The notes beneath the pieces are model-generated. The model made no database searches. It saw only the letters and a list, made by a program, of their open reading frames with translations, and was not told where the DNA came from. Source: Thermodesulfovibrio sp. (GTDB lineage Bacteria; Nitrospirota; Thermodesulfovibrionia; Thermodesulfovibrionales; UBA6898). From it: DNA of 64,000 bases. Made by a program: the position numbers and the translations under genes. Position 1 is the stretch's first letter. Every line of letters starts with the position of its first letter. The stretch covers positions 31,521 through 95,520 of the forward strand of contig PNOC01000006.1 of assembly GCA_013824615.1 (NCBI GenBank), in the 5' to 3' direction. Shown one piece after another: positions 1-64,000 of this stretch.

Positions 1-1
1 G

Positions 2-1690
2 GTAATGGTTCGGTCTGCGAAACTCTATGATGCGGGAGTCGTTGTCGGCAGGGTTGAAATATCCCGCTCTCTCCGTCCTCTGGTCATGCGAAGCGGGCAG
101 ATTGGACTGTTCATGCTGCCACTCGGGATTATTGCCTTTCTGGTCCTGCATACGCTGCCGATCCGGGCCATGGCCAGGGCTGAACAGGCCTTGCGCCAGT
201 CTGAGGAAAAATACCGTGATCTTTTCGAAAATGCCAATGATGCCATATTTATTGTCGACGCGGATCTTTGCTACCGAGAGGTAAATAATAAAGGGATTGA
301 ACTCCTGGGCTATTCAAAACAGGAACTGCTCACCATGCGGATCCCGGACCTGATACCGCCTGAACAGCTTTCCCGGTCCGCAGGTGAGTTCAACAAGTTG
401 CTGGACAGCGGCAGCTATGAGAAATTTACAGGACACGTGATCAGAAAAGACAGGAGCATCCTTAATGTGGAAGTGAGTTCCTCAGCCATTATTGAAAATG
501 GCTCCGTGGTGGGTTCACGGGACATTATGAGAGACATTACCGAACGGCTGAAGATGGAAGATGAACTCCTGAAATCCCAGAAGCTGGAATCACTCGGCAT
601 ATTGGCGGGTGGGATAGCACATGATTTCAACAATCTCCTGACCGGCATTCTGGGCAATATCTCGATTGCACTGCTGCACGTTGACAGGCAGGACAAAGCC
701 TACGTTCGGCTGGCAGAAGCAGAGAAAGCTTCCCTGCGAGCGAAAAATCTGGCCCAGCAGCTTCTCACCTTCTCGGTCGGTGGCGAGCCTATTAAGAAAA
801 CCGTGCTGATCAACAACCTCATCAGTGAGTCTGCACTGTTTTCACTCCGGGGAGCACCGGTGAAATGCACGTTTTCCATTCCGGATGACCTCCTGCCTGT
901 TGAAGTCGATGAAGGCCAGATCAACCAGGTCATTAACAATCTGGTCATTAACGCCGTGCAGGCATCACCGGCAGGAGGGACAATACATATCACTGCTAAA
1001 AATGTCTTTCCGGATAGGACCAGTGAACTCTCTCTTAACTCCGGACAATACGTCCGCATTGATGTGCAGGATTCCGGTATGGGAATTCTGAAAGAACACC
1101 TCACCAGAATATTCGATCCGTTCTTTTCGACAAAGCAGCACGGCAGCGGGCTGGGACTGGCAACCGCTTATTCAATAGTCAAAAAGCACGGAGGCCTCAT
1201 AACCGTTGAATCGGAACTGGCTGCCGGCGCAACGTTTCACGTCTATCTGCCGGTCTCAGATAAAGAGCTTTCGGTCACCAGCATCGAAGACGGGCAGCTG
1301 CTGCACGGAAAGGGGAACATTCTGGTAATGGATGATGAGGAAATCATCAGGGATGTAGCCGGGGAGATGCTGAAAGAGATGGGTTATGACGTTGAGGTTG
1401 CCTGCGACGGGATGCAGGCCATCGAGGCCTTTACCCTGGCCAGAAAATCGGGAATGCCGTTTGGCGTGGTAATCCTCGATATTACTGTTCCCGGAGGACT
1501 CGGCGGGCAACAAACGCTGGAGAGGCTTATTGAAATTGACCCACACGTCAGGGCAATTGTTTCGAGCGGCTATTCCCACGATCCGATTATGTCGGACTAC
1601 CGGAAGTATGGGTTCAAAGGTGTTGCTGCGAAGCCGTACCGGATTAAGGAACTCGGCGATACCATCGCTGCGGTAATGCAGAACGTTTAA
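2..1690 (+). CDS. PAS hybrid sensor histidine kinase with C-terminal receiver (5' partial)
   Basis: Two-component hybrid kinase. The reading frame is open to the left edge, so the N-terminus, probably a periplasmic sensor, lies outside the window. Residues below count from the first in-frame Met at base 5. A membrane segment spans about 33-50 and a PAS domain about 66-180. The HisKA H-box carries phospho-acceptor His206 in AHDFNNLL. An HATPase domain follows, with DSGMGI and GSGLGLA, and then a receiver domain at about 438-561 with Asp492 and Lys543. Autophosphorylation with intramolecular transfer to the receiver is the usual mechanism. The signal sensed cannot be told. cvpA begins 2 bases after its stop, so the two are probably co-transcribed. 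Confidence 0.9.
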   Translation, partial: VMVRSAKLYDAGVVVGRVEISRSLRPLVMRSGQIGLFMLPLGIIAFLVLHTLPIRAMARAEQALRQSEEKYRDLFENANDAIFIVDADLCYREVNNKGIELLGYSKQELLTMRIPDLIPPEQLSRSAGEFNKLLDSGSYEKFTGHVIRKDRSILNVEVSSSAIIENGSVVGSRDIMRDITERLKMEDELLKSQKLESLGILAGGIAHDFNNLLTGILGNISIALLHVDRQDKAYVRLAEAEKASLRAKNLAQQLLTFSVGGEPIKKTVLINNLISESALFSLRGAPVKCTFSIPDDLLPVEVDEGQINQVINNLVINAVQASPAGGTIHITAKNVFPDRTSELSLNSGQYVRIDVQDSGMGILKEHLTRIFDPFFSTKQHGSGLGLATAYSIVKKHGGLITVESELAAGATFHVYLPVSDKELSVTSIEDGQLLHGKGNILVMDDEEIIRDVAGEMLKEMGYDVEVACDGMQAIEAFTLARKSGMPFGVVILDITVPGGLGGQQTLERLIEIDPHVRAIVSSGYSHDPIMSDYRKYGFKGVAAKPYRIKELGDTIAAVMQNV

Positions 1691-1691
1691 T

Positions 1692-2219
1692 ATGACCGGG
1701 TTTGATATAGTAGTTCTTTCGGTCATCGGGATAACCGTGGCCCTGGGACTCTGGAAAGGACTTGTGATCCAGATCTTCGGCCTGGCCGGACTGATTTCAG
1801 GCTATATACTATCGGTCAGATATTACCTGAGCGTTGCAAGGCTGCTGCCGGATATAAGTCAGGGGACCGCCAAAATTGCGGGATTTCTCGTCATCTTTAT
1901 AGCCAGCATCATTGCTGCCTTTATCCTCGGCAGACTGCTTGAGAAGCTTATGAAACTTGCCGGACTCGGCTGGGCAAACAGGCTGTTAGGAGGAGTGCTT
2001 GGACTGCTAAAGGGAACGTTGATCGTCTCGGTAATTCTGGTCGTCCTGGTGGCCTTCCTTCCTTCCGATTCCGGCATATTGAAACAGTCGGTCACCGTAC
2101 CATATCTCGTCTCGGTCACGAGGCTGCTTGGCGCAGCCATCCCCGAGGATATCAAGGCAAAATATAAAAGCAGGATGGAGCTGTTCAGGCTGATGAAAAA
2201 GACCGGGGAAGAAGAGTAA
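1692..2219 (+). CDS. cvpA: CvpA family membrane protein
   Basis: A 175-residue protein with the N-terminal CvpA pattern (FDIVVLSVIGITVALGLWKG) and four predicted membrane segments over residues 1-120, followed by a charged cytoplasmic tail. The CvpA family is named for colicin V production and has been linked to envelope homeostasis; the molecular activity is not settled. It starts 2 bases after the upstream kinase stop with no clear ribosome binding site, so translational coupling is likely. A bidirectional terminator follows. Confidence 0.85.
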   Translation: MTGFDIVVLSVIGITVALGLWKGLVIQIFGLAGLISGYILSVRYYLSVARLLPDISQGTAKIAGFLVIFIASIIAAFILGRLLEKLMKLAGLGWANRLLGGVLGLLKGTLIVSVILVVLVAFLPSDSGILKQSVTVPYLVSVTRLLGAAIPEDIKAKYKSRMELFRLMKKTGEEE

Positions 2220-2255
2220 GTTAGGGCTATCCGGGGACACGCTACCTGTCCACAT

Positions 2256-2290
2256 AAAAAAAGCCCCTGCTCATCGGAGCAGGGGCTTTT
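2256..2290. terminator. Bidirectional Rho-independent terminator
   Basis: A 12-bp perfect stem (2261-2272 with 2277-2288) with loop ATCG, an A-tract on the left and T residues on the right. It sits between convergent cvpA (+) and acsA (-) and would serve both. Confidence 0.85.
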
Positions 2291-2311
2291 GCATACTTAC
2301 TGCAGTTTCTG

Positions 2312-4294
2312 TTACAGCCCGATATGTGCGCGGCTTGTTTTTTCTATCTCACGGCGGGCAGCCATGTCCATGAGGACCTTTTCTGTACCGAACTTGCCCG
2401 GCTCGTACTTCTTCAGCTTGAGCGCCTCACGCGCCTTATCAATAAACTCCAGGGCCTTCGCGAGCATCTGTTCAGGATCCGGCTCAAAGACAAAGGCGCC
2501 CTTGTATCTCTCGAACCAGACCTCTGTCAGAATACGGGTTACTTCCTTTGAGGCGCTGACAGGAGACTCGCCGCCGAAAATAACAGGAACCCCCGACGCC
2601 GCAAAATAGACACCGATTGAAACAGCCTTTTCGGTTATCCATTCCGGAGCTATGCCAACAGCAGGCATGCCGCCAATCTCGTCAGAAAGTCCTCCTTCTG
2701 CAGCCATGGCAGCGGCAATGGTCAGGATCCTTGAGTTATCGACACAGGCCCCCAGATGGAGGATTGGAGGAATACCGATCGCCTCGCAGACCTCCCTGAG
2801 ACCAGGGCCGGCATTCTCAAGTGCATTCTCAGGAGTGAGATAACCGGCTCCGCCGCACGCAGCAGAAGAGCATCCGGTCGACACGATGAGAACATCATTC
2901 TTTATAAGTTCTGTCGCCAGGAATTTATGAACACCCGTGGAAGGCCACCTCGGATTGTCACACCCGGCCAGGCCGACAACTCCCCGGACCCTGCCTGCAG
3001 CAATTGCATCGTTGAGCGGCCGGAAAGATCCTCTCCAGCTGCCTCCCTGCATATACTCGATATACTCGTGAGAGAAACCGCCGATCATAGGAAATTTCTC
3101 GGTAACATGGCTTCCCTTCTTCGTCCTGTTCGGGTAATTATCTATAGCCATGCGGACAATCTGTCGTGCCTGATCCTTGGCAATGTTTTCATCAAAGGAA
3201 ATATGTATTGCTCCCGGGATCTTCACCTTGTCAGAAGAGGTGATGATCTTTGTGTGGAAGTGCTTGGCAACATCGACAATAGCCGGGATGATGCACTGAA
3301 CATCAACGGTGAAGACGTCGATGAGTCCGGTCATAATTGCGGGCTCCTGGTTTGTAAAGCCGCCGGCAGTAGGAATACCATGCCGCATCAGGACCTCGTT
3401 TGCCGTACAGCACATCCCGCCGAGGTTAATCCCCTTGGCGCCCTTGGTCTTGGCATACGCAATCAGCTCCGGCTCCTGGACCGCCTCAACAATCATCTCG
3501 GCCAGCGAGGGTTCGTGGCCATGCACGATGATGTTTACCTCATCGTCTTTAAAAATGCCGAGGCTTGCCTCAGCCTTGATCGGCATAGGGGTCCCGAAGA
3601 GAATATCAGTGAAATCGGTTGATATCATGCTGCCTCCCCAACCGTTGGCAAGCGCACAACGGATGGCAGAATCAAGGATCGAGTCAGGGTCCGCATCCAT
3701 GCCCATCGTCGTCCTGTCCATGACCTCGACCACCTCGCGGTCCATGCCGCGGGGGACGACCCCATACTTCTTCCACCGCTCCTGGGTTTTCTTCGGCGCG
3801 CGCTTCAGGAAGTTCATCTCCCCCCGCTGTCTGCCGAAGTCCTCAAGCATCTTTGAAGCAACGTCCTTCGCGACATCCAGAACGGGTCTGCCTTCAAACT
3901 CAATCCCAAGGATATCAGCCGTCCGGTATAACTTCTTAACGTCCTTAACCTTGAAATCCTTTGCGTGGCCCTCGCCCACTGCAAGCAGCGTAAAGGCCAT
4001 GTCCCGGCCATGGTCCCCGTGGGCAGCAGTCCCTCCGGCAACCATGCGTGCAAAATACCTGGCCGCAATAACCGGAAGTGTTGCACCACAAACACCCTTG
4101 GCAGTTGTTTCAGCATCCTTGCCGACCAGACGGCAAGGTCCCATATAACAGTTCTTGCAGCAGGCGCCCTCGTGACCAATCGGACAGGGCTTCATCTTAT
4201 CGGCCCGGTCAAAACAGGTCTCAATAGAGGGCTGATCCAGTATTATCAGCTCTGCAGCATGTTGTGATGTTCTTGCTTGTTTTTCCTTTGCCAT
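2312..4294 (-). CDS. acsA: Anaerobic carbon monoxide dehydrogenase catalytic subunit (CooS/AcsA)
   Basis: Ni-Fe-S CO dehydrogenase that interconverts CO2 and CO, supplying CO to the partner acetyl-CoA synthase. The N-terminal cysteine cluster (CPIGHEG, CCKNCYMGPC) matches the B/D-cluster ligands of CooS. Later VHGHEPSL, GGMCC, GCSSAACG and LGACVDNSR correspond to the C-cluster region. At 660 residues the length is typical. I chose the second ATG (4294), since AAAGGAGG lies 7 bases ahead of it and only 1 base ahead of the ATG at 4300. It is the last gene of acsE-D-C-B-A, 13 bases after acsB. No cooC or acsF maturation ATPase gene is adjacent. Confidence 0.96.
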   Translation of the reverse strand: MAKEKQARTSQHAAELIILDQPSIETCFDRADKMKPCPIGHEGACCKNCYMGPCRLVGKDAETTAKGVCGATLPVIAARYFARMVAGGTAAHGDHGRDMAFTLLAVGEGHAKDFKVKDVKKLYRTADILGIEFEGRPVLDVAKDVASKMLEDFGRQRGEMNFLKRAPKKTQERWKKYGVVPRGMDREVVEVMDRTTMGMDADPDSILDSAIRCALANGWGGSMISTDFTDILFGTPMPIKAEASLGIFKDDEVNIIVHGHEPSLAEMIVEAVQEPELIAYAKTKGAKGINLGGMCCTANEVLMRHGIPTAGGFTNQEPAIMTGLIDVFTVDVQCIIPAIVDVAKHFHTKIITSSDKVKIPGAIHISFDENIAKDQARQIVRMAIDNYPNRTKKGSHVTEKFPMIGGFSHEYIEYMQGGSWRGSFRPLNDAIAAGRVRGVVGLAGCDNPRWPSTGVHKFLATELIKNDVLIVSTGCSSAACGGAGYLTPENALENAGPGLREVCEAIGIPPILHLGACVDNSRILTIAAAMAAEGGLSDEIGGMPAVGIAPEWITEKAVSIGVYFAASGVPVIFGGESPVSASKEVTRILTEVWFERYKGAFVFEPDPEQMLAKALEFIDKAREALKLKKYEPGKFGTEKVLMDMAARREIEKTSRAHIGL

Positions 4295-4307
4295 ACTCAT
4301 ACCTCCT

Positions 4308-6506
4308 TTAAATTATCGAATCCATCTCGAGCGCAGGATGTCCCTGCGCCGTAAGAAACTCCAGCAGTTTTTCAGAATCCTCACAGATGGACTCATCAGC
4401 GATCTTATCGAGAAGATCTGGTACCCCGACCTCCTCACACCGCTTCCTGAATTCATCCCCGATCCTCTCCTTGAGGTTCTTCGGCATCCAGACGATCCTC
4501 TTGATACCGCCGTCGCCATAGAGGAATTTTTTGCTGTTAATAAAGTTCACCCCAACACCCATAAAGCCGGGAGTCTGAGCCCCGCCGCCAACGGTGCCGG
4601 CAAGTGTCGAGAATTTCATGCCTACCGGTGTCATGCCGATGTGCCCCCGATTGACAATCATGACCCCGTTTGCCTCAGGTACTATCGCTATGATACATTC
4701 AAAACACCCACATGAGGTCATCGGGTTTTCCATGAGCGTATAAAGATTCATGGTCTCAACAGCTCCGCCTGTAGCTTTTTTCAGGTATTCATCAGAGCCG
4801 GTGTACCGCCCATACCGTTCATCAACACACTCTCCCTTCGTAATAGGCTGATTGCCTCCGGTCGGATCAATCTCGTAGGCGGCCTTGCCATCCAGCCAGT
4901 TATAGGCACCACAGAGACCAAGACGCTCAGGCGTGATAACACAGACGTGGGCAGGAGCAAAGGACTGGCAGAGCAGACAGGAATAGAATACATCCACCGC
5001 CTCGTCAGTCATGTTGCCAAGCCGATGGTCGCGCTCCTTGTAGGCAGCACGCGCCTCTTCAAGCTTCTCTTTGACATCCTTTTCATCAATAAACAATGTC
5101 ACTTGGACCTTGTCGACAATCGATTTGAAGCGGTGGTGCGCCATGGCAGCATTCACCACGCCGAGATGCTCCAGCGTAAAACCGTCCTTCTTGGCATTAT
5201 TGCTTATTCTGACCCAGTTGATGTCACGCTGCCCCATATGCCAGATGCCCTGGGCCTCGTTGATATTGGCGTGAATCTTTCTTTCGATAACAGACTCGAA
5301 GTCCTTCTGCATCTTCCGGCCTGCCACTTCGATCAGAATTCCGAGCGGCAACTGGCCTCCTTTTTCATAGCGCTCCTGCCAGTTATCACCGACAATAATT
5401 ACTTTATTGTCCTCAATCTCATCCAGTTCGCGCATCCTGACCCATTCAAAGGCCGCAGTGCGCTGTCCGCCAAACTCGATAAAGGTGTCTTCCTTCCTGA
5501 TACGCTCGCCCTCAAACGCAGGCCCGAAGGCAACAGGAATCGGAGGTTTTTCAACAGTGATTTTGAGGCCTCTGAGCTCGATGGCACGCTGCACAATCTT
5601 GGAGTGGTCAAACTCTTTGTCCACCTCCTCATAGGTGCAGACACCGGTAGGATGGATAACGGGAATGTCGCTGTCGGCTATGGCAGGAAAGCCCATATTA
5701 ATTGCCCCGGCTCCGGTGCTCCATATGATATCGTCCAGAGGCCCGAGGACTATGGCAAAGGCAAAGACCCTGTCTTTCTGATACTTGAGATGTTCCTTGA
5801 AATCGCCCGGTTTCTTACCGCCGAAAATCAGTGATGCGCGAATAGCCCAGTCAAGTGCATACAGGGTATGCTCAGTATCCGGACCAAGCGGAACAATTCT
5901 GGCATCCCACCCAAGTTCCACACCCTTTCTGAGCAGCTGTTTGGTCACGCTGTTACCATCAACGTTGCCGGAGAGGAAGGTCAGAATATTTTTTTCCTGG
6001 AGTCCCCTGACAATCTCGACCGCTATCTCATCCGTCGGGGCGGCTCCAATGATGGCGGCAAAACCCGGCATCGATCCGTCGACGAGCTGAACGCCAAGGT
6101 TTCTCTGGATCGTGTCAGAGATATACCCGTTGTAGACATATCCGGTTTCAGCATCCTTGCAGGGTTCGAGACCCTGAATATACCTCAGGGCAAGCAGGAT
6201 CTCTTCTGCAAAGAGCGTCGCCATACCAGAGTCCAGGGCCTCACCAAGGTACGGCTTCCAGACATGGTCTTCCGGCAGATCATGGAGCAGTTCCTTAGCA
6301 AAGCCGAGCCCCTTCTCCATGTCAGCAAGGGTCTTCACCTGAAACCCGGTCATTGCATAGATCATGGGAAGGTAAAATGCAGTGTCGGGAAATTCAAAAA
6401 CAAAGTCCCGGCCCTTCTCTGCAATCGTCTTCTGAAGCAACTCATCCGCCTGCTTAAACAGTGTCTGCGCACCCCTAATGGCTGCTGTTGCAATTAACTT
6501 TGACAT
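4308..6506 (-). CDS. acsB: Acetyl-CoA synthase, CODH/ACS complex
   Basis: Condenses CO, the methyl group from the corrinoid Fe-S protein, and CoA into acetyl-CoA at the Ni-Ni-[4Fe-4S] A-cluster. Residues here are numbered from the ATG at 6506. The [4Fe-4S] ligands Cys510, 513, 522 and 532 (CLLCQ, HVC, GLC) and the Cys599-Gly-Cys601 nickel site (SCGCFEC) all sit 4 residues past the Moorella positions. I chose 6506 because AAGGAGG lies just upstream and the product (732 aa) matches the family; an upstream in-frame start at 6554 would add 16 residues. It is followed at once by acsA. The 100 bp between it and acsC is AT-rich. Confidence 0.97.
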   Translation of the reverse strand: MSKLIATAAIRGAQTLFKQADELLQKTIAEKGRDFVFEFPDTAFYLPMIYAMTGFQVKTLADMEKGLGFAKELLHDLPEDHVWKPYLGEALDSGMATLFAEEILLALRYIQGLEPCKDAETGYVYNGYISDTIQRNLGVQLVDGSMPGFAAIIGAAPTDEIAVEIVRGLQEKNILTFLSGNVDGNSVTKQLLRKGVELGWDARIVPLGPDTEHTLYALDWAIRASLIFGGKKPGDFKEHLKYQKDRVFAFAIVLGPLDDIIWSTGAGAINMGFPAIADSDIPVIHPTGVCTYEEVDKEFDHSKIVQRAIELRGLKITVEKPPIPVAFGPAFEGERIRKEDTFIEFGGQRTAAFEWVRMRELDEIEDNKVIIVGDNWQERYEKGGQLPLGILIEVAGRKMQKDFESVIERKIHANINEAQGIWHMGQRDINWVRISNNAKKDGFTLEHLGVVNAAMAHHRFKSIVDKVQVTLFIDEKDVKEKLEEARAAYKERDHRLGNMTDEAVDVFYSCLLCQSFAPAHVCVITPERLGLCGAYNWLDGKAAYEIDPTGGNQPITKGECVDERYGRYTGSDEYLKKATGGAVETMNLYTLMENPMTSCGCFECIIAIVPEANGVMIVNRGHIGMTPVGMKFSTLAGTVGGGAQTPGFMGVGVNFINSKKFLYGDGGIKRIVWMPKNLKERIGDEFRKRCEEVGVPDLLDKIADESICEDSEKLLEFLTAQGHPALEMDSII

Positions 6507-6606
6507 CTGACCTCCTTCTCCTGGCTGAGGATCGATTACTCTTTCCCCAGACACAGCTGTATTGATATATTTTTATACTAATTACTATAAATATTCAAGT
6601 AGTTAT

Positions 6607-7947
6607 TTATGCCCTCGATTTCAGGAACGCAGGAATAGCATTTGCTTCACGCGGACCTACCGTTATCTTCCATCCCGGGAGCTTCTCTTCAATGGAACCG
6701 CTCAGGATCGCAACATACCCCGGAATGATCAGTTCCTTGGTCGCCATTTCCTTGTCGATGCCGCTCTCCTGTATAAACGCGGCGATCTTCGTTGCAGTGA
6801 ACTTGCCGGCTGCCCAGGCAGTAAGCACGGAAAGTCCCTCTGAATCCATGACCGCAAGTCTGCAGGAGACCTTGCTGTTTTCTATCTCACCTGAAACAAT
6901 AAAGTACGTAAGGGAAAAATTGGTCGTCACAAAAAGAGGAGCGTCTGCCTTCGGATCTCCAATATTGTAGATCTTCTGCTCCACCTGCATCGGCACCTGA
7001 GGATCTGTGTAGATATTCTGTCTCAGGGTGAAGAGCGCAAGATTTTTCCACTTCTCAATGCTGCTGAGAACCACGATTGACGAATACTTTGCTATGCAGA
7101 CAGATGCCACCAGCGCCTCCAGCAAGCTGTCGCCGCGCTGCGCAAAACTGATGACCGGGAACCCGAGGGGCTTGAAGTTCTTCTTGATAGCTGCCCGTCT
7201 CACCAGGGTATTATGCTCAATCATGTCCTTTGCCTTCCGGGCCCCTGAGTCGAGGACCAGATCCTCAACACCGAACCCCTTGGCCTTCTCGGTAAGCTCA
7301 GAGAGTTCCTCCAGACTCGCAGCTGATATGCCAAGGGAGGCCTTATTGCTCTTTGCAACAGCAGCCATGGCCTCCAGATTCGAGGCATTTGCGCCAAAGA
7401 GAAGAGGTTTCTTATCGGCAAACAGCTTGACCGCGGTCTCCGCAGCCTGAGCGTTTGTCGTATTGATGATGACCGGGACGCCGGCAGCCTTTGCCGCCAC
7501 AGTCTTGGCTGCTGCCTCAAGCTTTGCCGCATCTCCAGACTCATTGGAGATCATGATCGCATTGACCCGCAGCTTCTGCCCGACGCGGTCCATCTCTGAG
7601 TCGACCACCTGATTACAAAAGGCTGCAATGTCAGCCTCTGAAAGGGTATCCTTCACTTCCAGAGCGAAGACGCAGGGATTAACGAACTTCTTGTCATGTC
7701 TGAAGAGAACCGTCTCCTCACCCATCTTTACTGCCTTGTCGCCCGAACCCAGAGTTATTGGACGGACAGGCGGGGCAGAGGCCTCACCCAGTTTCTGCTT
7801 CGCCTCCTCAGAAACGTCGGGGCAGAGGTCCAGGGTAGCCTGCCGCTGGGCTAGCTTCATAGCAAAGGCCAGACAGGTAGGCTGGCCGCATTTCTTACAA
7901 TTGGTCTTCGGTAATAGTTTAAATATTTCAACGCCGGATAGTGCCAT
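6607..7947 (-). CDS. acsC: Corrinoid iron-sulfur protein large subunit (CFeSP gamma)
   Basis: Carries the methyl group on a corrinoid between AcsE and AcsB. The N-terminal [4Fe-4S] module has Cys17, Cys20, Cys25 and Cys42 (CKKCGQPTC, then DLC). The rest forms a TIM barrel plus a C-terminal corrinoid-binding domain. At 446 residues it is the usual length. The start is supported by AAGGAGG 8 bases upstream. It lies 13 bases after acsD, the small subunit of the same heterodimer. Confidence 0.95.
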   Translation of the reverse strand: MALSGVEIFKLLPKTNCKKCGQPTCLAFAMKLAQRQATLDLCPDVSEEAKQKLGEASAPPVRPITLGSGDKAVKMGEETVLFRHDKKFVNPCVFALEVKDTLSEADIAAFCNQVVDSEMDRVGQKLRVNAIMISNESGDAAKLEAAAKTVAAKAAGVPVIINTTNAQAAETAVKLFADKKPLLFGANASNLEAMAAVAKSNKASLGISAASLEELSELTEKAKGFGVEDLVLDSGARKAKDMIEHNTLVRRAAIKKNFKPLGFPVISFAQRGDSLLEALVASVCIAKYSSIVVLSSIEKWKNLALFTLRQNIYTDPQVPMQVEQKIYNIGDPKADAPLFVTTNFSLTYFIVSGEIENSKVSCRLAVMDSEGLSVLTAWAAGKFTATKIAAFIQESGIDKEMATKELIIPGYVAILSGSIEEKLPGWKITVGPREANAIPAFLKSRA

Positions 7948-7960
7948 TATTCATTCCTCC

Positions 7961-8902
7961 TTATACAAGTTCTTCGATGACGGACTCGACTGCCGCAGCA
8001 GCCCTCGGATGACGCATGATCAGCAGTTCTGCCCCGGCAATCAAAAGCGCCGTTGCAGTCTCTGCCTCCCAAAGGATACCCCGCTCTTCGGCCGCTCCCC
8101 ACTGCGGGAGGTCCGACTCCGGGGCCTGCGATTCCTTCACCTTCCAGACATACATCCCGACGTCCGCAAGCAGCGGCTGCTGCATCGTCTGATCGTTCTG
8201 GGTCAGGGCTGCAAGCCTGATGCGCTCCATAACAGAATACGTATACTCAAGGCCATAGCCCAGCGCAGAACACATCGGATCGGTGATGATCCTTTCCTTA
8301 TCAAAGCCCATCTGGGTGATCAGGATATTCAACTGCTTTGAAAGGTTGATATCAAGCTCTGACATGGCAATGAGCTTATGGTTGTTTGCCATGGCTGCCG
8401 CAGCAATAGTCTTGTAGTTTGCTTCCTGTGCCTTGCCGATTATGCAGTTTTTATCTTTAGCAGCTTCGGCAGCAGCAATAAGCACGGAGGAATCCTTCTC
8501 CGCGTGATTGCTGCCAAGTATAATGAGCGGGACAGAAATGGCAGCCAGGACCTCCCTGACTGTTTTTGCCGCATCCTCAGCAGAACGGTTTTCACGGTCA
8601 GGATGGGTTCCGACCAGTCTCAGGGCAATAGCCTTGGCCTTCAGCTCGTCCTGACAGTATTTCGCCCACTTGACCGGGTCATCAGATACCCCATCAAAAA
8701 CTTTCCGGACATTCTCCGGCCAGTCGGTCGGCGGCACGTCCTGAATTTCAAAGGCCACCAAAGGACGATTCGGTGTTTCTCCCTCAAAGGAATGGAAAGA
8801 CAATACGTTTTCACCGCCGATCGTCGCTGCCTTGTCGCCGGTCCCTATTGTTACTGAATATACTTTGCCTGCATATGATTCTTTAGGTGCTGTAAAAGCC
8901 AT
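7961..8902 (-). CDS. acsD: Corrinoid iron-sulfur protein small subunit (CFeSP delta)
   Basis: Small subunit (313 aa) of the corrinoid Fe-S protein, a TIM-barrel partner of AcsC. It opens with the family-typical segment around VTIGTGDKAATIGGENVL, a pattern also echoed in AcsC, and ends in an acidic AAVESVIEELV tail. A strong AGGAGG lies 5 bases before the ATG. The gene sits between acsE and acsC. The 101-bp gap to acsE shows no clear terminator, so read-through is likely. Confidence 0.94.
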   Translation of the reverse strand: MAFTAPKESYAGKVYSVTIGTGDKAATIGGENVLSFHSFEGETPNRPLVAFEIQDVPPTDWPENVRKVFDGVSDDPVKWAKYCQDELKAKAIALRLVGTHPDRENRSAEDAAKTVREVLAAISVPLIILGSNHAEKDSSVLIAAAEAAKDKNCIIGKAQEANYKTIAAAAMANNHKLIAMSELDINLSKQLNILITQMGFDKERIITDPMCSALGYGLEYTYSVMERIRLAALTQNDQTMQQPLLADVGMYVWKVKESQAPESDLPQWGAAEERGILWEAETATALLIAGAELLIMRHPRAAAAVESVIEELV

Positions 8903-9003
8903 TATATCCTCCTGTTAACGGTAAAAGTGGACTGAACTAATGAGATAAGGACCGAACTACTCTGCCAAACTCATTAATCTCAGAAATACCCTATAGATTT
9001 TAA

Positions 9004-9861
9004 TTACATTTCAAGATAAGAGTGGGCATACAGTGTATTACCCAAAATAACATCGAGCGTCTTTTTGATCTCGCTCATCTTCTGTTTGTCCTCAATCTCT
9101 TTGCCGTGGTATACATCCAGAATGAGCTGCTTTTCCTCCATAACCTCAGCCATTTCCTTGGCATCAGCAATGGCAGCCGTCAGTCCGGCATCCATGAGTA
9201 AGACAAATAAATGCTTGTTCAGTATAGGCCTCAGTGCCTTGGGACAACCGTTTGAAATGTTGCTCAAACCAACCACCGTCTTCATGGGAGGCTCATTGAT
9301 ATGCTGGAAAAGCTTGACTGCTTCAATGACGTGGCGGGCCTGGTCCTGCGTCGTGGCGATCTGGAGGACCAGGGGATCAAGATAGAGATTCTCGAGCGGC
9401 AGACCGTACTCCATGGCACGCCCCATGATTTCCGCAGCAATGGCAGCCCGCTCGTCGGCATCGGCAGGCAGACCGCGGTTCCCCACGGTGAGTCCTATAA
9501 CATCACAGTTATATTTCGCACCGAGTTCGAGGATCGGAAAACGCTCGGGATCATTTGAGGTAGAGTTTATGAGAGCCTTGCCCCACTGATTGTTATGTAC
9601 CTTAAGTCCAGCCTCAATAGCACTGAAATTAGTGGTATCAAGACATACGGGAAGAGGAACAACCTCCTGGATGGTGGTAACCATCCACTGCATCAGGTCC
9701 TCCCCGCCGTCTTCTGCAGGGCCGATATTCGCGTCGATAATTCCCGACCCCTCTTTCCACTGCCGGGTCGCAATCTCCTGGATTGGACCCTTGTCCTTTG
9801 CCATCATGGCCTCACGGACCCGTTTGGCGATGATACTTAACTTCTCACCAATAATAAGCAT
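9004..9861 (-). CDS. acsE: Methyltetrahydrofolate:corrinoid Fe-S protein methyltransferase
   Basis: Transfers the N5-methyl of methyltetrahydrofolate to Co(I) of AcsC/D, joining the methyl and carbonyl branches. The pterin-binding barrel motifs are visible: IGEKLS near the N-terminus, DANIGPAEDGGED, CLDTTN, INSTSND and GLTVGNRG. At 285 residues it is slightly longer than the Moorella enzyme. AAAGGAG precedes the ATG by 8 bases. It is the first gene of the operon, preceded by a 375-bp intergenic region holding the likely promoter. Genes for the rest of the methyl branch (fhs, folD, metF) are not in this window. Confidence 0.95.
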   Translation of the reverse strand: MLIIGEKLSIIAKRVREAMMAKDKGPIQEIATRQWKEGSGIIDANIGPAEDGGEDLMQWMVTTIQEVVPLPVCLDTTNFSAIEAGLKVHNNQWGKALINSTSNDPERFPILELGAKYNCDVIGLTVGNRGLPADADERAAIAAEIMGRAMEYGLPLENLYLDPLVLQIATTQDQARHVIEAVKLFQHINEPPMKTVVGLSNISNGCPKALRPILNKHLFVLLMDAGLTAAIADAKEMAEVMEEKQLILDVYHGKEIEDKQKMSEIKKTLDVILGNTLYAHSYLEM

Positions 9862-10195
9862 CTGCTGTACTCCTTTCTGAAAAAAAATTGTTAAATTATT
9901 CCAACCGGACAGTAAAACAGCATCGGACCCGTGAGCTATAACTATTTCTTATAAAACTATAGGACTATAGCATAACTTTATGAGTCCATAAAAATTTATT
10001 ATTTTTATAAAGTTAATAATATTTTTTTATAATGTAAGAAAAATAACATATCCCTGCCCTGAAATAAAAGAAAAGTCCGATTGTTTTAACTTATAGCGTC
10101 ATAAGATACGTCCGCGACAGGAGCAGCGGATCAGGCCCCGGACATCACCGGCCGGGGTACCAGGAGGTATCCAGCCGGCAGGCCCCGAAAAGGAC
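9862..10195 (-). promoter_or_regulatory. Leader and promoter region of the acs operon
   Basis: Bases 9862-10236 contain no gene. The AT-rich part (about 9890-10080) holds an 8-bp inverted repeat, AACTTTAT/ATAAAGTT (9974-9981 and 10007-10014), with a second AT-only dyad inside it. CTATAG occurs twice (around 9956-9970). On the minus strand TATAGT (9964-9969) could be a -10 with a weak TTTATG 17 bases upstream. Further upstream, 10111-10187 is GC-rich with several small inverted repeats. The regulator is unknown. Confidence 0.4.
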
Positions 10196-10229
10196 AAAAA
10201 AAAGCGGGGCTCTGCGCCCCGCTTTTTTT
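10196..10229. terminator. Bidirectional Rho-independent terminator
   Basis: Stem GCGGGGC (10204-10210) with GCCCCGC (10216-10222), loop TCTGC, flanked by A8 and T7. It is 8 bases after the stop of the octaheme nitrite reductase (minus strand) and isolates that gene from the acs leader. Confidence 0.9.
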
Positions 10230-10236
10230 CGCTTCC

Positions 10237-11919
10237 CTATTTTGCGGCAGTTTTTGCAGCCAGGGCGTCATTGATAATCTTGATCCCCTTTTGAGACTCG
10301 TCCACCGACTTGGTCAAAGACTCACGGGCCATTTCCGGATTATGGAACCCGTCTGAATTCTCAGCGGTCCAGTACTCCCACAGAATATGCGCACGCAGGT
10401 GCTGGTCCTGCGCCTTTTTGATCACTTCCTCCGAAAGACCGGCCTTCTTGCCTTCGACGATCTTGTCGATGACTGCTGAAAGGTGGAATTCGGCCTTCCT
10501 CATCTTGCCTCTGATATGGGCCTTTACCGAATCGATGGAGTAACGGGCCATTTCTTCGGTCCACTTTGGATGGCACTTCAGGCAAGTCTCCTTAAGCTGA
10601 ACTTTCGGAGTTACCGCGTAGTGCGACGTATAAACCTTGCCTGCCTTGCTTTTCAGCTTCGGCGTATGACAACTGTCACAGCCGACCCCTGCCCTGGCAT
10701 GCTTAGAATCATAGTAGGACTCTGATTCCGGATGCTGAGCCTTCCAGAGAAGACCACCGGTAATGCCGTGTTTGAAGTCAAGGAAATTGATCTGGTTCAC
10801 ATAATGCTCGTACAGACCGAATACATCTTTATAAGGGAAATGATTTGTCCTCTGGTCGGTCATCTTTACCGGCTCACCAGTCTTGGTGTCCGTCCCGGGA
10901 TTACAGTTGTACTCAACATGACACTGGCCGCACTGAAGCCGGGTGTCATACTTATCGAGTATCGCAATCTTGCGGTTAAAGCCCCTGACGCCCATATCAA
11001 TGACCTTGAAATTCGTGCGCTTCGGATCCTTGTGCCAGAGCGTATCTGCCTCTTTACGGGTCAGCGCCTGGATAAGACCGTCACGTACAATCCTGGGCTT
11101 GGCTGCATGAGGGTCGTGACAGGTGAAGCAGTTGAGACCGTGCTGCAGGTCCTTTACATATTCAACAACGTTTGACGTCCGCGACCAGGTTGCACCCTTG
11201 ACCGGGTCTCCCATATAGGCCCATTTCAGAATCTGGTCCTGGGTCTTGCACTGCATACATACCGGGTTGGCTGCTGCTGCAGACTGAGGAATAAAGGTCT
11301 TATGCTCCTTGCTCTCCGGATACTTGTCAACCAGTACGTCCCAAACCTTGCCTTTGTCAAAGATATAGTTCCAGCCGTTCTTCCCCTGAAACCGTCCGCC
11401 AAAGGCGCGGTCAACCGCAAACTGGTCGACGAGCATGTTGATGTGGCTTCTCGTCGTGTTATGCTCCTTGGTAAACCCATGACCTGCCATAAGTTTGTCC
11501 CAGTAAGGGTTTGGAGACCTGCCGGCGAGCTGAGATTTCTCGTCCCTTGCAGGCCGGTGATAGGCCTCCTGCATAAAGCTTTCGAACTGCTCCTTATGAC
11601 ATTGTCCGCAGGCCTGCCATGACATGTCCGTCGTTGGCCTCGTATCAGGCCCGGGATTATTGAGATGCTTATCGAGACCTTTGTGGCACTGCACACAGTT
11701 GAGTTTGGCGTGTTTTCCCATCTTGTGGAGTTCTTTCACCGGTGCATGACATCCGTAACACACCTCTGCTTTGACCGATTTTTCCTGCTGCGATGCCTCT
11801 TTCTCCGGTTTTGCCCCTGCCTCACCCTTTGGCTTTGCATCAGCGGATGACAGATACAGCCCTGACACAAAGACACTGCTTACAAACAAAGCAGCTACAG
11901 CAAACATTTTCCCTTTCAT
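10237..11919 (-). CDS. Octaheme cytochrome c nitrite reductase (ONR/TvNiR type)
   Basis: Periplasmic multiheme enzyme predicted to reduce nitrite to ammonium with six electrons. A Sec signal peptide covers about residues 1-28. There are eight heme c motifs: CYGCH 54, CVQCH 75, CGQCH 104, CMQCK 221, CFTCH 264, CGQCH 330, CDSCH 414 and CLKCH 446. The fourth is CXXCK, the lysine-ligated catalytic heme, as in Thioalkalivibrio ONR. Tyr337-Asn-Cys339 right after heme 6 matches the Tyr-Cys thioether pair of that enzyme, and His396 (QHPE) matches the catalytic His. Five-heme NrfA is excluded by the motif count. AAGGAGG precedes the start. The gene appears to be monocistronic; no NrfH-like partner is adjacent. 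Other members of the wider octaheme family act on hydroxylamine or tetrathionate. Confidence 0.9.
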   Translation of the reverse strand: MKGKMFAVAALFVSSVFVSGLYLSSADAKPKGEAGAKPEKEASQQEKSVKAEVCYGCHAPVKELHKMGKHAKLNCVQCHKGLDKHLNNPGPDTRPTTDMSWQACGQCHKEQFESFMQEAYHRPARDEKSQLAGRSPNPYWDKLMAGHGFTKEHNTTRSHINMLVDQFAVDRAFGGRFQGKNGWNYIFDKGKVWDVLVDKYPESKEHKTFIPQSAAAANPVCMQCKTQDQILKWAYMGDPVKGATWSRTSNVVEYVKDLQHGLNCFTCHDPHAAKPRIVRDGLIQALTRKEADTLWHKDPKRTNFKVIDMGVRGFNRKIAILDKYDTRLQCGQCHVEYNCNPGTDTKTGEPVKMTDQRTNHFPYKDVFGLYEHYVNQINFLDFKHGITGGLLWKAQHPESESYYDSKHARAGVGCDSCHTPKLKSKAGKVYTSHYAVTPKVQLKETCLKCHPKWTEEMARYSIDSVKAHIRGKMRKAEFHLSAVIDKIVEGKKAGLSEEVIKKAQDQHLRAHILWEYWTAENSDGFHNPEMARESLTKSVDESQKGIKIINDALAAKTAAK

Positions 11920-12068
11920 AAAAGCTCCTCCTTTGTTGTGTTAACTTTCATCTCTGCCCGCAAACATGTCCACAGCATGATCATGCTCCTCCTTGGGGAA
12001 GCAGGCCCACAGGCCCGTTCAATGAATTTTATTACACATATTAAAGTAGAGTGTCCGGGGTTAATATT

Positions 12069-12086
12069 CTATGATTAATATCATAG
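12069..12086. promoter_or_regulatory. FNR/CRP-type dyad upstream of octaheme nitrite reductase
   Basis: Inverted repeat CTATGAT-TAAT-ATCATAG with 7-bp arms and a 4-bp spacer. The core TGAT-N4-ATCA has the FNR/CRP spacing. It is about 150 bp upstream of the nitrite reductase ATG, in a 418-bp gap (11920-12337) that has no gene. Control by oxygen or nitrogen oxides is inferred. Confidence 0.55.
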
Positions 12087-12199
12087 TTAGACCTTCTGCA
12101 CGCAATATTAAAAATATAAGGAAATTTGATATCTATAACTTCAGTATAGCGTGAGCAGTTGTAAAGTCAACAAATGAAGTGTGGAAATTCTGCAGGAAA

Positions 12200-12244
12200 T
12201 CGGTTGTGCCCGAAAAAAAAAGTTTCTTCCCGAAGCACAACCGA
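12200..12244. repeat. 10-bp inverted repeat with A-rich loop
   Basis: TCGGTTGTGC (12200-12209) pairs perfectly with GCACAACCGA (12235-12244). The 25-base loop contains A9 and a GAAA/TTTC pair. It lies 94 bp downstream of gpmA and upstream of the nitrite reductase promoter dyad. It could end gpmA transcription, but there is no U-tract after the stem. Confidence 0.5.
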
Positions 12245-12337
12245 CTAGATAATATTATATATATGTTTTAATTCAATATGTTGAACATAATAACTTAAAG
12301 TTATAGATTATACTCCTGTCGTTACAGACCCCGAAAT

Positions 12338-13087
12338 CTACTTCCCTGCCTTCCCCTGATCTGCTACTTTCTGTGCAGCTTTCTTGATCTCTTCAGGATC
12401 GCCGAGATAATAACTTTTAATAGGCTTGAGATCATCACTGAGTTCATAGACCAGGGGGACGCCTGTAGGGATATTCAGCTTGACGATCTCAGCATCAGGA
12501 ATGTTATCAAGATGCTTCACCAGCGCCCTCAGGGAATTTCCATGTGCCGTTATCAGAACCCTTTTGCCTGATTGCAGCATCGGGACGATATTTGCATTCC
12601 AATACGGAATACAGCGTGCAATCGTCTCTTTAAGACTCTCGGTAAGAGGCAGCTGATCCTCTCTGAGTCCTCTGTAGCGCTTATCGTGGCCCGGATACCG
12701 CTCATCGCTCTTTTCGAGCGGAGGCGGTGGAATGTCAAAACTCCTTCTCCAGATCAGCACCTGGTCATCGCCATATTTTGCCGAAGTCTCAGCCTTGTTA
12801 AGCCCCTGGAGAGCGCCATAGTGACGCTCGTTGAGCTCCCAGGCACGTATAACCGGGACCCAGAGAAGGTCCATGGCATCAGTCGCCAGCCAGAGGGTCC
12901 GGATCGCCCTCTTCAGCAGTGACGTAAAGGCCACATCAAATTCATACCCCTCGTCTTGCAGCAGCCGGCCGGCCTTCGTCGCCTCTTCGATCCCTTTTTC
13001 AGACAGGTCGACATCAGTCCATCCGGTAAATCTGTTCTCCTTGTTCCAGGTACTCTCCCCATGCCTGAGCAGTACGAGCTTGATCAT
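12338..13087 (-). CDS. gpmA: 2,3-bisphosphoglycerate-dependent phosphoglycerate mutase
   Basis: Interconverts 3- and 2-phosphoglycerate in glycolysis and gluconeogenesis. LLRHGES at the N-terminus carries the phospho-accepting His11. [33 protein letters not shown] and TAHGNSLR are diagnostic of the dPGM family. At 249 residues it has the expected length. AAAGGG precedes the start. It appears to be a single gene; a small hairpin GGGAC/GTCCC (13125-13140) lies in its upstream region. Confidence 0.96.
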
Positions 13088-13202
13088 CGTTTATTCCCTT
13101 TCATGAATTGGTTTATGTATCTCCGGGACAGCAACGTCCCTGTAATTTTAAAGAAAACAGGCCTCGGTTGTACAGAAGCCGCACAATTAAATTGAAAATA
13201 TC

Positions 13203-13342
13203 AGGACGGGTTTGTAAAAAGTTCGGAGACAAGGCGCGCAAGAAATGAGGAATGAGGCGTACTTACTGGTACGTCGCCCCATATATGGCAATGAGCGTTT
13301 TGAAGCGCAACGCAGTATACGGACTTTTTACGAACCCGTCCT
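13203..13342. mobile_element. MITE-like element with 23-bp terminal inverted repeats
   Basis: A 140-bp non-coding element. Its ends, AGGACGGGTTTGTAAAAAGT (13203-13222) and ACTTTTTACGAACCCGTCCT (13323-13342), are inverted repeats with 2 mismatches over 23 bp. An inner dyad (GGCGTAC/GTACGTCGCC) lies at about 13256-13277, so the whole can fold into a long hairpin. There is no ORF. The right end reaches the stop codon of the adjacent kinase gene. I see no clear target duplication. A second copy elsewhere in the genome would be needed to prove mobility. Confidence 0.65.
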
Positions 13343-14822
13343 ATTTCGAAAGCTCCTGCTCCGTCCAGCGCACGGGGAAAGTCAGGGTGAAGGCCGTCCC
13401 CTTTCCCGGCTCACTCTTCACCTCAATTTCTCCCTTATGCTCCCCGACGATCTGCTTGGCCAGCGGCAGCCCCATACCAAGGCGGTTTTTCTTGGAACTG
13501 AAGAAGAGGCTGAAGATCTTTGACTGGTCCTCCGGTGGTATGCCGACGCCGTTATCAGTTACCACAAGCCTCACATGGTCCTCGTCTGCATCGGTGGCAA
13601 CCGAAACCTCCCCCTCTTCAGAGGCCGATTCCAAAGCGTTCTTCAGAATATGAAGAATTGCCACCCGGAGAAGCTGCCGGTTGGCCATGCACCGCTTCGG
13701 CTCGGCAGCAAGGTTCAGCAGAAGGCGTATGCCCCTGGCCTTGCGGTCCTTTTCAACAAGCGGCAGGATGCTCGTGACGATCTCATTGAGGTCTTCAAGT
13801 TTGAACATCGTCTGCTTCTTCTTAAGAACAGCCTCGTAATCCTTAACAATGGCATCCAGCTTCTGCGCCTCGATCAGCATGTCCGTCATCCGGCCCCTGA
13901 GCGGTTCTGAAAGCTCTTCCTTCTTTAATATGCGATTAAACGTTGCAGCTATTGTTGTTGCCGGATTGCGGACACGGTCAGCAACACTAAGAGCTATGAG
14001 ATTCATCGTCCGCTCGGTGATGATCGTCTCCATGTCATGGTTCAGGTTCATCAACTCAAGATTGACATCCTCTATCCGCTGCCTGTCCTCATCGGTTCTA
14101 TTGTAGAGAGCTGAAAAACGCCTGAGGACAATTGACAGAATGACCGTCCCGAACAGCAGGTAGATGCCGGCAAAGACCAGGACGACCTTTCTCGCGTCAG
14201 CCAGAGGTACGCCGATCGGAATATAGACGAATGTGGCGTCAATAAGGTCTCCAGCCCTGACATTATATCCCCTCTTTGTTCCGTATCTCTCTCTGAACTC
14301 AGCCGGGGCATCCTCCGGATTACCGTGGCACTTCAGGCAATCCTCAGCAAACGGCTCTCCGGCAACCGCCATGCTGTAAAACTGGGAACTGCCCCGGGAC
14401 CTGAACCCGCTCCATTCCTTTACATTCCGGTTGGCGGCAAACCGGGCAATGATATTTTTTTCAAACTCATCAGCATCATTAAGAGGATTGGTAGCGTTTA
14501 AGGAGGCATTCTTGTACTGGTAGTTTGGCAGGTCTCTCTGGACCCTCATCGCTACATGTGAGGCAGCAAAAGACCGTGACATGCCCTGCACGATAAATCT
14601 TCCCGGAAGTTCCGTGTAAAAGAGCGGCCGCAGATCTTCCGCAATATAATGCTTGATCGCACTGAATGTAGTCAGGTACAGTCTTCCGGCCATTGCTGCA
14701 TCTCTGATGGCATTCTCCCTGACAACAAGATAAGTCACGATTGTCATCAGTGAAAGAGAGACCACATAAATAGCTATCAGAAGCACGGTAAATCTCTTTT
14801 TCGGGCTCATGTCCTTTGCCAC
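13341..14822 (-). CDS. DUF3365 (Tll0287-like) heme-binding sensor histidine kinase-like protein
   Basis: Membrane sensor with transmembrane segments at about residues 12-34 and 213-234. Between them is a DUF3365/Tll0287-like periplasmic domain containing one heme c motif, CLKCH (162-166). The cytoplasmic part has a coiled coil, a HisKA-like helix and an HATPase domain with DNGVGIP and GMGLPLA. The H-box reads ADRVRNPATT (281-290), so Asp282 stands where the phospho-accepting His is normal. It may phosphorylate unusually or act through dimer interactions. The start is uncertain: GTG at 14822, or ATG at 14810. The 3' end abuts a MITE-like repeat. No response regulator gene is adjacent. Confidence 0.85.
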   Translation of the reverse strand: MAKDMSPKKRFTVLLIAIYVVSLSLMTIVTYLVVRENAIRDAAMAGRLYLTTFSAIKHYIAEDLRPLFYTELPGRFIVQGMSRSFAASHVAMRVQRDLPNYQYKNASLNATNPLNDADEFEKNIIARFAANRNVKEWSGFRSRGSSQFYSMAVAGEPFAEDCLKCHGNPEDAPAEFRERYGTKRGYNVRAGDLIDATFVYIPIGVPLADARKVVLVFAGIYLLFGTVILSIVLRRFSALYNRTDEDRQRIEDVNLELMNLNHDMETIITERTMNLIALSVADRVRNPATTIAATFNRILKKEELSEPLRGRMTDMLIEAQKLDAIVKDYEAVLKKKQTMFKLEDLNEIVTSILPLVEKDRKARGIRLLLNLAAEPKRCMANRQLLRVAILHILKNALESASEEGEVSVATDADEDHVRLVVTDNGVGIPPEDQSKIFSLFFSSKKNRLGMGLPLAKQIVGEHKGEIEVKSEPGKGTAFTLTFPVRWTEQELSK

Positions 14823-14900
14823 AGAAAGGCCTATAGTATTAAGACGTATGCAGCTTTGCTCATATCTACGTTATTATATACCAGATTGGAGCATATACCT

Positions 14901-15848
14901 ATGGCAACAGATGACAGCAGGTCTTTACATTTCGTGGTCAGTCCTGACACGGACGATCAACGAATAGACGTACAGGCTTCCGGGTTGTCGGGGCTGACCC
15001 GTTCACGCATCCATAACCTTATTGAAGAGGGATTGCTGAAGGTAAACGGGGCGGCCACAAAACCCAACTACCGGACCCGGGCCGATGATACTATTGAGAT
15101 AACACTGCCGGAGGAGTCGGGAGAACTGATCGCCGAGGATATTCCTTTGGATATCCTGTTTATGGATGAATCGATAATCGTGGTGAACAAGCCGCCGGGC
15201 ATGGTCGTCTACCCCTCGACGGGACATGCCGGCGGAACACTGATGAATGCCGTTGCCTTTCATGCCCCGAGACTCGCAACGATCGGGGGGCCCCTACGGC
15301 CGGGAACAGTGCACCGCATCGACAAAGACACCTCAGGCGTCATGATCATCGCCCTTGATGACACTGCCTACTACAACCTCGTGGCGCAGTTCAAGGAGCG
15401 TTCCATCTTCAGGAAATATCTGACGATCATTTACGGAGACATGAAGACGAACAGCGGAGAAATCAGCCTGAAGATAGGAAGGTCAGAAACCGACCGGAAG
15501 AAAATGTCTACCATGACCAGAAATGCAAAGGAAGCGCTCACCCGCTGGGTCGTGGTCGAGCGGTATCCTGGAGCCACGCTGATCGAGGCAAAACTCGGCA
15601 CCGGCAGGACCCATCAGATCAGGGTGCATTTTTCTGCGGTCGGTCATCCGGTGATGGGAGATACCACGTATGGAAAGAAGACCGTGCTCATGATAAAAGG
15701 CCGGAAGATCAGCTTCCCGCGCCAGATGCTGCATGCAGAAGTACTCGGGTTTGTCCATCCTATAACCAACGAGTACCTGGAGTTCAGGCGCGATATGCCG
15801 GAGGACATGAAAGAGATAATCAGACAGCTCAGGAATAGGGAGGAATAA
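14901..15848 (+). CDS. rluD: RluA/RluD family 23S rRNA pseudouridine synthase
   Basis: Isomerises uridine to pseudouridine in rRNA. An S4 RNA-binding domain ([17 protein letters not shown]) is followed by the RluA catalytic domain with HRIDKDTSG (catalytic Asp), the KxYLxxxxG-like segment RKYLTIIYG, and GRTHQIRVH near the C-terminus. I chose the ATG at 14901, which has TTGGAG 9 bases upstream; an in-frame ATG at 14856 would add 15 non-conserved residues. The family assignment is firm; assignment to RluD (positions 1911/1915/1917) rather than another RluA-type enzyme is by similarity. Confidence 0.9.
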
Positions 15849-15852
15849 AGGA

Positions 15853-16413
15853 ATGGATCTGTCAGAAGCAGTAAAAACACGCAGAAGCGTCAGGAGATTC
15901 AGCAATCAGCCGGTTGAAGAGGAGAAGCTGCAGACCCTGCTGGAGGCGGTCCGCATGTCGCCCTCCTGGGCAAACAGGCAGTGCTGGCGGTTTGTGGTGG
16001 TCAGGGATCAAAAGACGCGTGAGGCCGTCAGTGAACTTTCTTATGTCGAAGCTTTTTTTGCACCGAAGGGGTACAAAGTGAACCCCGCAAAGAAGGGACT
16101 TGCCGAGGCACCGGTTGTTGTCGTTGCCTGTGCAGACCCGACTGAGTCCGGGGTACTCTGGGACCAGCCCTATTACATGACAGACATAGGCATAGCCTCT
16201 CAGACGCTCATGCTGACTGCGCACAGCCTGGGGTTGGGGTCGGTCTTTGTCGGAGTTTTTGATGATAAAAAAATGCGAGAGCTTCTCGGCATACCTGAGG
16301 CAATAAAGATAGTCGGCCTCTTTCCCGTAGGATATCCCCAGGACAATACAGTAAAAGAAGGGCCGCCTAGAAAGCAGCTCAATGAGATCGTTCATTACGA
16401 GAAGTGGAAATAG
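15853..16413 (+). CDS. Nitroreductase family FMN-binding protein
   Basis: A 186-residue member of the NADH oxidase/flavin reductase (nitroreductase) fold. TRRSVRRFS at the N-terminus and [15 protein letters not shown] are the FMN phosphate- and ring-binding segments. [22 protein letters not shown] and VGYPQ complete the family pattern. Members transfer hydride from NAD(P)H to nitro compounds, quinones or flavins; the substrate is unknown. It starts 4 bases after rluD with AGGAATAAAGGA upstream, so the two are probably co-transcribed. Confidence 0.88.
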
Positions 16414-16614
16414 CAGGGGATTAAGGAAACAGAGGAGAGGGCAGACATCTCATAAACAGACTGAATCGACAGGATAATTAATATGGCACCAGTATAACGG
16501 ACGGCGACTGATTGATTGAGCTGGGATTCGGCTTGTTGCCTGGTATATGTTATTTTATAAGGTGTCGGCATTCTGTTTATTCAGCATCCGCCCTCGCCTC
16601 TGCTATTTCCATAT

Positions 16615-17334
16615 ATGAATTTGCTGATGAATCTTATTCTGCTATTTCAAGAAGACTTCGTAGATACCGGACGGGTACTGCTCCGCGGCAGGCGTGCGGA
16701 GCATATACGCAAGGTCCATCGCGCCAAAGTCGGGGACGAACTGACTGTCGGGATTGCCGGTGGAAGTATCGGCAAGGGGACGTTACGTTCGCTCGATAAG
16801 GACACTGCATTGATGGAGATATCACTTACGCAGAACCCACCACCTCCACTGCCGGTCACCCTTGTTCTTGCATTGCCGCGTCCGAAGGTACTCAGAAGGG
16901 TTTTACAGACTGTGACATCGATGGGGGTGAAAAAGATCTATCTGGTTAACGCATACCGTGTCGAAAAGAGTTACTGGCAGAGCCCGTTTCTGACAGATGA
17001 CGCTATACGTCAGCAACTGATACTGGGGCTTGAGCAGGCAAGGGACACGATAATGCCGGAAATACTGCTGCGCCCATTATTCAAACCGTTTGTCGAAGAT
17101 GAACTGCCCGGGATTATGGCCGGAACAACAGCCCTTCTTGCAGATCCGGGAGCAGGGAATGAATGCCCGAGAAATCTGCGCGGGAGCATTACGCTGGCGA
17201 TAGGTCCGGAGGGAGGGTTTATTCAGTACGAGCTTGATAAACTAGTTGAAAGCAGGTTCGAACCTGTCAGTATGGGGGAGAGAATACTGAGGGTAGAAGC
17301 GGCTGTGCCAGCCCTGCTGGCAAGATTGCTTTAA
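16615..17334 (+). CDS. rsmE: 16S rRNA (uracil1498-N3)-methyltransferase
   Basis: SAM-dependent SPOUT methyltransferase acting on U1498 of 16S rRNA. The N-terminal PUA-like domain (HIRKVHRAKVGDEL) is followed by the knotted domain with ALPRPKVLRRVLQTVTSMGV, IGPEGGF and LGERILRVE-like SMGERILRVEAAVPALL. Length 239 is typical. The start is uncertain: ATG 16615 or ATG 16627 (MNLILL, closer to most homologues); neither has a clear Shine-Dalgarno. The 200-bp gap to the nitroreductase holds nothing I can identify. Confidence 0.92.
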   Translation: MNLLMNLILLFQEDFVDTGRVLLRGRRAEHIRKVHRAKVGDELTVGIAGGSIGKGTLRSLDKDTALMEISLTQNPPPPLPVTLVLALPRPKVLRRVLQTVTSMGVKKIYLVNAYRVEKSYWQSPFLTDDAIRQQLILGLEQARDTIMPEILLRPLFKPFVEDELPGIMAGTTALLADPGAGNECPRNLRGSITLAIGPEGGFIQYELDKLVESRFEPVSMGERILRVEAAVPALLARLL

Positions 17335-17360
17335 TCCGTATAACCTGAGTCAAAACCATT

Positions 17361-17388
17361 ACATCCCCCTCCGGGGAGAAGGGGATGT
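17361..17388. terminator. Hairpin between convergent rsmE and iscU
   Basis: Stem ACATCCCC (17361-17368) with GGGGATGT (17381-17388) and a 12-base loop. There is no U-tract on either side, so termination is plausible but not certain. Confidence 0.45.
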
Positions 17389-17407
17389 ATGAGTACTTCA
17401 AAATAAA

Positions 17408-17779
17408 CTATTCTTTGTGCCTGCTCTTGTAGTCTTCAATCGCCTTTCTCAAGGCATCGGCCCCGAGGTTTGAGCAGTGCATCTTCTGCGGAGGCAGGCC
17501 GCCGAGTTCCGCGGCAACAGCTTCTTTTGACATGGCATACGCCTCGTCGAGCGTCTTGCCTTTGACCATCTCGGTCACCATGCTGCTGACCGCAATCGCC
17601 GCCCCGCAGCCGAAGGTCTTGAACTTGGCATCCGTAATAATGCCATCCTTGACCTTGATATAGATCTTCATGGCGTCGCCGCAGGTCGGATTGCCTTCCT
17701 GGCCAACACCGTCGGCGTCAGGCATATCGCCGACATTTCTCGGATTCGTAAAATGGTCCATCACTTTATCGCTGTACAT
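17408..17779 (-). CDS. iscU: Fe-S cluster assembly scaffold IscU
   Basis: Scaffold on which [2Fe-2S]/[4Fe-4S] clusters are built. It has the three conserved ligand cysteines Cys33 (PTCGD, with Asp35), Cys58 (FGCGAAIA) and Cys102 (KMHCSNLG), and the LGGLPPQKMHCS segment recognised by the HscA chaperone. At 123 residues it is a standalone IscU with no NifU C-terminal domain. No cysteine desulfurase is next to it; the NifS-like gene is about 10 kb away. An 8-bp inverted repeat lies in its leader. Confidence 0.95.
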   Translation of the reverse strand: MYSDKVMDHFTNPRNVGDMPDADGVGQEGNPTCGDAMKIYIKVKDGIITDAKFKTFGCGAAIAVSSMVTEMVKGKTLDEAYAMSKEAVAAELGGLPPQKMHCSNLGADALRKAIEDYKSRHKE

Positions 17780-17789
17780 AACGTCGTAT

Positions 17790-17822
17790 CATGCCGGAGC
17801 TTTAAATATGTCTGCCGGCATG
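17790..17822. promoter_or_regulatory. Inverted repeat in the iscU leader
   Basis: CATGCCGG (17790-17797) pairs with CCGGCATG (17815-17822), with 17 AT-rich bases between. It lies 10-43 bp upstream of the iscU ATG, where no good Shine-Dalgarno is visible. It could be an operator or an mRNA hairpin controlling initiation. Confidence 0.4.
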
Positions 17823-17856
17823 CTCCTTTCCAGAATAAATAATATTAAAACGCTGT

Positions 17857-18786
17857 TTACTGTTTTATATTAGCATTTTTCAGCAGAGACCGGGAATAGC
17901 CACGGTCCTGTGCTATATAGTCAAGGTGCAGCGTTGCAAGATCTTCAACCGGAAGCATCTCCACAGGAGTCGCCTCAAAGGCTGTAATAACTTTGAGATA
18001 ACCATGACACCTGTCGCAGACCTCCACTTTCATTCTTTCATTTTGATCTTCTGTGTAAAGCAGCCCGAGGGTATTGTGGTCTTCATTGCCGCAATACAGA
18101 CACTGCAGCCGCCGAAAGGGCCAGTCAGCCCCGCATGTACCGCACCGCAGATGCTTAGCCTGGTTGTTCCCCTGAAGCTCGGCGAGAGTCGCTGCAGCGC
18201 CGCAGACAGGGCACTGCCCGCTGTCCCAGGGAACTCCCTCAATAAGAGGGGCCGCCTGCCTGCACAACTGCCGGAGGTAAGGTTCCATCGCATCGGACAA
18301 CAGGGACCTGAGCAGGTCAGGGTCAAGGACAAGGTTCTCTGCTGCGCTAACAATACCTTCGGTGGCTCCGGAAGCAATATCCGGCAATAGGCTGCCGACA
18401 TCCAGCCTCTCCCCCTCAAGCGCCACGCGGATAGAACCAGCCTCGGCAGCATGAATCTTATTCAGACCCGTCGTCTCTTCCAGGGCTGACGCAAGACGCA
18501 TCATTAAGCTGCAGACTTCGCGCTCGTCAATTTCAAGAGAAAGATCATGGAGAAGCGGCACTCCCTTCTCCAGTTTGGCACGTGCCTCCTCCGGAGCTAT
18601 GTCCACAGGTCTTGTAGAGATTTCGGCATCACGCAGGACCGGCAGTACTACCTCGTAGTAGCGGGCCGCTTCGCTCAGATCAGGATTGTCCTTAACCACG
18701 CTCTGCAGGCGCTGCAATATCGGATCTTCAGGCGAATCTTCAGTATCGGCGGGATTTTTCAGGTCAGTCCTCCCCGCATGGCTCAT
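17857..18786 (-). CDS. fdhE: Formate dehydrogenase accessory protein FdhE
   Basis: Cytoplasmic maturation factor for respiratory (Tat-exported) formate dehydrogenases; FdhE binds FDH and iron through zinc-ribbon cysteines. Four CXXC motifs are visible in the C-terminal half: CPVCG, CGTCG, CLYCG and CDRCH. The N-terminus is acidic and probably flexible. At 309 residues it is normal for the family. Its ATG overlaps the fdnH stop by 4 bases (ATGA), so it is translated with the enzyme it matures. FdhD, the sulfurtransferase partner, is not in this window. Confidence 0.92.
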   Translation of the reverse strand: MSHAGRTDLKNPADTEDSPEDPILQRLQSVVKDNPDLSEAARYYEVVLPVLRDAEISTRPVDIAPEEARAKLEKGVPLLHDLSLEIDEREVCSLMMRLASALEETTGLNKIHAAEAGSIRVALEGERLDVGSLLPDIASGATEGIVSAAENLVLDPDLLRSLLSDAMEPYLRQLCRQAAPLIEGVPWDSGQCPVCGAAATLAELQGNNQAKHLRCGTCGADWPFRRLQCLYCGNEDHNTLGLLYTEDQNERMKVEVCDRCHGYLKVITAFEATPVEMLPVEDLATLHLDYIAQDRGYSRSLLKNANIKQ

Positions 18787-19619
18787 TCCCCGGCCCCGGG
18801 TTCAGCTCCGGGTTCCTTCCTGCCTCCCCGCTCCCGAAACCTGATCAGTGCCACCATACCCATCAGAAAAGCAGAGAGTTGTGCCCCGCCCTTGTTGATA
18901 AGTGAGAGCTTTCTGCGCTGCTGCACAACCGGGTTCTCAGGCAGACCATAGACAGCAGGATTTTCCATCAGCAGATAAAATACCTTTAGCCCGCCGGCTT
19001 CGCTATACCCGTAAAGATTAGCCTTGTTTTCACCGAGTTTTCTGAGCTGAGCAAGGCGGGAGTCGGCCTTTGTCTTCAGCTCGGAAACCTCGCCGAACTG
19101 TATCGAACCGGTCGGACAGGACTTGGAACAGGCTGTCCCCATGTTGTTATGGATGCGGTCATTACAGAGCGTACATTTATGAGAGGTGCGGGTCTTCTCG
19201 CTGTATCGCACCACCCCGTACGGGCAGGCCTTGTTGCATAATTTGGTGCCGACACATTTGTCCTGCCGCACGATGACATTACCGAGGTCAGTACGTTCTA
19301 TGGCCTCCACCGGGCAGACGTTTAAACAGGCCGCGTCCGTACAGTGCTTACATGAATCGCTCATGAAAAGCCAGCGCGATGCCGTGCGGCGTGAATTGAT
19401 CTGCTCGATGAACAGAACGTGCCGCCAGTCCCTCGCACTCAGCTTTCCGGTGTTGTCATATGAGTTGCCGGTAAAATTGCTGGCCACCGGATAGGGAGCT
19501 CCCGGCCCTTGAGTAAAGTGGTCAGGTTCGGCCTCAAGCCCATTCCACTCCTTGCAGGCCACCTGGCATGCCTTGCAGCCTGTGCATATAGAGGTATCAA
19601 CAAACATTCCCTTTGCCAT
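18783..19619 (-). CDS. fdnH: Formate dehydrogenase iron-sulfur (beta) subunit
   Basis: Electron-transfer subunit passing electrons from FdnG. Four [4Fe-4S] cysteine groups are visible: CTGCKACQVAC near the N-terminus, CKHCTDAACLNVCPVEAI, CVGTKLCNKACPYG, and CTLCNDR with CSKSCP. A short hydrophobic stretch near the C-terminus (QLSAFLMGMVALI) may anchor it to the membrane. I chose the ATG at 19619 (MAKGMFVD), which overlaps the fdnG stop as TGATG and has AAGGAGG upstream; an upstream in-frame start at 19658 is unlikely. The usual cytochrome b subunit (FdnI) is not adjacent. Confidence 0.93.
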   Translation of the reverse strand: MAKGMFVDTSICTGCKACQVACKEWNGLEAEPDHFTQGPGAPYPVASNFTGNSYDNTGKLSARDWRHVLFIEQINSRRTASRWLFMSDSCKHCTDAACLNVCPVEAIERTDLGNVIVRQDKCVGTKLCNKACPYGVVRYSEKTRTSHKCTLCNDRIHNNMGTACSKSCPTGSIQFGEVSELKTKADSRLAQLRKLGENKANLYGYSEAGGLKVFYLLMENPAVYGLPENPVVQQRRKLSLINKGGAQLSAFLMGMVALIRFRERGGRKEPGAEPGAGE

Positions 19620-22600
19620 CAGACCGTACCTCCTTTCCTGCCCGCACGTACATTGCACGTAAAGACCTTCCCTTCATGGATAGAGACGTTGGGATCAGCC
19701 ACAAGCGCACTGAGGTTGTTCACCACGTCGCCCTGTGCCGTGCCCTGCCAGCCCCAGTGCCACGGCATACCAATCTGATGCACGGTTTTCCCGTTAATCA
19801 CGAAAGGCTTCATGCGGCGGGTCACCAGCGCCCGTGCCTGGATCTCCCCCCGCGCCGTCCAGATGGTCATATACTCACCGTTCATGATGCCCTTATCGAC
19901 TGCCAGTTCCGGTGAGATCTCGCAGAACAGTTCAGGCATCAACTCCGCCAGCCACGGCAGCCATCTGCTCATGACCCCGCTCAGGTAATGCTCGGTAAGC
20001 CGGTACGTCGATATGACGATCGGATAATCAGGATCGGCCACCTTATGATACGGGTTGCCCGCAATCTTCCAGACCTTTGCAACAGGGTTGGATTCCTGTT
20101 TATAAAGAACATTGTTAACAGGTGATTCATATGGCTCATAATGGGTCGGCAAAGGACCATCGACCAGACCTGCGGGTGCAAAGAGCCAGGCCTTGCCGTC
20201 AGCGCGCATGATGAAGGGATCGTTGCCCCCCAGCCAGTCAAAGCCGATGCCGGCGTCTTTGCCGGCAGAACCCGGGGCCTTCGTAAGCGCAAAGTCTATA
20301 CCATCTCCGGACGGCGTAAGCCATTTACTGCTAACGGCATCCCAGTAGACAAGCTTCTTTTTTTCCGACCAGGGATTGCCCTTCGTGTCAGCAGAGGCCC
20401 GATTATACATGATATGACGGTTTGCCGGCCACGCGAATCCCCAGTTTGGCGAGATCCAGTTATCGCCCTGACGACGCGCCGACTGGTTCTTGCCCTCCTC
20501 AGGAATAACGCCGGTGTAAATCCAGGCGCCGCAGACGGTAGAGCCGTCTTCCGCAAGGTTCGCAAATGAGGGAACAGGCTTTTTATCTTTCCAGATATAG
20601 CCGTTAATCTCCTTGAGCGCCTTATAGGCAGAGGGCTCGTCCTTGATACGCCAGTTCGCCACTTCCGCCGGCTCAGGCTCATAGTCCCACGTCAGGTTCC
20701 TGATCGCCCAGTCCCGCTCGCGGGTAGAATCCTTGTAGAGCGCCTTGATTTTCTTGCCCAGGTGGTACGTAAACCAGAGATTGCTGCGGGAATCGTCGGG
20801 TGGATCGGCGGCTTTTTCATGATATTGCAGCAGCCGCTGGGTATTGGTAAAAGAACCCTCCATTTCCGGCACACACGCAGAAGGCAGATAAAATATCTCT
20901 GTCTTTATGTCCGCTGTCTTGAGCTCTCCCGACTTGATCTCGGGCGAGTTGCGCCAGAAGGAGGCGGTCTCGGTCTCATAGAAATCCCTCACCACCATCC
21001 AGTCCAGCTTTGCAAGCGCTTTTCGCTGGAACCTGGCGTTCTGACCGCCGACAGCAGGGTTCTGCCCCACGCAGAGAAACCCTTTGATCTTTCCGTCCAT
21101 CATGTCCACAAACATCGGCAAATGGGAATGATCACCGGTAATCTTGGGATGGTAATGATACCCATAATCGTTCTCCCTGGTTGCCGCGTCGCCGAACTGG
21201 GCCTTAAAGTATGAGACGGCAAATTTGGGATAGTTGCCCCAGTAACTCGTCGAAACCGGGACCGCCTCGGTCAGGATAAAATCTTTCAGAGAGTCGTGAT
21301 TCCGGCGGGCATCGGGCATATTCAGGTAACCAGGAAGGGAATGATACAGCGTGGCGATGTCGGTTGATCCCTGAATAGTTGAATGACCACGCAGGGCCAG
21401 GATTCCGCCCCCCGGCCTTCCGATGTTGCCAAGCAGCGCCTGGAGCATGCCTGCGCAGCGGATGATCTGTACCCCGACCGTGTGCTGGGTCCAGCCGACA
21501 GCGTAGGTTATGTTCGATGTCTTGTCTCGTCCCGAATTATTCAGCAGCGTTTCGGCAACGCGGAGAAAGGTTTCCTTCGGGCATCCGCAGACGCGCTCGA
21601 CCATCTCAGGCGTATAGCGGGCATAGTGCTTTTTGACGATCTGGAATACGGTCTGGGGATCCTGAAGCGTCATATCGGTCTTCGGTCTGCCGGGTACACG
21701 CTGCAGCAGGAGATCCGTAAAGGTTTTGGCCTCGCTTACCGTAGACGCAGGCGCCGGGTTGCGCTGATATGACCAACTGGCATTTGAATACGTCTTGCCG
21801 TCGCCGGAAAGTCCTGAGAAGACGCCGTCGAGATCGTCAGGATCCTTGAAGTCGGCATTTACCAGCGTTGCGGCATTCGTATAATTGATCACATATTCCT
21901 TGAAAAACGGGTCTGAATTCCAGCGGCTGCTGTTGATGACGTACGTAATAAGTGCACCGAGAAAGACAATGTCACTGCCTGCCCGGATCTGCGCGTGAAT
22001 GTCGCAGAGGGCCGAGGTCCGCGTAAAACGCGGATCAACATGCATCAGGACCGCACCATGCTCTGTTTTTGCCTTGAGCGGCCAACGGAACGCCACAGGA
22101 TGGCACTCTGCCATGTTAGAACCCATGATCATAACTGCGTCGGAATTGACGAGATCACGGGGAAACGTTGTCGAACCACCCCGTCCAAACGTGACCCCCA
22201 GCCCGGGGACCGTGGAGGAGTGTCATATTCGGGCCTGGTTCTCTACATAGACAACGCCCAGGCCGTGCATAAGCTTCTGCTGTGCATAATTCCATTCGTT
22301 ATCGATCGTCGCACCGCCGAGTGAAGCCAGGGCATAGGTGTTCATCACCCGTTTTTTCGCCTTGCCTCCCTTGCCATCCGGGAGCTCCTCGAACTCATTA
22401 AAGTTTGCATCGCGGGTCTCTTTGACCAGTTTGGCGATACGGTCCATGGCCCAGTCCAGTGGCTTCTCTTCCCAGTGATCACTGCCCGGTGCGCGGTACT
22501 TGACCTTTGTCCAGCGATGCTCGTTCATGACAAGCTGATAGGTTGCCGCACCTTTCGGACAGAGGGTGCCTTCGCTTATTGGCGAATCAGGGTTTCCCTC

Positions 22601-22828
22601 GATGCCGATGATCTTGCCGGCATCGTTGACCATAACAATCTGACCGCAGCCAACAGAGCAGAACGGACAGATGCTCGGCACCTGCTTCCCTGTCTTAATC
22701 GGGACACTGAGCGCACGGCCCTGCACCGCCGCAGTATCCACCCCCAGAGCCGCTGTTTCTGTGGCAACAACGGCACCAATAGCACCTGCTGAAATCTTAA
22801 TAAATTGTCGACGGGTGACGTTCATCAT
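19619..22828 (-). CDS. fdnG: Selenocysteine-containing formate dehydrogenase catalytic (alpha) subunit
   Basis: Molybdenum/tungsten bis-MGD formate dehydrogenase, 1069 residues including Sec202. The N-terminus has a Tat signal (RRQFIK, residues 6-11). The [4Fe-4S] ligands are Cys54, Cys57, Cys61 and Cys90. An in-frame TGA at 22223-22225 falls in QARI-U-HSSTVPGLG, exactly where Sec sits in E. coli FdnG (QARV-U-HGPT). The frame continues without error through GRGGSTTFPRDLVNSDAV and MGSNMAECHP. It is therefore one selenoprotein gene, not two ORFs or a pseudogene. The C-terminal half has the molybdopterin-binding domain (HYLSGVMSRWLPW, HWGWQGTAQG). It is the first gene of fdnG-fdnH-fdhE. selA/B/C are not in this window. 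Confidence 0.95.
22193..22211 (-). promoter_or_regulatory. Candidate bacterial SECIS hairpin of fdnG
   Basis: On the minus strand, 11 bases after the TGA, GGTCCCC (22211-22205) pairs with GGGGGTC (22199-22193) around loop GGGCT. The 18-base distance from TGA to the loop and the G at the loop start fit bacterial SECIS geometry. The pairing includes G-U wobbles. Confidence 0.6.
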
Positions 22829-23033
22829 GGGATCGTATCCTCCTTCTTAACACCAGAATATCAAAATCTCATAGATACTTAAAGCATTATATTATACGGC
22901 GGGCCTGTTCTGTGTAGGCTTATGTAAAAATCGATTGTCAGTTTTTGCTGACAAAGAGTTTCTTTTGATGGACATGAAATCATTTTAGCGGTAAAGTGTA
23001 GATATTGTTACCGCAGACAAGGAGGATAATAAG
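22829..23033. promoter_or_regulatory. Divergent promoter region fdnG / cytochrome P460
   Basis: A 205-bp gap with two dyads: TTGTCAG/CTGACAA (22935-22941 and 22948-22954), and GCGGTAA/TTACCGC (22988-22994 and 23008-23014, 13-base spacer). The second is close upstream of the P460 ribosome binding site and looks like an operator. The regulator is not identifiable. Confidence 0.4.
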
Positions 23034-23582
23034 ATGAAGAGTATCAGGATGTTCGTTTTTGCCGGAGTTGTTGGTATCGGCCTCATGCTTGCCGGGAGTG
23101 ATCTGTTTTCAGCCCAGGACAGGTATGCGCTGAAGGCCCCCAATGGACTCTCCTTCGAAGATATACGGGGCTATGAGACCTGGCAGGTAATCGCACCAAG
23201 TTATCGGACCGATAAAAAAGAAGTCCGGTACATACTCGGGAATACCACGCTTGTGGATGCCTACAAAAAAGGCGCGTCCAATAAAGGTATTGCCTTTCCT
23301 GACGGCGCCGTTCTTGTGAAAATTGCCTATTCCGAGATGAAGAACCCTGTGTTCCCGGCAGCTCTTGAGCCGGATGTTCTTCAGAGGATTGAGTTCATGG
23401 TGAAGGATTCAAAAAAATTCAGCGCTACCGGCGGTTGGGGATATGCACGTTTCGTCTATAACCCGGCCTCAAACACCTATACTCCCTACGGAAAAGATGC
23501 CGCCTTTGCAGACGAGTGCTACCAGTGCCATACACTTGTAAAAGACCGTGACTATGTGTTTACGAAATATCCGGTCCGTTGA
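23034..23582 (+). CDS. Cytochrome P460 family protein
   Basis: Periplasmic heme c protein of 182 residues with an N-terminal signal peptide (about 1-26) and one heme motif, CYQCH (162-166), near the C-terminus, as in the P460/cytochrome c'-beta superfamily. Segments GYETWQVIAP, FPDGAVLVKIAYSE and WGYARF match the family beta-sheet fold. Members oxidise hydroxylamine or bind NO; which applies depends on a lysine-heme crosslink that cannot be judged from sequence alone. GGAGGATAATAAG precedes the ATG. fumC follows after 14 bases. It is divergent from formate dehydrogenase. Confidence 0.85.
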   Translation: MKSIRMFVFAGVVGIGLMLAGSDLFSAQDRYALKAPNGLSFEDIRGYETWQVIAPSYRTDKKEVRYILGNTTLVDAYKKGASNKGIAFPDGAVLVKIAYSEMKNPVFPAALEPDVLQRIEFMVKDSKKFSATGGWGYARFVYNPASNTYTPYGKDAAFADECYQCHTLVKDRDYVFTKYPVR

Positions 23583-23596
23583 TTCTCTGAAATACC

Positions 23597-24982
23597 ATGA
23601 CTGACTTCCGTATTGAGCATGATGCCCTCGGTGAGGTGAGCATACCCGCAGATGCGCTTTATGGGGCCCAGACCCAGCGCGCGATCGATAACTTTCCTCT
23701 CAGCGGGACAGCCTTTCCGCGGGTTTTTATCCGTTCTCTCGGCCTGATAAAAAAAGCCGCAGCCATGGCAAATGAGGATCTGGGTATGCTCGATGCCGCG
23801 AAAGCAGCGGCAATCACGGCCGCTGCAGACGAGGTGATAGCAGGCAGATGGGACACTCAGTTTCCTGTCGACATATTCCAGTCAGGGTCGGGCACCTCAA
23901 CAAATATGAATGCAAACGAAGTCATCGCAAACAGGGCCATCCAACTGTCGGGAGGGGCCCCTGGGGCCAAGACGATCCATCCCAATGACCATGTCAACCG
24001 GGGCCAATCGACGAATGACGTTATCCCGACTGCTATCCATGTCAGCGCCTTTATACTGGCAAGCGAGTCCCTTCTGCCGGCATTACGCCATCTCCATGGC
24101 GCGTTGATCAAGCGCATGCAGGAACTCGATGACGTTGTTAAGACCGGCCGCACGCACCTGATGGATGCAGTGCCGATCAGGATGAGCCAGGAGATTAGCG
24201 GATGGGCCCATCAGATCAGGCAGGCTATCGAGCGGATCGAATCCTGTCTGCCGAGACTGGCCATGCTGGCCATCGGGGGAACAGCAGTCGGAACCGGCAT
24301 CAATGCCCATCCGGAGTTCGGGAAACGGGTGGCTGCCTTGCTAGCCGCTGAAACGGGATTACCCTTTGAGGAAACAGGTAACCACTTTACCTCTCAGGCA
24401 GCCGTTGATACGGCGGCTGAACTGAGCGGCCACGTGAAGACAGCGGCCCTGTCCCTCATAAAGATATGCAATGACCTGCGCCTTATGAACAGCGGCCCGG
24501 TTGCCGGTCTGTCAGAGATATCGCTTCCTGCAGTCCAGCTCGGTTCGAGCATCATGCCCGGAAAGACCAACCCGGTCATCTGCGAGGCAGTGACCATGGT
24601 CTGCGTGCAGGTGATCGGCAATGATACCGCGATCACGATCGGAAGCCAGTGCGGCAATTTTGAGGTGAACATCATGCTGCCGCTCATAGCGCACACTCTG
24701 CTTCAGTCTGTCTCGATTCTCGCTCATGCCGCACGCCTGCTTGCAGACAAGGCTGTTGCGGGGTTTACCGTAAACCGGGAACATATTGCAGAGCTCGTCG
24801 GTCGGAATCCCATCCTCGTCACTGCGCTGTCGCCAATAATCGGATATGACAAGGCCGCGATGATTGCCCGTAAGGCCTTTGCTGAAAAGCGCAGTATAAA
24901 AGATGTTGCAGCTGAAATGACGGAGTTGACCTCAGAAGAACTCGACCGCCTGCTGGACCCGCGTTCGATGACCGGGAAATAA
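23597..24982 (+). CDS. fumC: Class II fumarate hydratase
   Basis: Oxygen-stable, Fe-S-independent fumarase of the TCA cycle, interconverting fumarate and malate. The superfamily signature GSSIMPGKTNPV is present, as are TSTNMNANEVIANRA, DHVNRGQSTNDV and GRTHLMDAVP. At 461 residues it is full length. It starts 14 bases after the P460 gene with no strong ribosome binding site, so it may depend on upstream translation. Confidence 0.97.
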   Translation: MTDFRIEHDALGEVSIPADALYGAQTQRAIDNFPLSGTAFPRVFIRSLGLIKKAAAMANEDLGMLDAAKAAAITAAADEVIAGRWDTQFPVDIFQSGSGTSTNMNANEVIANRAIQLSGGAPGAKTIHPNDHVNRGQSTNDVIPTAIHVSAFILASESLLPALRHLHGALIKRMQELDDVVKTGRTHLMDAVPIRMSQEISGWAHQIRQAIERIESCLPRLAMLAIGGTAVGTGINAHPEFGKRVAALLAAETGLPFEETGNHFTSQAAVDTAAELSGHVKTAALSLIKICNDLRLMNSGPVAGLSEISLPAVQLGSSIMPGKTNPVICEAVTMVCVQVIGNDTAITIGSQCGNFEVNIMLPLIAHTLLQSVSILAHAARLLADKAVAGFTVNREHIAELVGRNPILVTALSPIIGYDKAAMIARKAFAEKRSIKDVAAEMTELTSEELDRLLDPRSMTGK

Positions 24983-25075
24983 CCGCAGGCATCGAGCCGG
25001 CACATACATCACGCTTGCACTGAACACTCCCCTACCGGCCGGTTGAGGTCATCATTTTGCATGCAGACTTTGGCA

Positions 25076-25104
25076 TTGACAACCCGCCTTCCCGGAATCA
25101 TTAT
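25076..25104 (+). promoter_or_regulatory. Putative sigma-70 promoter of the DUF1566 gene
   Basis: TTGACA (25076-25081), 17-base spacer, CATTAT (25099-25104), about 57 bp upstream of the ATG at 25162. The -35 is perfect and the -10 fair. Confidence 0.5.
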
Positions 25105-25161
25105 ATGACATGGAACAAAGCCGTGCTTCGCGGCTGCAATGGATTACGCGGGGAGGCAGTT

Positions 25162-25827
25162 ATGTCTGGGAAGAAATTGGTGCTGATCGTATTTTCATTG
25201 ATGTTGGTACTTGCAAGTGCAGCATATGCCGCACCTGGGGTTGAGGTGAGCGGTAATCTGCATTTATCAGGAACGGGGACAATCAGTTTCCCGGATGGCA
25301 AATCGCAAACGACGGCAGCAACCGACTGCACAGGGAGATATGAATTTAACAGTAATGTTAACTATCCGAATGGCGATGGAACAGTGACGGATTGCAGGAC
25401 AGGGGTAATATGGTTGAAAAACGCAAACTGCACAGATACCAGCAACGGCATTGCAAAAGCAGAAAACAATGGTACACTTGCCTGGGCGGATGCCAACGCG
25501 TGGGTCGCAGGTCTGGGCAATGGTATATGCGGGCTGCATGACGGTTCTTCAGCCGGAGACTGGAGACTGCCGACGAAAACGGAATGGATGGCTATGGTTC
25601 AGAGTGCGCGAAAGCATGGCTACGCAAACCCTGCTCTAACAGATGCGGCAGGGAACGGACAGTGGACAGAGGGAGATATTTTTGACAGCGTCAAGGGCAT
25701 CTACTGGTCCGGCAGCAGCTTCGATGCCGACGGCGCCTGGTGTGTCGCCCTGAGCATTGATGGCGGCATTGCCGTCGACATTAAGAGCAACAGCGACTAT
25801 GTATGGCCGGTACGTATCGGGAAGTAG
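25162..25827 (+). CDS. Secreted DUF1566 (Lcl C-terminal-like) protein
   Basis: Exported 221-residue protein with a signal peptide at about 1-23 (MSGKKLVLIVFSLML...AYA). The N-terminal part VSGNLHLSGTGTISFPDGKSQT resembles phage-tail or adhesin linkers. The DUF1566 domain follows with the characteristic TDCRTGVIWLKNANC, DWRLPTKTEW, YWSGSSF and VWPVR pattern of a C-type-lectin-like fold. The start is fixed by GGGGAGG 5 bases upstream of the ATG at 25162. It stands alone between fumC and a convergent gene. A surface or binding role is inferred; the ligand is unknown. Confidence 0.82.
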   Translation: MSGKKLVLIVFSLMLVLASAAYAAPGVEVSGNLHLSGTGTISFPDGKSQTTAATDCTGRYEFNSNVNYPNGDGTVTDCRTGVIWLKNANCTDTSNGIAKAENNGTLAWADANAWVAGLGNGICGLHDGSSAGDWRLPTKTEWMAMVQSARKHGYANPALTDAAGNGQWTEGDIFDSVKGIYWSGSSFDADGAWCVALSIDGGIAVDIKSNSDYVWPVRIGK

Positions 25828-25866
25828 ATTGTTTAATATAGGCCACCCGATCAACAGAACAGCCTC

Positions 25867-27570
25867 TCACTCCAATCCGCTTACCTGTCTGTCCGGAGGG
25901 TATTCTACGGAAAAGACGAACGGGATCTTGATCATCTCGCCCGGCTTGACCTTGAAATACCACTCAAAAAAGTTCAGTTCGTTCTTTTTCAGCACCGGTG
26001 AGTCCTTCTCGTATTGAGGCTCCACCAGCTTAACCACGATGTCCTGGTGGGATGCAATCGGCAGCTGGTCCCAGACAACCAGTTCCTCTTCGGTTTTCTT
26101 GTTGTTCGTAATCTCCGTCAGATACTCGTAAACCATTTTGGTCTTCTTTTCGAATAGCCCTTCCTGCTTCTGGTGTTTCTTCAGAAACTTCCGCTCGACC
26201 TTGATCGCCCCATCAACCCCGAGGAACGTCCAGAACTCCTCACCAGGGGCAACCTGTTTCATGGAGGCATTCGCAACGAAGCTGCTGTCCAGAAATACAT
26301 TGGTATTGCCCGGCAGGAGGGGAAATTCACTCGCATTCTTCACCTTCGTTTTCAGATATGCATTGGGTGAAAGTTTTGGAACCGTGGAATAACGGAAATC
26401 AGCCGGGAAATCCTGAATAAGAACCGTAACCTTGTGCGGCAGATTGTCGCTGGCTATGGTATTTCTGCCTCTGATCTGAAAAACAACGGAAGTAGCATTC
26501 GTCTGAACATTGGCAGCCGGTTTATCCATTACACTGGCCGCCTTTTGTTCCTCCAGGCTATCCATCTCTGCAGCTGCGGCAGGCATCATCTGCCTTGCCA
26601 TCTGCGGTGCAGGAGCTGCCGGATAGGCAACTGCCTTCTTGTCTAAACGGGGGCGCGGCTCGATAAAACTGACACGCCAGGGATAAAGCTCAGGCTGCTG
26701 ACCGCCGATCCGGGGCTGGGCAGTCGAGAGCTCCACCGCCACATCGTCCCAGGCTTCAGAGGTGTTCTGCCGTATGACCGCATTATAGGTCAGGTTCATC
26801 TTTTTTTCGCGGGTCGAGACACGAAGGTCATATAACGGCTGCCAACTTGGACCGCGCACTATGTAAGAGAGCGAGAGGGAGAGTTCCCCTGCCTCCTTCA
26901 TCCTCACCAGCACCTCCACATGGTACCTGGTCTTCTGTTCAGCGCTGCCAAGGTCCGCAATCTGCCTGGTGACCTTGCTCAGCCTGGCCTTCTGGTCACG
27001 TTTGGCAATCTCCGTTTCACGAATTTCCTTGTCAAGCGCCGCATTCCTGACGCGGTAGAGATCCACCATTTTGACCCATTTTTCAGGGTCCAGTTCTCCT
27101 GCAGGGGTCTTGTCCGTGACGCCTGTCAGCTTCCTGGTTATATTCTCAAGAAATCCCTTCTCATTATTTGCCAGGCTGATCTTTCCATCCAGCTCTGCAA
27201 TCCGGTCTTCAATATTTGTCTTTTCGTCCAGAAGGGCCTTTCTGTCCTTGTCCGGGGTTTCAGTATAGCGTTCTATGTCCGTCTTCACATCACTCAGTTC
27301 AGCGCTGCCTGTGCCGTTCACCTGAATGCTGCCAGGCTCCAGCCCGGCCGGCAGATTATCGAATACAAGCCGCTGCTCGCCTGCAGGAAGTTTCTCTGAG
27401 GCAGTTCGCGTCACCTGCGCACGGTCTGAATATACAGTTACGGCCGAGATGCGCGATTTAAGTATCTTGACTGCAGGGTCATTGGCTTTGGCAAAGGCAG
27501 TACTTGATCCGGCAAGAAAAATCCCCAATGCACAGACGGTCAACAGGACAACACGGATTACAGGTTTCAT
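25867..27570 (-). CDS. DUF4139 (mucoidy inhibitor MuiA-like) domain protein
   Basis: Exported 567-residue protein with a signal peptide at about 1-27. The N-terminal DUF4140 segment (ISAVTVYSDRAQVTR) is followed by a long coiled coil at about 105-215 and a DUF4139 beta-rich domain (LSYIVRGPSWQPLYDLRV, WDDVAVELSTAQP, EYLTEITNNKKTEEELVVWDQLP). An Ala/Pro/Met-rich linker occupies about 315-350. AGGAGAGG precedes the start. Function in bacteria is unclear; the family is often found among envelope proteins. It is 50 bp downstream of the NifS-like gene and on the same strand, so it could be expressed from that operon by read-through or separately. Confidence 0.85.
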   Translation of the reverse strand: MKPVIRVVLLTVCALGIFLAGSSTAFAKANDPAVKILKSRISAVTVYSDRAQVTRTASEKLPAGEQRLVFDNLPAGLEPGSIQVNGTGSAELSDVKTDIERYTETPDKDRKALLDEKTNIEDRIAELDGKISLANNEKGFLENITRKLTGVTDKTPAGELDPEKWVKMVDLYRVRNAALDKEIRETEIAKRDQKARLSKVTRQIADLGSAEQKTRYHVEVLVRMKEAGELSLSLSYIVRGPSWQPLYDLRVSTREKKMNLTYNAVIRQNTSEAWDDVAVELSTAQPRIGGQQPELYPWRVSFIEPRPRLDKKAVAYPAAPAPQMARQMMPAAAAEMDSLEEQKAASVMDKPAANVQTNATSVVFQIRGRNTIASDNLPHKVTVLIQDFPADFRYSTVPKLSPNAYLKTKVKNASEFPLLPGNTNVFLDSSFVANASMKQVAPGEEFWTFLGVDGAIKVERKFLKKHQKQEGLFEKKTKMVYEYLTEITNNKKTEEELVVWDQLPIASHQDIVVKLVEPQYEKDSPVLKKNELNFFEWYFKVKPGEMIKIPFVFSVEYPPDRQVSGLE

Positions 27571-27619
27571 GGCCTCTCCTCTTACCTTGAAGTTAAACGC
27601 GACAGCCTTCTATACATGC

Positions 27620-28816
27620 TCAGCCGGTTACGCAGGTACCGCCCTCCTGCGAGTCTCCCCAGCCCTGCGCAAAGGGGGATATCTCCCTGAGCCTCCTAAT
27701 CACGGCAGGGAATTCAGTCACCAGGTGGTCCACATCTTCAATCGCATTCCCCATACCCAGGGTAAAAACAATAGAGCCCTGCGCCAGTCCGGTCGGTACG
27801 CCCATCGCCAGAAGCACGGGAGAGGACTTCAAAGCCTTTGATGAACAGGCTGATCCGCTCGCGGATAAAATACCCTTGGCTGCCATCAGCATCAGCATCG
27901 CCTCGCCCTCGATAAATTCAACACAGAAACTGGCATGCCCCGGCAGACGGTTCTGACGGTCGCCAGTCAAAATAGCATTTGGAATCCCTGCCACACTGTC
28001 GATGATCCTGTCCCTCAGCGGCCTGAGATATTCCATCCTCTTGCCCAGCTCAGCCTTTGCAAGCTCTGCAGCCTTGCCCATGCCGACGATCGCAGGGACA
28101 TTCTCTGTTCCTGCCCGCCTGCCTGACTCCTGTATGCCGCCGTATATAAGCGGAACGATCCGCAGACCCTGCTTCACATAAAGGGCCCCCGCACCTTTGG
28201 GGCCATAGAACTGATGTGCAGCCATCGTCAGCAGGTCAACTCCCAGGTCCTGCACATCAACCGGAATATTGCCGGTGGAAGCAACAGCATCGGTATGCAC
28301 GATAATATTATGTTCTTTCGCGATCCGGGCAATCTCCTTGATCGGTTCAATCGTCCCGACCTCGCTGCTGGCATGGGTCACTGATATCAGAGTTGTCTCC
28401 TTGATGATCGCCTTCCTGACGGTCTCAGGATCAACAACCCCCTGTTTGTCAACCGGAAGATACGTGACCGTAAACCCGCTTTTTTCGAGGAAACGGGCAG
28501 CGTTCAATATGGAATGGTGCTCCATGCGGGAGACGATAATATGCTTGCCCTCATTCTGCCGGGCAAGGGCAATACCCCTCAGGGCAAAGTTGTTCGCCTC
28601 GGCGCCGCTGGCCGTAAAAGTGATTTCAGAGGGCTTTGCATTGACAAGGCCGGCAACCTTTTCCCGAGCCTCTTCAATGGCGTTCTTGGCCGTCATACCA
28701 TAGGCATGAACACTCAGAGGGTTGCCGAACTCCTCTTTGAAATACGGCATCATCGCCTCAAGCACTACCGGGTCGAGCGGGTTCGTGGCCACGTGATCAA
28801 AATAATATTTCTTCAT
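27620..28816 (-). CDS. NifS/IscS-like cysteine desulfurase homologue lacking the PLP lysine
   Basis: Fold-type I aminotransferase-V family protein, 398 residues, aligned with IscS/NifS throughout: YFDHVATNPL, FGNPLSVH, MEHHSI, HTDAV, YGPKGAGALYV, GGIQESGRRAGTENV, and SGSACSS with the persulfide Cys324. The Schiff-base lysine of IscS lies in SGHKIYGPKG. Here the same place reads AAHQFYGPKG, so Gln202 (codon CAG) replaces it, and the PLP-ring Gln of DATQS is Ala179 in DAVAS. It may be inactive as a desulfurase, act on persulfide transfer, or use another residue. I chose ATG 28816 (GAGG 5 bases upstream), 2 bases after the TusA-like stop. It is the third gene of an operon headed by an IscR-like regulator. 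Confidence 0.85.
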   Translation of the reverse strand: MKKYYFDHVATNPLDPVVLEAMMPYFKEEFGNPLSVHAYGMTAKNAIEEAREKVAGLVNAKPSEITFTASGAEANNFALRGIALARQNEGKHIIVSRMEHHSILNAARFLEKSGFTVTYLPVDKQGVVDPETVRKAIIKETTLISVTHASSEVGTIEPIKEIARIAKEHNIIVHTDAVASTGNIPVDVQDLGVDLLTMAAHQFYGPKGAGALYVKQGLRIVPLIYGGIQESGRRAGTENVPAIVGMGKAAELAKAELGKRMEYLRPLRDRIIDSVAGIPNAILTGDRQNRLPGHASFCVEFIEGEAMLMLMAAKGILSASGSACSSKALKSSPVLLAMGVPTGLAQGSIVFTLGMGNAIEDVDHLVTEFPAVIRRLREISPFAQGWGDSQEGGTCVTG

Positions 28817-28818
28817 AC

Positions 28819-29070
28819 TCACCTCGCATGCTTCTTGATATAGAATTTAAAAAAATCCGGGGTCTCATCTATCCCGAGGAACTCGTTACCTGTCTTGTCG
28901 CACCAGGCCGGGATATCCTCAAGCGCCCCGTCGTAGTCGGTCATGATCTCAAGTATCTGCCCGGGCTCAAGCTCCTTCATCTGCTCCTCAAGCTTCAGAA
29001 GATGCATCGGGCACATCATATAGACGATATCGGTCGTGACATCCGGCTTGACATTCTCGACAAACTTCAT
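28819..29070 (-). CDS. TusA-like sulfur carrier protein
   Basis: An 83-residue TusA/SirA-fold protein. TusA proteins carry sulfur as a persulfide on the Cys of a CPxP motif; here the motif is Cys20-Pro-Met-His. The segment LEPGQILEIMTDYDGALEDIPAWCDKTG is characteristic of the fold, and Cys57 lies in the position of the second helix. It overlaps the regulator gene upstream by 4 bases (ATGA), and the NifS-like gene follows within 2 bases. A sulfur relay between TusA-like and NifS-like proteins is inferred from this tight coupling. Confidence 0.85.
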   Translation of the reverse strand: MKFVENVKPDVTTDIVYMMCPMHLLKLEEQMKELEPGQILEIMTDYDGALEDIPAWCDKTGNEFLGIDETPDFFKFYIKKHAR

Positions 29071-29564
29071 GATGCCAGCCGCGCCTTTGTCTTATCCGGA
29101 ACCTTGGCCATAATATTGCCAGGAACCTGGCCAGGCCTCTGCTTCAGAGAAATAAACTCATTGCCTTCGAGCAGGTCCTTCAGCGTCATGCTGTTCAGAA
29201 AGGCCTCGATATTTTCACCAAGTGATTTCCAGAGCAGATGCGTAACACACCCTTCAACCCGCATGCAGCCCTCTTTCGGGTCAAGACAGGAGGTTATCGC
29301 CACCGGCCCCTCGAGCTCCCGCAGGATCTCACCGATGCTCACCTTGCCCGGGTCCCGGCTCAGGACATACCCGCCGCCCGGCCCCCTGACGCTCTTGATG
29401 ATGCCTGACTTGCGGAGCTGGTTGAGGATCTGCTCCAGATAGGCGACCGAAACATCCTGCCGCTCTGATATCTCCCTGATCGTGACAGGACCGTGATTGC
29501 AGCTCCGGGCAATTTCAAACATCGCCCGCACACCATACTGCCCCTTTGTCGATAATCTCAGCAT
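29067..29564 (-). CDS. IscR-like Rrf2-family Fe-S transcriptional regulator
   Basis: A 165-residue winged-helix Rrf2 protein. MLRLSTKGQYGVRAMFEIA and SVAYLEQILNQLRKSGIIKSVRGPGGGYVLSR form the DNA-binding domain. Cys93, Cys100 and Cys106 correspond to the [2Fe-2S] ligands of E. coli IscR (92, 98, 104), though the first spacing is one residue longer. It heads the operon with the TusA-like and NifS-like genes. A 25-bp site closely matching the IscR type-1 consensus overlaps its promoter, suggesting autorepression according to Fe-S status. There is no Shine-Dalgarno upstream, and the predicted -10 is only 7 bases from the ATG, so the mRNA may be leaderless. Confidence 0.88.
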   Translation of the reverse strand: MLRLSTKGQYGVRAMFEIARSCNHGPVTIREISERQDVSVAYLEQILNQLRKSGIIKSVRGPGGGYVLSRDPGKVSIGEILRELEGPVAITSCLDPKEGCMRVEGCVTHLLWKSLGENIEAFLNSMTLKDLLEGNEFISLKQRPGQVPGNIMAKVPDKTKARLAS

Positions 29565-29570
29565 ATATAA

Positions 29571-29603
29571 ATTTAATAATAGTCTAGTGATTCTGTCAAG
29601 TAT
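29571..29603 (-). promoter_or_regulatory. IscR type-1-like operator over the rrf2 promoter
   Basis: The minus-strand 25-mer from 29603 to 29579 begins ATACTTGAC and ends GACTAT. It matches 22 of 25 positions of the IscR type-1 consensus ATASYYGAC-TRWWWYAGTC-RRSTAT (mismatches at positions 10, 17 and 19). It contains the -35 TTGACA (29599-29594). TTAAAT (29576-29571) lies 17 bases further on as a -10. Confidence 0.65.
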
Positions 29604-29672
29604 TAAGATTGAGGGCAGATAGCGGCCTCGGGTAAAGAAAAGAAGGTGTCTGCCCTGGCAAAGTTACCAGGC

Positions 29673-31214
29673 CTACCAATCTATGGGGAAATAGTCTTTC
29701 AGAAACTTTCCGGACCAGTGTTTGCCGGTCAGGATTCCATCAAAAAAAGGATCACAGACCCTGGCAGCTCCATCGACAATATCCAGCGGCGGTTGAAAAT
29801 CATGGACATCCTGTTTCATCTGCGAAAGCTCAAGGGGATCTTCATCCGTGACCCAGCCGGTATCAACCGCGTTCATATAGATGCCATCCCGGGCAAGCTC
29901 TTCGGCAGAGGTATGAGTCAGCATATTCAGAGCTGCTTTAGCCATATTGGTATGCGGGTGCCTGGCATCTTTCTTAAACCTGAAGAACTTGCCTTCCATG
30001 GCAGTAACATTGACGATATGCTTCTGCCCGGTGTAATCGCGCTTCATGAGAGCCGCCAGGCGGTTGCACAATACAAAGGGCGCTACCGAATTCACCAGCT
30101 GCACCTCCAGCATTTCGGTAACCGGAACCTCTCCGAGACGCAGCCGCCAGCTGTTGGTCTTTCTCAGGTCTACCTGCTGGAGATCGGCATCCAGCCGGCC
30201 TTCCGGAAAAATCTCTTCAGAAACCAAAGAAGCATCATGCCTGTAGGGGATCTGGGAAAGTCTGGCAGATTCGCGCAGCCCGATGCCGGCCACCTGGTTA
30301 TGCCACGCAACAGGGAGTGCGGTTTCATTCTCCTGGATATCATGGCAGAGCGACGCAAGCAGCTGCTTGCAGGCCGCATGGTCTGCAAGCAGCTGCTGCG
30401 CCTCGGCGGACAAGACGCTGCAGCCCTTATTTTCGTTTTCCATAAGATGAGCATAAAAACCCGCAGGCCTGCGCACAGTCTGGGCAGCGTTGTTTATTAA
30501 TATATCGAGACGCCCGAACCGCTTTTCCAGATAACCGGCAAAGATCTCGACGCTCGGAATATGCCTCAGGTCAAGGCCATGGATATGCAATCTGTCGCCC
30601 CAGACCTCGAAGTCCTCTTCCTTGAAATATCTGGCTGCTGCATCCACCGGGAACCTGGTCGTCGCAATGACCGTAGCTCCGGCACGCAGCATCTGCAGCG
30701 TGGCCTGATACCCGATCTTTACCCGCGCGCCCGTAATAAGGGCAACCTGGCCCTGGAGCGACACTGTCTGGAACCGCTTGCGGTAGTTCAGGTCGCCGCA
30801 TCTGCTGCAGAGCATGTCATAGAAAAAGTGAAGACGGGTAAACTCTTCTTTACATATGTAGCAATTTCTGGGGGAATTCAGGATTTTCGTGCTGCGATCG
30901 GAATTGCGTCCTGCATCGGCTGCATCAAAATCTATCTGCAGCGGGGCAACAAAGGTTTCCTTGGTGCGGGCCTGACGGATACCGGTAGCATTTCTGCTGG
31001 TCCGGTCTTTTTCGAGCGCAGACCTGCGCCTGAGCTGACCTGCAGCCCTATTTCTTTTTTTTATTTCTTCTCTGTCGGGACGGGAAATCCTTCCCGTTGC
31101 TTTCAGAAGTGCAATCTTCTGCTCTTCCGGCAGGCCTGCGAACTGGCCCGGGTCAGCGGCAAGGGCCTCAAGCATGGCAATACAGTTGTCAATTTCCTCT
31201 GAAACATATTTCAT
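29673..31214 (-). CDS. Short-chain dehydrogenase-like protein with zinc-ribbon and insertion
   Basis: A 513-residue protein. Residues 1-110 are helical and charged. Cys118, 121, 136 and 139 (CYIC, CSRC) form a zinc-ribbon-like pair. A Rossmann SDR domain follows with TGARVKIG (161-168), NNAAQ (241-245) and, after an insertion of about 120 residues, a C-terminal SDR core. The YxxxK position reads THR422-x3-Lys426 (HTNMAKAAL), so the catalytic Tyr is missing, and the usual Ser segment is [11 protein letters not shown](P) binding is likely; classical SDR catalysis is doubtful. No substrate can be named. It lies 12 bases after the DUF62 gene in the greA-pyrK-pyrD run. Confidence 0.78.
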
Positions 31215-31226
31215 ATCAAGGCCTGC

Positions 31227-32039
31227 TCATCCCCGGGTTATCATGACCGAAACCGGGTCCCCGATAGCAATTTTATTTTGATCAGCCGCCCTGCCCTGAA
31301 ACATGAAAAACTCAAGATGGCCTGAACTGTTGATCAGCGAGCAGAGTCTGCTGTCTTCGCCCTGCGCATAGAACTCCTGCAGAGGGACTTCCTGCTCCTT
31401 CAGCAGAATACGCAGAGGGCTGCGATTTTCAAAATCCGGAAGCATAGTGAGTTCTGTTGTCGTGATATTGGTGATCGCGTTGCCGAATCTGTCGATATGG
31501 ATCACTTCCCCCACCAGCAGACCCTCCGCGGACAGCTTCGGAACTGACATCGGTATTATCTGATAGTCGCTAACCGGTTCTCCGAAGCGTTCCATCGGCA
31601 GCCCGCGCGAAAACCAGGCAGCAACCGGGGCAAAGATATCACGGCCCTGGAAGGTCGGGCTGACTGACGACAGAAAATAATGCGCCGACGTGATATGGAC
31701 TATCTGCATAATATGAGGACACATGCGGTAGATATATGAAAAGACGCCGTTGTCCGGTCCGATGAAATAGTGATGGTCCGCCTCCACCAGGAGCGGTCTT
31801 CTGCCAGAGCCCACCCCGGGATCTACCACCACCAGGTGGATAGTGTTGGAGGGAAAGTACTGGAAGTTCATGCCGATCGTATAGGCAGCCTCCCTGATGT
31901 CATGCGGCCTGATTCCGTGGGAAATATCGACGATTGTTGCTGCCGGATTAATCTTCAGGATGACACCTTTCATCACACCGGCAAAGGGATCATCATACCC
32001 GAAATCGGTCGTCAGGGTTAGGACCGGATCAGCCCGCAT
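31227..32039 (-). CDS. DUF62 SAM hydroxide adenosyltransferase-like protein
   Basis: Member of the SAM-dependent chlorinase/fluorinase superfamily (270 residues), whose common activity is SAM hydrolysis to adenosine and methionine. [30 protein letters not shown] (Asp73, Arg80/81), GPDNGVFS and [11 protein letters not shown] are typical. The conserved His of the D-R-H set (normally TFHGRD) is Gln131 here (TFQGRD), so the activity may differ. I chose ATG 32039 over the upstream TTG at 32051. Its 5' end overlaps the pyrD stop by 11 bases. Confidence 0.85.
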
Positions 32040-32958
32040 GTGCTGCACCAATAAGTGAGCGTATCTCCTGTATCTTTCCGCGTTCCATAAAAGCAGTCAT
32101 GCCGTCGATGATCTCAACTGTCACCGACGGGTTTACAAAATTTGCAGTCCCCACGGCAACCGCCGCAGCACCTGCCATCATGAATTCCAGGGCATCTTCG
32201 GCATTCATGATCCCCCCCATGCCTATCAGCGGAATCTTTACCGCCTTATACACGTCATAGACCATCCTTATCGCAACCGGCTTTATCGCCGGCCCTGACA
32301 GCCCTCCTCTGATATTTGCGAGCTTCGGCCTCCGCGTCCGTATATCAATAGCCATGCCGGTCAGCGTATTGATAAGCGAAAGCGCATCTGCTCCGGAATC
32401 CTCCGCGACCCTCGCCATCAGGGCAATATCCGTAACATTGGGTGAGAGCTTGACGATCAGCGGCAGCTTTGTCTTTTTGCGGACAGCGCTAACCACCTCG
32501 CAGGTCACCGCCGGATCGGTCCCGAAGACGGACCACCCTGCCTGCTTGTTCGGGCAGGAGATATTCATCTCAAGGGCATGGATGCCGTCAACGCCATCGA
32601 ACCTCGAAGCAGCCTCCGCATATTCATCGAGAGAATCGCCGAAAAAGTTTACAATTACCGGGGTGGAAAACCGCTTGAGAAACGGGAGTTTTTCCTTTAT
32701 AAACGCCGTAATACCGATGTTCTGCAGCCCGATTGAATTCAGCATACCGGAAGCGGTCTCGACAATGCGCGGCGGCGGGTTGCCCTCTTTTGGTTCGAGG
32801 GAAAGCCCCTTGACCACAATAGCCCCGAGCCTGTTGAGGTCGATGAACTCTGCATATTCAGGCCCGTACCCAAAAGTTCCTGATGCAGTCATGACAGGGT
32901 TCTTCAGCTTAAGACTGCCGATGGTCACTTCCAGATTTGAGGATAAGGGCTCTACCAT
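32029..32958 (-). CDS. pyrD: Dihydroorotate dehydrogenase, class 1B catalytic subunit
   Basis: FMN enzyme oxidising dihydroorotate to orotate in pyrimidine synthesis. The class 1B partner PyrK is encoded just upstream with a 7-base overlap. [27 protein letters not shown] (catalytic Cys) and [20 protein letters not shown] are diagnostic. At 309 residues it is full length. Confidence 0.95.
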
Positions 32959-33824
32959 ACTATATCCTCAGCTTTGAAGACCGGCCCTTCCATGCAGATC
33001 CGCTGGTAGGCCGCATCTTTAGCTGATGACTCCCGCTGCTGAACGTCTTCCGTCCCCATGTCCTTAGCCTCTTTGGTCTTTATCTTCACCACACAGCCCA
33101 GGCAGGCGCCGATACCGCAGGCCATATGTTCTTCCAAAGACAGGTAGGCAGTAATGTTTCGGGAAACGGCAAAACCGGAAACCGCCCTGAGCATCGGCTT
33201 CGGACCACAGGCATAAATCAGGGGCAGGTTTTTCGTGTCAGCCGGTAATATCTTCTGCAGGAGATCGATCACATTACCTTTTTCACCGCACGAGCCATCG
33301 TCAGTACAGATATGGAAATCATCAGTCAGGCCTTTCAGTTCGTCGAGCAGCAACAGATCATCGTTGGTCCGTGCGCCATACAGGACGGTTGCCTTTCCTT
33401 TCATCTCCTCTATCAGGGGGAAGACAGAGGCAATGCCTATGCCCCCGGCAATAATAACCGGAGCTGCTGCATGAGCCACGGTGACGGATGCAGGGGCAGA
33501 TGCAGTAGCAGCAACGGGTTTCTGGACAGGATAGCCATTGCCAAGCGGTCCCAGAAGGTGGAGCGAATCGCCTGCCACATGCCCGGCAAGCAGTGTCGTT
33601 CCTTTTCCCTGGACCCGGTAGAGCAGCTGGATTCCCTCTGCAGTCTTTCTGAAGAGGCTGAAGGGCCTCTTCAGAAGCGGGTCGGAACTATCCCTCACCT
33701 GCACCATATAGAACTGCCCCGCCTTCGGCTTACGTCCGGTATCAGGACATCTCAGAGAGAGCAGCCGGTAGTTCTTTCCAACAGAAAAATTTCCGGTAAT
33801 CTCTGCTGTAACGTATCTATTCAT
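32952..33824 (-). CDS. pyrK: Dihydroorotate dehydrogenase electron-transfer subunit
   Basis: FAD and [2Fe-2S] subunit that passes electrons from PyrD to NAD+. The ferredoxin-reductase domain has KRPFSLFR and [15 protein letters not shown]; the C-terminus has the cluster cysteines [13 protein letters not shown] and a later Cys in RICMEGPV. At 290 residues it is slightly long; two low-complexity Ala/Lys inserts at about 112-121 and 250-270 may explain that. It overlaps pyrD by 7 bases. Confidence 0.94.
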
Positions 33825-33850
33825 TTATGTATTTTCTCATGGGGCAGACG

Positions 33851-34324
33851 CTACTCATAGGTTATCTCAAGGACCTCGTATTCGATGGTCCGTCCAGGGG
33901 CCTTGATGACTGCGGTATCACCCACATCCTTGCCGATGAGCGCCCTTCCAACGGGAGAGGTAAGAGAAATCTTGCCCTGCTTGATATCCGCCTCTTCCGT
34001 GCCAACCAGAATAAAGACATACTCCTCATCAGCCTCAGTATCAAGCACCTTCACTTTAGCCCCAAAGGCAACCGTGGACTGCTTGATCTTTGACGGGTCA
34101 ATCACATCGGCCAGTGCCAGCTTTCCCTTCAATTCATCTATCCTGCCGCAGATAAAAGACTGCTGCTCTTTTGCCGCATGATACTCGGCGTTCTCGGAAA
34201 GGTCCCCATGCGCGCGGGCCTCAGCGATCGCCTGAATATTCCTGGGTCTGTCGACCTTCAATAACTTTTCAAGTTCTTCCTGTAATTTCTGGTATCCTGC
34301 CGGTGTTAAGGGTATCCTCTGCAC
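33851..34324 (-). CDS. greA: Transcription elongation factor GreA
   Basis: Stimulates transcript cleavage by backtracked RNA polymerase. The N-terminal coiled coil carries the active acidic tip (RAHGDLSENAEYHAAKEQQ), and the C-terminal FKBP-like domain ends in SPVGRALIGKDVGDTAVIKAPGRTIEYEVLEI. I chose a GTG start at 34324 (MQRIPLTPAGYQKLQ, 157 aa): AGAAGGAG is 5 bases upstream and it matches family N-termini. An in-frame start further upstream would add 14 non-conserved residues and run into the DUF4019 gene. Confidence 0.95.
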   Translation of the reverse strand: MQRIPLTPAGYQKLQEELEKLLKVDRPRNIQAIAEARAHGDLSENAEYHAAKEQQSFICGRIDELKGKLALADVIDPSKIKQSTVAFGAKVKVLDTEADEEYVFILVGTEEADIKQGKISLTSPVGRALIGKDVGDTAVIKAPGRTIEYEVLEITYE

Positions 34325-34335
34325 AATGACTCCTT

Positions 34336-34761
34336 CTACTTGATATAGTATCCTGAGACGCGCCATCTGCCGTCTTTGTCGAGCATCGGGGTCACCGTCT
34401 CCACGGCATTTTTCTTATTCTCAAAAGAGGTCTCGAACTGTATAACCACATACTCGCCGTCAGGGGCTCCCGGAAGCGACTTGCTGTAATTTTTTGACCT
34501 GACCGTTCTCTTCATCACCCTGCCCAGCGGCACTCTCACCCCTTTGACCTGTCCGGACCACTGTGCAGCAGTTACCGCACTCCGAAACAGCGCTGCAGAC
34601 TCAGTCCAGCTTTCAGCATATTTTTCTGTGTCAATCAGTGCAAGCCAGTCCTGCGCCGCCTTTACAGCCGCCTTTTCTTCAGACGGTCCAGCCAGAGCCA
34701 GGCCGGCAGAAAATATGAAAACCATGAAACTGAAAAATACTACCACATATCTTTTTTTCAC
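34336..34761 (-). CDS. Exported DUF4019 protein
   Basis: A 141-residue protein with a signal peptide (about 1-24, KKRYVVVFFSFMVFIFSAGLALA). The DUF4019 domain has AAQDWLALIDTEKYAESW, FRSAVTAAQW, PLGRVMKR, DGEYVVIQFETSFENKK and WRVSGYYIK, similar to NTF2-like folds. I chose the GTG at 34761, which has AGGAGG 5 bases upstream; an upstream start would break the signal peptide. Its role is unknown. It lies 11 bases before greA. Confidence 0.82.
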   Translation of the reverse strand: MKKRYVVVFFSFMVFIFSAGLALAGPSEEKAAVKAAQDWLALIDTEKYAESWTESAALFRSAVTAAQWSGQVKGVRVPLGRVMKRTVRSKNYSKSLPGAPDGEYVVIQFETSFENKKNAVETVTPMLDKDGRWRVSGYYIK

Positions 34762-34923
34762 CAGATCCTCCTGATATCTTTCCTCGACAGGTTTAGTAAT
34801 CAGACATACTATCGATAATTTAAACGATACCCCTGAAAATATCAATAATGCGGTGCGTCTTCATGGAAAGAAAATAGAAGGTTTCAGTATAATTATGCAC
34901 AAACAACGAAAGGACTACCGACC

Positions 34924-36600
34924 ATGAGATTCTCAAAAATGTTTATACCGACACTCAGAGAGGCCCCGGCAGATGCCGAGGCAATCAGCCATATCCTGAT
35001 GCTGCGCGCCGGCTACGTCCGGCAGCTCGCCGCAGGACTTTATATCTTCCTGCCGCTGGGCTGGCGTGTCCTCAACAAAATCGACGCTATTCTTAAAGAG
35101 GAGATGGAGTCAATAGGGGCACAAGAGATCTCGATGCCGATTCTCCATCCTGCTGAAATCTGGCAGCAGACCGGCAGATGGGACATGATCGGCGGTGAAA
35201 TGTTCCGCCTGAAAGACAGGACCGACCGGGACTTCTGTCTCGGCATGACGCACGAAGAGATCATGACCTGGCTCGCCTCCCGTGAGATACGCTCCTACCG
35301 GGACCTCCCTCAGGTCTGGTACCAGATACAGACAAAGCTTCGTGACGAGGCCAGACCAAAGAGCGGAATACTCAGAACACGGGAATTCATCATGAAGGAC
35401 AGCTACAGCTTTGACGCTGATGACGCCGGTCTCGACAAAAACTACGAACTCCATGCCGAAGCCTACCACCGCATCTTCAGCCGCTGCGGCCTGCGGTTCA
35501 TGCAGGTCGAGTCCGACCCCGGCATGATGGGCGGAGGCTACTCGCACGAGTTCATGGCCCCGAGCCCTGCCGGAGAGGATGAGATAGCCCTCTGTGACCA
35601 CTGCGGCTATTCAGCAAATGTCGAGCTTGCCCTTTCAACGCCCTTAGCCAGTGAAACACCGGACTGGCCCTGCGAAGAGGTACATACTCCGGACAAGAGA
35701 ACGGTCAAAGAAGTATCTAATTTCATGAAACTGCAGCCGTCAAATTTCCTGAAGAGCATTCTGGTTATTTCCGAGCAGGGACCTGTACTTGCGCTTGTAA
35801 GGGGTGATCAGGAACTGCATGAGAAAAAACTGGCAAAGGTCATCGGCAGCCACCGGCCGGCACAGAAGATCGAGGTGAAAGAGATTCTCGGGGTCGAGGC
35901 GGGCTTTATCGGACCCGTCGGTCGCGAGATCAGGATGATTGCGGACCATTCCCTGAAACAGGGTGCATTCGTCAGCGGTGCAAACAAACAGCATTACCAT
36001 ATAAAGGGCATCAGGGCAGAGAAGGATTTTACTGCGGAATGGCACGATATCCATATTGCGAAAGCGGGTGATCTCTGTTCCAGCTGCAGCACCCCCCTGA
36101 GGGTAGAGCGGGTCATCGAGATAGGCAATATCTTCAAGCTGGGGACCAAGTATTCCAGTGCCCTCAAGGCGGTCTTCCTGGATGAAAACGGCCAGGAAAA
36201 ACCGATCATCATGGGCAGCTACGGCATCGGGCCTGCACGGATCGCTGCTGCAGCCATCGAACAGAACTTCGACAAGGACGGTATTATCTGGCCAAAAAGC
36301 ATAGCACCGTTTGACGTGGAACTGATCCCGCTGAATATGAACGACCCAAAAACAGTCGAAACTGCCGAGGCACTTTACAGAGAACTCCGGCTAGAAAAGA
36401 TCGATGTCCTGATGGACGACCGCGAGGAACGCGCAGGGGTCAAGTTCAAAGACGCTGACCTGATCGGTATTCCGACCCAGATTGTCCTTGGAGAGAAGAC
36501 CCTCAAAGAAGGGCTTGTAGAGATAAAAGACCGCAAGACCAAAGAGATGGTGAAGGTAAAAGTCGAAGAGGTTATCGCACACCTGAAGGCAACACCCTAA
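34924..36600 (+). CDS. proS: Prolyl-tRNA synthetase
   Basis: Charges tRNA-Pro. This is a bacterial-type class II enzyme of 558 residues: the catalytic core (LRAGYVRQLAAGLYIFLPLG, TDRDFCLGMTHEE, RDEARPKSGILRTREFIMKDSYSF) is interrupted by an editing domain at about 240-390 and followed by SYGIGPARIAAAAIEQ and an anticodon-binding domain (DVLMDDREERAGVKFKDADLIGIP). A TATAAT sequence about 40 bp upstream may be its -10. Confidence 0.97.
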   Translation: MRFSKMFIPTLREAPADAEAISHILMLRAGYVRQLAAGLYIFLPLGWRVLNKIDAILKEEMESIGAQEISMPILHPAEIWQQTGRWDMIGGEMFRLKDRTDRDFCLGMTHEEIMTWLASREIRSYRDLPQVWYQIQTKLRDEARPKSGILRTREFIMKDSYSFDADDAGLDKNYELHAEAYHRIFSRCGLRFMQVESDPGMMGGGYSHEFMAPSPAGEDEIALCDHCGYSANVELALSTPLASETPDWPCEEVHTPDKRTVKEVSNFMKLQPSNFLKSILVISEQGPVLALVRGDQELHEKKLAKVIGSHRPAQKIEVKEILGVEAGFIGPVGREIRMIADHSLKQGAFVSGANKQHYHIKGIRAEKDFTAEWHDIHIAKAGDLCSSCSTPLRVERVIEIGNIFKLGTKYSSALKAVFLDENGQEKPIIMGSYGIGPARIAAAAIEQNFDKDGIIWPKSIAPFDVELIPLNMNDPKTVETAEALYRELRLEKIDVLMDDREERAGVKFKDADLIGIPTQIVLGEKTLKEGLVEIKDRKTKEMVKVKVEEVIAHLKATP

Positions 36601-36620
36601 GAGGGATTTTTTTTCAGATC

Positions 36621-36644
36621 AGGAGGGCCCGTCCGGGCCCTCCT
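36621..36644. terminator. Hairpin between convergent proS and ettA
   Basis: A 10-bp perfect stem AGGAGGGCCC/GGGCCCTCCT with loop GTCC. A T-tract precedes it on the plus strand, and none follows the stem on either strand. It is a strong hairpin in the right place for termination but not a textbook one. Confidence 0.55.
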
Positions 36645-36653
36645 GCTAAACTC

Positions 36654-38339
36654 TTACTGCCGGGTGAGATGCCGGTATTTGATCCGGTGCGGCTGGTCTG
36701 CCTCAGACCCAAGCCGTTCGTGGCGGTCGGCCTCATATTCGGAGTAGTTGCCGTCAAACCAGACCACCTTGCTGTCTCCCTCAAACGCCAGGATATGGGT
36801 CGCAATGCGGTCAAGGAACCAGCGGTCATGGCTGATGACCACCGCACAGCCGGCAAAGTTCTCAAGTGCCTCTTCCAGCGCCCGCATGGTGTTGACGTCG
36901 AGGTCGTTGGTCGGCTCGTCGAGCAACAGCACGTTGGCGCCTTCCTTCAGCATGCGTGCCAGATGGACCCGGTTTCTCTCCCCGCCTGAAATCATGCTTA
37001 CCTTCTTCTGCTGGTCCTGTCCTGAAAAATTGAATCTGCCGACATATGCGCGGGAGTTCACCTCCCGGTTGCCTATCAAGACCACATCCTCGCCCCCGGA
37101 TATGACCTCCCAGACGGATTTCGTAGTGTCAAGGTCGTCCCGGGCCTGATCAACATAGCCGAGTTTTACGGTATCGCCAATACGGATCGTCCCGGCGTCA
37201 GGCTTTTCCTGCCCGGTGATCATCCTGAAAAGTGTTGTTTTTCCTGCCCCGTTGGGCCCTACCACTCCGATGATACCGCCGGGAGGAAGTGAAAAGGTCA
37301 TACCTTCAACCAGCACGTTGTCGCCATATGACTTGGAAATATTATCTGCCTCAATGACGACGCCTCCGAGTCTCGGACCGGGTGGTATGAAAATTTCAAG
37401 CTCCTTCGCAAGCTTCTCATTATTCTGCGAAAGCAGCTGCTCATAGGAGGTGATGCGGGCCTTGGACTTCGCATGCCGCCCCTTGGGGGACATCCTGATC
37501 CACTCAAGCTCACGCTGCAGAGTCTTCTGCCTTTCAGTCTCGGCCTTTTCTTCCTCTTTCAGCCTGTTCTGTTTCTGCTCAAGCCAGGAGGAGTAATTTC
37601 CCTTCCAGGGAATGCCCTGGCCGCGGTCGAGTTCCAAGATCCAGCCGGCGACATTATCAAGAAAATACCGGTCATGAGTGACCGCTATGATCGTACCTTC
37701 ATAGCGCTGCAGATGGTGCTCAAGCCAGGTGACTGTTTCTGCATCAAGATGGTTGGTCGGCTCATCAAGCAGGAGTATGTCCGGCTTCTGAAGCAGCAGC
37801 CTGCACAAAGCAACCCGCCTCTTCTCTCCGCCTGAGAGGACATTAACCGGGGTGTCGCCCGGAGGGCAGCGGAGAGCATCCATGGCCATCTCCAGCCGGG
37901 AATCCAGGTCCCAGGCATCCAGGTGGTCGAGCTTTTCCTGGACTACTCCCTGCCGGTCACAGAGTTTGGCCATCTCGTCGTCAGACATCGGCTCGGCAAA
38001 ACGCGCGTTTATCTGGTTAAATTCATTGACCAGGTCCACCGTCTCCTGCACACCCTCCTCGACCACCTGCCGAACTGTCTTATTGTTGTCGACCAAAGGC
38101 TCCTGCTCAAGATATCCGACGGTATGCCCCGGTGAAATGACCGTCTCACCGACAAACTCCTTGTCCACCCCCGCCAGGATGCGCAACAGGGAACTCTTGC
38201 CTGAGCCATTGAGGCCGAGCACGCCGATCTTCGCTCCATAGAAATAGGAGAGATAGATATTCTTCAGGACCTGTTTCTTGTCGTGGTATTTACTCACCCC
38301 GACCATTGAATAGATTACTTTGTTCGCTTCGTTTGCCAT
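36654..38339 (-). CDS. ettA: Energy-dependent translational throttle protein EttA (ABC-F ATPase)
   Basis: Soluble ABC-F protein that binds the ribosomal E site and gates translation by ATP/ADP ratio. There are two nucleotide-binding domains with Walker A GLNGSGKSS and GPNGAGKTT, signatures LSGGEKRR and ISGGERNR, and Walker B LLLDEPTNHLD and LLLDEPTNDLD. The P-site tRNA-interaction linker (QKTLQRELEWIRMSPKGRHAKSKARI) is present. I chose the ATG at 38339 (MANEANKVIYSM), matching EttA N-termini; an in-frame start at 38393 would run into the downstream end of the UspA gene. Confidence 0.94.
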   Translation of the reverse strand: MANEANKVIYSMVGVSKYHDKKQVLKNIYLSYFYGAKIGVLGLNGSGKSSLLRILAGVDKEFVGETVISPGHTVGYLEQEPLVDNNKTVRQVVEEGVQETVDLVNEFNQINARFAEPMSDDEMAKLCDRQGVVQEKLDHLDAWDLDSRLEMAMDALRCPPGDTPVNVLSGGEKRRVALCRLLLQKPDILLLDEPTNHLDAETVTWLEHHLQRYEGTIIAVTHDRYFLDNVAGWILELDRGQGIPWKGNYSSWLEQKQNRLKEEEKAETERQKTLQRELEWIRMSPKGRHAKSKARITSYEQLLSQNNEKLAKELEIFIPPGPRLGGVVIEADNISKSYGDNVLVEGMTFSLPPGGIIGVVGPNGAGKTTLFRMITGQEKPDAGTIRIGDTVKLGYVDQARDDLDTTKSVWEVISGGEDVVLIGNREVNSRAYVGRFNFSGQDQQKKVSMISGGERNRVHLARMLKEGANVLLLDEPTNDLDVNTMRALEEALENFAGCAVVISHDRWFLDRIATHILAFEGDSKVVWFDGNYSEYEADRHERLGSEADQPHRIKYRHLTRQ

Positions 38340-38367
38340 GTGTTGCCGTATTCCTCTCTCAATAAAA

Positions 38368-39267
38368 TTATTGACCCCTGCAGGTCTTTCCAATCAGCAC
38401 AGAACTGTCGGAATGCGTCAGAACATTGCGGGAAACGCTGCCCATCATGCTGGCCATCCCCTTTAATCCTCTGCATCCGACAACGATCATATCAGCATGC
38501 ATCTCTTCAGCTGTCCTCAGTATCTCGTGGGAAGGGTCTCCCACTTTTGACACGGCGGTAAGGTTCTTAAACCTCTGCCCCAGATAGCCTTTTGCCTCTT
38601 CAAGTATCCGGTCTGACTCCCTGAATTCCTCGGCCCGCGTATCGGCGAGCATATCCTTTATCCGGTCATTCACCTCGATCACAAACCGGTCAGGAATGTC
38701 GGCAAAGTCTGACCAGATGACATGCATAAGCGTAATCTCAGAGTCAGCGCTCAAAGGCAGGAAAGCCAGAAACTTCGCGGCTGCAGCTGAAAAATCAGAA
38801 CCATCAGCAGCAAAAAGAACTTTCTTCTTTTCCATGCTACCGCAAAAACCCGGCTTTATCACCAGAACCGGCTTGGCCGAATGGAGCGTGACCGCCTTGG
38901 TGACACTACCGATCAGCAGCGATTTAACCCCCTTTATGCCCCGGGCCCCCATGACGATCAGGTCCATGTCTCCGGCTTCGGCAGCATCAACAATATAGCG
39001 CTCCGGAGCGCCATCAATAATCGCTGTACTTATCCTGGCCTTTGACGGCGCCAGCACCTCAAGCGCCGCATCAATGATCCTCGGCGCCACATCCTGCTTG
39101 ATCTGTTTAAGACTGCTGTAATAGGATTCCGCATCATACTGAAACGGTATCCAGCTCACCACATGCGTAAGCATGATCTCATCCTCGACCGTGAGGTCCA
39201 GGCAGAGCAGAGAGCGGGCAGCCTCGTCTGAGTATTCAGATCCGTCAGTCGCCAGCAGTATTTTCAT
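38368..39267 (-). CDS. Tandem UspA universal stress protein
   Basis: A 299-residue protein with two UspA domains (about 1-145 and 150-299). Each has an ATP-binding G-2x-G-9x-G(S/T) motif: GARGIKGVKSLLIGSVT and GCRGLKGMASMMGSVS. The N-terminus MKILLATDGSEYS is typical; a start 3 codons earlier (39276) is possible. A role in stress survival is inferred from the family. Confidence 0.9.
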   Translation of the reverse strand: MKILLATDGSEYSDEAARSLLCLDLTVEDEIMLTHVVSWIPFQYDAESYYSSLKQIKQDVAPRIIDAALEVLAPSKARISTAIIDGAPERYIVDAAEAGDMDLIVMGARGIKGVKSLLIGSVTKAVTLHSAKPVLVIKPGFCGSMEKKKVLFAADGSDFSAAAAKFLAFLPLSADSEITLMHVIWSDFADIPDRFVIEVNDRIKDMLADTRAEEFRESDRILEEAKGYLGQRFKNLTAVSKVGDPSHEILRTAEEMHADMIVVGCRGLKGMASMMGSVSRNVLTHSDSSVLIGKTCRGQ

Positions 39268-39350
39268 AACACACACCTCCGGAACATCTCATAACAACAA
39301 AATAACATATACAGGGGACAAAGACAAATGCTGCAGAGTTTGAGGAATAA

Positions 39351-40553
39351 TCAGCTGACCTGTTCAGGCAGGGTAAGGCGAAAAACAGTCCCATAAGCCT
39401 CGGCTGTGTAGAAATCAACCTCCCCCCCGAGAATCCGCTCACCAAACAATTTCATGGTATGGGTGCCATTGCCTCTTCCATTCCCAGCCTTGGTACTGAA
39501 GTAACGCTGAAAAATCCGGGGTCTGATCGTCTCCGGGATCGGTTGTCTGTTCCAGACCGAGAAGGTTATCTTGGCATTGCGACACTCAACCAGGAACCGC
39601 ACCTCGTCACCCTCTCCCGAGGCCTCCAAAGCATTGACCAGCATGTTTGTCAGAATACGCAGGAGCAGATGGAAATCGCTGAAAATACTCGTGCTGACAG
39701 GTTCTGAGAAAAAGATTATTTTTTTACCGCCAGCTGCAGGGTGGTTGATAAACAGGGACTTGATTTCATCCATAACCTGCCCGATGGAAATCTTTTCCCT
39801 GGTGCAGCGATAATCTGCCTGCTCTGCTGCGGCAAGGGCTCTCTGGATATCAATCTCCTTTGCAAGTCTCAGGGCCATTTTATTCATCTGTCCGGCCAGT
39901 TCATCTTTTTCCGGTCCGCTTTTCAAGACCATCAGCTCACTGGCTCCAAGCAGACCGGTAACGATGTTATTCAGGTCATGAAAGAAAGACCTCTCGAACG
40001 CTGCCCAGCTTTCCTGATGCGTAATGTCTTGCAGATAAAGCATAACCAGCTTTGTTCCGTCAAGAACCAATGGAGAGGCCTTAACACTCAAACAGATTTC
40101 GGTCTGACCACTGTTCAGGCCGACCGTCATGACACACTTTCTCTCCACGGACTTGTTCCCCGCTATACTCGAAACAATTGCAATCGCTGCCCCGCAGGAT
40201 GCGCAGAACTGCGAGGTGCCGCACCCCCCGGGCATATCGTGTGCGTGAACGCAACCGACAGCTTCCCCGGGTCTTAGCCCGAGTACACTACCGGCGTCAT
40301 CAATCCCCAGCCTGGTTAATAGACTATTGTTAACAGACAGAATCTGCCGGTGTTCATTCAGTACAGCCAGCAGGCCGCCGGTTGCGGTCATAATTCCGTC
40401 AACAACCGGATTATTACTCGCTATCTCAATTTCTCGTCTAAGTGTATGCTGGTCAGCCCGGGCTGAAGACGCAAAGTAGGTATCCTCCACGGAACTACCC
40501 GGTCCCTTATGCCGGTTTCTGTTAAGGCCTTTGCTCCAGTCTATATGCACCAA
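39351..40553 (-). CDS. Cytosolic PAS histidine kinase with a four-cysteine motif
   Basis: A 400-residue kinase without membrane segments. The PAS-like domain (about 50-180) contains Cys101, Cys111, Cys117 and Cys120 (C-x9-C-x5-C-x2-C in GCVHAHDMPGGCG and FCASCG). Such a set could bind a metal or Fe-S cluster, or act as a thiol switch. The H-box is FFHDLNNIVTG with His192. An HATPase domain follows, ending GNGTHTMKLFGERILGGEV. The start is TTG at 40553 with AGGAG 4 bases upstream. No response regulator is adjacent. Confidence 0.85.
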   Translation of the reverse strand: MVHIDWSKGLNRNRHKGPGSSVEDTYFASSARADQHTLRREIEIASNNPVVDGIMTATGGLLAVLNEHRQILSVNNSLLTRLGIDDAGSVLGLRPGEAVGCVHAHDMPGGCGTSQFCASCGAAIAIVSSIAGNKSVERKCVMTVGLNSGQTEICLSVKASPLVLDGTKLVMLYLQDITHQESWAAFERSFFHDLNNIVTGLLGASELMVLKSGPEKDELAGQMNKMALRLAKEIDIQRALAAAEQADYRCTREKISIGQVMDEIKSLFINHPAAGGKKIIFFSEPVSTSIFSDFHLLLRILTNMLVNALEASGEGDEVRFLVECRNAKITFSVWNRQPIPETIRPRIFQRYFSTKAGNGRGNGTHTMKLFGERILGGEVDFYTAEAYGTVFRLTLPEQVS

Positions 40554-40639
40554 GCATCTCCTGTGTTTCTTCTTTGCAATTTTCCCTGAGCCTGATTCTA
40601 TGTTACCGCATCATAGCAGAGTGCGCTATACATTATTTC

Positions 40640-41920
40640 TCAGGCCTTTTTCTTGCTCAGTTTGATAGTCACTTCCCCCTCCCCGACCTTTACTGAAAAA
40701 CCGGCATAACTGACCATCGCCAGAAAGGCTGCCAGCATCAGGAGTGTTCCAGCGATATAGTAAGCGAGGTGATAGCGTCCGGTAATATCGGCGATTTTGC
40801 CGGCCAGCATCGGGCCAACAACGCCTCCCACACCCCATGCGGTAAACAGAATGCCGTAGTTGAGTCCAAGATTCTTTGTCCCCCAGTTGTCAGCTGTTGT
40901 GGCCGGAAAAAGAGAAAGGCAGGCCCCGTAGTTGAACCCGACCATGGCAGACCCCAGGATAAAGGCTGTGGTGGTCGTGAACTGGGGATAAAAAAACATG
41001 ATCAGCGACTGCATGATACAGACAAAGGCAATAGTGACAACTCTGCCGATATAATCGGAGACGATACCGGCCACGACACGGCCACCGGCATTGAATATTG
41101 CCAGCAGGGCGACAAAAAGAAATCCAATCTTGATTGTATTGCCGGACTGGACCGCCACGATCTTGGCAAGATGACCTATGATCATCAACCCTGCCGTCGC
41201 TGCACAGGCATATTGGATGTACAGGAGATAGAACTCCCTGGTTCTGACCATTTCACGCCATGAGTAGTCGCCGGAGCCCGGAGAAACTGCGTTGCCGGGC
41301 TTTTTTTTGTTCCGGCTGCCGGGCTGACCGGAGCCAACCGCTTCAGGATTATTAATGAACTGTGCAAAAATCGTCGAAGTTACGAGAAAGGCCAGGCCCA
41401 GGATCCTGAAAGAATTGCTTATACCATAGGTCGCCAGAAGATACTTTGAAAGCGGGGCTATGTAGACCGGGGCAAGCCCAAACCCCGCAACCACCAGCCC
41501 CGTAATCAGGCCCTTCTTCTCCGGCGGAAACCACTTGACCGCAGCCGGTGTTGCAGAGGCATAACCCAGTCCAATCCCCATGCCGGCAAAAACGCCGAAC
41601 CCCAGCAGGGCAGGCAGGATGCTGGACGGGGTGCCGAAACTGGTGATAATAAGCCCAATGCCGGTAAGAACAGCCCCGCAGGAAGCCACGACACGCGGCC
41701 CAAACCGGTCCTGCAACCGGCCTGCAGGAATCATCATCACCGCAAAGCAGGCGATGGCAAGTGTATAAGGCAGCGTCGCCTCAGTCTTGGTCCAGCCGAA
41801 CCCGCCCTTGTCGAGTGCCTCGGTAAATTGCTTGCTGAATATACTCCAGGCATAGAGAACTCCCAGCGCAAGATTCAATCCCGTCCCGGCACCAACAACC
41901 AACCATCCTTTGTTCTGCAT
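40640..41920 (-). CDS. OFA-family MFS transporter (oxalate/formate antiporter-like)
   Basis: A 426-residue major facilitator protein with 12 predicted membrane segments. It has the OFA family N-terminus GAGTGLNLALGVLYAWSIFS, the loop motif GRLQDRFGPR, and the second-half NFGACL-like segment GFNYGACLSLFPATTADNWG. OFA transporters move oxalate, formate or related carboxylates. Formate would suit a formate-using cell but the substrate is not shown here. AAGGAAG precedes the start. Confidence 0.88.
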   Translation of the reverse strand: MQNKGWLVVGAGTGLNLALGVLYAWSIFSKQFTEALDKGGFGWTKTEATLPYTLAIACFAVMMIPAGRLQDRFGPRVVASCGAVLTGIGLIITSFGTPSSILPALLGFGVFAGMGIGLGYASATPAAVKWFPPEKKGLITGLVVAGFGLAPVYIAPLSKYLLATYGISNSFRILGLAFLVTSTIFAQFINNPEAVGSGQPGSRNKKKPGNAVSPGSGDYSWREMVRTREFYLLYIQYACAATAGLMIIGHLAKIVAVQSGNTIKIGFLFVALLAIFNAGGRVVAGIVSDYIGRVVTIAFVCIMQSLIMFFYPQFTTTTAFILGSAMVGFNYGACLSLFPATTADNWGTKNLGLNYGILFTAWGVGGVVGPMLAGKIADITGRYHLAYYIAGTLLMLAAFLAMVSYAGFSVKVGEGEVTIKLSKKKA

Positions 41921-42149
41921 AGAGCTTCCTTTCTAAATCATCTCGTGTCAGCAGATCAAAGCCGGATGACCATGCGCAGGAGTTAATATTCGCACAGTAT
42001 ATCACAGAAAGCGCAGATGTACAGCAGGGCAAATCCTGAGGCAACGGCCAGCTATTTTGAGGCCTTTCCACCTGCCGCTGCTCAAGGAGTACTGCAGCGG
42101 AAAGGAATAGTTGAGGATAGATTACTAAAGAATCAGGAGAGGCCAAAAA

Positions 42150-42389
42150 CTACTTCGACGGCTTTACCCTTTTTTTCTTATGGCACTTGAAGCAGTCGTC
42201 CTTGGGAGGATGCGCCGGTTTTCTCGGCATAAGAGCGTCCGGGCCGTGGCACTTCATGCAACCCGAGACCTCGGTAATCCCCAGGTGGGACTCACTCGCC
42301 GGTATCTGGGGATACTTCTTGCCGGAAATACTAAGGAGGAATCCGACAACCGCAAGAATAAAGACCGCAAAAATTATGTTATTTCTCAT
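42150..42389 (-). CDS. Small membrane-anchored diheme cytochrome c
   Basis: A 79-residue protein with one N-terminal membrane segment (MRNNIIFAVFILAVVGFLLS) and two heme c motifs, CMKCH and CFKCH, separated by a Pro/His linker, with a Lys-rich tail. It resembles a fragment of NapC/NrfH or class III-type cytochromes. The start is uncertain: ATG 42389 is chosen because it begins the membrane segment, and no strong ribosome binding site is visible. A role as an electron shuttle is inferred. The 229-bp gap to the OFA transporter shows nothing recognisable. Confidence 0.75.
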   Translation of the reverse strand: MRNNIIFAVFILAVVGFLLSISGKKYPQIPASESHLGITEVSGCMKCHGPDALMPRKPAHPPKDDCFKCHKKKRVKPSK

Positions 42390-42558
42390 TTTAAATTTTA
42401 CCATACCGGAGCAGGGGAAATCCCGGATAGGGTAGTCATGTTTTCGGCAGCTGCCGGAAACCCGGCAGCGCAAAAATATTTTTTTATAAATCTATTTACT
42501 CTTGTAAAAGCAATGCTGTATACTGTTTAGCAAGATAAATTTCTAACCGGAGGTGTTT

Positions 42559-42831
42559 ATGACTAAAGCAGAACTCGTAGAGAAAATGGCAAAGGATGCC
42601 GAAATTTCAAAGGCAGCCGCAGACAAGGCCCTGGGATCCATGATTGAGGGTATCAAGAAGGCACTGAAGAAGGGGAACAAAGTTACCCTCGTGGGCTTCG
42701 GTACTTTCTCGATCTCTCACCGGAAGGCACGTCAGGGCAGAAACCCCCAGACAGGCGCAACCATCAAGATCAAGGCTTCAAAGGCTCCGAAGTTCTCTGC
42801 AGGCAAGGCATTCAAGGACGCAGTTAAGTAA
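42559..42831 (+). CDS. hup: DNA-binding protein HU
   Basis: A 90-residue histone-like protein. MTKAELVEKMAKDAEISKAAADKAL and the beta-arm region RKARQGRNPQTGATIKIKASKAPKFSAGKAFKDAVK are diagnostic; the arm Pro is in RNPQTG. GGAGG lies 5 bases before the ATG. TATACT (about 42519-42524) is a likely -10. IHF is excluded by HU-type arm residues. It appears monocistronic, ended by a long hairpin. Confidence 0.95.
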   Translation: MTKAELVEKMAKDAEISKAAADKALGSMIEGIKKALKKGNKVTLVGFGTFSISHRKARQGRNPQTGATIKIKASKAPKFSAGKAFKDAVK

Positions 42832-42838
42832 TTGTGAC

Positions 42839-42874
42839 CTGGCAGGCCGTTGACGCACGTCAGCGGCCTGCCAG
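42839..42874. terminator. Long hairpin after hup
   Basis: CTGGCAGGCCG (42839-42849) pairs with CGGCCTGCCAG (42864-42874), with an inner TGACG/CGTCA stem. It lies between convergent hup and phoU. It has no U-tract, but the stem is very stable. Confidence 0.6.
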
Positions 42875-42888
42875 AGTGCTTCTTTAGG

Positions 42889-43557
42889 TTATTTCTCTTC
42901 TGACGGCAGTGCCATGTGCCGTATTATCTTGCCTTCTATGAGATAAATCACTATTTCCGCGATGTTCGTTGCATGGTCCGCAATGCGTTCCAGATACTGG
43001 GCCACAAAACTGATCTTCATGGCGCGTGATACGGTCGAAGGGTCCTGAGCCATAAGGAAGGCAAGTTCCTGCAGCACATCATGTTTCAGGTCATCCACTG
43101 CGTCATCCCGCAGAATCACGTCCATGGCCAGTTTTTTATCCTTCCGCACAAAGGCATCCAGCGCGTCCCTCGTCATACCCTGCGCAATTTCTTTCATGCG
43201 CGGAATGTCGATATACGGCTTCAGGATAGGCTCTTCGTTGAGTTCAATCGCCCGCTCCGCAATATTGACGGCCAGATCCCCCATCCTCTCGAGATCCGTC
43301 GTGATCTTCATCGCTGTTGTTATAAACCTCAGATCGCCTGCCATCGGCTGCCTGAGCGCTATCACCCGGATAGAATCCTCGTCTATTTCAACATCCAGCG
43401 TATTGACCATGCGGTCCCGATCAATAATCTTCCTGGCAAGTTCATTGTCCCTTTCAACGAGGGACTGGATAGAACTCTTTATCGAGTCCTCAACCAGAGA
43501 GCCCATTTTAAGCAATTTTTCTTTTATATGCTGCAGATCATCATCAAATACGGTCAT
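42889..43557 (-). CDS. phoU: Phosphate signalling protein PhoU
   Basis: A 222-residue all-helical protein with two PhoU repeats (MGSLVEDSIKSSIQSLVERD, DLERMGDLAVNIAERAIE, YLERIADHATNIAEIVIYLIEG), each with the metal-binding E/DxxxD pattern. It links PstSCAB to PhoR and restrains the phosphate response. Its ATG overlaps the pstB stop as TGATG. It is the last gene of pstS-C-A-B-phoU. Confidence 0.95.
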   Translation of the reverse strand: MTVFDDDLQHIKEKLLKMGSLVEDSIKSSIQSLVERDNELARKIIDRDRMVNTLDVEIDEDSIRVIALRQPMAGDLRFITTAMKITTDLERMGDLAVNIAERAIELNEEPILKPYIDIPRMKEIAQGMTRDALDAFVRKDKKLAMDVILRDDAVDDLKHDVLQELAFLMAQDPSTVSRAMKISFVAQYLERIADHATNIAEIVIYLIEGKIIRHMALPSEEK

Positions 43558-44321
43558 CAGCCAAACCTCCCGGTCACATAATCTTCTGTCAGTTTTTCAG
43601 CAGGCGCTGTAAAGATCTTATCGGTGGTGTCAAACTCAACCAGTTCTCCCAGCATCATGAACCCGGTCCAGTCTGATATCCTCGCCGCCTGCTGCATGTT
43701 GTGTGTCACTATGATAATCGTCACGTCCTTCTTGATTTTATCAAAAAGCTCTTCAATCTTGGAGGTAGATATGGGATCAAGGGCTGAAGTCGGTTCGTCA
43801 AACAGAAGGACCTCGGGATTAACCGCCAGCGCCCTCGCAATAACCAGCCTCTGCTGCTGTCCTCCGGAAAGGTCGTATGCGCTTGAGTTGAGCTTATCCT
43901 TCGCCTCGTCCCAGAGTGCGGCATGCTGCAGAGCCCTCTCTACCCTCTCTGAAAGTTCGGCCCTCTTGTTTATACCCTTCAGTTTCAGCCCATAGGCGAT
44001 ATTATCGAAGATGGTCATCGGAAATGGCGTCGGCTTCTGAAAAACCATACCGATGCGGCTTCTGAGATTGATCAGATCCGTATCCGGGCTGAGAATATTG
44101 TCCTTCACAAAATGGATCTCGCCCTCGTACCGGTTACCGGGATACAGGTCATGCATCCTGTTGAAGCATCTCAACAGAGTCGTCTTGCCGCAGCCGGACG
44201 GACCAATCAGTGCCGTTACCTGCTTGCTGTGGACCGGCAAGTTGATCTGCTTCAGTGCATGAATTCCCCCGGAATAATAGAAATTCAGTCCTTTTACTCT
44301 CAGTTCTATCTGCTCAAGCAC
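43557..44321 (-). CDS. pstB: Phosphate ABC transporter ATP-binding protein
   Basis: ATPase of the high-affinity phosphate importer. Walker [10 protein letters not shown], the PstB-specific [15 protein letters not shown], signature LSGGQQQR and Walker [13 protein letters not shown] are present. I chose a GTG start at 44321 (254 aa) since GGAGG is 8 bases upstream; it overlaps the pstA TAG stop by 1 base. An in-frame ATG at 44336 would add 5 residues. Confidence 0.95.
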
Positions 44322-45163
44322 TAACGGTACCTCCATTTGATGATAAGCCTTCCCGTAATCGTAAGAAGGAGTATGAATATCGTAATGACAAAGGCTGCGG
44401 CCCAGGCCTGGGAATGCCAGCTGTCATAGGGTCCCATCGCATACTGAAATATGGTTACGGTAAGAGACGAGATGGGCTGATTCATATTGAGACTATAATA
44501 AGCATTATTAAATGACGTAAACAGCAGCGGCGCCGTCTCCCCGGCAACCCGGGCAATGGAAAGGAGAATACCGGTCAGGATACCGGTTGCAGCGGCACGG
44601 TAGACCACCTGGGTGATCACCTTGTGATAGGGCGCCCCCAGAGCAAAGGCCGCCTCCCTGATTGTCCAGGGGACAAGAGAAAGCATATCCTCCGTGGTCC
44701 TCAGGACAACAGGGACCATGATGATCGCAAGCGCGATTGCGCCCGCCCACCCGCTGAAGTGTCCGATCGGTTTAACCATGACCGCATAAATAAAAGTTCC
44801 GATCACGATCGAAGGTACGCTCACCATAATATCCGCCAGGATGCTGATGATTCGGGCAATAGTTCTGCCACGCGCATATTCTGCCAGAAAAGTACCTCCC
44901 AGCACACCCACCGGCACGCCGATCAGCGTTGCGCATATCGTGATCATAAGCTGACCGACAAAGGCGTTTCTAAGCCCGCCACCATCTACCCCTGCGGGGG
45001 CAGGATCATTAAGGAAGAGATTCAGGTTCAGGGCCTTGACCCCGTGAATAAGGACATCGCCCAGGATAAAGACCAGCCAGAAAAGGCCGAGAAATGCCGC
45101 CAGGGTGCTGAAGGTCAGGGCGATAATCCCCTCTATTCTTCGTTTCCTCTCATGGGTCATCAT
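44321..45163 (-). CDS. pstA: Phosphate ABC transporter permease PstA
   Basis: Inner-membrane permease of 280 residues with six predicted segments. The BPD-transport EAA-like loop reads [33 protein letters not shown] overlap with pstC; TAGTG overlap with pstB. Confidence 0.94.
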
Positions 45164-46101
45164 CGCGAGTACTTCCTCTCTGCCTTCAGCAGAAAAAACT
45201 TTGCGATGGCAAGAGTTATAAAGCTCATGACAAACAGCACCAGGGCCAGATAAAACAGTGATGAAAGATATATGTCCGTGTCCGCCTCGGCAAACTCATT
45301 TGCCAGGGTCACGGTTATGGTGGCAGCAGCATCCAGCAAAGAAGTGGTGATCCGGTGGTTATTGCCAAGCACAAAGGCAACCGCCATAGTCTCACCAAGG
45401 GCCCTGCCCAATGATAGAACTATGCCCCCGAAAACGCCGAGCTTCGAGTAGGGGAGCACAACATTTTTCACCACCTCCCACTTCGTAGCCCCAATGGCAT
45501 ACGCAGACTCTTTCACTACGGAAGGTGTCAGATTAAACGAATCTCTGGCAATGCTCGCGGTAAAGGGAATGATCATGATGCTCAAGATGACACTCGCCGT
45601 CAGGATATCAATACCCATCGGTGTCCCCTGGAAAATGATGTTCACAAAAGGAAGCCCGACCGTGATCTTTTTAAGAAAAGGTTCGACATAATTGCTCATG
45701 ATCGGCGAGAGTGTAAAAAGCCCCCACATACCATAGATGATACTCGGAATGGCAGCCAGAAGTTCTATGGCGATCCCGATGGGGCCTTTCAGTGCATTGG
45801 GGGATATTTCGGTAACAAAAATAGCAATACCAATGGCGACCGGAATTGCAAAAACCATCGAAAGTATAGTCGTAAGAAACGTTCCGTATATATTGGTGAG
45901 GGCTCCGAATGAATTTTTTACCGGGTCCCAGTCCGCAGAGGTGAGAAATTGTATAACGCCAAACTGTCGGATAGCGAGTGAAGACTCGTTAATAAGCACA
46001 TAGAGAATGCCGATGATAAAGATAATAACCGAAAAAGAGGCGATGCCCGTGACAGAGGCAAAGACCATATCCATCGGACTCTTCTTAGAAGTTTCAGACA
46101 T
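45160..46101 (-). CDS. pstC: Phosphate ABC transporter permease PstC
   Basis: Inner-membrane permease of 313 residues. The EAA-like loop reads ESAYAIGATKWEVVKNVVLPYSKLGVFGG, and GRALGETMAVAFVLGN is typical of PstC. It pairs with PstA. It is separated from pstS by a 15-bp stem hairpin that probably lowers read-through. Confidence 0.94.
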   Translation of the reverse strand: MSETSKKSPMDMVFASVTGIASFSVIIFIIGILYVLINESSLAIRQFGVIQFLTSADWDPVKNSFGALTNIYGTFLTTILSMVFAIPVAIGIAIFVTEISPNALKGPIGIAIELLAAIPSIIYGMWGLFTLSPIMSNYVEPFLKKITVGLPFVNIIFQGTPMGIDILTASVILSIMIIPFTASIARDSFNLTPSVVKESAYAIGATKWEVVKNVVLPYSKLGVFGGIVLSLGRALGETMAVAFVLGNNHRITTSLLDAAATITVTLANEFAEADTDIYLSSLFYLALVLFVMSFITLAIAKFFLLKAERKYSR

Positions 46102-46138
46102 TAATTATTTCACCTTCTTTTGTATTAAGGCTAGCTCA

Positions 46139-46175
46139 GTTAAAAAGGGGCAGGAACAGTCTGCCCCTTTTTAAC
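46139..46175 (-). terminator. Intercistronic hairpin between pstS and pstC
   Basis: A 15-bp perfect stem, GTTAAAAAGGGGCAG (46139-46153) with CTGCCCCTTTTTAAC (46161-46175), loop GAACAGT. On the minus strand the stem ends in a T-rich arm. It fits a partial terminator or RNA stabiliser that keeps pstS expression above that of the permease genes. Confidence 0.7.
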
Positions 46176-46181
46176 TGTTTA

Positions 46182-47192
46182 CTACTGTAGACCGTTGGCC
46201 TTCCAGTATCCCCTGACCTTCTCTTTTAAGCCCTTGGGTAGAGGGACATAGACAAGCTCTTTGGCCTTATTATCGCCATTTTTGAATGACCAGTCAAAGA
46301 ATTTTACGACCTTCTTATTAGAATCGACCTTTTCCTTTGCAAGGAGGATGAAGGTTGCCCCTGCAACAGGCCACGACTTGTTCCCCGGGGCATTCGTCAG
46401 CCAAAGGAAAAAATCCTTCTTTGCGTCAAAATCACCTGTCTCGGCCGCATCTTCAAAACTCTCAAAGCCGGGTTCAACAAAATTTCCGGCCTTATTCTTA
46501 AGTTGTGTATAGTTGAGCTTATTCTGCTTGGCGTATGCAAACTCGACATATCCGATGGAGTTGCGAGTCCTCTTCACGTAGTTGGCGACACCCTCGTTGC
46601 CCTTGCCGCCGATGCCGACAGGAAATTTGACCGCCTTGCCTGCGCCGACCTTCTCCTTCCATGCAGGGCAGACCTGCGCGAGGTAGTTCGTGAATATAGC
46701 GGTGGTACCGGAACCGTCAGACCGGTAGACAACGGTTACATCGGCAGCCGGAAGTTTTAATCCAGGGTTCATCTTCTTTATCTTTTCATCATCCCAACGC
46801 TTTATATCTCCCAGGAACATCTTGCAGAGCGTGTCAGAATCAAGCTTGAGCTCACCAGGCTTAACTGCTTCGAGATTGGCAACCGGTACAACACCGCCGA
46901 TGACCGCAGGGAACTGCAAAAGCTTATCTTTCTGAAGTTTATCCGGCATCAGCGGGTCGTCTGAGGCACCGAAATCAACCGTCCTCTCGGTGATCTGCCG
47001 CTGACCACCGCCGGAACCAACTGACTGATAGTTAAACTGCACGCCGGTGACCTTGTTATACTCAAAAGACCAGGCCGAGTAGACCGGATAGGGGAATGAG
47101 GCTCCTGCTCCGTTAAGGGTATCAGCTGCATATGCAGCTGTACATGCAAATGCCAATGTCAGGACTAATGCTGCTTTGAATATTGTTTTCAT
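46182..47192 (-). CDS. pstS: Phosphate-binding protein PstS
   Basis: Periplasmic phosphate receptor, 336 residues, with a Sec signal peptide (about 1-22, ending AAYA). Phosphate-binding segments are visible: GAGASFPYPVYSAW, YQSVGSGGGQRQITERTVDFGASD and YRSDGSGTTAIFTNYL. AAGGAG precedes the ATG and a Pho box with -10 lies about 35-66 bp upstream. Confidence 0.95.
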   Translation of the reverse strand: MKTIFKAALVLTLAFACTAAYAADTLNGAGASFPYPVYSAWSFEYNKVTGVQFNYQSVGSGGGQRQITERTVDFGASDDPLMPDKLQKDKLLQFPAVIGGVVPVANLEAVKPGELKLDSDTLCKMFLGDIKRWDDEKIKKMNPGLKLPAADVTVVYRSDGSGTTAIFTNYLAQVCPAWKEKVGAGKAVKFPVGIGGKGNEGVANYVKRTRNSIGYVEFAYAKQNKLNYTQLKNKAGNFVEPGFESFEDAAETGDFDAKKDFFLWLTNAPGNKSWPVAGATFILLAKEKVDSNKKVVKFFDWSFKNGDNKAKELVYVPLPKGLKEKVRGYWKANGLQ

Positions 47193-47226
47193 TGTCTCTC
47201 CTTGTTGTATTGCGATATATACTTAG

Positions 47227-47258
47227 AATATACCTCAATTGTTACAGGGATATTACAA
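47227..47258 (-). promoter_or_regulatory. Pho box and -10 of the pstS promoter
   Basis: On the minus strand TTGTAAT-ATCC-CTGTAAC (47258-47241) is a direct repeat with 11-bp period, as in PhoB boxes. TATATT (47232-47227) follows at the right distance for a -10 where the box replaces the -35. Confidence 0.7.
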
Positions 47259-47422
47259 TTGAATTAATATTCTGTTTCAATGGTAAGCAGGCGCAGAGAT
47301 CGTACCCCCATTCAGAAATCACGCAAACGGTAAATCGCCGAAAACTGTACCACTGGACTGAGGCGGACGGTAACCTCAGGCAAATTGAGGGTAGATCGTG
47401 TCCCGCCCGATGCAGAAGGTAA

Positions 47423-49156
47423 CTATAGGTAAATATTAATCCTGCTGCCTTTACCCGGAACACTTTTGAACTGCATAGTCCATCCGTGGGAGCGTACCAG
47501 ATGCTTGACGATCGCCAACCCTAAGCCTGTGCCGCCCATTTTTCTTGAGCGGGCCGGGTCAACACGGTAGAATCTCTCTCCGAGCCTGTCGAGATGCTTC
47601 GCTGAAACACCTATCCCGGTATCCTCGACAAAAAGAACTGATTTCCCCTGTTCTTTATCAAGGCCGAAGACCACCCCACCCGCTTCGGTACACTTGATGG
47701 CATTATCGACCAGATTCGTCAATATCTGGATAACCCTGTTTTTGTCTGCACTGATTTCCATAATGTTTGCGGTGTTCGCGGCTGTCAGTGAAATATTTTT
47801 TGATGAGGCTTTCTCCCTGAACAGATCCAAAACGCTCCTGAAAATATCGTCCACAGCCACCAGGGTTTTCTCGACTTGTATCACGCCGAGCTCAATCTTG
47901 GATATGGTCATGAGGTCGTCAACCAGGCTGTTGATGCGCTCGCTGTTGGACTTTATGGTCCGGATAAATCCGACGGCATGTTCCTTGTCGTCGAGTGCCC
48001 CGTCCAGGAGAGTATCGGCAAAACCCTTTATCGCCGTGATAGGGGTCTTGAGTTCATGGGATACATTGGCCACAAAATCTTTTCTGACCTGTTCCAGCTT
48101 CTCGATCTGGGTGATGTCATGAAAAACAGCCACAAAACCTGAGAGCCCCTGGTCCCCGTAGAATAATGGTGATACGCGGGCCTGAAGATATTTTTCGTCA
48201 GGGACATCAACCCTGAACGTGGTGCTGCCGGATGACAGAGTCGCACGTACCCTCTCCACCAGATCCGCAAATTCGTGGTTGCGTACCACATCCACGAATG
48301 GGGCCCCGATGATCGAAATGTCGCCAAAAAATTCGCGTGCCGAGGAACTGGCAAGCGAAATAAATCCCCTGGCATCCACGATCAAAAGGGCGTCCGGCAT
48401 GCTTTTCAGGATGACGTTCAGGCGGCTCCGCTCCTCGTCGCTCACGCTCATCATTTCCTGAAGTTTGAGCGACATACATGTCAGGTTCTCAGCGATTTCA
48501 TTGAATTCGCCCGCGTTCTGCAGAAACAGCCGTTTATCAATCTCGCCCCGGGACAGGGACTGTGAAAACCCGGTTATCTGTTTGAGCAGTCTCCTCAGGT
48601 GGTCTGTCTGAAAGATAATCAGCATTCCCATGACAAGAAGAACAGCAACAACGACGACAATGATCTTTATCCGCAGAAAATTGACCGCAACGTCCACATC
48701 CTTAAGCGGCACGGCGAGTCGCACAAAACCTTCCGCATTTTCGCTGCTGCCTATTTTTTTTGCAATATACAGAAAATCATATTTCAGCGTATCACTGTAT
48801 CTAATGACAGACCCGGATTCAAAGATGAGCGCCTGTTCTATCTCTGTTCTGTGCAGGTGATTATCCATGGTGGCAGAAGCAGAGTCCGAATCACCAATCA
48901 CCGTGCCATCCTTCCCGATGATGGTGACCCGCGCCCCGGTAATCGCTCTCACCTGACTGCAGAGGTCATCAAGATTTTTCGAAGAGAGTGACAGGTCTTT
49001 GGAAACCAGACCGATATGGGTAAACAGAGATTTCTTGAGGTTCTCTATATAACTCTGGCGCACTGCAGAGGTTATGTACAGCTCAACAACTACTATGGAC
49101 AAGACCATAACCACAGCATAGAGGATAAAAGTCCGCCGGAAGATTCCCTGCTTCAC
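47423..49156 (-). CDS. phoR: Phosphate regulon sensor histidine kinase PhoR
   Basis: A 577-residue kinase: membrane segments at about 9-30 and 163-183 enclosing a periplasmic domain, HAMP at about 184-235, PAS at about 245-350, HisKA with His367 (VSHELKTPITAIKG), and HATPase with DNAIKCT, GIGVS and GTGLGLAI. Unlike E. coli PhoR it has a sizeable periplasmic domain, as in Bacillus PhoR. ATGA overlap with phoB upstream. It signals with PstSCAB/PhoU encoded just downstream. The 230-bp gap to pstS holds the Pho box and otherwise nothing I can identify. Confidence 0.92.
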   Translation of the reverse strand: MKQGIFRRTFILYAVVMVLSIVVVELYITSAVRQSYIENLKKSLFTHIGLVSKDLSLSSKNLDDLCSQVRAITGARVTIIGKDGTVIGDSDSASATMDNHLHRTEIEQALIFESGSVIRYSDTLKYDFLYIAKKIGSSENAEGFVRLAVPLKDVDVAVNFLRIKIIVVVVAVLLVMGMLIIFQTDHLRRLLKQITGFSQSLSRGEIDKRLFLQNAGEFNEIAENLTCMSLKLQEMMSVSDEERSRLNVILKSMPDALLIVDARGFISLASSSAREFFGDISIIGAPFVDVVRNHEFADLVERVRATLSSGSTTFRVDVPDEKYLQARVSPLFYGDQGLSGFVAVFHDITQIEKLEQVRKDFVANVSHELKTPITAIKGFADTLLDGALDDKEHAVGFIRTIKSNSERINSLVDDLMTISKIELGVIQVEKTLVAVDDIFRSVLDLFREKASSKNISLTAANTANIMEISADKNRVIQILTNLVDNAIKCTEAGGVVFGLDKEQGKSVLFVEDTGIGVSAKHLDRLGERFYRVDPARSRKMGGTGLGLAIVKHLVRSHGWTMQFKSVPGKGSRINIYL

Positions 49157-49851
49157 ACGGCACTGTCCACGAAGTAGCCGATCCCTCTTCTCGTCTTTAT
49201 GTACTGCGGATTTGCAGGGTCGTCCTCTATCTGAGCACGCATTCTCCGGATATGCACATCCACGGTCCTCGGCTCTACAAAGGCCTCGTCCTTCCAGGCC
49301 GCATCCAGGAGCTGGTCGCGGCTGAAGACCTTCCCCCTTCGCTCGGTAAGATACAGTAAGAGCCTGAATTCGGTCATGCTCAACGACAGCGGGATATCAT
49401 TTTTTGATACCGTATAGGTTTCCTTGTTAATGACCAGATTGCCGAGCTTTATGGTTCTTTCTTCAGCCGGCTTCTCAACAGCCCGTCTCGATACTGCATT
49501 CACCCGGGCCACCAGCTCGCGCGGACTGAAGGGCTTTGCCATGTAGTCATCAGCCCCGATTTCGAGTCCAAGTATCCGATCAATTTCCTCTCCCTTGGCG
49601 GTGAGCATGATTATCGGAATATTTTTTGTTTTTGGATCGTTCCTGAGAATACGGCAGAGCTCCATCCCCTGGATGCCGGGCAGCATCAGATCAAGGATAA
49701 CAAAGTCGAATGTCTGACTCTTGATTTTGCCGAGGGCCTCTTCTCCATCAAATGCAGCTACAACCTCAAAGCCTTCTTTTTTGAGATTATAGGAAACCAG
49801 CTCGACAATATCAGGCTCGTCATCGACCACTAATATTTTTTTTGTGCCCAC
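49153..49851 (-). CDS. phoB: Phosphate regulon response regulator PhoB
   Basis: OmpR-type regulator: receiver domain with Asp54 (LDLMLPG) and Lys of KPFSPREL, then a winged-helix domain (FRLLLYLTERRGKVFSRDQLLDAAW, RTVDVHIRRMRAQIEDDP, RGIGYFV). The start is a judgement: GTG 49851 gives 232 residues beginning MGTKKILVVDDE, the family norm; TTG 49887 would add 12. No strong ribosome binding site is visible for either. Confidence 0.92.
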   Translation of the reverse strand: MGTKKILVVDDEPDIVELVSYNLKKEGFEVVAAFDGEEALGKIKSQTFDFVILDLMLPGIQGMELCRILRNDPKTKNIPIIMLTAKGEEIDRILGLEIGADDYMAKPFSPRELVARVNAVSRRAVEKPAEERTIKLGNLVINKETYTVSKNDIPLSLSMTEFRLLLYLTERRGKVFSRDQLLDAAWKDEAFVEPRTVDVHIRRMRAQIEDDPANPQYIKTRRGIGYFVDSAV

Positions 49852-50037
49852 GATATACTTATAGCATTTGACACTGTGCTGATGCAACGGGTCCCCTTCA
49901 TGAGCGGACTCGTGTTCGTGACAATTGGGACCACGAGCTGTTATTCTTAAGGCCAGGTTTTCATCAACTGACGTGGGATCAGCTTTTTTCTGTTGCCCTC
50001 ACAGGTGAATCCATATCTTACATTTGGGAGCATAATC

Positions 50038-50820
50038 ATGAATCCGGAAATCATAAGGGCAATTATTTTGGGCATTGTGCAGGGAATTACCGAGTTTTTT
50101 CCGGTCAGCAGCACGGCTCACCTTATCCTTCTGCCGTGGATTTTTGACTGGACCGGAGAGATGAACTCCCTGACATTCGACGTAGCGCTCCATGCGGGAA
50201 CGCTTCTCGCCCTGCTGCTCTGCTTCTATAAGGATTGGCTGGTGATGCTGCTGAGGGACCGGAAGATGCTGTTTATTATTCTCCTGGCCACCATCCCGGC
50301 CGGGGTCGTCGGTGCTCTCTTTCATAAGACGATAGAGCTTACCCTGAGAAGTCCGCTGGTCATAGTTTTTTCCACGACCGCATTCGGCATACTCATGCTG
50401 GCAGCTGAAAAATACGGCAAAAAGAACCGGGAGCGGTCCTCGCTCACCGACGCCCTTTTCATTGGAGCTGCGCAGGCTATTGCCCTGATACCCGGTGTTT
50501 CGCGGTCCGGGATAACAATAACTGCCGGGCTTTTCAAGAATTTCACCAGAGAGAGTGCTGCACGGTTTTCTTTTCTTCTGTCCACCCCGATCATCGGCGG
50601 GGCCACCTTACTGGAAGGAAGAAAACTCCTGAAGAATCCGGAAGCCCACAATTTTGATCTTTTTATTATCGGCTTTTTGACGGCCTTTATATCAGGCTTC
50701 TTTGCTATAAAATTTCTCCTCAATTTTCTGAAAAAACATCCCCTGAATATCTTTGTCTATTACCGCTTTGCCCTGGCTGCTTTTATTCTGCTGCTCTGGA
50801 CAAAAAAGAACTTCAGCTGA
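50038..50820 (+). CDS. uppP: Undecaprenyl-diphosphate phosphatase UppP
   Basis: Integral membrane enzyme recycling undecaprenyl pyrophosphate for peptidoglycan synthesis, 260 residues. The motifs (ILGIVQGITEFFPVSSTAHLIL with the E/QGxTExLP pattern, and ALIPGVSRSGITI with catalytic Ser/Arg) are clear. I chose the ATG at 50038 with GGGAG 8 bases upstream. It is divergent from phoB. Confidence 0.95.
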   Translation: MNPEIIRAIILGIVQGITEFFPVSSTAHLILLPWIFDWTGEMNSLTFDVALHAGTLLALLLCFYKDWLVMLLRDRKMLFIILLATIPAGVVGALFHKTIELTLRSPLVIVFSTTAFGILMLAAEKYGKKNRERSSLTDALFIGAAQAIALIPGVSRSGITITAGLFKNFTRESAARFSFLLSTPIIGGATLLEGRKLLKNPEAHNFDLFIIGFLTAFISGFFAIKFLLNFLKKHPLNIFVYYRFALAAFILLLWTKKNFS

Positions 50821-50847
50821 AAAAAGGAGCGAGGGGGTATCTCTGTA

Positions 50848-51906
50848 ATGCAGCTGGGAGCTGAATCGAACGTGCAACGACAACCGCCGGCGCTCCAGAT
50901 TCGGGAGCTGCTGATTAATCCCCCGCTTCTCCTGGCTCCGATGGCGGGCCTTACCCATAGCGCTCTCAGGCGTCTGATGGTCGACTTCGGCGGGGCCGGT
51001 CTGTTATCGACCGAAATGCTCTCGGCAAAAAGACTGCCCACAGAAAATCCCCGTATCTCCCCGTATCTGATAAGAACCGAAAAGGAAAATCCGCTCTCCT
51101 ATCAACTCCTGACGTCCAACTGCCAGGAAATAGGCCGGGCCGTTGATGCGCTTCACGCTTTTAAGGCTGATGCTGTCGATTTGAACATGGGCTGCCCGTC
51201 GACAGCTGTCGGGAGGTTCGGCGCGGGAGTCATGCTGATGGAGCGGCCGGAGGAGGCCCGCCGCATCGTGGCCGAGGCCAGAAAGCGGACCGTCCTGCCC
51301 CTCAGTGCAAAAATCCGTCTCGGCAGTGACGCCGGCGACAGCGGGAAATTAAAGACGTTCTGCTCAATGCTCGAAGGTGAGGGTATTGATATGCTTACGG
51401 TGCACGCACGGTTCAAACAGGAGCCCTTTGTACGAAATCCGCGATGGGCATATATAGCGGAAATAAAGGAATGTATTAAAATACCCGTTATCGCAAACGG
51501 CGGAATTTTCTCGGTGGAGGATGCAGAGAAATGCCTGGAAATATCCGGTGCCGACGGATTGATGCTCGGCCGGGGGGCGGTGATAAGGCCCTGGCTCTTT
51601 GCCGAAATTGCCAGAAACATATTCGGCGGCGATATCACGGTGCCGGTGGTAACGCTGCCGGATATTTACACAGCCTTTATTGACGCTTTGAACGCAGATT
51701 ATCGCCCGATATATCGCCTCGGCAGGCTGAAGGCTTTTACCCACTACTTCGCCCGGAACTATAAATTCGGACACTCTCTGGCATGCAGGATCCAGTCGAG
51801 CCGCAGCATGGACGAAGCAAGGGAAAGGGCCTGGATTTTCTTTGAGAATAACAGCGAGGAGTACTCTCCCACAGCGGAGAGGATAGGGAAGACACCTGAT
51901 TACTAA
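50848..51906 (+). CDS. dus: tRNA-dihydrouridine synthase (Dus family)
   Basis: FMN enzyme reducing uridine to dihydrouridine in tRNA, 352 residues. LLAPMAGLTHSALRRL, DLNMGCPST (catalytic Cys), VHAR, VIANGGIFSVEDAEKCLEISGADGLMLGRGA and the C-terminal helical domain are typical of the DusB-like group. It is 27 bases after uppP. tRNA-Asp lies 10 bp past its stop on the other strand. Confidence 0.92.
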   Translation: MQLGAESNVQRQPPALQIRELLINPPLLLAPMAGLTHSALRRLMVDFGGAGLLSTEMLSAKRLPTENPRISPYLIRTEKENPLSYQLLTSNCQEIGRAVDALHAFKADAVDLNMGCPSTAVGRFGAGVMLMERPEEARRIVAEARKRTVLPLSAKIRLGSDAGDSGKLKTFCSMLEGEGIDMLTVHARFKQEPFVRNPRWAYIAEIKECIKIPVIANGGIFSVEDAEKCLEISGADGLMLGRGAVIRPWLFAEIARNIFGGDITVPVVTLPDIYTAFIDALNADYRPIYRLGRLKAFTHYFARNYKFGHSLACRIQSSRSMDEARERAWIFFENNSEEYSPTAERIGKTPDY

Positions 51907-51915
51907 TAAAAAAAA

Positions 51916-51992
51916 TGGCGGGGCGGACGGGACTCGAACCCGCGACCTCCTGCGTGACAGGCAGGCGTTCTAACCAACTGAACTACCGCCCC
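51916..51992 (-). tRNA. tRNA-Asp(GTC)
   Basis: A 77-nt cloverleaf including encoded CCA. Acceptor GGGGCGG/CCGCCCC, anticodon stem CCTGC/GCAGG with loop CTGTCAC (anticodon GTC), T-loop TTCGAGT. Confidence 0.96.
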
Positions 51993-52092
51993 CGCGTTAA
52001 AGACTACAAACAGCGAAAAATGATGCGCCAATAATCCTAAAGATGAATCCTTCTGCAGCAAACACATCACTCATCACCAACTGACTGATAAA

Positions 52093-52168
52093 TGGTAGGC
52101 GGAACAGGGATCGAACCTGCGACATCTGCCTTGTAAGGGCAGCGCTCTCCCAGCTGAGCTATCCGCCC
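52093..52168 (-). tRNA. tRNA-Val(TAC)
   Basis: A 76-nt cloverleaf including encoded CCA. Acceptor GGGCGGA/TCCGCCT (first pair G-U), anticodon stem CTGCC/GGCAG with loop CTTACAA (anticodon TAC), T-loop TTCGATC. It is 100 bp upstream of tRNA-Asp on the same strand, so a shared transcript is likely. Confidence 0.95.
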
Positions 52169-52254
52169 ATAGACAGATTTTATACAATAGATCACACAGG
52201 TTTGTCAATAAGTTCAGCAGAAATAATGCATTTTATTGACAGCATAGCCATTTA

Positions 52255-52995
52255 ATGTTAATATTTTTCATGATTAAGACGACAGTATTTTCCCTGCTGT
52301 TTCTTGTCTTTTCCCTCGCCGGTACCGCCTGGTCGGATATATTCAGGTATACGGATGAGAGCGGTGTTGTCTGCTACACCGACGCGCCGTTCGGAAAAAA
52401 GACAGAGCTTGTTCTCAGGGAAAACCGGCCTGAAGAAAAACAGTCCCTCTCACTGAAACAGCCCATAGCCCGTGCCGACTACAGCCACTATGTGCAGAAG
52501 GCAGCCACAAAATATGACATTGATTCCGCCCTTATCAATGCCGTGATAAAAACAGAATCCAACGGCAACCATAAGGCCATATCGCGGAAGGGGGCCATAG
52601 GACTTATGCAGCTTATGCCGACCACCGCCAGTGATATGAATGTCAGAAACCCTTATAATCCGGAGGAGAATATTGAAGGCGGCACAAGATATCTGCGGGC
52701 CATGCTCGAAAAATTCAACGGAGACCTGACCCTCGCCCTTGCGGCCTATAACGCCGGACCCGGAACAGTAGAAAAATACCGGAGTGTCCCCCCTATTTCC
52801 GAAACCAGGGACTATGTCAAAAAGGTATACTCCTTATATAAAGGGAAACAAAATTATACAACATCAGGAATGCCTTCAAAAAACGAGCCTCCACCCCAGG
52901 CCAAACAGGCCCCCATCTATAAGGTAACGCTCGACGACGGAACTATTCTCTTCACCAACGCAACGATCGCAAAGACCACCAAACTCCGGTTCTGA
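52255..52995 (+). CDS. Lytic transglycosylase with N-terminal DUF4124
   Basis: Envelope peptidoglycan-cleaving enzyme of 246 residues. A signal peptide (about 1-27) is followed by DUF4124 (DIFRYTDESGVVCYTDAP), an SLT/GEWL lysozyme-like domain with catalytic Glu in IKTESNGNHKAISRKGAIGLMQLMP and ALAAYNAGPGTV, and a second DUF4124-like half (IYKVTLDDGTILFTNA) at the C-terminus. An alternative ATG is at 52270. nadA starts directly after its stop codon. Confidence 0.9.
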   Translation: MLIFFMIKTTVFSLLFLVFSLAGTAWSDIFRYTDESGVVCYTDAPFGKKTELVLRENRPEEKQSLSLKQPIARADYSHYVQKAATKYDIDSALINAVIKTESNGNHKAISRKGAIGLMQLMPTTASDMNVRNPYNPEENIEGGTRYLRAMLEKFNGDLTLALAAYNAGPGTVEKYRSVPPISETRDYVKKVYSLYKGKQNYTTSGMPSKNEPPPQAKQAPIYKVTLDDGTILFTNATIAKTTKLRF

Positions 52996-53982
52996 ATGCC
53001 CTCTGATCTTCAGGCACTTCAGGACGAAATACTGAAGTTCAAACAGGAAAAAAACGCGATTATCCTCGCCCATAACTATCAACGGGATGAAGTGCAGGAT
53101 ATCGCCGACTATGTAGGCGATTCACTCGAACTGTCCCGGACTGCAGCCACCATCGACTGTGCGGTCATCGTTTTTTGCGGTGTTCATTTCATGGCAGAGA
53201 GTGCCTCAATCCTGTCACCCGATAAAACAGTACTTCTGCCGGAGGTTGAAGCTGGATGCCCGATGGCTGATATGATCAGCGTTGACGCTCCGCGCCCGGT
53301 CAGGACAAGCTTTCCAGGGTTCAGCAACCCCCCGGCATTCGTGTATCCGGCTGAGTTCACCCTGCGGGACATCAAGCAGAAGTATCCCGGGGTACCGGTC
53401 GTTGCCTATGTCAATACGACGGCTGCAGTCAAGGCTGAAAGCGATATCTGCTGCACCTCGGCAAATGTTGTAAAGGTGGTAGAATCACTCCCTGGTGACA
53501 GCGTTATATGCATCCCGGACAAAAACCTTTCGCTCTGGGCGGCACGCAATACGAACAAGAAAATAATCGCCTGGGACGGTTACTGCAATATTCACGAGAG
53601 GGTGACTCCGGAGGATGTTGAGCAGGCAAAGGCCTTACATCCCGGGGCCCTGGTCCTCGCGCACCCTGAGTGCAGGCTGGACGTACTTGAACTGGCCGAC
53701 CATGTCACCAGCACCTCAGGCATGCTGAGGTTTGCCGGTTCTTCCGATGCCAGGGAATTTATTATCGGCACCGAAGTCGGCCTCATGCACCGCCTCAGGA
53801 AGGAGAACCCTGACAAACTTTTCCACCCTTTGAGAAAGGACATGCTATGCCCGAACATGAAGAAAACAACTCTTCAAAGCATCCGCAGGGCTTTCAGGGA
53901 AAACAGCCATGTCATCAAGGTCCCTGAAGCAATACGGGTCCCTGCCAGGCGCGCCCTGGACAGGATGCTCGACATTATCTAG
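52996..53982 (+). CDS. nadA: Quinolinate synthase A
   Basis: [4Fe-4S] enzyme making quinolinate from iminoaspartate and DHAP in NAD synthesis, 328 residues. AHNYQRDEVQDIADYVGDSLEL, the FCGVHFMAESA and ICCTSANV cysteine segments and AHPECR supply the family pattern including the cluster ligands. Its ATG abuts the stop codon of the upstream transglycosylase. nadB/nadC are not present here. Confidence 0.95.
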   Translation: MPSDLQALQDEILKFKQEKNAIILAHNYQRDEVQDIADYVGDSLELSRTAATIDCAVIVFCGVHFMAESASILSPDKTVLLPEVEAGCPMADMISVDAPRPVRTSFPGFSNPPAFVYPAEFTLRDIKQKYPGVPVVAYVNTTAAVKAESDICCTSANVVKVVESLPGDSVICIPDKNLSLWAARNTNKKIIAWDGYCNIHERVTPEDVEQAKALHPGALVLAHPECRLDVLELADHVTSTSGMLRFAGSSDAREFIIGTEVGLMHRLRKENPDKLFHPLRKDMLCPNMKKTTLQSIRRAFRENSHVIKVPEAIRVPARRALDRMLDII

Positions 53983-54017
53983 ACGTCGGCTGCCCTAATA
54001 AGCAGTCCCTGCAGAAA

Positions 54018-54446
54018 TTACCGGGAATCGCTGAATTTTTTCTGATTAAACTCCTTGAGATTCTCAAACATGCCATTTTCAGTCATCAGCCCCAGCTGGA
54101 CCAGGGCTTCACCAAAAAAAATATACTCCTCTTTCTGATGGCCGACGAGTGATTCGACCTGCTCTGCGGTCAGATACCTTTGCTGCACAGCAATCTCTCC
54201 AAACTTCTCCATACTTTCTTCCTGCAGGATCAGGATTTTCTCAATGTCATCGTTCGATAGCAATCCCTTTTCCCGTGCAAGCTCCCCGATCCTGAGATTG
54301 GTTTTCTTCTGGAGCATTCTTGCCTTATATATATCCTCAAAGGATATTAAACCCTTCCTTTGCAGATACTGACCGAACAGCAGATATTTCAATGCCATAT
54401 ACCCTATCCTCGCCTTTCTGAACAACTGCTCCACATTGTAGCGCAA
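54018..54446 (-). CDS. Small protein with GspE N-terminal-like (MshEN) repeats
   Basis: A 142-residue protein made of repeated helical units of the type found at the N-terminus of type II secretion/type IV pilus ATPases: FGQYLQRKGLISFEDIYKARMLQ, IGELAREKGLLSNDDIEKILILQ, FGEIAVQQRYLTAEQVESLVGHQ and FGEALVQLGLMT. No ATPase domain follows. Such modules can bind c-di-GMP in MshE; that is only a possibility here. The start could also be Met17. It is convergent with nadA. Confidence 0.7.
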   Translation of the reverse strand: MRYNVEQLFRKARIGYMALKYLLFGQYLQRKGLISFEDIYKARMLQKKTNLRIGELAREKGLLSNDDIEKILILQEESMEKFGEIAVQQRYLTAEQVESLVGHQKEEYIFFGEALVQLGLMTENGMFENLKEFNQKKFSDSR

Positions 54447-54488
54447 TTAATCTGAAATATACAGCGTGTTATAATAATCAGTTGGACA

Positions 54489-54956
54489 ATGACCATGAAC
54501 GCACAGACTGAAGAAGACATCTATTTCATGAAAATGGCACAGGAAGAGGCACTGCTCGCATACAAGGCAGGGGAAGTCCCGGTTGGGGCAATAGTTGTCA
54601 GGGACGGGCAGGTGCTGGCCAGGGCGCACAATCTTAGAGAAGCGTCCTGTGATCCTTCCGCGCATGCGGAGATACTTGCGCTGCGGGCCTCGACAGAGAC
54701 GTCTGACACCTGGCGTCTTTCAGGGACCACGATTTACGTGACTCTGGAGCCCTGCGTCATGTGCTCCGGTGCGCTTATTAATGCCCGGGTCAGCCGGCTG
54801 GTCTATGGCTGCAGGGATGCTAAAGCCGGGGGAGTAGACAGTCTTTATTCACTTCTCTCGGACATCCGGCTGAACCATCAGGTCACCGTGACAGCAGGCG
54901 TGCTTGAAGAAGATTGTGCCGCCCTGCTGCGGCAGTTCTTCAGAGAAAGACGATAA
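54489..54956 (+). CDS. tadA: tRNA-specific adenosine deaminase TadA
   Basis: Deaminates A34 to inosine in tRNA-Arg(ACG). The zinc site is HAEILA with catalytic Glu and PCVMC. At 155 residues it is the normal length. It heads the tadA-uvrA-apbE-NusG_II-Gx-yacG-dapB run. Confidence 0.94.
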
Positions 54957-54963
54957 CGGAACT

Positions 54964-57486
54964 ATGCAGAAATTCATTAAAATAACCGGTGCCCGGGAAC
55001 ATAACCTCAAGAACGTCAGTGTGTCGATCCCCCGAGATGCGATTACGGTAATCACCGGCCCTTCCGGTTCAGGAAAATCCTCGCTGGCTATTGATACGAT
55101 CTATGCCGAAGGGCAGCGGCGTTATGTCGAAAGCCTCTCTGCCTATTCCCGCCAGTTTCTGGAACAGCTTCAGAAGCCGGAAGTCGATGCGATAGAAGGT
55201 CTTTCGCCCTCCATCGCCATAGACCAGAAGACGGTCAGCCGGAGCCCCCGCTCAACGCTGAGCACCATAACCGAGATCTATGACTACCTGCGGGTTCTTT
55301 ACACCCGGCTGGGAAAACCATACTGTTATAAATGCGGGGCTGAAATATCGACTCAGGAGTCCGGCAATATCATTGAGGCGGTCCTGGCCCTGCCTGAGGG
55401 TACCCGCCTGCAGATTCTCACCCCGATAGTCCGTGACCGCAAGGGCAATTACCGCAAGGAGCTGCAGGAAATGCGCAGCGAGGGCTTTGTCAGGGCCCGG
55501 ATAGACGGAGAGATGGTTGACCTGACAGAGGAAATTCTCCTCGAAAAAAAGAAGCGCCACACCATAGAGATCGTCATCGACCGGCTGATTATTAAAGACG
55601 GCGTCGACCGCCAGATCAGGGAGGCGGTCGAGACCGCTTTTAAGTATTCTGACACGGTCACGGTCAACCTGGTAAAAGGCAACCGCGATATCCTCTTTTC
55701 CCGTGCCGCTGCCTGCCTTACCTGCGGGATAAGCTATCCCGATATAATCCCCCGGTTCTTCTCCTTCAACAGCAGGGCCGGAGCCTGTCCTGCCTGCAAC
55801 GGGCTCGGCTATGAGAACCTGCAGGAGGATTCGCCTGACATAGAGGAATACAGGACCTGCAGCTCATGCGGCGGTTTCCGCCTGAGAAAGGAGGCCCTCA
55901 GTGTCCTTTTCCATGGCATAAGTATTGGTCAGTTCTGCAGCATGTCGATCAAAGAGGCCTCGGCTTTTCTGTCAGGCATATCCCTGACAGAAAGAGAGGG
56001 GTTCATCGCACGGCGTGTTTTGAAAGAAGTACGCGACCGGCTCTCGTTCCTGACACAGGTCGGGCTTGATTATCTGACCCTCAGCAGACCCTCGGTCACA
56101 CTTTCGGGAGGCGAAGCCCAAAGAATCCGGCTGGCAAGCCAGATGGGTTCGTCCTTGACCGGCGTTCTCTACGTACTGGACGAGCCGAGCATCGGGCTCC
56201 ACCCCCGCGACTGTGGCAAGCTTCTGGAAAGCCTTACGGCGATAAAGGACGCGGGCAACACGGTTGTCGTTGTCGAGCATGACGAAGAGACGATACGCTG
56301 GGCCGACCATATCATCGATATGGGGCCGGGGGCCGGGGTGCGGGGGGGCTGGGTCATTGCCGAGGGCACGCCGTCCGAGATTGAAGAGAACAGTAACTCT
56401 ATCACAGGAAGGTATCTCTCCGGCCGGACCTCTATCGAGACGCCTTCAGTCCGGCGTCCTCTGGCAAAATTCTTCACCGTGCGGGGTGCGGCCGAGCATA
56501 ACCTCAAAAACATCAATGTCAGGATACCGGTACAGGCCTTCACCTGCGTAACCGGAGTTTCAGGGTCAGGCAAGAGCACCCTGATCTTCGACATCCTCTT
56601 CAGGGCGCTGCACAAGCACCTGGCCGGTCCCCGGGATATCATCCTGCAGCCGGGACAACACGGCAGCATCGAGAACATCAGTCTGGTAGACAAGGTGATC
56701 AGCGTTGACCAGACCCCGATAGGCAGAACCCCCCGCTCCAACCCGGTGACCTACACCGGGATCTTCTCCCACATCCGGGACCTCTTTGCCCTGCTGCCTG
56801 ATGCAAAGGTCCGTGGCTATAAGAACTCCCGCTTCAGCTTCAACATCGAGGGCGGACGCTGCGAGGCCTGCCGCGGCAACGGAATGATCAAGGTCGAAAT
56901 GCATTTTCTGCCGGACGTCTACGTCCAGTGCGAAAAATGCCGGGGGACGCGCTATAACCATGAAACGCTCGAAATAAAATACCGGGAGAAAAATATTGCC
57001 GGGGTGCTGGATATGAGTGTATCCGAGGCCCTTCAGTTCTTTGAAAATATCCCCCAGATAAGACGGCGGCTGGAAGTGCTGGACGACATCGGCCTGGGGT
57101 ATATTCACCTTGGCCAGCCGGCGACCACCCTCTCGGGCGGCGAAGCACAGAGGATCAAGCTATCCCGGGAGCTGAACAGACGCTCTACGGGCAACACCTT
57201 GTATATACTTGATGAACCGACGACCGGTCTCCATTTCAGCGATATTCAAAAGCTGCTCCATGTCCTGAATCTGCTGGTCGATCAGGGCAACACCGTAATC
57301 GTCATAGAGCACAACCTTGATGTCGTCAAGTCAGCTGACTATGTCATCGACCTCGGTCCTGAAGGAGGGGAACAGGGAGGGGAGCTTATAGCCGAAGGAA
57401 CACCGGAAGAGGTCAGCCGCAACAGCCGTTCACATACCGGCAGATTCCTCAGGCAATGCCTGCTGAAGGTCAATTCCCGCGGATGA
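54964..57486 (+). CDS. uvrA: Excinuclease ABC subunit UvrA lacking the insertion domain
   Basis: Damage-recognition ATPase of nucleotide excision repair. It has two ABC modules (Walker [10 protein letters not shown] and GVSGSGKST; signatures LSGGEAQR twice; Walker [12 protein letters not shown] and [11 protein letters not shown]), the UvrB-binding domain (about 125-245), and the C-terminal zinc finger (CEAC, CEKC). It has 840 residues where about 940 is usual. Between the zinc cysteines Cys275/Cys278 ([10 protein letters not shown]) and Cys299/Cys302 (RTCSSCGG) only about 16 residues remain in place of the roughly 110-residue insertion domain that contacts DNA. The frame is intact and flanking motifs are perfect, so this is a clean domain loss. 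I chose ATG 54964 ([15 protein letters not shown]) over 54904. Confidence 0.93.
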
Positions 57487-57490
57487 ATTC

Positions 57491-58510
57491 ATGAAGACAA
57501 AACTGTTTTTTTTCACGATACTGGGGCTGCTTCTGGTTTCATGTTCAGGGAAAACGCCCCACGCTTATCAGAAGTCGAAGGCTCTTCTGGATACTTTTAT
57601 CACCATAACCGCTGTGTCTGACTCTGAAAAAACAGCAGACGCGGCTATCGAAAATGCCTTTGCCCGGATAGAACAGTTCGGCAAGCTGATTAACTTCTAT
57701 GCTCCTGACAGTGAACTTGCACTGATCAATAAGAATGCAGGGGTTGCGGCAACACGTGTTTCTTCTGAAACCCTCGATGTCATTGCCAGGGCGCTGTATG
57801 TTGCAGAAAAATCTCAGGGGGCCTTTGATCCGACCATAGGCCCGGTAATGCAGTTGTGGGACTTTCGCCAGTCGGTAAAACCGGATGACGCCGAAATACG
57901 AAAAAAGCTCCCCCTGGTCAATTACCGGAAGGTCAGAATAGACCGCAAACAGTCAACGGTATTTCTCACCGCAAAGGGCATGGCCCTCGACCTCGGCGGC
58001 ATTGCAAAAGGGTACGCAGCAGACCTTGCGGTTGAGACACTGACCAGACAGGGGATTTTATCGGGGCTTGTAGCAATTGCAGGAGACATCAGGACCTTCG
58101 GGAACAGACCGGACGGGAAGCCCTGGAATATCGGGATCAGGAACCCCAGAATGAAGGGGAAGAAAGACGAGATCATTGCAACCCTCCCTTTGTCGGGCAA
58201 GGCCATATCAACGGCAGGAGACTACGAGCGTTTCTTTATCAGCAGCGGGCAACGCTACCATCATATCATGAACCCTGCAACAGGGTATCCGGCTTACGGG
58301 ACGCGCAGTGTCAGCGTTATTACCGATAGCGGCGTTATCGCCGACGGCTTTGACAATGCAATTTTTGTACTCGGTCCGGAAAGAGGAAAAAAAATGATTG
58401 AGGAGCTTGGCAAGGATTTTCCTGTCGACGCTTTTATACTGTATGACGATGGTACGACATACACCACTTCCGGGATCAGGGGCTCTCTGAAACATGAGAA
58501 AGAGCATTAG
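57491..58510 (+). CDS. apbE: FAD:protein FMN transferase ApbE (lipoprotein)
   Basis: Attaches FMN covalently to Thr/Ser of extracytoplasmic redox proteins, using FAD. A lipoprotein signal with lipobox LVSC (Cys18) is followed by the ApbE domain: MALDLGGIAKGYAAD, VAIAGDIRTFG, ISTAGDYERFF, YHHIMNPATGYPA. At 339 residues it is full length. It starts 4 bases after uvrA and overlaps the NusG_II gene by 17 bases. No target protein with an FMN-binding domain is in the window. Confidence 0.93.
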   Translation: MKTKLFFFTILGLLLVSCSGKTPHAYQKSKALLDTFITITAVSDSEKTADAAIENAFARIEQFGKLINFYAPDSELALINKNAGVAATRVSSETLDVIARALYVAEKSQGAFDPTIGPVMQLWDFRQSVKPDDAEIRKKLPLVNYRKVRIDRKQSTVFLTAKGMALDLGGIAKGYAADLAVETLTRQGILSGLVAIAGDIRTFGNRPDGKPWNIGIRNPRMKGKKDEIIATLPLSGKAISTAGDYERFFISSGQRYHHIMNPATGYPAYGTRSVSVITDSGVIADGFDNAIFVLGPERGKKMIEELGKDFPVDAFILYDDGTTYTTSGIRGSLKHEKEH

Positions 58511-58880
58511 AAGCACAACCATACCCGACCGCCTGCTGCTGCTGTTTCTCGTCGTGGCCTCGGTGGCGGGCATATTCCTCGCACGTGAAGCGATGCCGGA
58601 ATCAGACGAAGTGGTGATAGAAGTTGACGGGCACCCGGCCTTCACTGCGGCTTTACAGGAAGACCGGGTAATACGGCTGCAGAGCAGCTCCGGACCGATA
58701 GAGGTTGAGATCAGCAGCGGAAGGGCCCGCATCAAGGAGGCCCATTGCCCGAATCAGCTTTGCGTGAAACAGGGTTGGGTCTCCAGGGGGGTTATTGTCT
58801 GTCTTCCGGGAAGAGTCATCGTCTTTGTCGGCGGGAGGGATACCCAGAAAAAGAAGGATCTCGATGCAGTTACGGGATAA
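58494..58880 (+). CDS. NusG domain II-containing membrane-anchored protein
   Basis: A 128-residue protein with one N-terminal membrane segment (about 13-30) and an extracytoplasmic NusG_II domain. The end carries the conserved CPNQLCVKQGWVSRGVIVCLPGRVIVFV cysteines in spaced form (CPNQLC and VCLP). These proteins recur next to ApbE and Gx-type genes in flavin-based electron transfer loci. It overlaps apbE and the Gx gene on both sides. Confidence 0.85.
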   Translation: MRKSIRSTTIPDRLLLLFLVVASVAGIFLAREAMPESDEVVIEVDGHPAFTAALQEDRVIRLQSSSGPIEVEISSGRARIKEAHCPNQLCVKQGWVSRGVIVCLPGRVIVFVGGRDTQKKKDLDAVTG

Positions 58881-59397
58881 ACAGCGCATTGCAGTCCTGT
58901 CAGCCTATGCCCTCGCCCTGCACGGGTTCGAGGCAATCCTTCCGATGCCGGTCCCGTGGCTGCGCATTGGCCTTGCCAATATTATCACGCTTGTGTCCCT
59001 GCTGCTGTATGACTTCAGGACCGCGCTGGCGGTCACGGTCATTCGGGTGACCCTGGCCTCGATGTTCACCGGCACCTTCCTCGGTCCGTCCTTTATCCTG
59101 AGCTTGGGCGGGGGGCTCAGCAGCACAGCAGCGATGGGACTGGTCCATGCGGCCTCCAGAAACCTGTTCGGTCCGGTCGGCCTGAGTCTGGTCGGCTCGC
59201 TCTTTCATAATCTGGCTCAGCTCTTCCTTGCCTGGCTCCTTTTCGTTCAGAGGATAGGCCCGGTCCTGATTATCAGCCCTGTTATTCTGCTGATCGGAAC
59301 AATAACCGGAGTTGTCAACGGTCTTATCAGCAGCCTGCTTATCAGGCAGCTTACGAAAGAAAACGCTGATAACCCTGCCGATAATAGTGAACTCTGA
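58864..59397 (+). CDS. Gx transporter / heptaprenyl diphosphate synthase component I family protein
   Basis: A 177-residue polytopic membrane protein with about five predicted segments (LANIITLVSLLLYDFRTAL, LSLGGGLSSTAAMGLVHAA, LFHNLAQLFLAWLLF). It belongs to the family annotated as Gx transporters (Hpre_diP_synt_I), often found with ApbE and NusG_II. I chose the ATG at 58864 with AAGGA upstream; it overlaps the NusG_II stop by 17 bases. The cargo is unproven. Confidence 0.82.
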   Translation: MQLRDKQRIAVLSAYALALHGFEAILPMPVPWLRIGLANIITLVSLLLYDFRTALAVTVIRVTLASMFTGTFLGPSFILSLGGGLSSTAAMGLVHAASRNLFGPVGLSLVGSLFHNLAQLFLAWLLFVQRIGPVLIISPVILLIGTITGVVNGLISSLLIRQLTKENADNPADNSEL

Positions 59398-59427
59398 CTT
59401 TTGCAGATCAGGTATAATAGAAATCCG

Positions 59428-59610
59428 ATGAGAATACGATGCCCAATATGCCGGGAGTGGACGACGTGGGAGGAGAACCCTCACCGGCCCTTCTGCTCCG
59501 AACGGTGCAGAGTTACCGACCTCGGGGCCTGGGCCACAGAAGCATACCGGATCGCCGCTAAAGAGGAAGAAAATGAAGACGAACAGGAATCTACAGAAGA
59601 AGAACAGTAA
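59428..59610 (+). CDS. yacG: DNA gyrase inhibitor-like zinc protein YacG
   Basis: A 60-residue zinc-binding protein. RCPICREWTTWEENPHRPFCSERCR has the C-x2-C ... C-x3-C site of YacG, followed by an acidic tail rich in Glu. I chose the ATG at 59428 because the zinc motif follows at once. TATAAT about 14 bp upstream may be a local -10. Confidence 0.85.
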   Translation: MRIRCPICREWTTWEENPHRPFCSERCRVTDLGAWATEAYRIAAKEEENEDEQESTEEEQ

Positions 59611-59631
59611 AGGAATAATAAGGAGGACAGC

Positions 59632-60435
59632 ATGATACGGATAGGGGTGGCCGGAGCAGCAGGAAAAATGGGTGCGAGAATAGTCGCCCTCTCCAGGGAA
59701 TATGACGGTCTTGAGCTGGCAGCTGCCTTCGAAAGAAGCGGACATGACCGCATCGGCAGGGACATCGGGAGCATTGCGGGCCTGGGAGAGACCGGAATTT
59801 CGCTTGCAGATGGAATGGAGGCGGTCATCAGCCAGGTTGACCTGATCATAGACTTTACTTCGATAGAATCGACCAGGCAGAACCTGAAGCTTGCGGCGAA
59901 ACACGGCAAGGCCATGGTGATAGGGACAACCGGCTTTTCCAAAGAAGACCTCAGTGAGATGGACCCGCTCCTGAAATCCATCCCGTGCGTGATGGCCTCA
60001 AATATGAGCCTCGGCGTTAATCTCCTGCTGAAGGTGCTGGAGGATGTCGCCAAAGTTCTGGGTGATGATTACGATATAGAAATCGTCGAGGCCCATCATC
60101 GCCTGAAAAAAGATGCACCAAGCGGCACTGCCGTCAAGATGGCCCAGGTACTTGCCAAAGCAGTAAACAGGGACCTGGAGGAGGTAGGCGTTTATGCCCG
60201 CCACGGTATCATCGGGGCACGCACGAAAAAAGAGATCGGCATACAGACCGTCCGGGCGGGAGATATCGTCGGCGAGCATACGGTCATGTTCGGCGGTCTT
60301 GGCGAAAGGATCGAAATAACGCACAAGGCATCCAGCCGCGACACCTTTGCGCGGGGAGCTCTTAAGGCAGCGCTATGGCTCGCAGGAAAGCCCGCAGGTC
60401 TCTATGACATGCCGGATGTGCTGGGGCTCAGATAG
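59632..60435 (+). CDS. dapB: 4-hydroxy-tetrahydrodipicolinate reductase
   Basis: NAD(P)H enzyme of lysine/diaminopimelate synthesis, 267 residues. IGVAGAAGKMG (nucleotide binding), DFTSIEST, ASNMSLGVN and EIVEAHHRLKKDAPSGTA (substrate binding) are clear. AATAAGGAGGA precedes the ATG. It ends the tadA-dapB run, and is convergent with rubredoxin 8 bases away. Confidence 0.95.
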   Translation: MIRIGVAGAAGKMGARIVALSREYDGLELAAAFERSGHDRIGRDIGSIAGLGETGISLADGMEAVISQVDLIIDFTSIESTRQNLKLAAKHGKAMVIGTTGFSKEDLSEMDPLLKSIPCVMASNMSLGVNLLLKVLEDVAKVLGDDYDIEIVEAHHRLKKDAPSGTAVKMAQVLAKAVNRDLEEVGVYARHGIIGARTKKEIGIQTVRAGDIVGEHTVMFGGLGERIEITHKASSRDTFARGALKAALWLAGKPAGLYDMPDVLGLR

Positions 60436-60443
60436 CGCAAAAC

Positions 60444-60602
60444 CTAAATCTTCTCGAACATATCCTTTGAGGCACCGCAGACAGGGCATACCCATTCGTC
60501 GGGAATACTATCAAAGGGGGTCCCGGGCTCAATACCGCCGTCAGGGTCCCCCACCTCAGGGTCGTATTCATAGCCGCATACCGTACATCTCCATGTAGAC
60601 AT
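60444..60602 (-). CDS. Rubredoxin
   Basis: A 52-residue iron carrier. The N-terminal [19 protein letters not shown] has the first CxxC (Cys6, Cys9), and [11 protein letters not shown] has the second (Cys39, Cys42). The spacing and the [15 protein letters not shown] loop are textbook rubredoxin. AAAGGA lies upstream of the ATG. It transfers single electrons, for example to reductases that detoxify oxygen. Confidence 0.95.
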
Positions 60603-60758
60603 ATTCTCTGTCCTTTCCTGATAATAGAGTTACTCACCAATTCTAGAACAGTGTCCTGCGTATTACAAGATATTTTCATGCACGCATGAAGCCGCCTGAC
60701 CAAACAGGACCTGATTTCTCTTATTTTACCAGCGGTTAAAAGTAAATAAAAATAATTG

Positions 60759-60788
60759 TTGCAGTCTATAGATACTATTTGGTAGAAT
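60759..60788 (+). promoter_or_regulatory. Putative sigma-70 promoter of rpoD
   Basis: TTGCAG (60759-60764), 18-base spacer, TAGAAT (60783-60788), about 140 bp upstream of the rpoD ATG. The 327-bp gap 60603-60929 has no other gene. Confidence 0.45.
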
Positions 60789-60844
60789 GCTGGTTATGGT
60801 AAAAGCAGCTGTTCCTTATTCATATTTTTTCCATGTATTCCGAT

Positions 60845-60870
60845 GAATTTGCGGACTTGTCCGCAAATTC
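60845..60870. promoter_or_regulatory. 26-bp dyad in the rpoD leader
   Basis: GAATTTGCGGAC (60845-60856) and GTCCGCAAATTC (60859-60870) form a perfect 12-bp inverted repeat with only TT between. It is 60 bp upstream of the rpoD start and downstream of the likely promoter. The tiny spacer favours a protein-binding palindrome over an RNA hairpin. Confidence 0.6.
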
Positions 60871-60929
60871 AATAAATCTTCACATTTAGCTAGTAAACTC
60901 ATAACAAATTAAGAATAAAGAGGTGCCTG

Positions 60930-62372
60930 ATGAAAGAAACTGATGTATTTGAAGATATAATTGAGCTGGGAAAAAGCCGTGGTTCCCTGACCTACGAAGA
61001 GATCAATGATGCCCTGTCATCTGAGTTCTATTCACCGGATGACCTGGAGGAGCTGCTCGAGCTGCTCGATGATATGGGCGTGACGGTAGTCGACACACCT
61101 GCTGACGACATTGCAGACGATGACTTTGTGGAGGAAGAGAACCCTCAGCATGAAAAGTCTGAAGATCTGGTCCAGGCCTACTTCCACTCGATGGGCAATA
61201 TCCCGATTCTCACCAAGGCCGAGGAAGTGGAACTTGCCAAGAGGCTTGAAGAGGGAAAAGGCATTATCCGGGAGGTAATTACTCCCATGCCCTTTTATAG
61301 GAAGATAGAGTCAGCCCTGGCCGAAGAGATGACCCAGACGACTGAAGAGACTGACGAGGTCGATGGGGATGAGGTTGCTTTAAAGGCAATTGGCGAGAGC
61401 CTTGATATCATGGAGGACCTGCTGCAGGAACTAAGAGATGCGGACAGGAAAATAGCCCGTCACGGATCCCTGAAAGACCTGCAACGCCAGATACTTGAAA
61501 AGAAGAAAAAGGGGCAGAACCCTGAAAAGCTTACCCTGCTTGCAAAAGAAGTCCAGGCGGTCTATAAATTGCTTGAGGCAGAGACGGGGCTGAAGATGCA
61601 GGAACTTCGGGAACAGGCAAACCGTATTGCAAAAGCACGCCTGCTGGTGAATGATGCGAAGGAAGAGCTGATTACCCACAACCTCAGGCTGGTGATTAAC
61701 ATTGCGAAAAACTATATCGGCCGCGGGCTTTCACTTCTGGATCTTATTCAGGAGGGCAATATCGGTCTCATGCGCGCCGTCGATAAATTCAAATATGAAA
61801 AAGGATTCAAATTCAGTACCTATGCCACCTGGTGGATACGGCAGGCCATGACCAGGGCTTTGATTGATCAGACCAAAACGATCAGGGTCCCGGTACATAT
61901 GATGGAGTTCTACAACAAGGTCGTCAAGACGTCACGGGACCTTACGGTACAGCTGGGCCGGGAACCGAACAACGATGAAATCGCCAAAAGCCTGGGAGTG
62001 TCTCCGCGTAAGGTTGAAGAGGTGTTCCGGGCAGTACAGGACCCGATCGCGCTACAGACACCGGTGGGTGATGAAGACACAAGCCTCGAGGACTTTATTG
62101 CCGACACCAATAGTCCGTCCCCTATTGCCAATGCAGAGAAGAGCGAGTTTACGGACCAGATACTCCAGCTTCTCCATACGCTGACACCAAAGGAGAACGA
62201 GGTCATCAAGATGCGTTTCGGCATAGGGTTTGACCGGGATCATACGCTTGAAGAGGTCGGCCGCCATCTTTCACTTACACGGGAGAGGGTCAGGCAGATT
62301 GAGGCCAAGGCCCTCAGGAAGCTGAAGCATCCGACAAGACTGAAAGCGCTCAACGTACTGACTGCAGCGTAA
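60930..62372 (+). CDS. rpoD: RNA polymerase sigma factor RpoD
   Basis: Primary sigma-70 factor, 480 residues. Region 1.1 is short and acidic; 1.2 has [26 protein letters not shown]; region 2 has [37 protein letters not shown] and [26 protein letters not shown]; region 3 [13 protein letters not shown]; region 4 ends in [43 protein letters not shown] precedes the ATG. dnaG is not next to it. Confidence 0.97.
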
Positions 62373-62382
62373 CTGATTTTTT

Positions 62383-62421
62383 CCAGAGAGGCAGGGACCC
62401 CGGAGGTCCCTGCCTCTCTGG
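62383..62421. terminator. Bidirectional terminator between rpoD and cyclase
   Basis: A 17-bp perfect stem CCAGAGAGGCAGGGACC (62383-62399) with GGTCCCTGCCTCTCTGG (62405-62421), loop CCGGA, T-tract before and TTTATTTTA after. Confidence 0.9.
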
Positions 62422-62422
62422 T

Positions 62423-64000
62423 TTATTTTAAAGACGCCTCTCCCTGCTCATCCCGGCATCCGTAAATAATTACCTCCTGCTCTTTTCCCTTAACCCGAAC
62501 GGTACCCAGCTCTGAAAAAAAGACCCACTCTCTTTTGTCCTGTCCGGTTATTGCGGTGCCCTCGGGCTTCACGGCACGGTAGGTGTTCCCGGTAATCAGG
62601 ATTCTTGTACCATACTGCCGGGTCAGTTTCTCAACCCGGGCAGCGAGGTTTACGTGGTCGCCGATAGCCGTGTAGTCCATCTTCTTCCCCAGCGCACCGA
62701 TGTTCCCTATAACAACCTCACCGGTATTGATCCCTATGCCGCAGTCGAGTCCTTCCACCCCGCGCCCGGCCCAGTCCGAGCGCATCTCGTCCAGCTTTCT
62801 TGACATGTCGAGTGCACACCGGAGCGCACGCTCTGCATGATCAGGCTGATCGAGCGGCGCACCCCAGAGGACCATGATCTCATCACCCACGAATTTATCG
62901 AGAGTCCCTTCCCACTTGAAGATGATCTCTGTCATTTCCTCAAAGTATTCATTCAGGAGCGCTACCACATCTTCAGGCTCTCTCTTTTCTGAAAGACTGG
63001 TAAACCCGATCACATCAGAAAAAAGGATTGTTGCCATTTTGCGTTCCCCACCGAGTTTTGCCTTTTCCGGGTGTTCAATCAATTCCTTCACGATCTTGGG
63101 AGATACATAGCTCGAAAATATCCTCCGTATCTCCTGCGCCTGGCGCTCCTCATAAAAAAACCTCATCCCTGTCTGGACCACGGCAATGCAGAGCATGTTC
63201 AGTGTGGGGTAAAGGAGATTCACCCAGAGATTGGCATAAATAAGCAGCGCAGCACTGATAACCAGATACAGGAGAACAAAACCAGCTGCTACCAGCGAAC
63301 TGAACAGCGCCCTCAGCTTCGGCAGCAGCAGTCCGAGGAAAAGACCCGTGACCACAATCACGACGATCTCCATGATGCCCGGACTCGGCCTTATAAAATC
63401 ATTATTGATAATATTGCTGACCACATTGGCGTTCTTTTCCACGCCCGGAGTATCGGTGGACAGAGGGGTTATCTTCTGATCGTATGTGGCCAGCGCCGAT
63501 GTGCCTACAAGAACAATTCTGTTCTGCAGACGCCTGGCAGCCTGCGGATCCTTTAAAATATCAGACGCGGAAATGTAGGGATAGGTGCGCTCCCTGCCTG
63601 CATAATTAATAAGAACCCTGCCGCTCAGGTCGGTAGGAATAAACCGGGACCCCAGCTGCAGGCCGGCTCCGCCGTATACAATAACGTCTTTGGGCGCTAT
63701 CCCCAGGGCCAGCCGCGCCACCTGAAGCGAGAGGGGCGGATAATAGTCATCCCCGAATTTAAGGTAGAGGATCTCCCAGCGGATCACCGCATCCAGATCA
63801 TTCTTGGTGTATACATACCCGAGGGTTGCAGACCTGGCAATATGCTCCACCGGAAGGGTAACACTCTCAGCCGTGATGACCCAGTTTGACCAGTTGATGC
63901 CTTTAGGAGTCCTGACCTCCATATAGGCCTGTTCCCACAAATACTCCGGCGTCTCGGCAACCGGGCCTCTGTACTGTTTGCCTTCAGGAACAAAAAAAGG
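62423..64000 (-). CDS. CHASE2-domain adenylate/guanylate cyclase (5' partial)
   Basis: Class III nucleotide cyclase. The frame is open to the right edge (the last visible upstream codons encode PFFVPEGKQYRG), so the N-terminus is outside. The visible part has a CHASE2 extracytoplasmic sensor domain (ISASDILKDPQAARRLQNRIVLVGTSA), about three membrane segments, and a C-terminal catalytic domain with metal aspartates in ILFSDVIGFTSLSE and FVGDEIMVLWG, and GDHVNLAARVEKL. Substrate choice (ATP or GTP) is not certain; the family usually makes cAMP. Confidence 0.9.
   Translation of the reverse strand, partial: PFFVPEGKQYRGPVAETPEYLWEQAYMEVRTPKGINWSNWVITAESVTLPVEHIARSATLGYVYTKNDLDAVIRWEILYLKFGDDYYPPLSLQVARLALGIAPKDVIVYGGAGLQLGSRFIPTDLSGRVLINYAGRERTYPYISASDILKDPQAARRLQNRIVLVGTSALATYDQKITPLSTDTPGVEKNANVVSNIINNDFIRPSPGIMEIVVIVVTGLFLGLLLPKLRALFSSLVAAGFVLLYLVISAALLIYANLWVNLLYPTLNMLCIAVVQTGMRFFYEERQAQEIRRIFSSYVSPKIVKELIEHPEKAKLGGERKMATILFSDVIGFTSLSEKREPEDVVALLNEYFEEMTEIIFKWEGTLDKFVGDEIMVLWGAPLDQPDHAERALRCALDMSRKLDEMRSDWAGRGVEGLDCGIGINTGEVVIGNIGALGKKMDYTAIGDHVNLAARVEKLTRQYGTRILITGNTYRAVKPEGTAITGQDKREWVFFSELGTVRVKGKEQEVIIYGCRDEQGEASLK

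Follow-up and report, generated by a model that had tools for sequence, protein, structure and literature searches.

A conserved IscS homologue without the PLP lysine, predicted to be a partner of IscU in Nitrospirota

A gene of Thermodesulfovibrio sp. that we call iscS* encodes a cysteine desulfurase homologue that likely aids Fe-S cluster building without splitting cysteine, because the PLP lysine and the substrate arginine are both absent and the sulfur-carrying cysteine is retained. On balance, we favour the reading that the protein is a desulfurase-dead partner of IscU, relaying sulfur, predicted to come from a TusA-like carrier, via Cys326 onto the scaffold. The gene lies in the window, the whole stretch of 64,000 nucleotides that we analysed, which holds the following features.

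27620..28822, minus strand: iscS*, a NifS/IscS-type gene without the PLP lysine, 400 residues from GTG 28822
28816, minus strand: alternative ATG start of iscS*, giving 398 residues and fitting most homologues in alignment A1
28211..28213, minus strand: Gln204, codon CAG, at the place of E. coli IscS Lys206 (sequence and homologues)
28280..28282, minus strand: Ala181, at the place of E. coli IscS Gln183 (sequence and homologues)
27767..27769, minus strand: Val352, at the place of E. coli IscS Arg354 (sequence and homologues)
27845..27847, minus strand: Cys326, the retained persulfide cysteine, at the place of E. coli IscS Cys328 (sequence and homologues)
28819..29070, minus strand: tusA-like gene, 83 residues, CPMH motif, Cys20 and Cys57; PF01206 at 74.3 bits, above the cut-off
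29067..29564, minus strand: iscR-like gene for an Rrf2 regulator, 165 residues, Cys93, Cys100 and Cys106; PF02082 at 140.2 bits, above the cut-off
29576..29603, minus strand: conserved promoter/operator-like element ATACTTGACA..ACT..CTATTAT, directly 5' of iscR
17408..17779, minus strand: iscU, 123 residues, Cys33, Cys58, His101 and Cys102; 10 kb from iscS*

Residues of iscS* are numbered from the GTG; the ATG lies six bases further on, and numbers counted from it, as in the first-pass annotation, increase here by two (Gln202 becomes Gln204).

The active site of iscS* is extensively altered. By its Pfam Aminotran_5 match (261.8 bits, above the cut-off) the protein has the fold and sequence of a class V aminotransferase; it does not reach the NCBIfam equivalog cut-offs for NifS (TIGR03402, 485.6 bits versus 530.75) or IscS (TIGR02006, 374.3 bits versus 643.2). 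Where E. coli IscS reads SGHKIYGPKG, iscS* reads AAHQFYGPKG. Further changes relative to the E. coli enzyme are Thr76 to Ala74, Asn154/155 to Ser152/153, Gln183 to Ala181, Ser203 to Ala and Arg354 to Val352, the last at the residue that we take to bind the substrate carboxylate. The places of Asp180, His104, His205 and Cys328 are unchanged. Of the hallmarks of a type I cysteine desulfurase, iscS* has the persulfide cysteine and lacks both the Schiff-base lysine and the substrate-binding arginine. In the predicted model, residues 327–330, next to Cys326, have pLDDT values below 50. A cysteine-bearing C-terminal tail follows an LRxxSP motif in 95 of 108 close iscS* proteins. The first-pass annotation had correctly read the glutamine (CAG) at the PLP-lysine place, the alanine at the PLP-ring glutamine and the kept persulfide cysteine. 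Its overall reading stands for the loss of the lysine together with other active-site residues, for the gene order and for the promoter-like element; it had missed the loss of the substrate arginine, iscU and the archaeal precedent. Persulfide transfer, one of the roles that it had offered, is a predicted role here as well.

The glutamine is shared by close homologues. Among the 120 matches listed of 8000 scored (79–94% identity), Gln204, Val352 and Cys326 are each present in 120/120 and Ala181 in 116/120. The glutamine codon varies silently (CAG 117, CAA 23 among Q-bearing loci); most of these loci were picked by an HQ pattern, with some genomes represented twice, and only the silent split is informative. 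A pattern scan that demands HQ says nothing of how frequent glutamine is, and our estimate of frequency rests on the homologue listing and on surveys of genomes. One such survey, made without demanding glutamine, covered 41 genomes; 38, with the window's own among them, have an iscS* copy of at least 62% identity, which shows Gln in 36, Ile in one and Glu in one. Across Nitrospirota, 74 of 245 genomes have a match of at least 62% identity, and the lysine site holds Q in 66, E in 5 and M, I and L in one each, with K in none. HQFYGPKG occurs in 63 of these 74; the other 11, all read, have Gln (3), Glu (5), Met (1), Ile (1) or Leu (1). Family f4 has Glu or Ile at the site, one f7 genome has Met and one f15 genome has Leu.

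These data exclude a sequencing error or local mutation, the case that the first-pass annotation would have accepted had most homologues carried lysine: glutamine is found in 120/120 matches listed, lysine in none of the 74 closest Nitrospirota copies, and the site is otherwise substituted in f4, f7 and f15. It also argued against decay, and we agree. Key catalytic residues are absent, as in a decaying gene copy, yet the frame is intact, identity over the homologues listed is 79–94%, similar substitutions occur in other phyla, and both operon and promoter element are conserved. We regard the probability of decay as negligible.

More distant Nitrospirota homologues that we read (about 45–58% identity) split into two sets. 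One comprises 11 canonical homologues with lysine and substrate arginine (L200, L205–L209, L211, L213–L216). The other lacks the arginine and has Arg, Thr, Pro, Asn, Ser, Met or Gln at the lysine site, with Lys in five. Taken across all the Arg-less relatives, the site holds Q, E, D, L, M, I, R, N, T, P, S, Y or F, and K in 5 rows of our trait table. Because these relatives carry so many different residues there, glutamine is not a special residue. A role for it as a new catalytic residue is excluded by the same variation, which the first-pass annotation had not seen. Two groups of relatives differ elsewhere. Three IscS-like proteins, from relatives at class level, have a STCTMMS cysteine loop; the lysine site is Lys in L192 and Asn in L198 and L199. 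Four loci with titles such as Syntrophaceae or Deltaproteobacteria (L049, L088, L099, L118) have a longer cysteine loop, SACASN..A.DETGLKASHVL, with HSDGAG or HSDGTG replacing HTDAVA; iscU adjoins, and no tusA or iscR was detected nearby.

The arginine was apparently lost before the lysine. Our trait table is an author-chosen set of 91 rows, of which 60 lack both lysine and arginine, 5 lack the arginine alone, 26 have both and none lacks the lysine alone. A cysteine stands at the Cys326 place in 91/91. On a tree built with the trait columns masked and left unrooted (the root was not inferred), the arginine changes once in the quick and twice in the careful version, the lysine four times (quick) or three times (careful), and the residue at the lysine site 18 times (quick) or 16 times (careful). 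A single clade of all Arg-less rows, archaeal Asp forms included, is not rejected (p-AU 0.41). By contrast, a single Lys-less clade is rejected (p-AU 8e-5), which excludes loss of the lysine as one event. The rows with both residues fall together on one side in 26% of 200 bootstrap trees, from a bootstrap that had not settled. The simplest reading of these sequences is that substrate binding was apparently lost first, with the arginine, and that the unneeded lysine then drifted in several lines. Five Arg-less IscS homologues that still have lysine (L189, L190, L191, L192, L194) are possible intermediates of loss.

Could iscS* still be a PLP enzyme, holding the cofactor without a Schiff base or through another lysine, and processing cysteine or another substrate? 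Asp178 and His102, at places that presumably hold PLP in canonical enzymes, are kept (91/91 and 25/25 rows, respectively), so that non-covalent PLP binding is possible, and lysine itself persists in the 5 Arg-less rows. Nevertheless, the arginine is absent from all 65 rows of the Arg-less group, the places of Thr76, Asn155, Gln183 and Ser203 are altered in the window's iscS*, and the lysine site, where no fewer than 12 different residues occur, does not look like a catalytic site in use. We consider a surviving PLP enzyme quite improbable.

The adjoining genes are predicted to specify an Fe-S regulator and a sulfur carrier. As had been noted at first pass, a regulator, a sulfur carrier and a desulfurase homologue are encoded by three overlapping genes; the coordinates, the minus strand, the 4-nt overlaps between iscR-like, tusA-like and iscS-like genes and the Pfam matches all bear this out. 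The conserved order that it had proposed to look for across genomes is present in 30/30 loci of the window's genome and its relatives, found without demanding glutamine. A DNA pattern scan of GTDB genomes that did demand HQ gave at least 119 loci, 110 with an HQ-type iscS* and 9 without. Among the matches listed, 91 of these 110 are titled Nitrospirota; the others are Thermodesulfobacteriota, Schekmanbacteria, Aminicenantes, Chloroflexota, other groups or unnamed.

Neighbours were counted only in listed loci with enough flank. Among these, iscU lies at most 1 kb downstream of iscS* in 90/94, tusA at most 1 kb upstream in 72/94 and iscR at most 1.6 kb upstream in 73/85. Of the 22 loci without an upstream tusA, 12 have a more distant tusA-like gene (about 36–49% identity) downstream, mostly behind iscU; no tusA was detected in the other 10 of the 94 loci listed, and about four of these 10 are truncated by the end of the locus. 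Judged from these sequences, the usual operon is iscR-tusA-iscS*-iscU. In the window, about 10 kb (17408–27620) with genes for formate dehydrogenase, FumC (fumarase), DUF4139 and other proteins lies between iscS* and iscU. Since iscU is directly behind iscS* in the same-genus genomes G003 and G004, and about 0.6 kb behind in G002, this separation looks like a recent rearrangement. The formate dehydrogenase alpha gene (19619–22828, minus strand) is split into two frames by one in-frame TGA at residue 202 (VENQARIUHSS) and would read through as a selenocysteine enzyme.

The partner proteins keep their sulfur and cluster residues. For each, conservation was counted over the window and the loci, some genomes twice, leaving out rows below 55% identity (50% for IscU) or too short. 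The tusA-like product has the TusA domain and the active cysteine, with Cys20, His23 and Cys57 in 105/105 rows of at least 55% identity. CPxP is the usual TusA motif; here it is replaced by CPMH (His in 105/105 rows); among the tusA-like neighbours of iscS* that are more distant, some (L063, L149) read CPMP. The best NCBIfam match is YedF (41 bits versus a cut-off of 79), for which reason we considered that the gene may have a part in selenium metabolism. The iscR-like product is an Rrf2-domain protein with the three cluster cysteines (99/99 rows), and His109, at the place of the fourth ligand, is present in 62/99; it does not reach the NCBIfam IscR equivalog cut-off (TIGR02010, 149.6 bits versus 207.55). 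The Cys and His ligands of IscU are present in 123/123 rows.

The operon also has a dedicated promoter-like element, as the first-pass annotation had supposed in writing of a specific promoter. Of 80 distinct upstream regions, 73 have ATACTTGAC 38–42 nt 5' of the iscR start codon; 23 loci with low identity, a truncated N-terminus or too little flank had been removed beforehand. With up to 3 mismatches allowed, the longer element is found just once in the whole genome. It is near-palindromic and overlaps the −35/−10 region, with the start codon right after. Because the −10-like part ends so near the start codon, the transcript is probably leaderless, and the near-palindrome over −35/−10 suggests that it is probably under the control of the IscR-like protein.

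The Rrf2/IscR-type gene of the operon, together with the conserved operator-like site, would also suit a purely regulatory iscS*, a protein that stays out of sulfur flow and adjusts the system by holding on to IscR or IscU. Yet Cys326 is invariant, and iscU adjoins iscS* even where no iscR was detected (L049, L088, L099). We give this regulatory role very little credence.

In the genomes of the order that we searched, iscS* and a strong SUF match seldom occur together. The window's genome (100% complete by tool estimate) has a dsrA match above the cut-off, and its host is probably a sulfate reducer; searching this genome gave no SUF core protein. We looked for SUF in 91 genomes of the order, 76 of which were also in the iscS* survey (15 were dropped). 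A strong SufB/D match (E <1e-36) was present in 2 of 56 genomes with iscS*, which thus have both systems, versus 16 of 20 without (Fisher value 6e-11, with kinship ignored and the group without iscS* drawn mainly from two families, f10 and f11). Among the 56, 43 had no SUF match and 11 had only a weak one (E 1e-17 to 1e-22), which we did not rate as strong. We searched 30 of these 43 for PF01592 and found exactly one gene in 20 and two in 10. By coordinates, the single PF01592 gene is the iscU beside iscS* in 20/20.

Several points count against a relay through iscS*. The window's genome is among the 10 with two PF01592 genes, having a NifU (contig C28) besides iscU, and its iscU stands outside the operon. 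Canonical desulfurases are present as well. The window's genome has two canonical iscS paralogues, at least one further paralogue match occurs in 38/38 survey genomes with iscS* (the window's included), and the paralogues read in 19 of the 20 single-iscU genomes (all but G134) have lysine and arginine in 19/19. Four paralogue matches (G026, G038, G139, G233) have a stop reported within the matched range, yet an open frame of 392–432 residues. Given these paralogues elsewhere in iscS* genomes, IscU could receive its sulfur straight from an ordinary desulfurase, with iscS* perhaps in an accessory role.

A lysine-less IscS that partners IscU is already known in archaea, and the kind as such is not new, since the Archaeoglobus fulgidus protein and an Aquificota homologue in the PDB both belong to it. 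The A. fulgidus IscS is reported to have Asp in place of the Lys (PMC7585200) and to be without desulfurase activity, its cysteine ligating the [2Fe-2S] cluster on IscU (PMC7585200, PMC5176006; structures 4eb5/4eb7); Methanosarcina acetivorans IscS1 is given as another lysine-less IscS (PMC7585200). A. fulgidus IscS2 (PDB 4eb5, 4eb7, 4hvk; D199K mutant 4r5f) shares 46–47% identity with iscS* over 368–378 residues. Like iscS*, it lacks the PLP lysine and the substrate arginine (Leu stands there), and it has Ala at the Gln183 place and a persulfide cysteine followed by SSK; it is a partner of IscU, as predicted for iscS*. It differs in having Asn-Asp rather than His-Gln at the His-Lys site, and Thr and Ser still at the Thr76 and Ser203 places; it is also archaeal. 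Among its homologues listed, 119/120 have Asp at the lysine site, and the remaining one (P0122) is the engineered D199K. The Gln183 place holds Ala, Pro or Ser and the arginine place Leu or Val, and the cysteine is found in 120/120. Those that are named are archaeal. Like this type, iscS* has lost both lysine and substrate arginine, keeps the cysteine and is encoded with iscU, within 1 kb in 90/94 loci listed and at 10 kb in the window.

The A. fulgidus precedent offers a different role for iscS*, in which the protein never carries sulfur: its dimer would hold IscU, Cys326 would be only the fourth ligand or shield of a nascent cluster built from free sulfide, and TusA would serve another pathway. 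The inactive, cluster-ligating A. fulgidus protein (PMC7585200, PMC5176006), the same losses of Lys, Arg and Gln among its homologues listed and the dsrA of the window's genome are consistent with such a role. It leaves unexplained the 4-nt overlap of tusA with iscS* and the tusA-like gene up- or downstream in 84/94 loci listed. We judge it rather unlikely, though it has a real claim to attention.

Other systems share single traits with iscS*. The PDB has an Aquificota protein named 'cysteine desulfurase' (9wep, 9wer, 9wew, 9wf8, 9wfb, 9wfe, 9wfy). Of 118 homologues of it examined, almost all the named ones from Aquificota, 95 have Leu at the lysine site (HLMYGPKG 94, HLIYGPKG 1), where iscS* has Gln; Tyr occurs in two and Phe in one, and 20 fell outside the search expression, two of which read HYFYAPKG. 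Val stands at the arginine place in 118/118, as in iscS*. Since the canonical residues are seen in 9wep and the Lys-less/Arg-less ones in 9wfy, these entries look like a series in which the active site was changed step by step. The MIS system resembles iscS*-iscU as a minimal pair of IscS and IscU homologues, MisS-MisU; MisS, unlike iscS*, is described as a cysteine desulfurase, and the available description of the system includes neither TusA nor IscR (PMC12442378, PMC10653786). In E. coli, the places where IscS binds its partners TusA and IscU lie around Cys328 (PMC2854127). The enzyme of these complexes (3lvj, 3lvk, 3lvl), unlike iscS*, is a canonical desulfurase with Lys206, Gln183 and Arg354, and passes sulfur from IscS to TusA. 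Assembly from sulfide has been described too, in anaerobic E. coli without iscS, where H2S feeds assembly on IscU (PMC13015791), and in the desulfurase-free Methanococcus maripaludis, which makes clusters from sulfide (PMC10500019). In the literature, searched by title and the start of the abstract and mostly outside subscription papers, we found no prior description of a bacterial lysine-less IscS with TusA, of an operon that joins it to genes for a CPMH TusA and an IscR-like protein, of a likely housekeeping role or a standing beside the sole IscU/NifU-type gene in SUF-less genomes, or of the Arg-first order of loss.

How might a relay through iscS* work? Sulfide, in a genome that has dsrA, or else a canonical desulfurase encoded at an unlinked site would be the first sulfur donor. 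The TusA-like carrier would deliver sulfur towards IscS*, opposite to the E. coli direction, and Cys326 would carry it as a persulfide or ligate the nascent cluster. Judging by the homologous complexes of A. fulgidus and E. coli, the IscS* dimer may still dock IscU. The IscR-like protein would sense cluster supply and control the operon. The TusA-like protein could equally be a sulfur acceptor, and its CPMH departs from CPxP. Extended to the group, the relay becomes a more tentative proposal, which we put forward as a possibility: in many Thermodesulfovibrionia-like Nitrospirota, housekeeping Fe-S assembly may run on a desulfurase-dead ISC system, with sulfide-derived persulfide passing via the CPMH TusA and the IscS* relay to IscU, the E. 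coli direction being reversed and cysteine not the source; the arginine would have been lost first and the lysine later, repeatedly, in bacteria and archaea alike.

Cysteine is usually taken to be the standard sulfur source for bacterial Fe-S clusters. In 20 of the 30 SUF-less genomes searched, though, the sole IscU/NifU-type scaffold gene stands beside a desulfurase homologue without the residues of textbook chemistry. Judging by this finding, an entire family may carry a wrong source name, 'cysteine desulfurase' for instance, and the order of loss, arginine first and lysine later, suggests how such an enzyme was switched off. Two questions become testable: do anaerobes in sulfide-rich places make clusters from sulfide or carrier-bound sulfane sulfur, and is the IscS fold retained for its cysteine loop rather than for catalysis?
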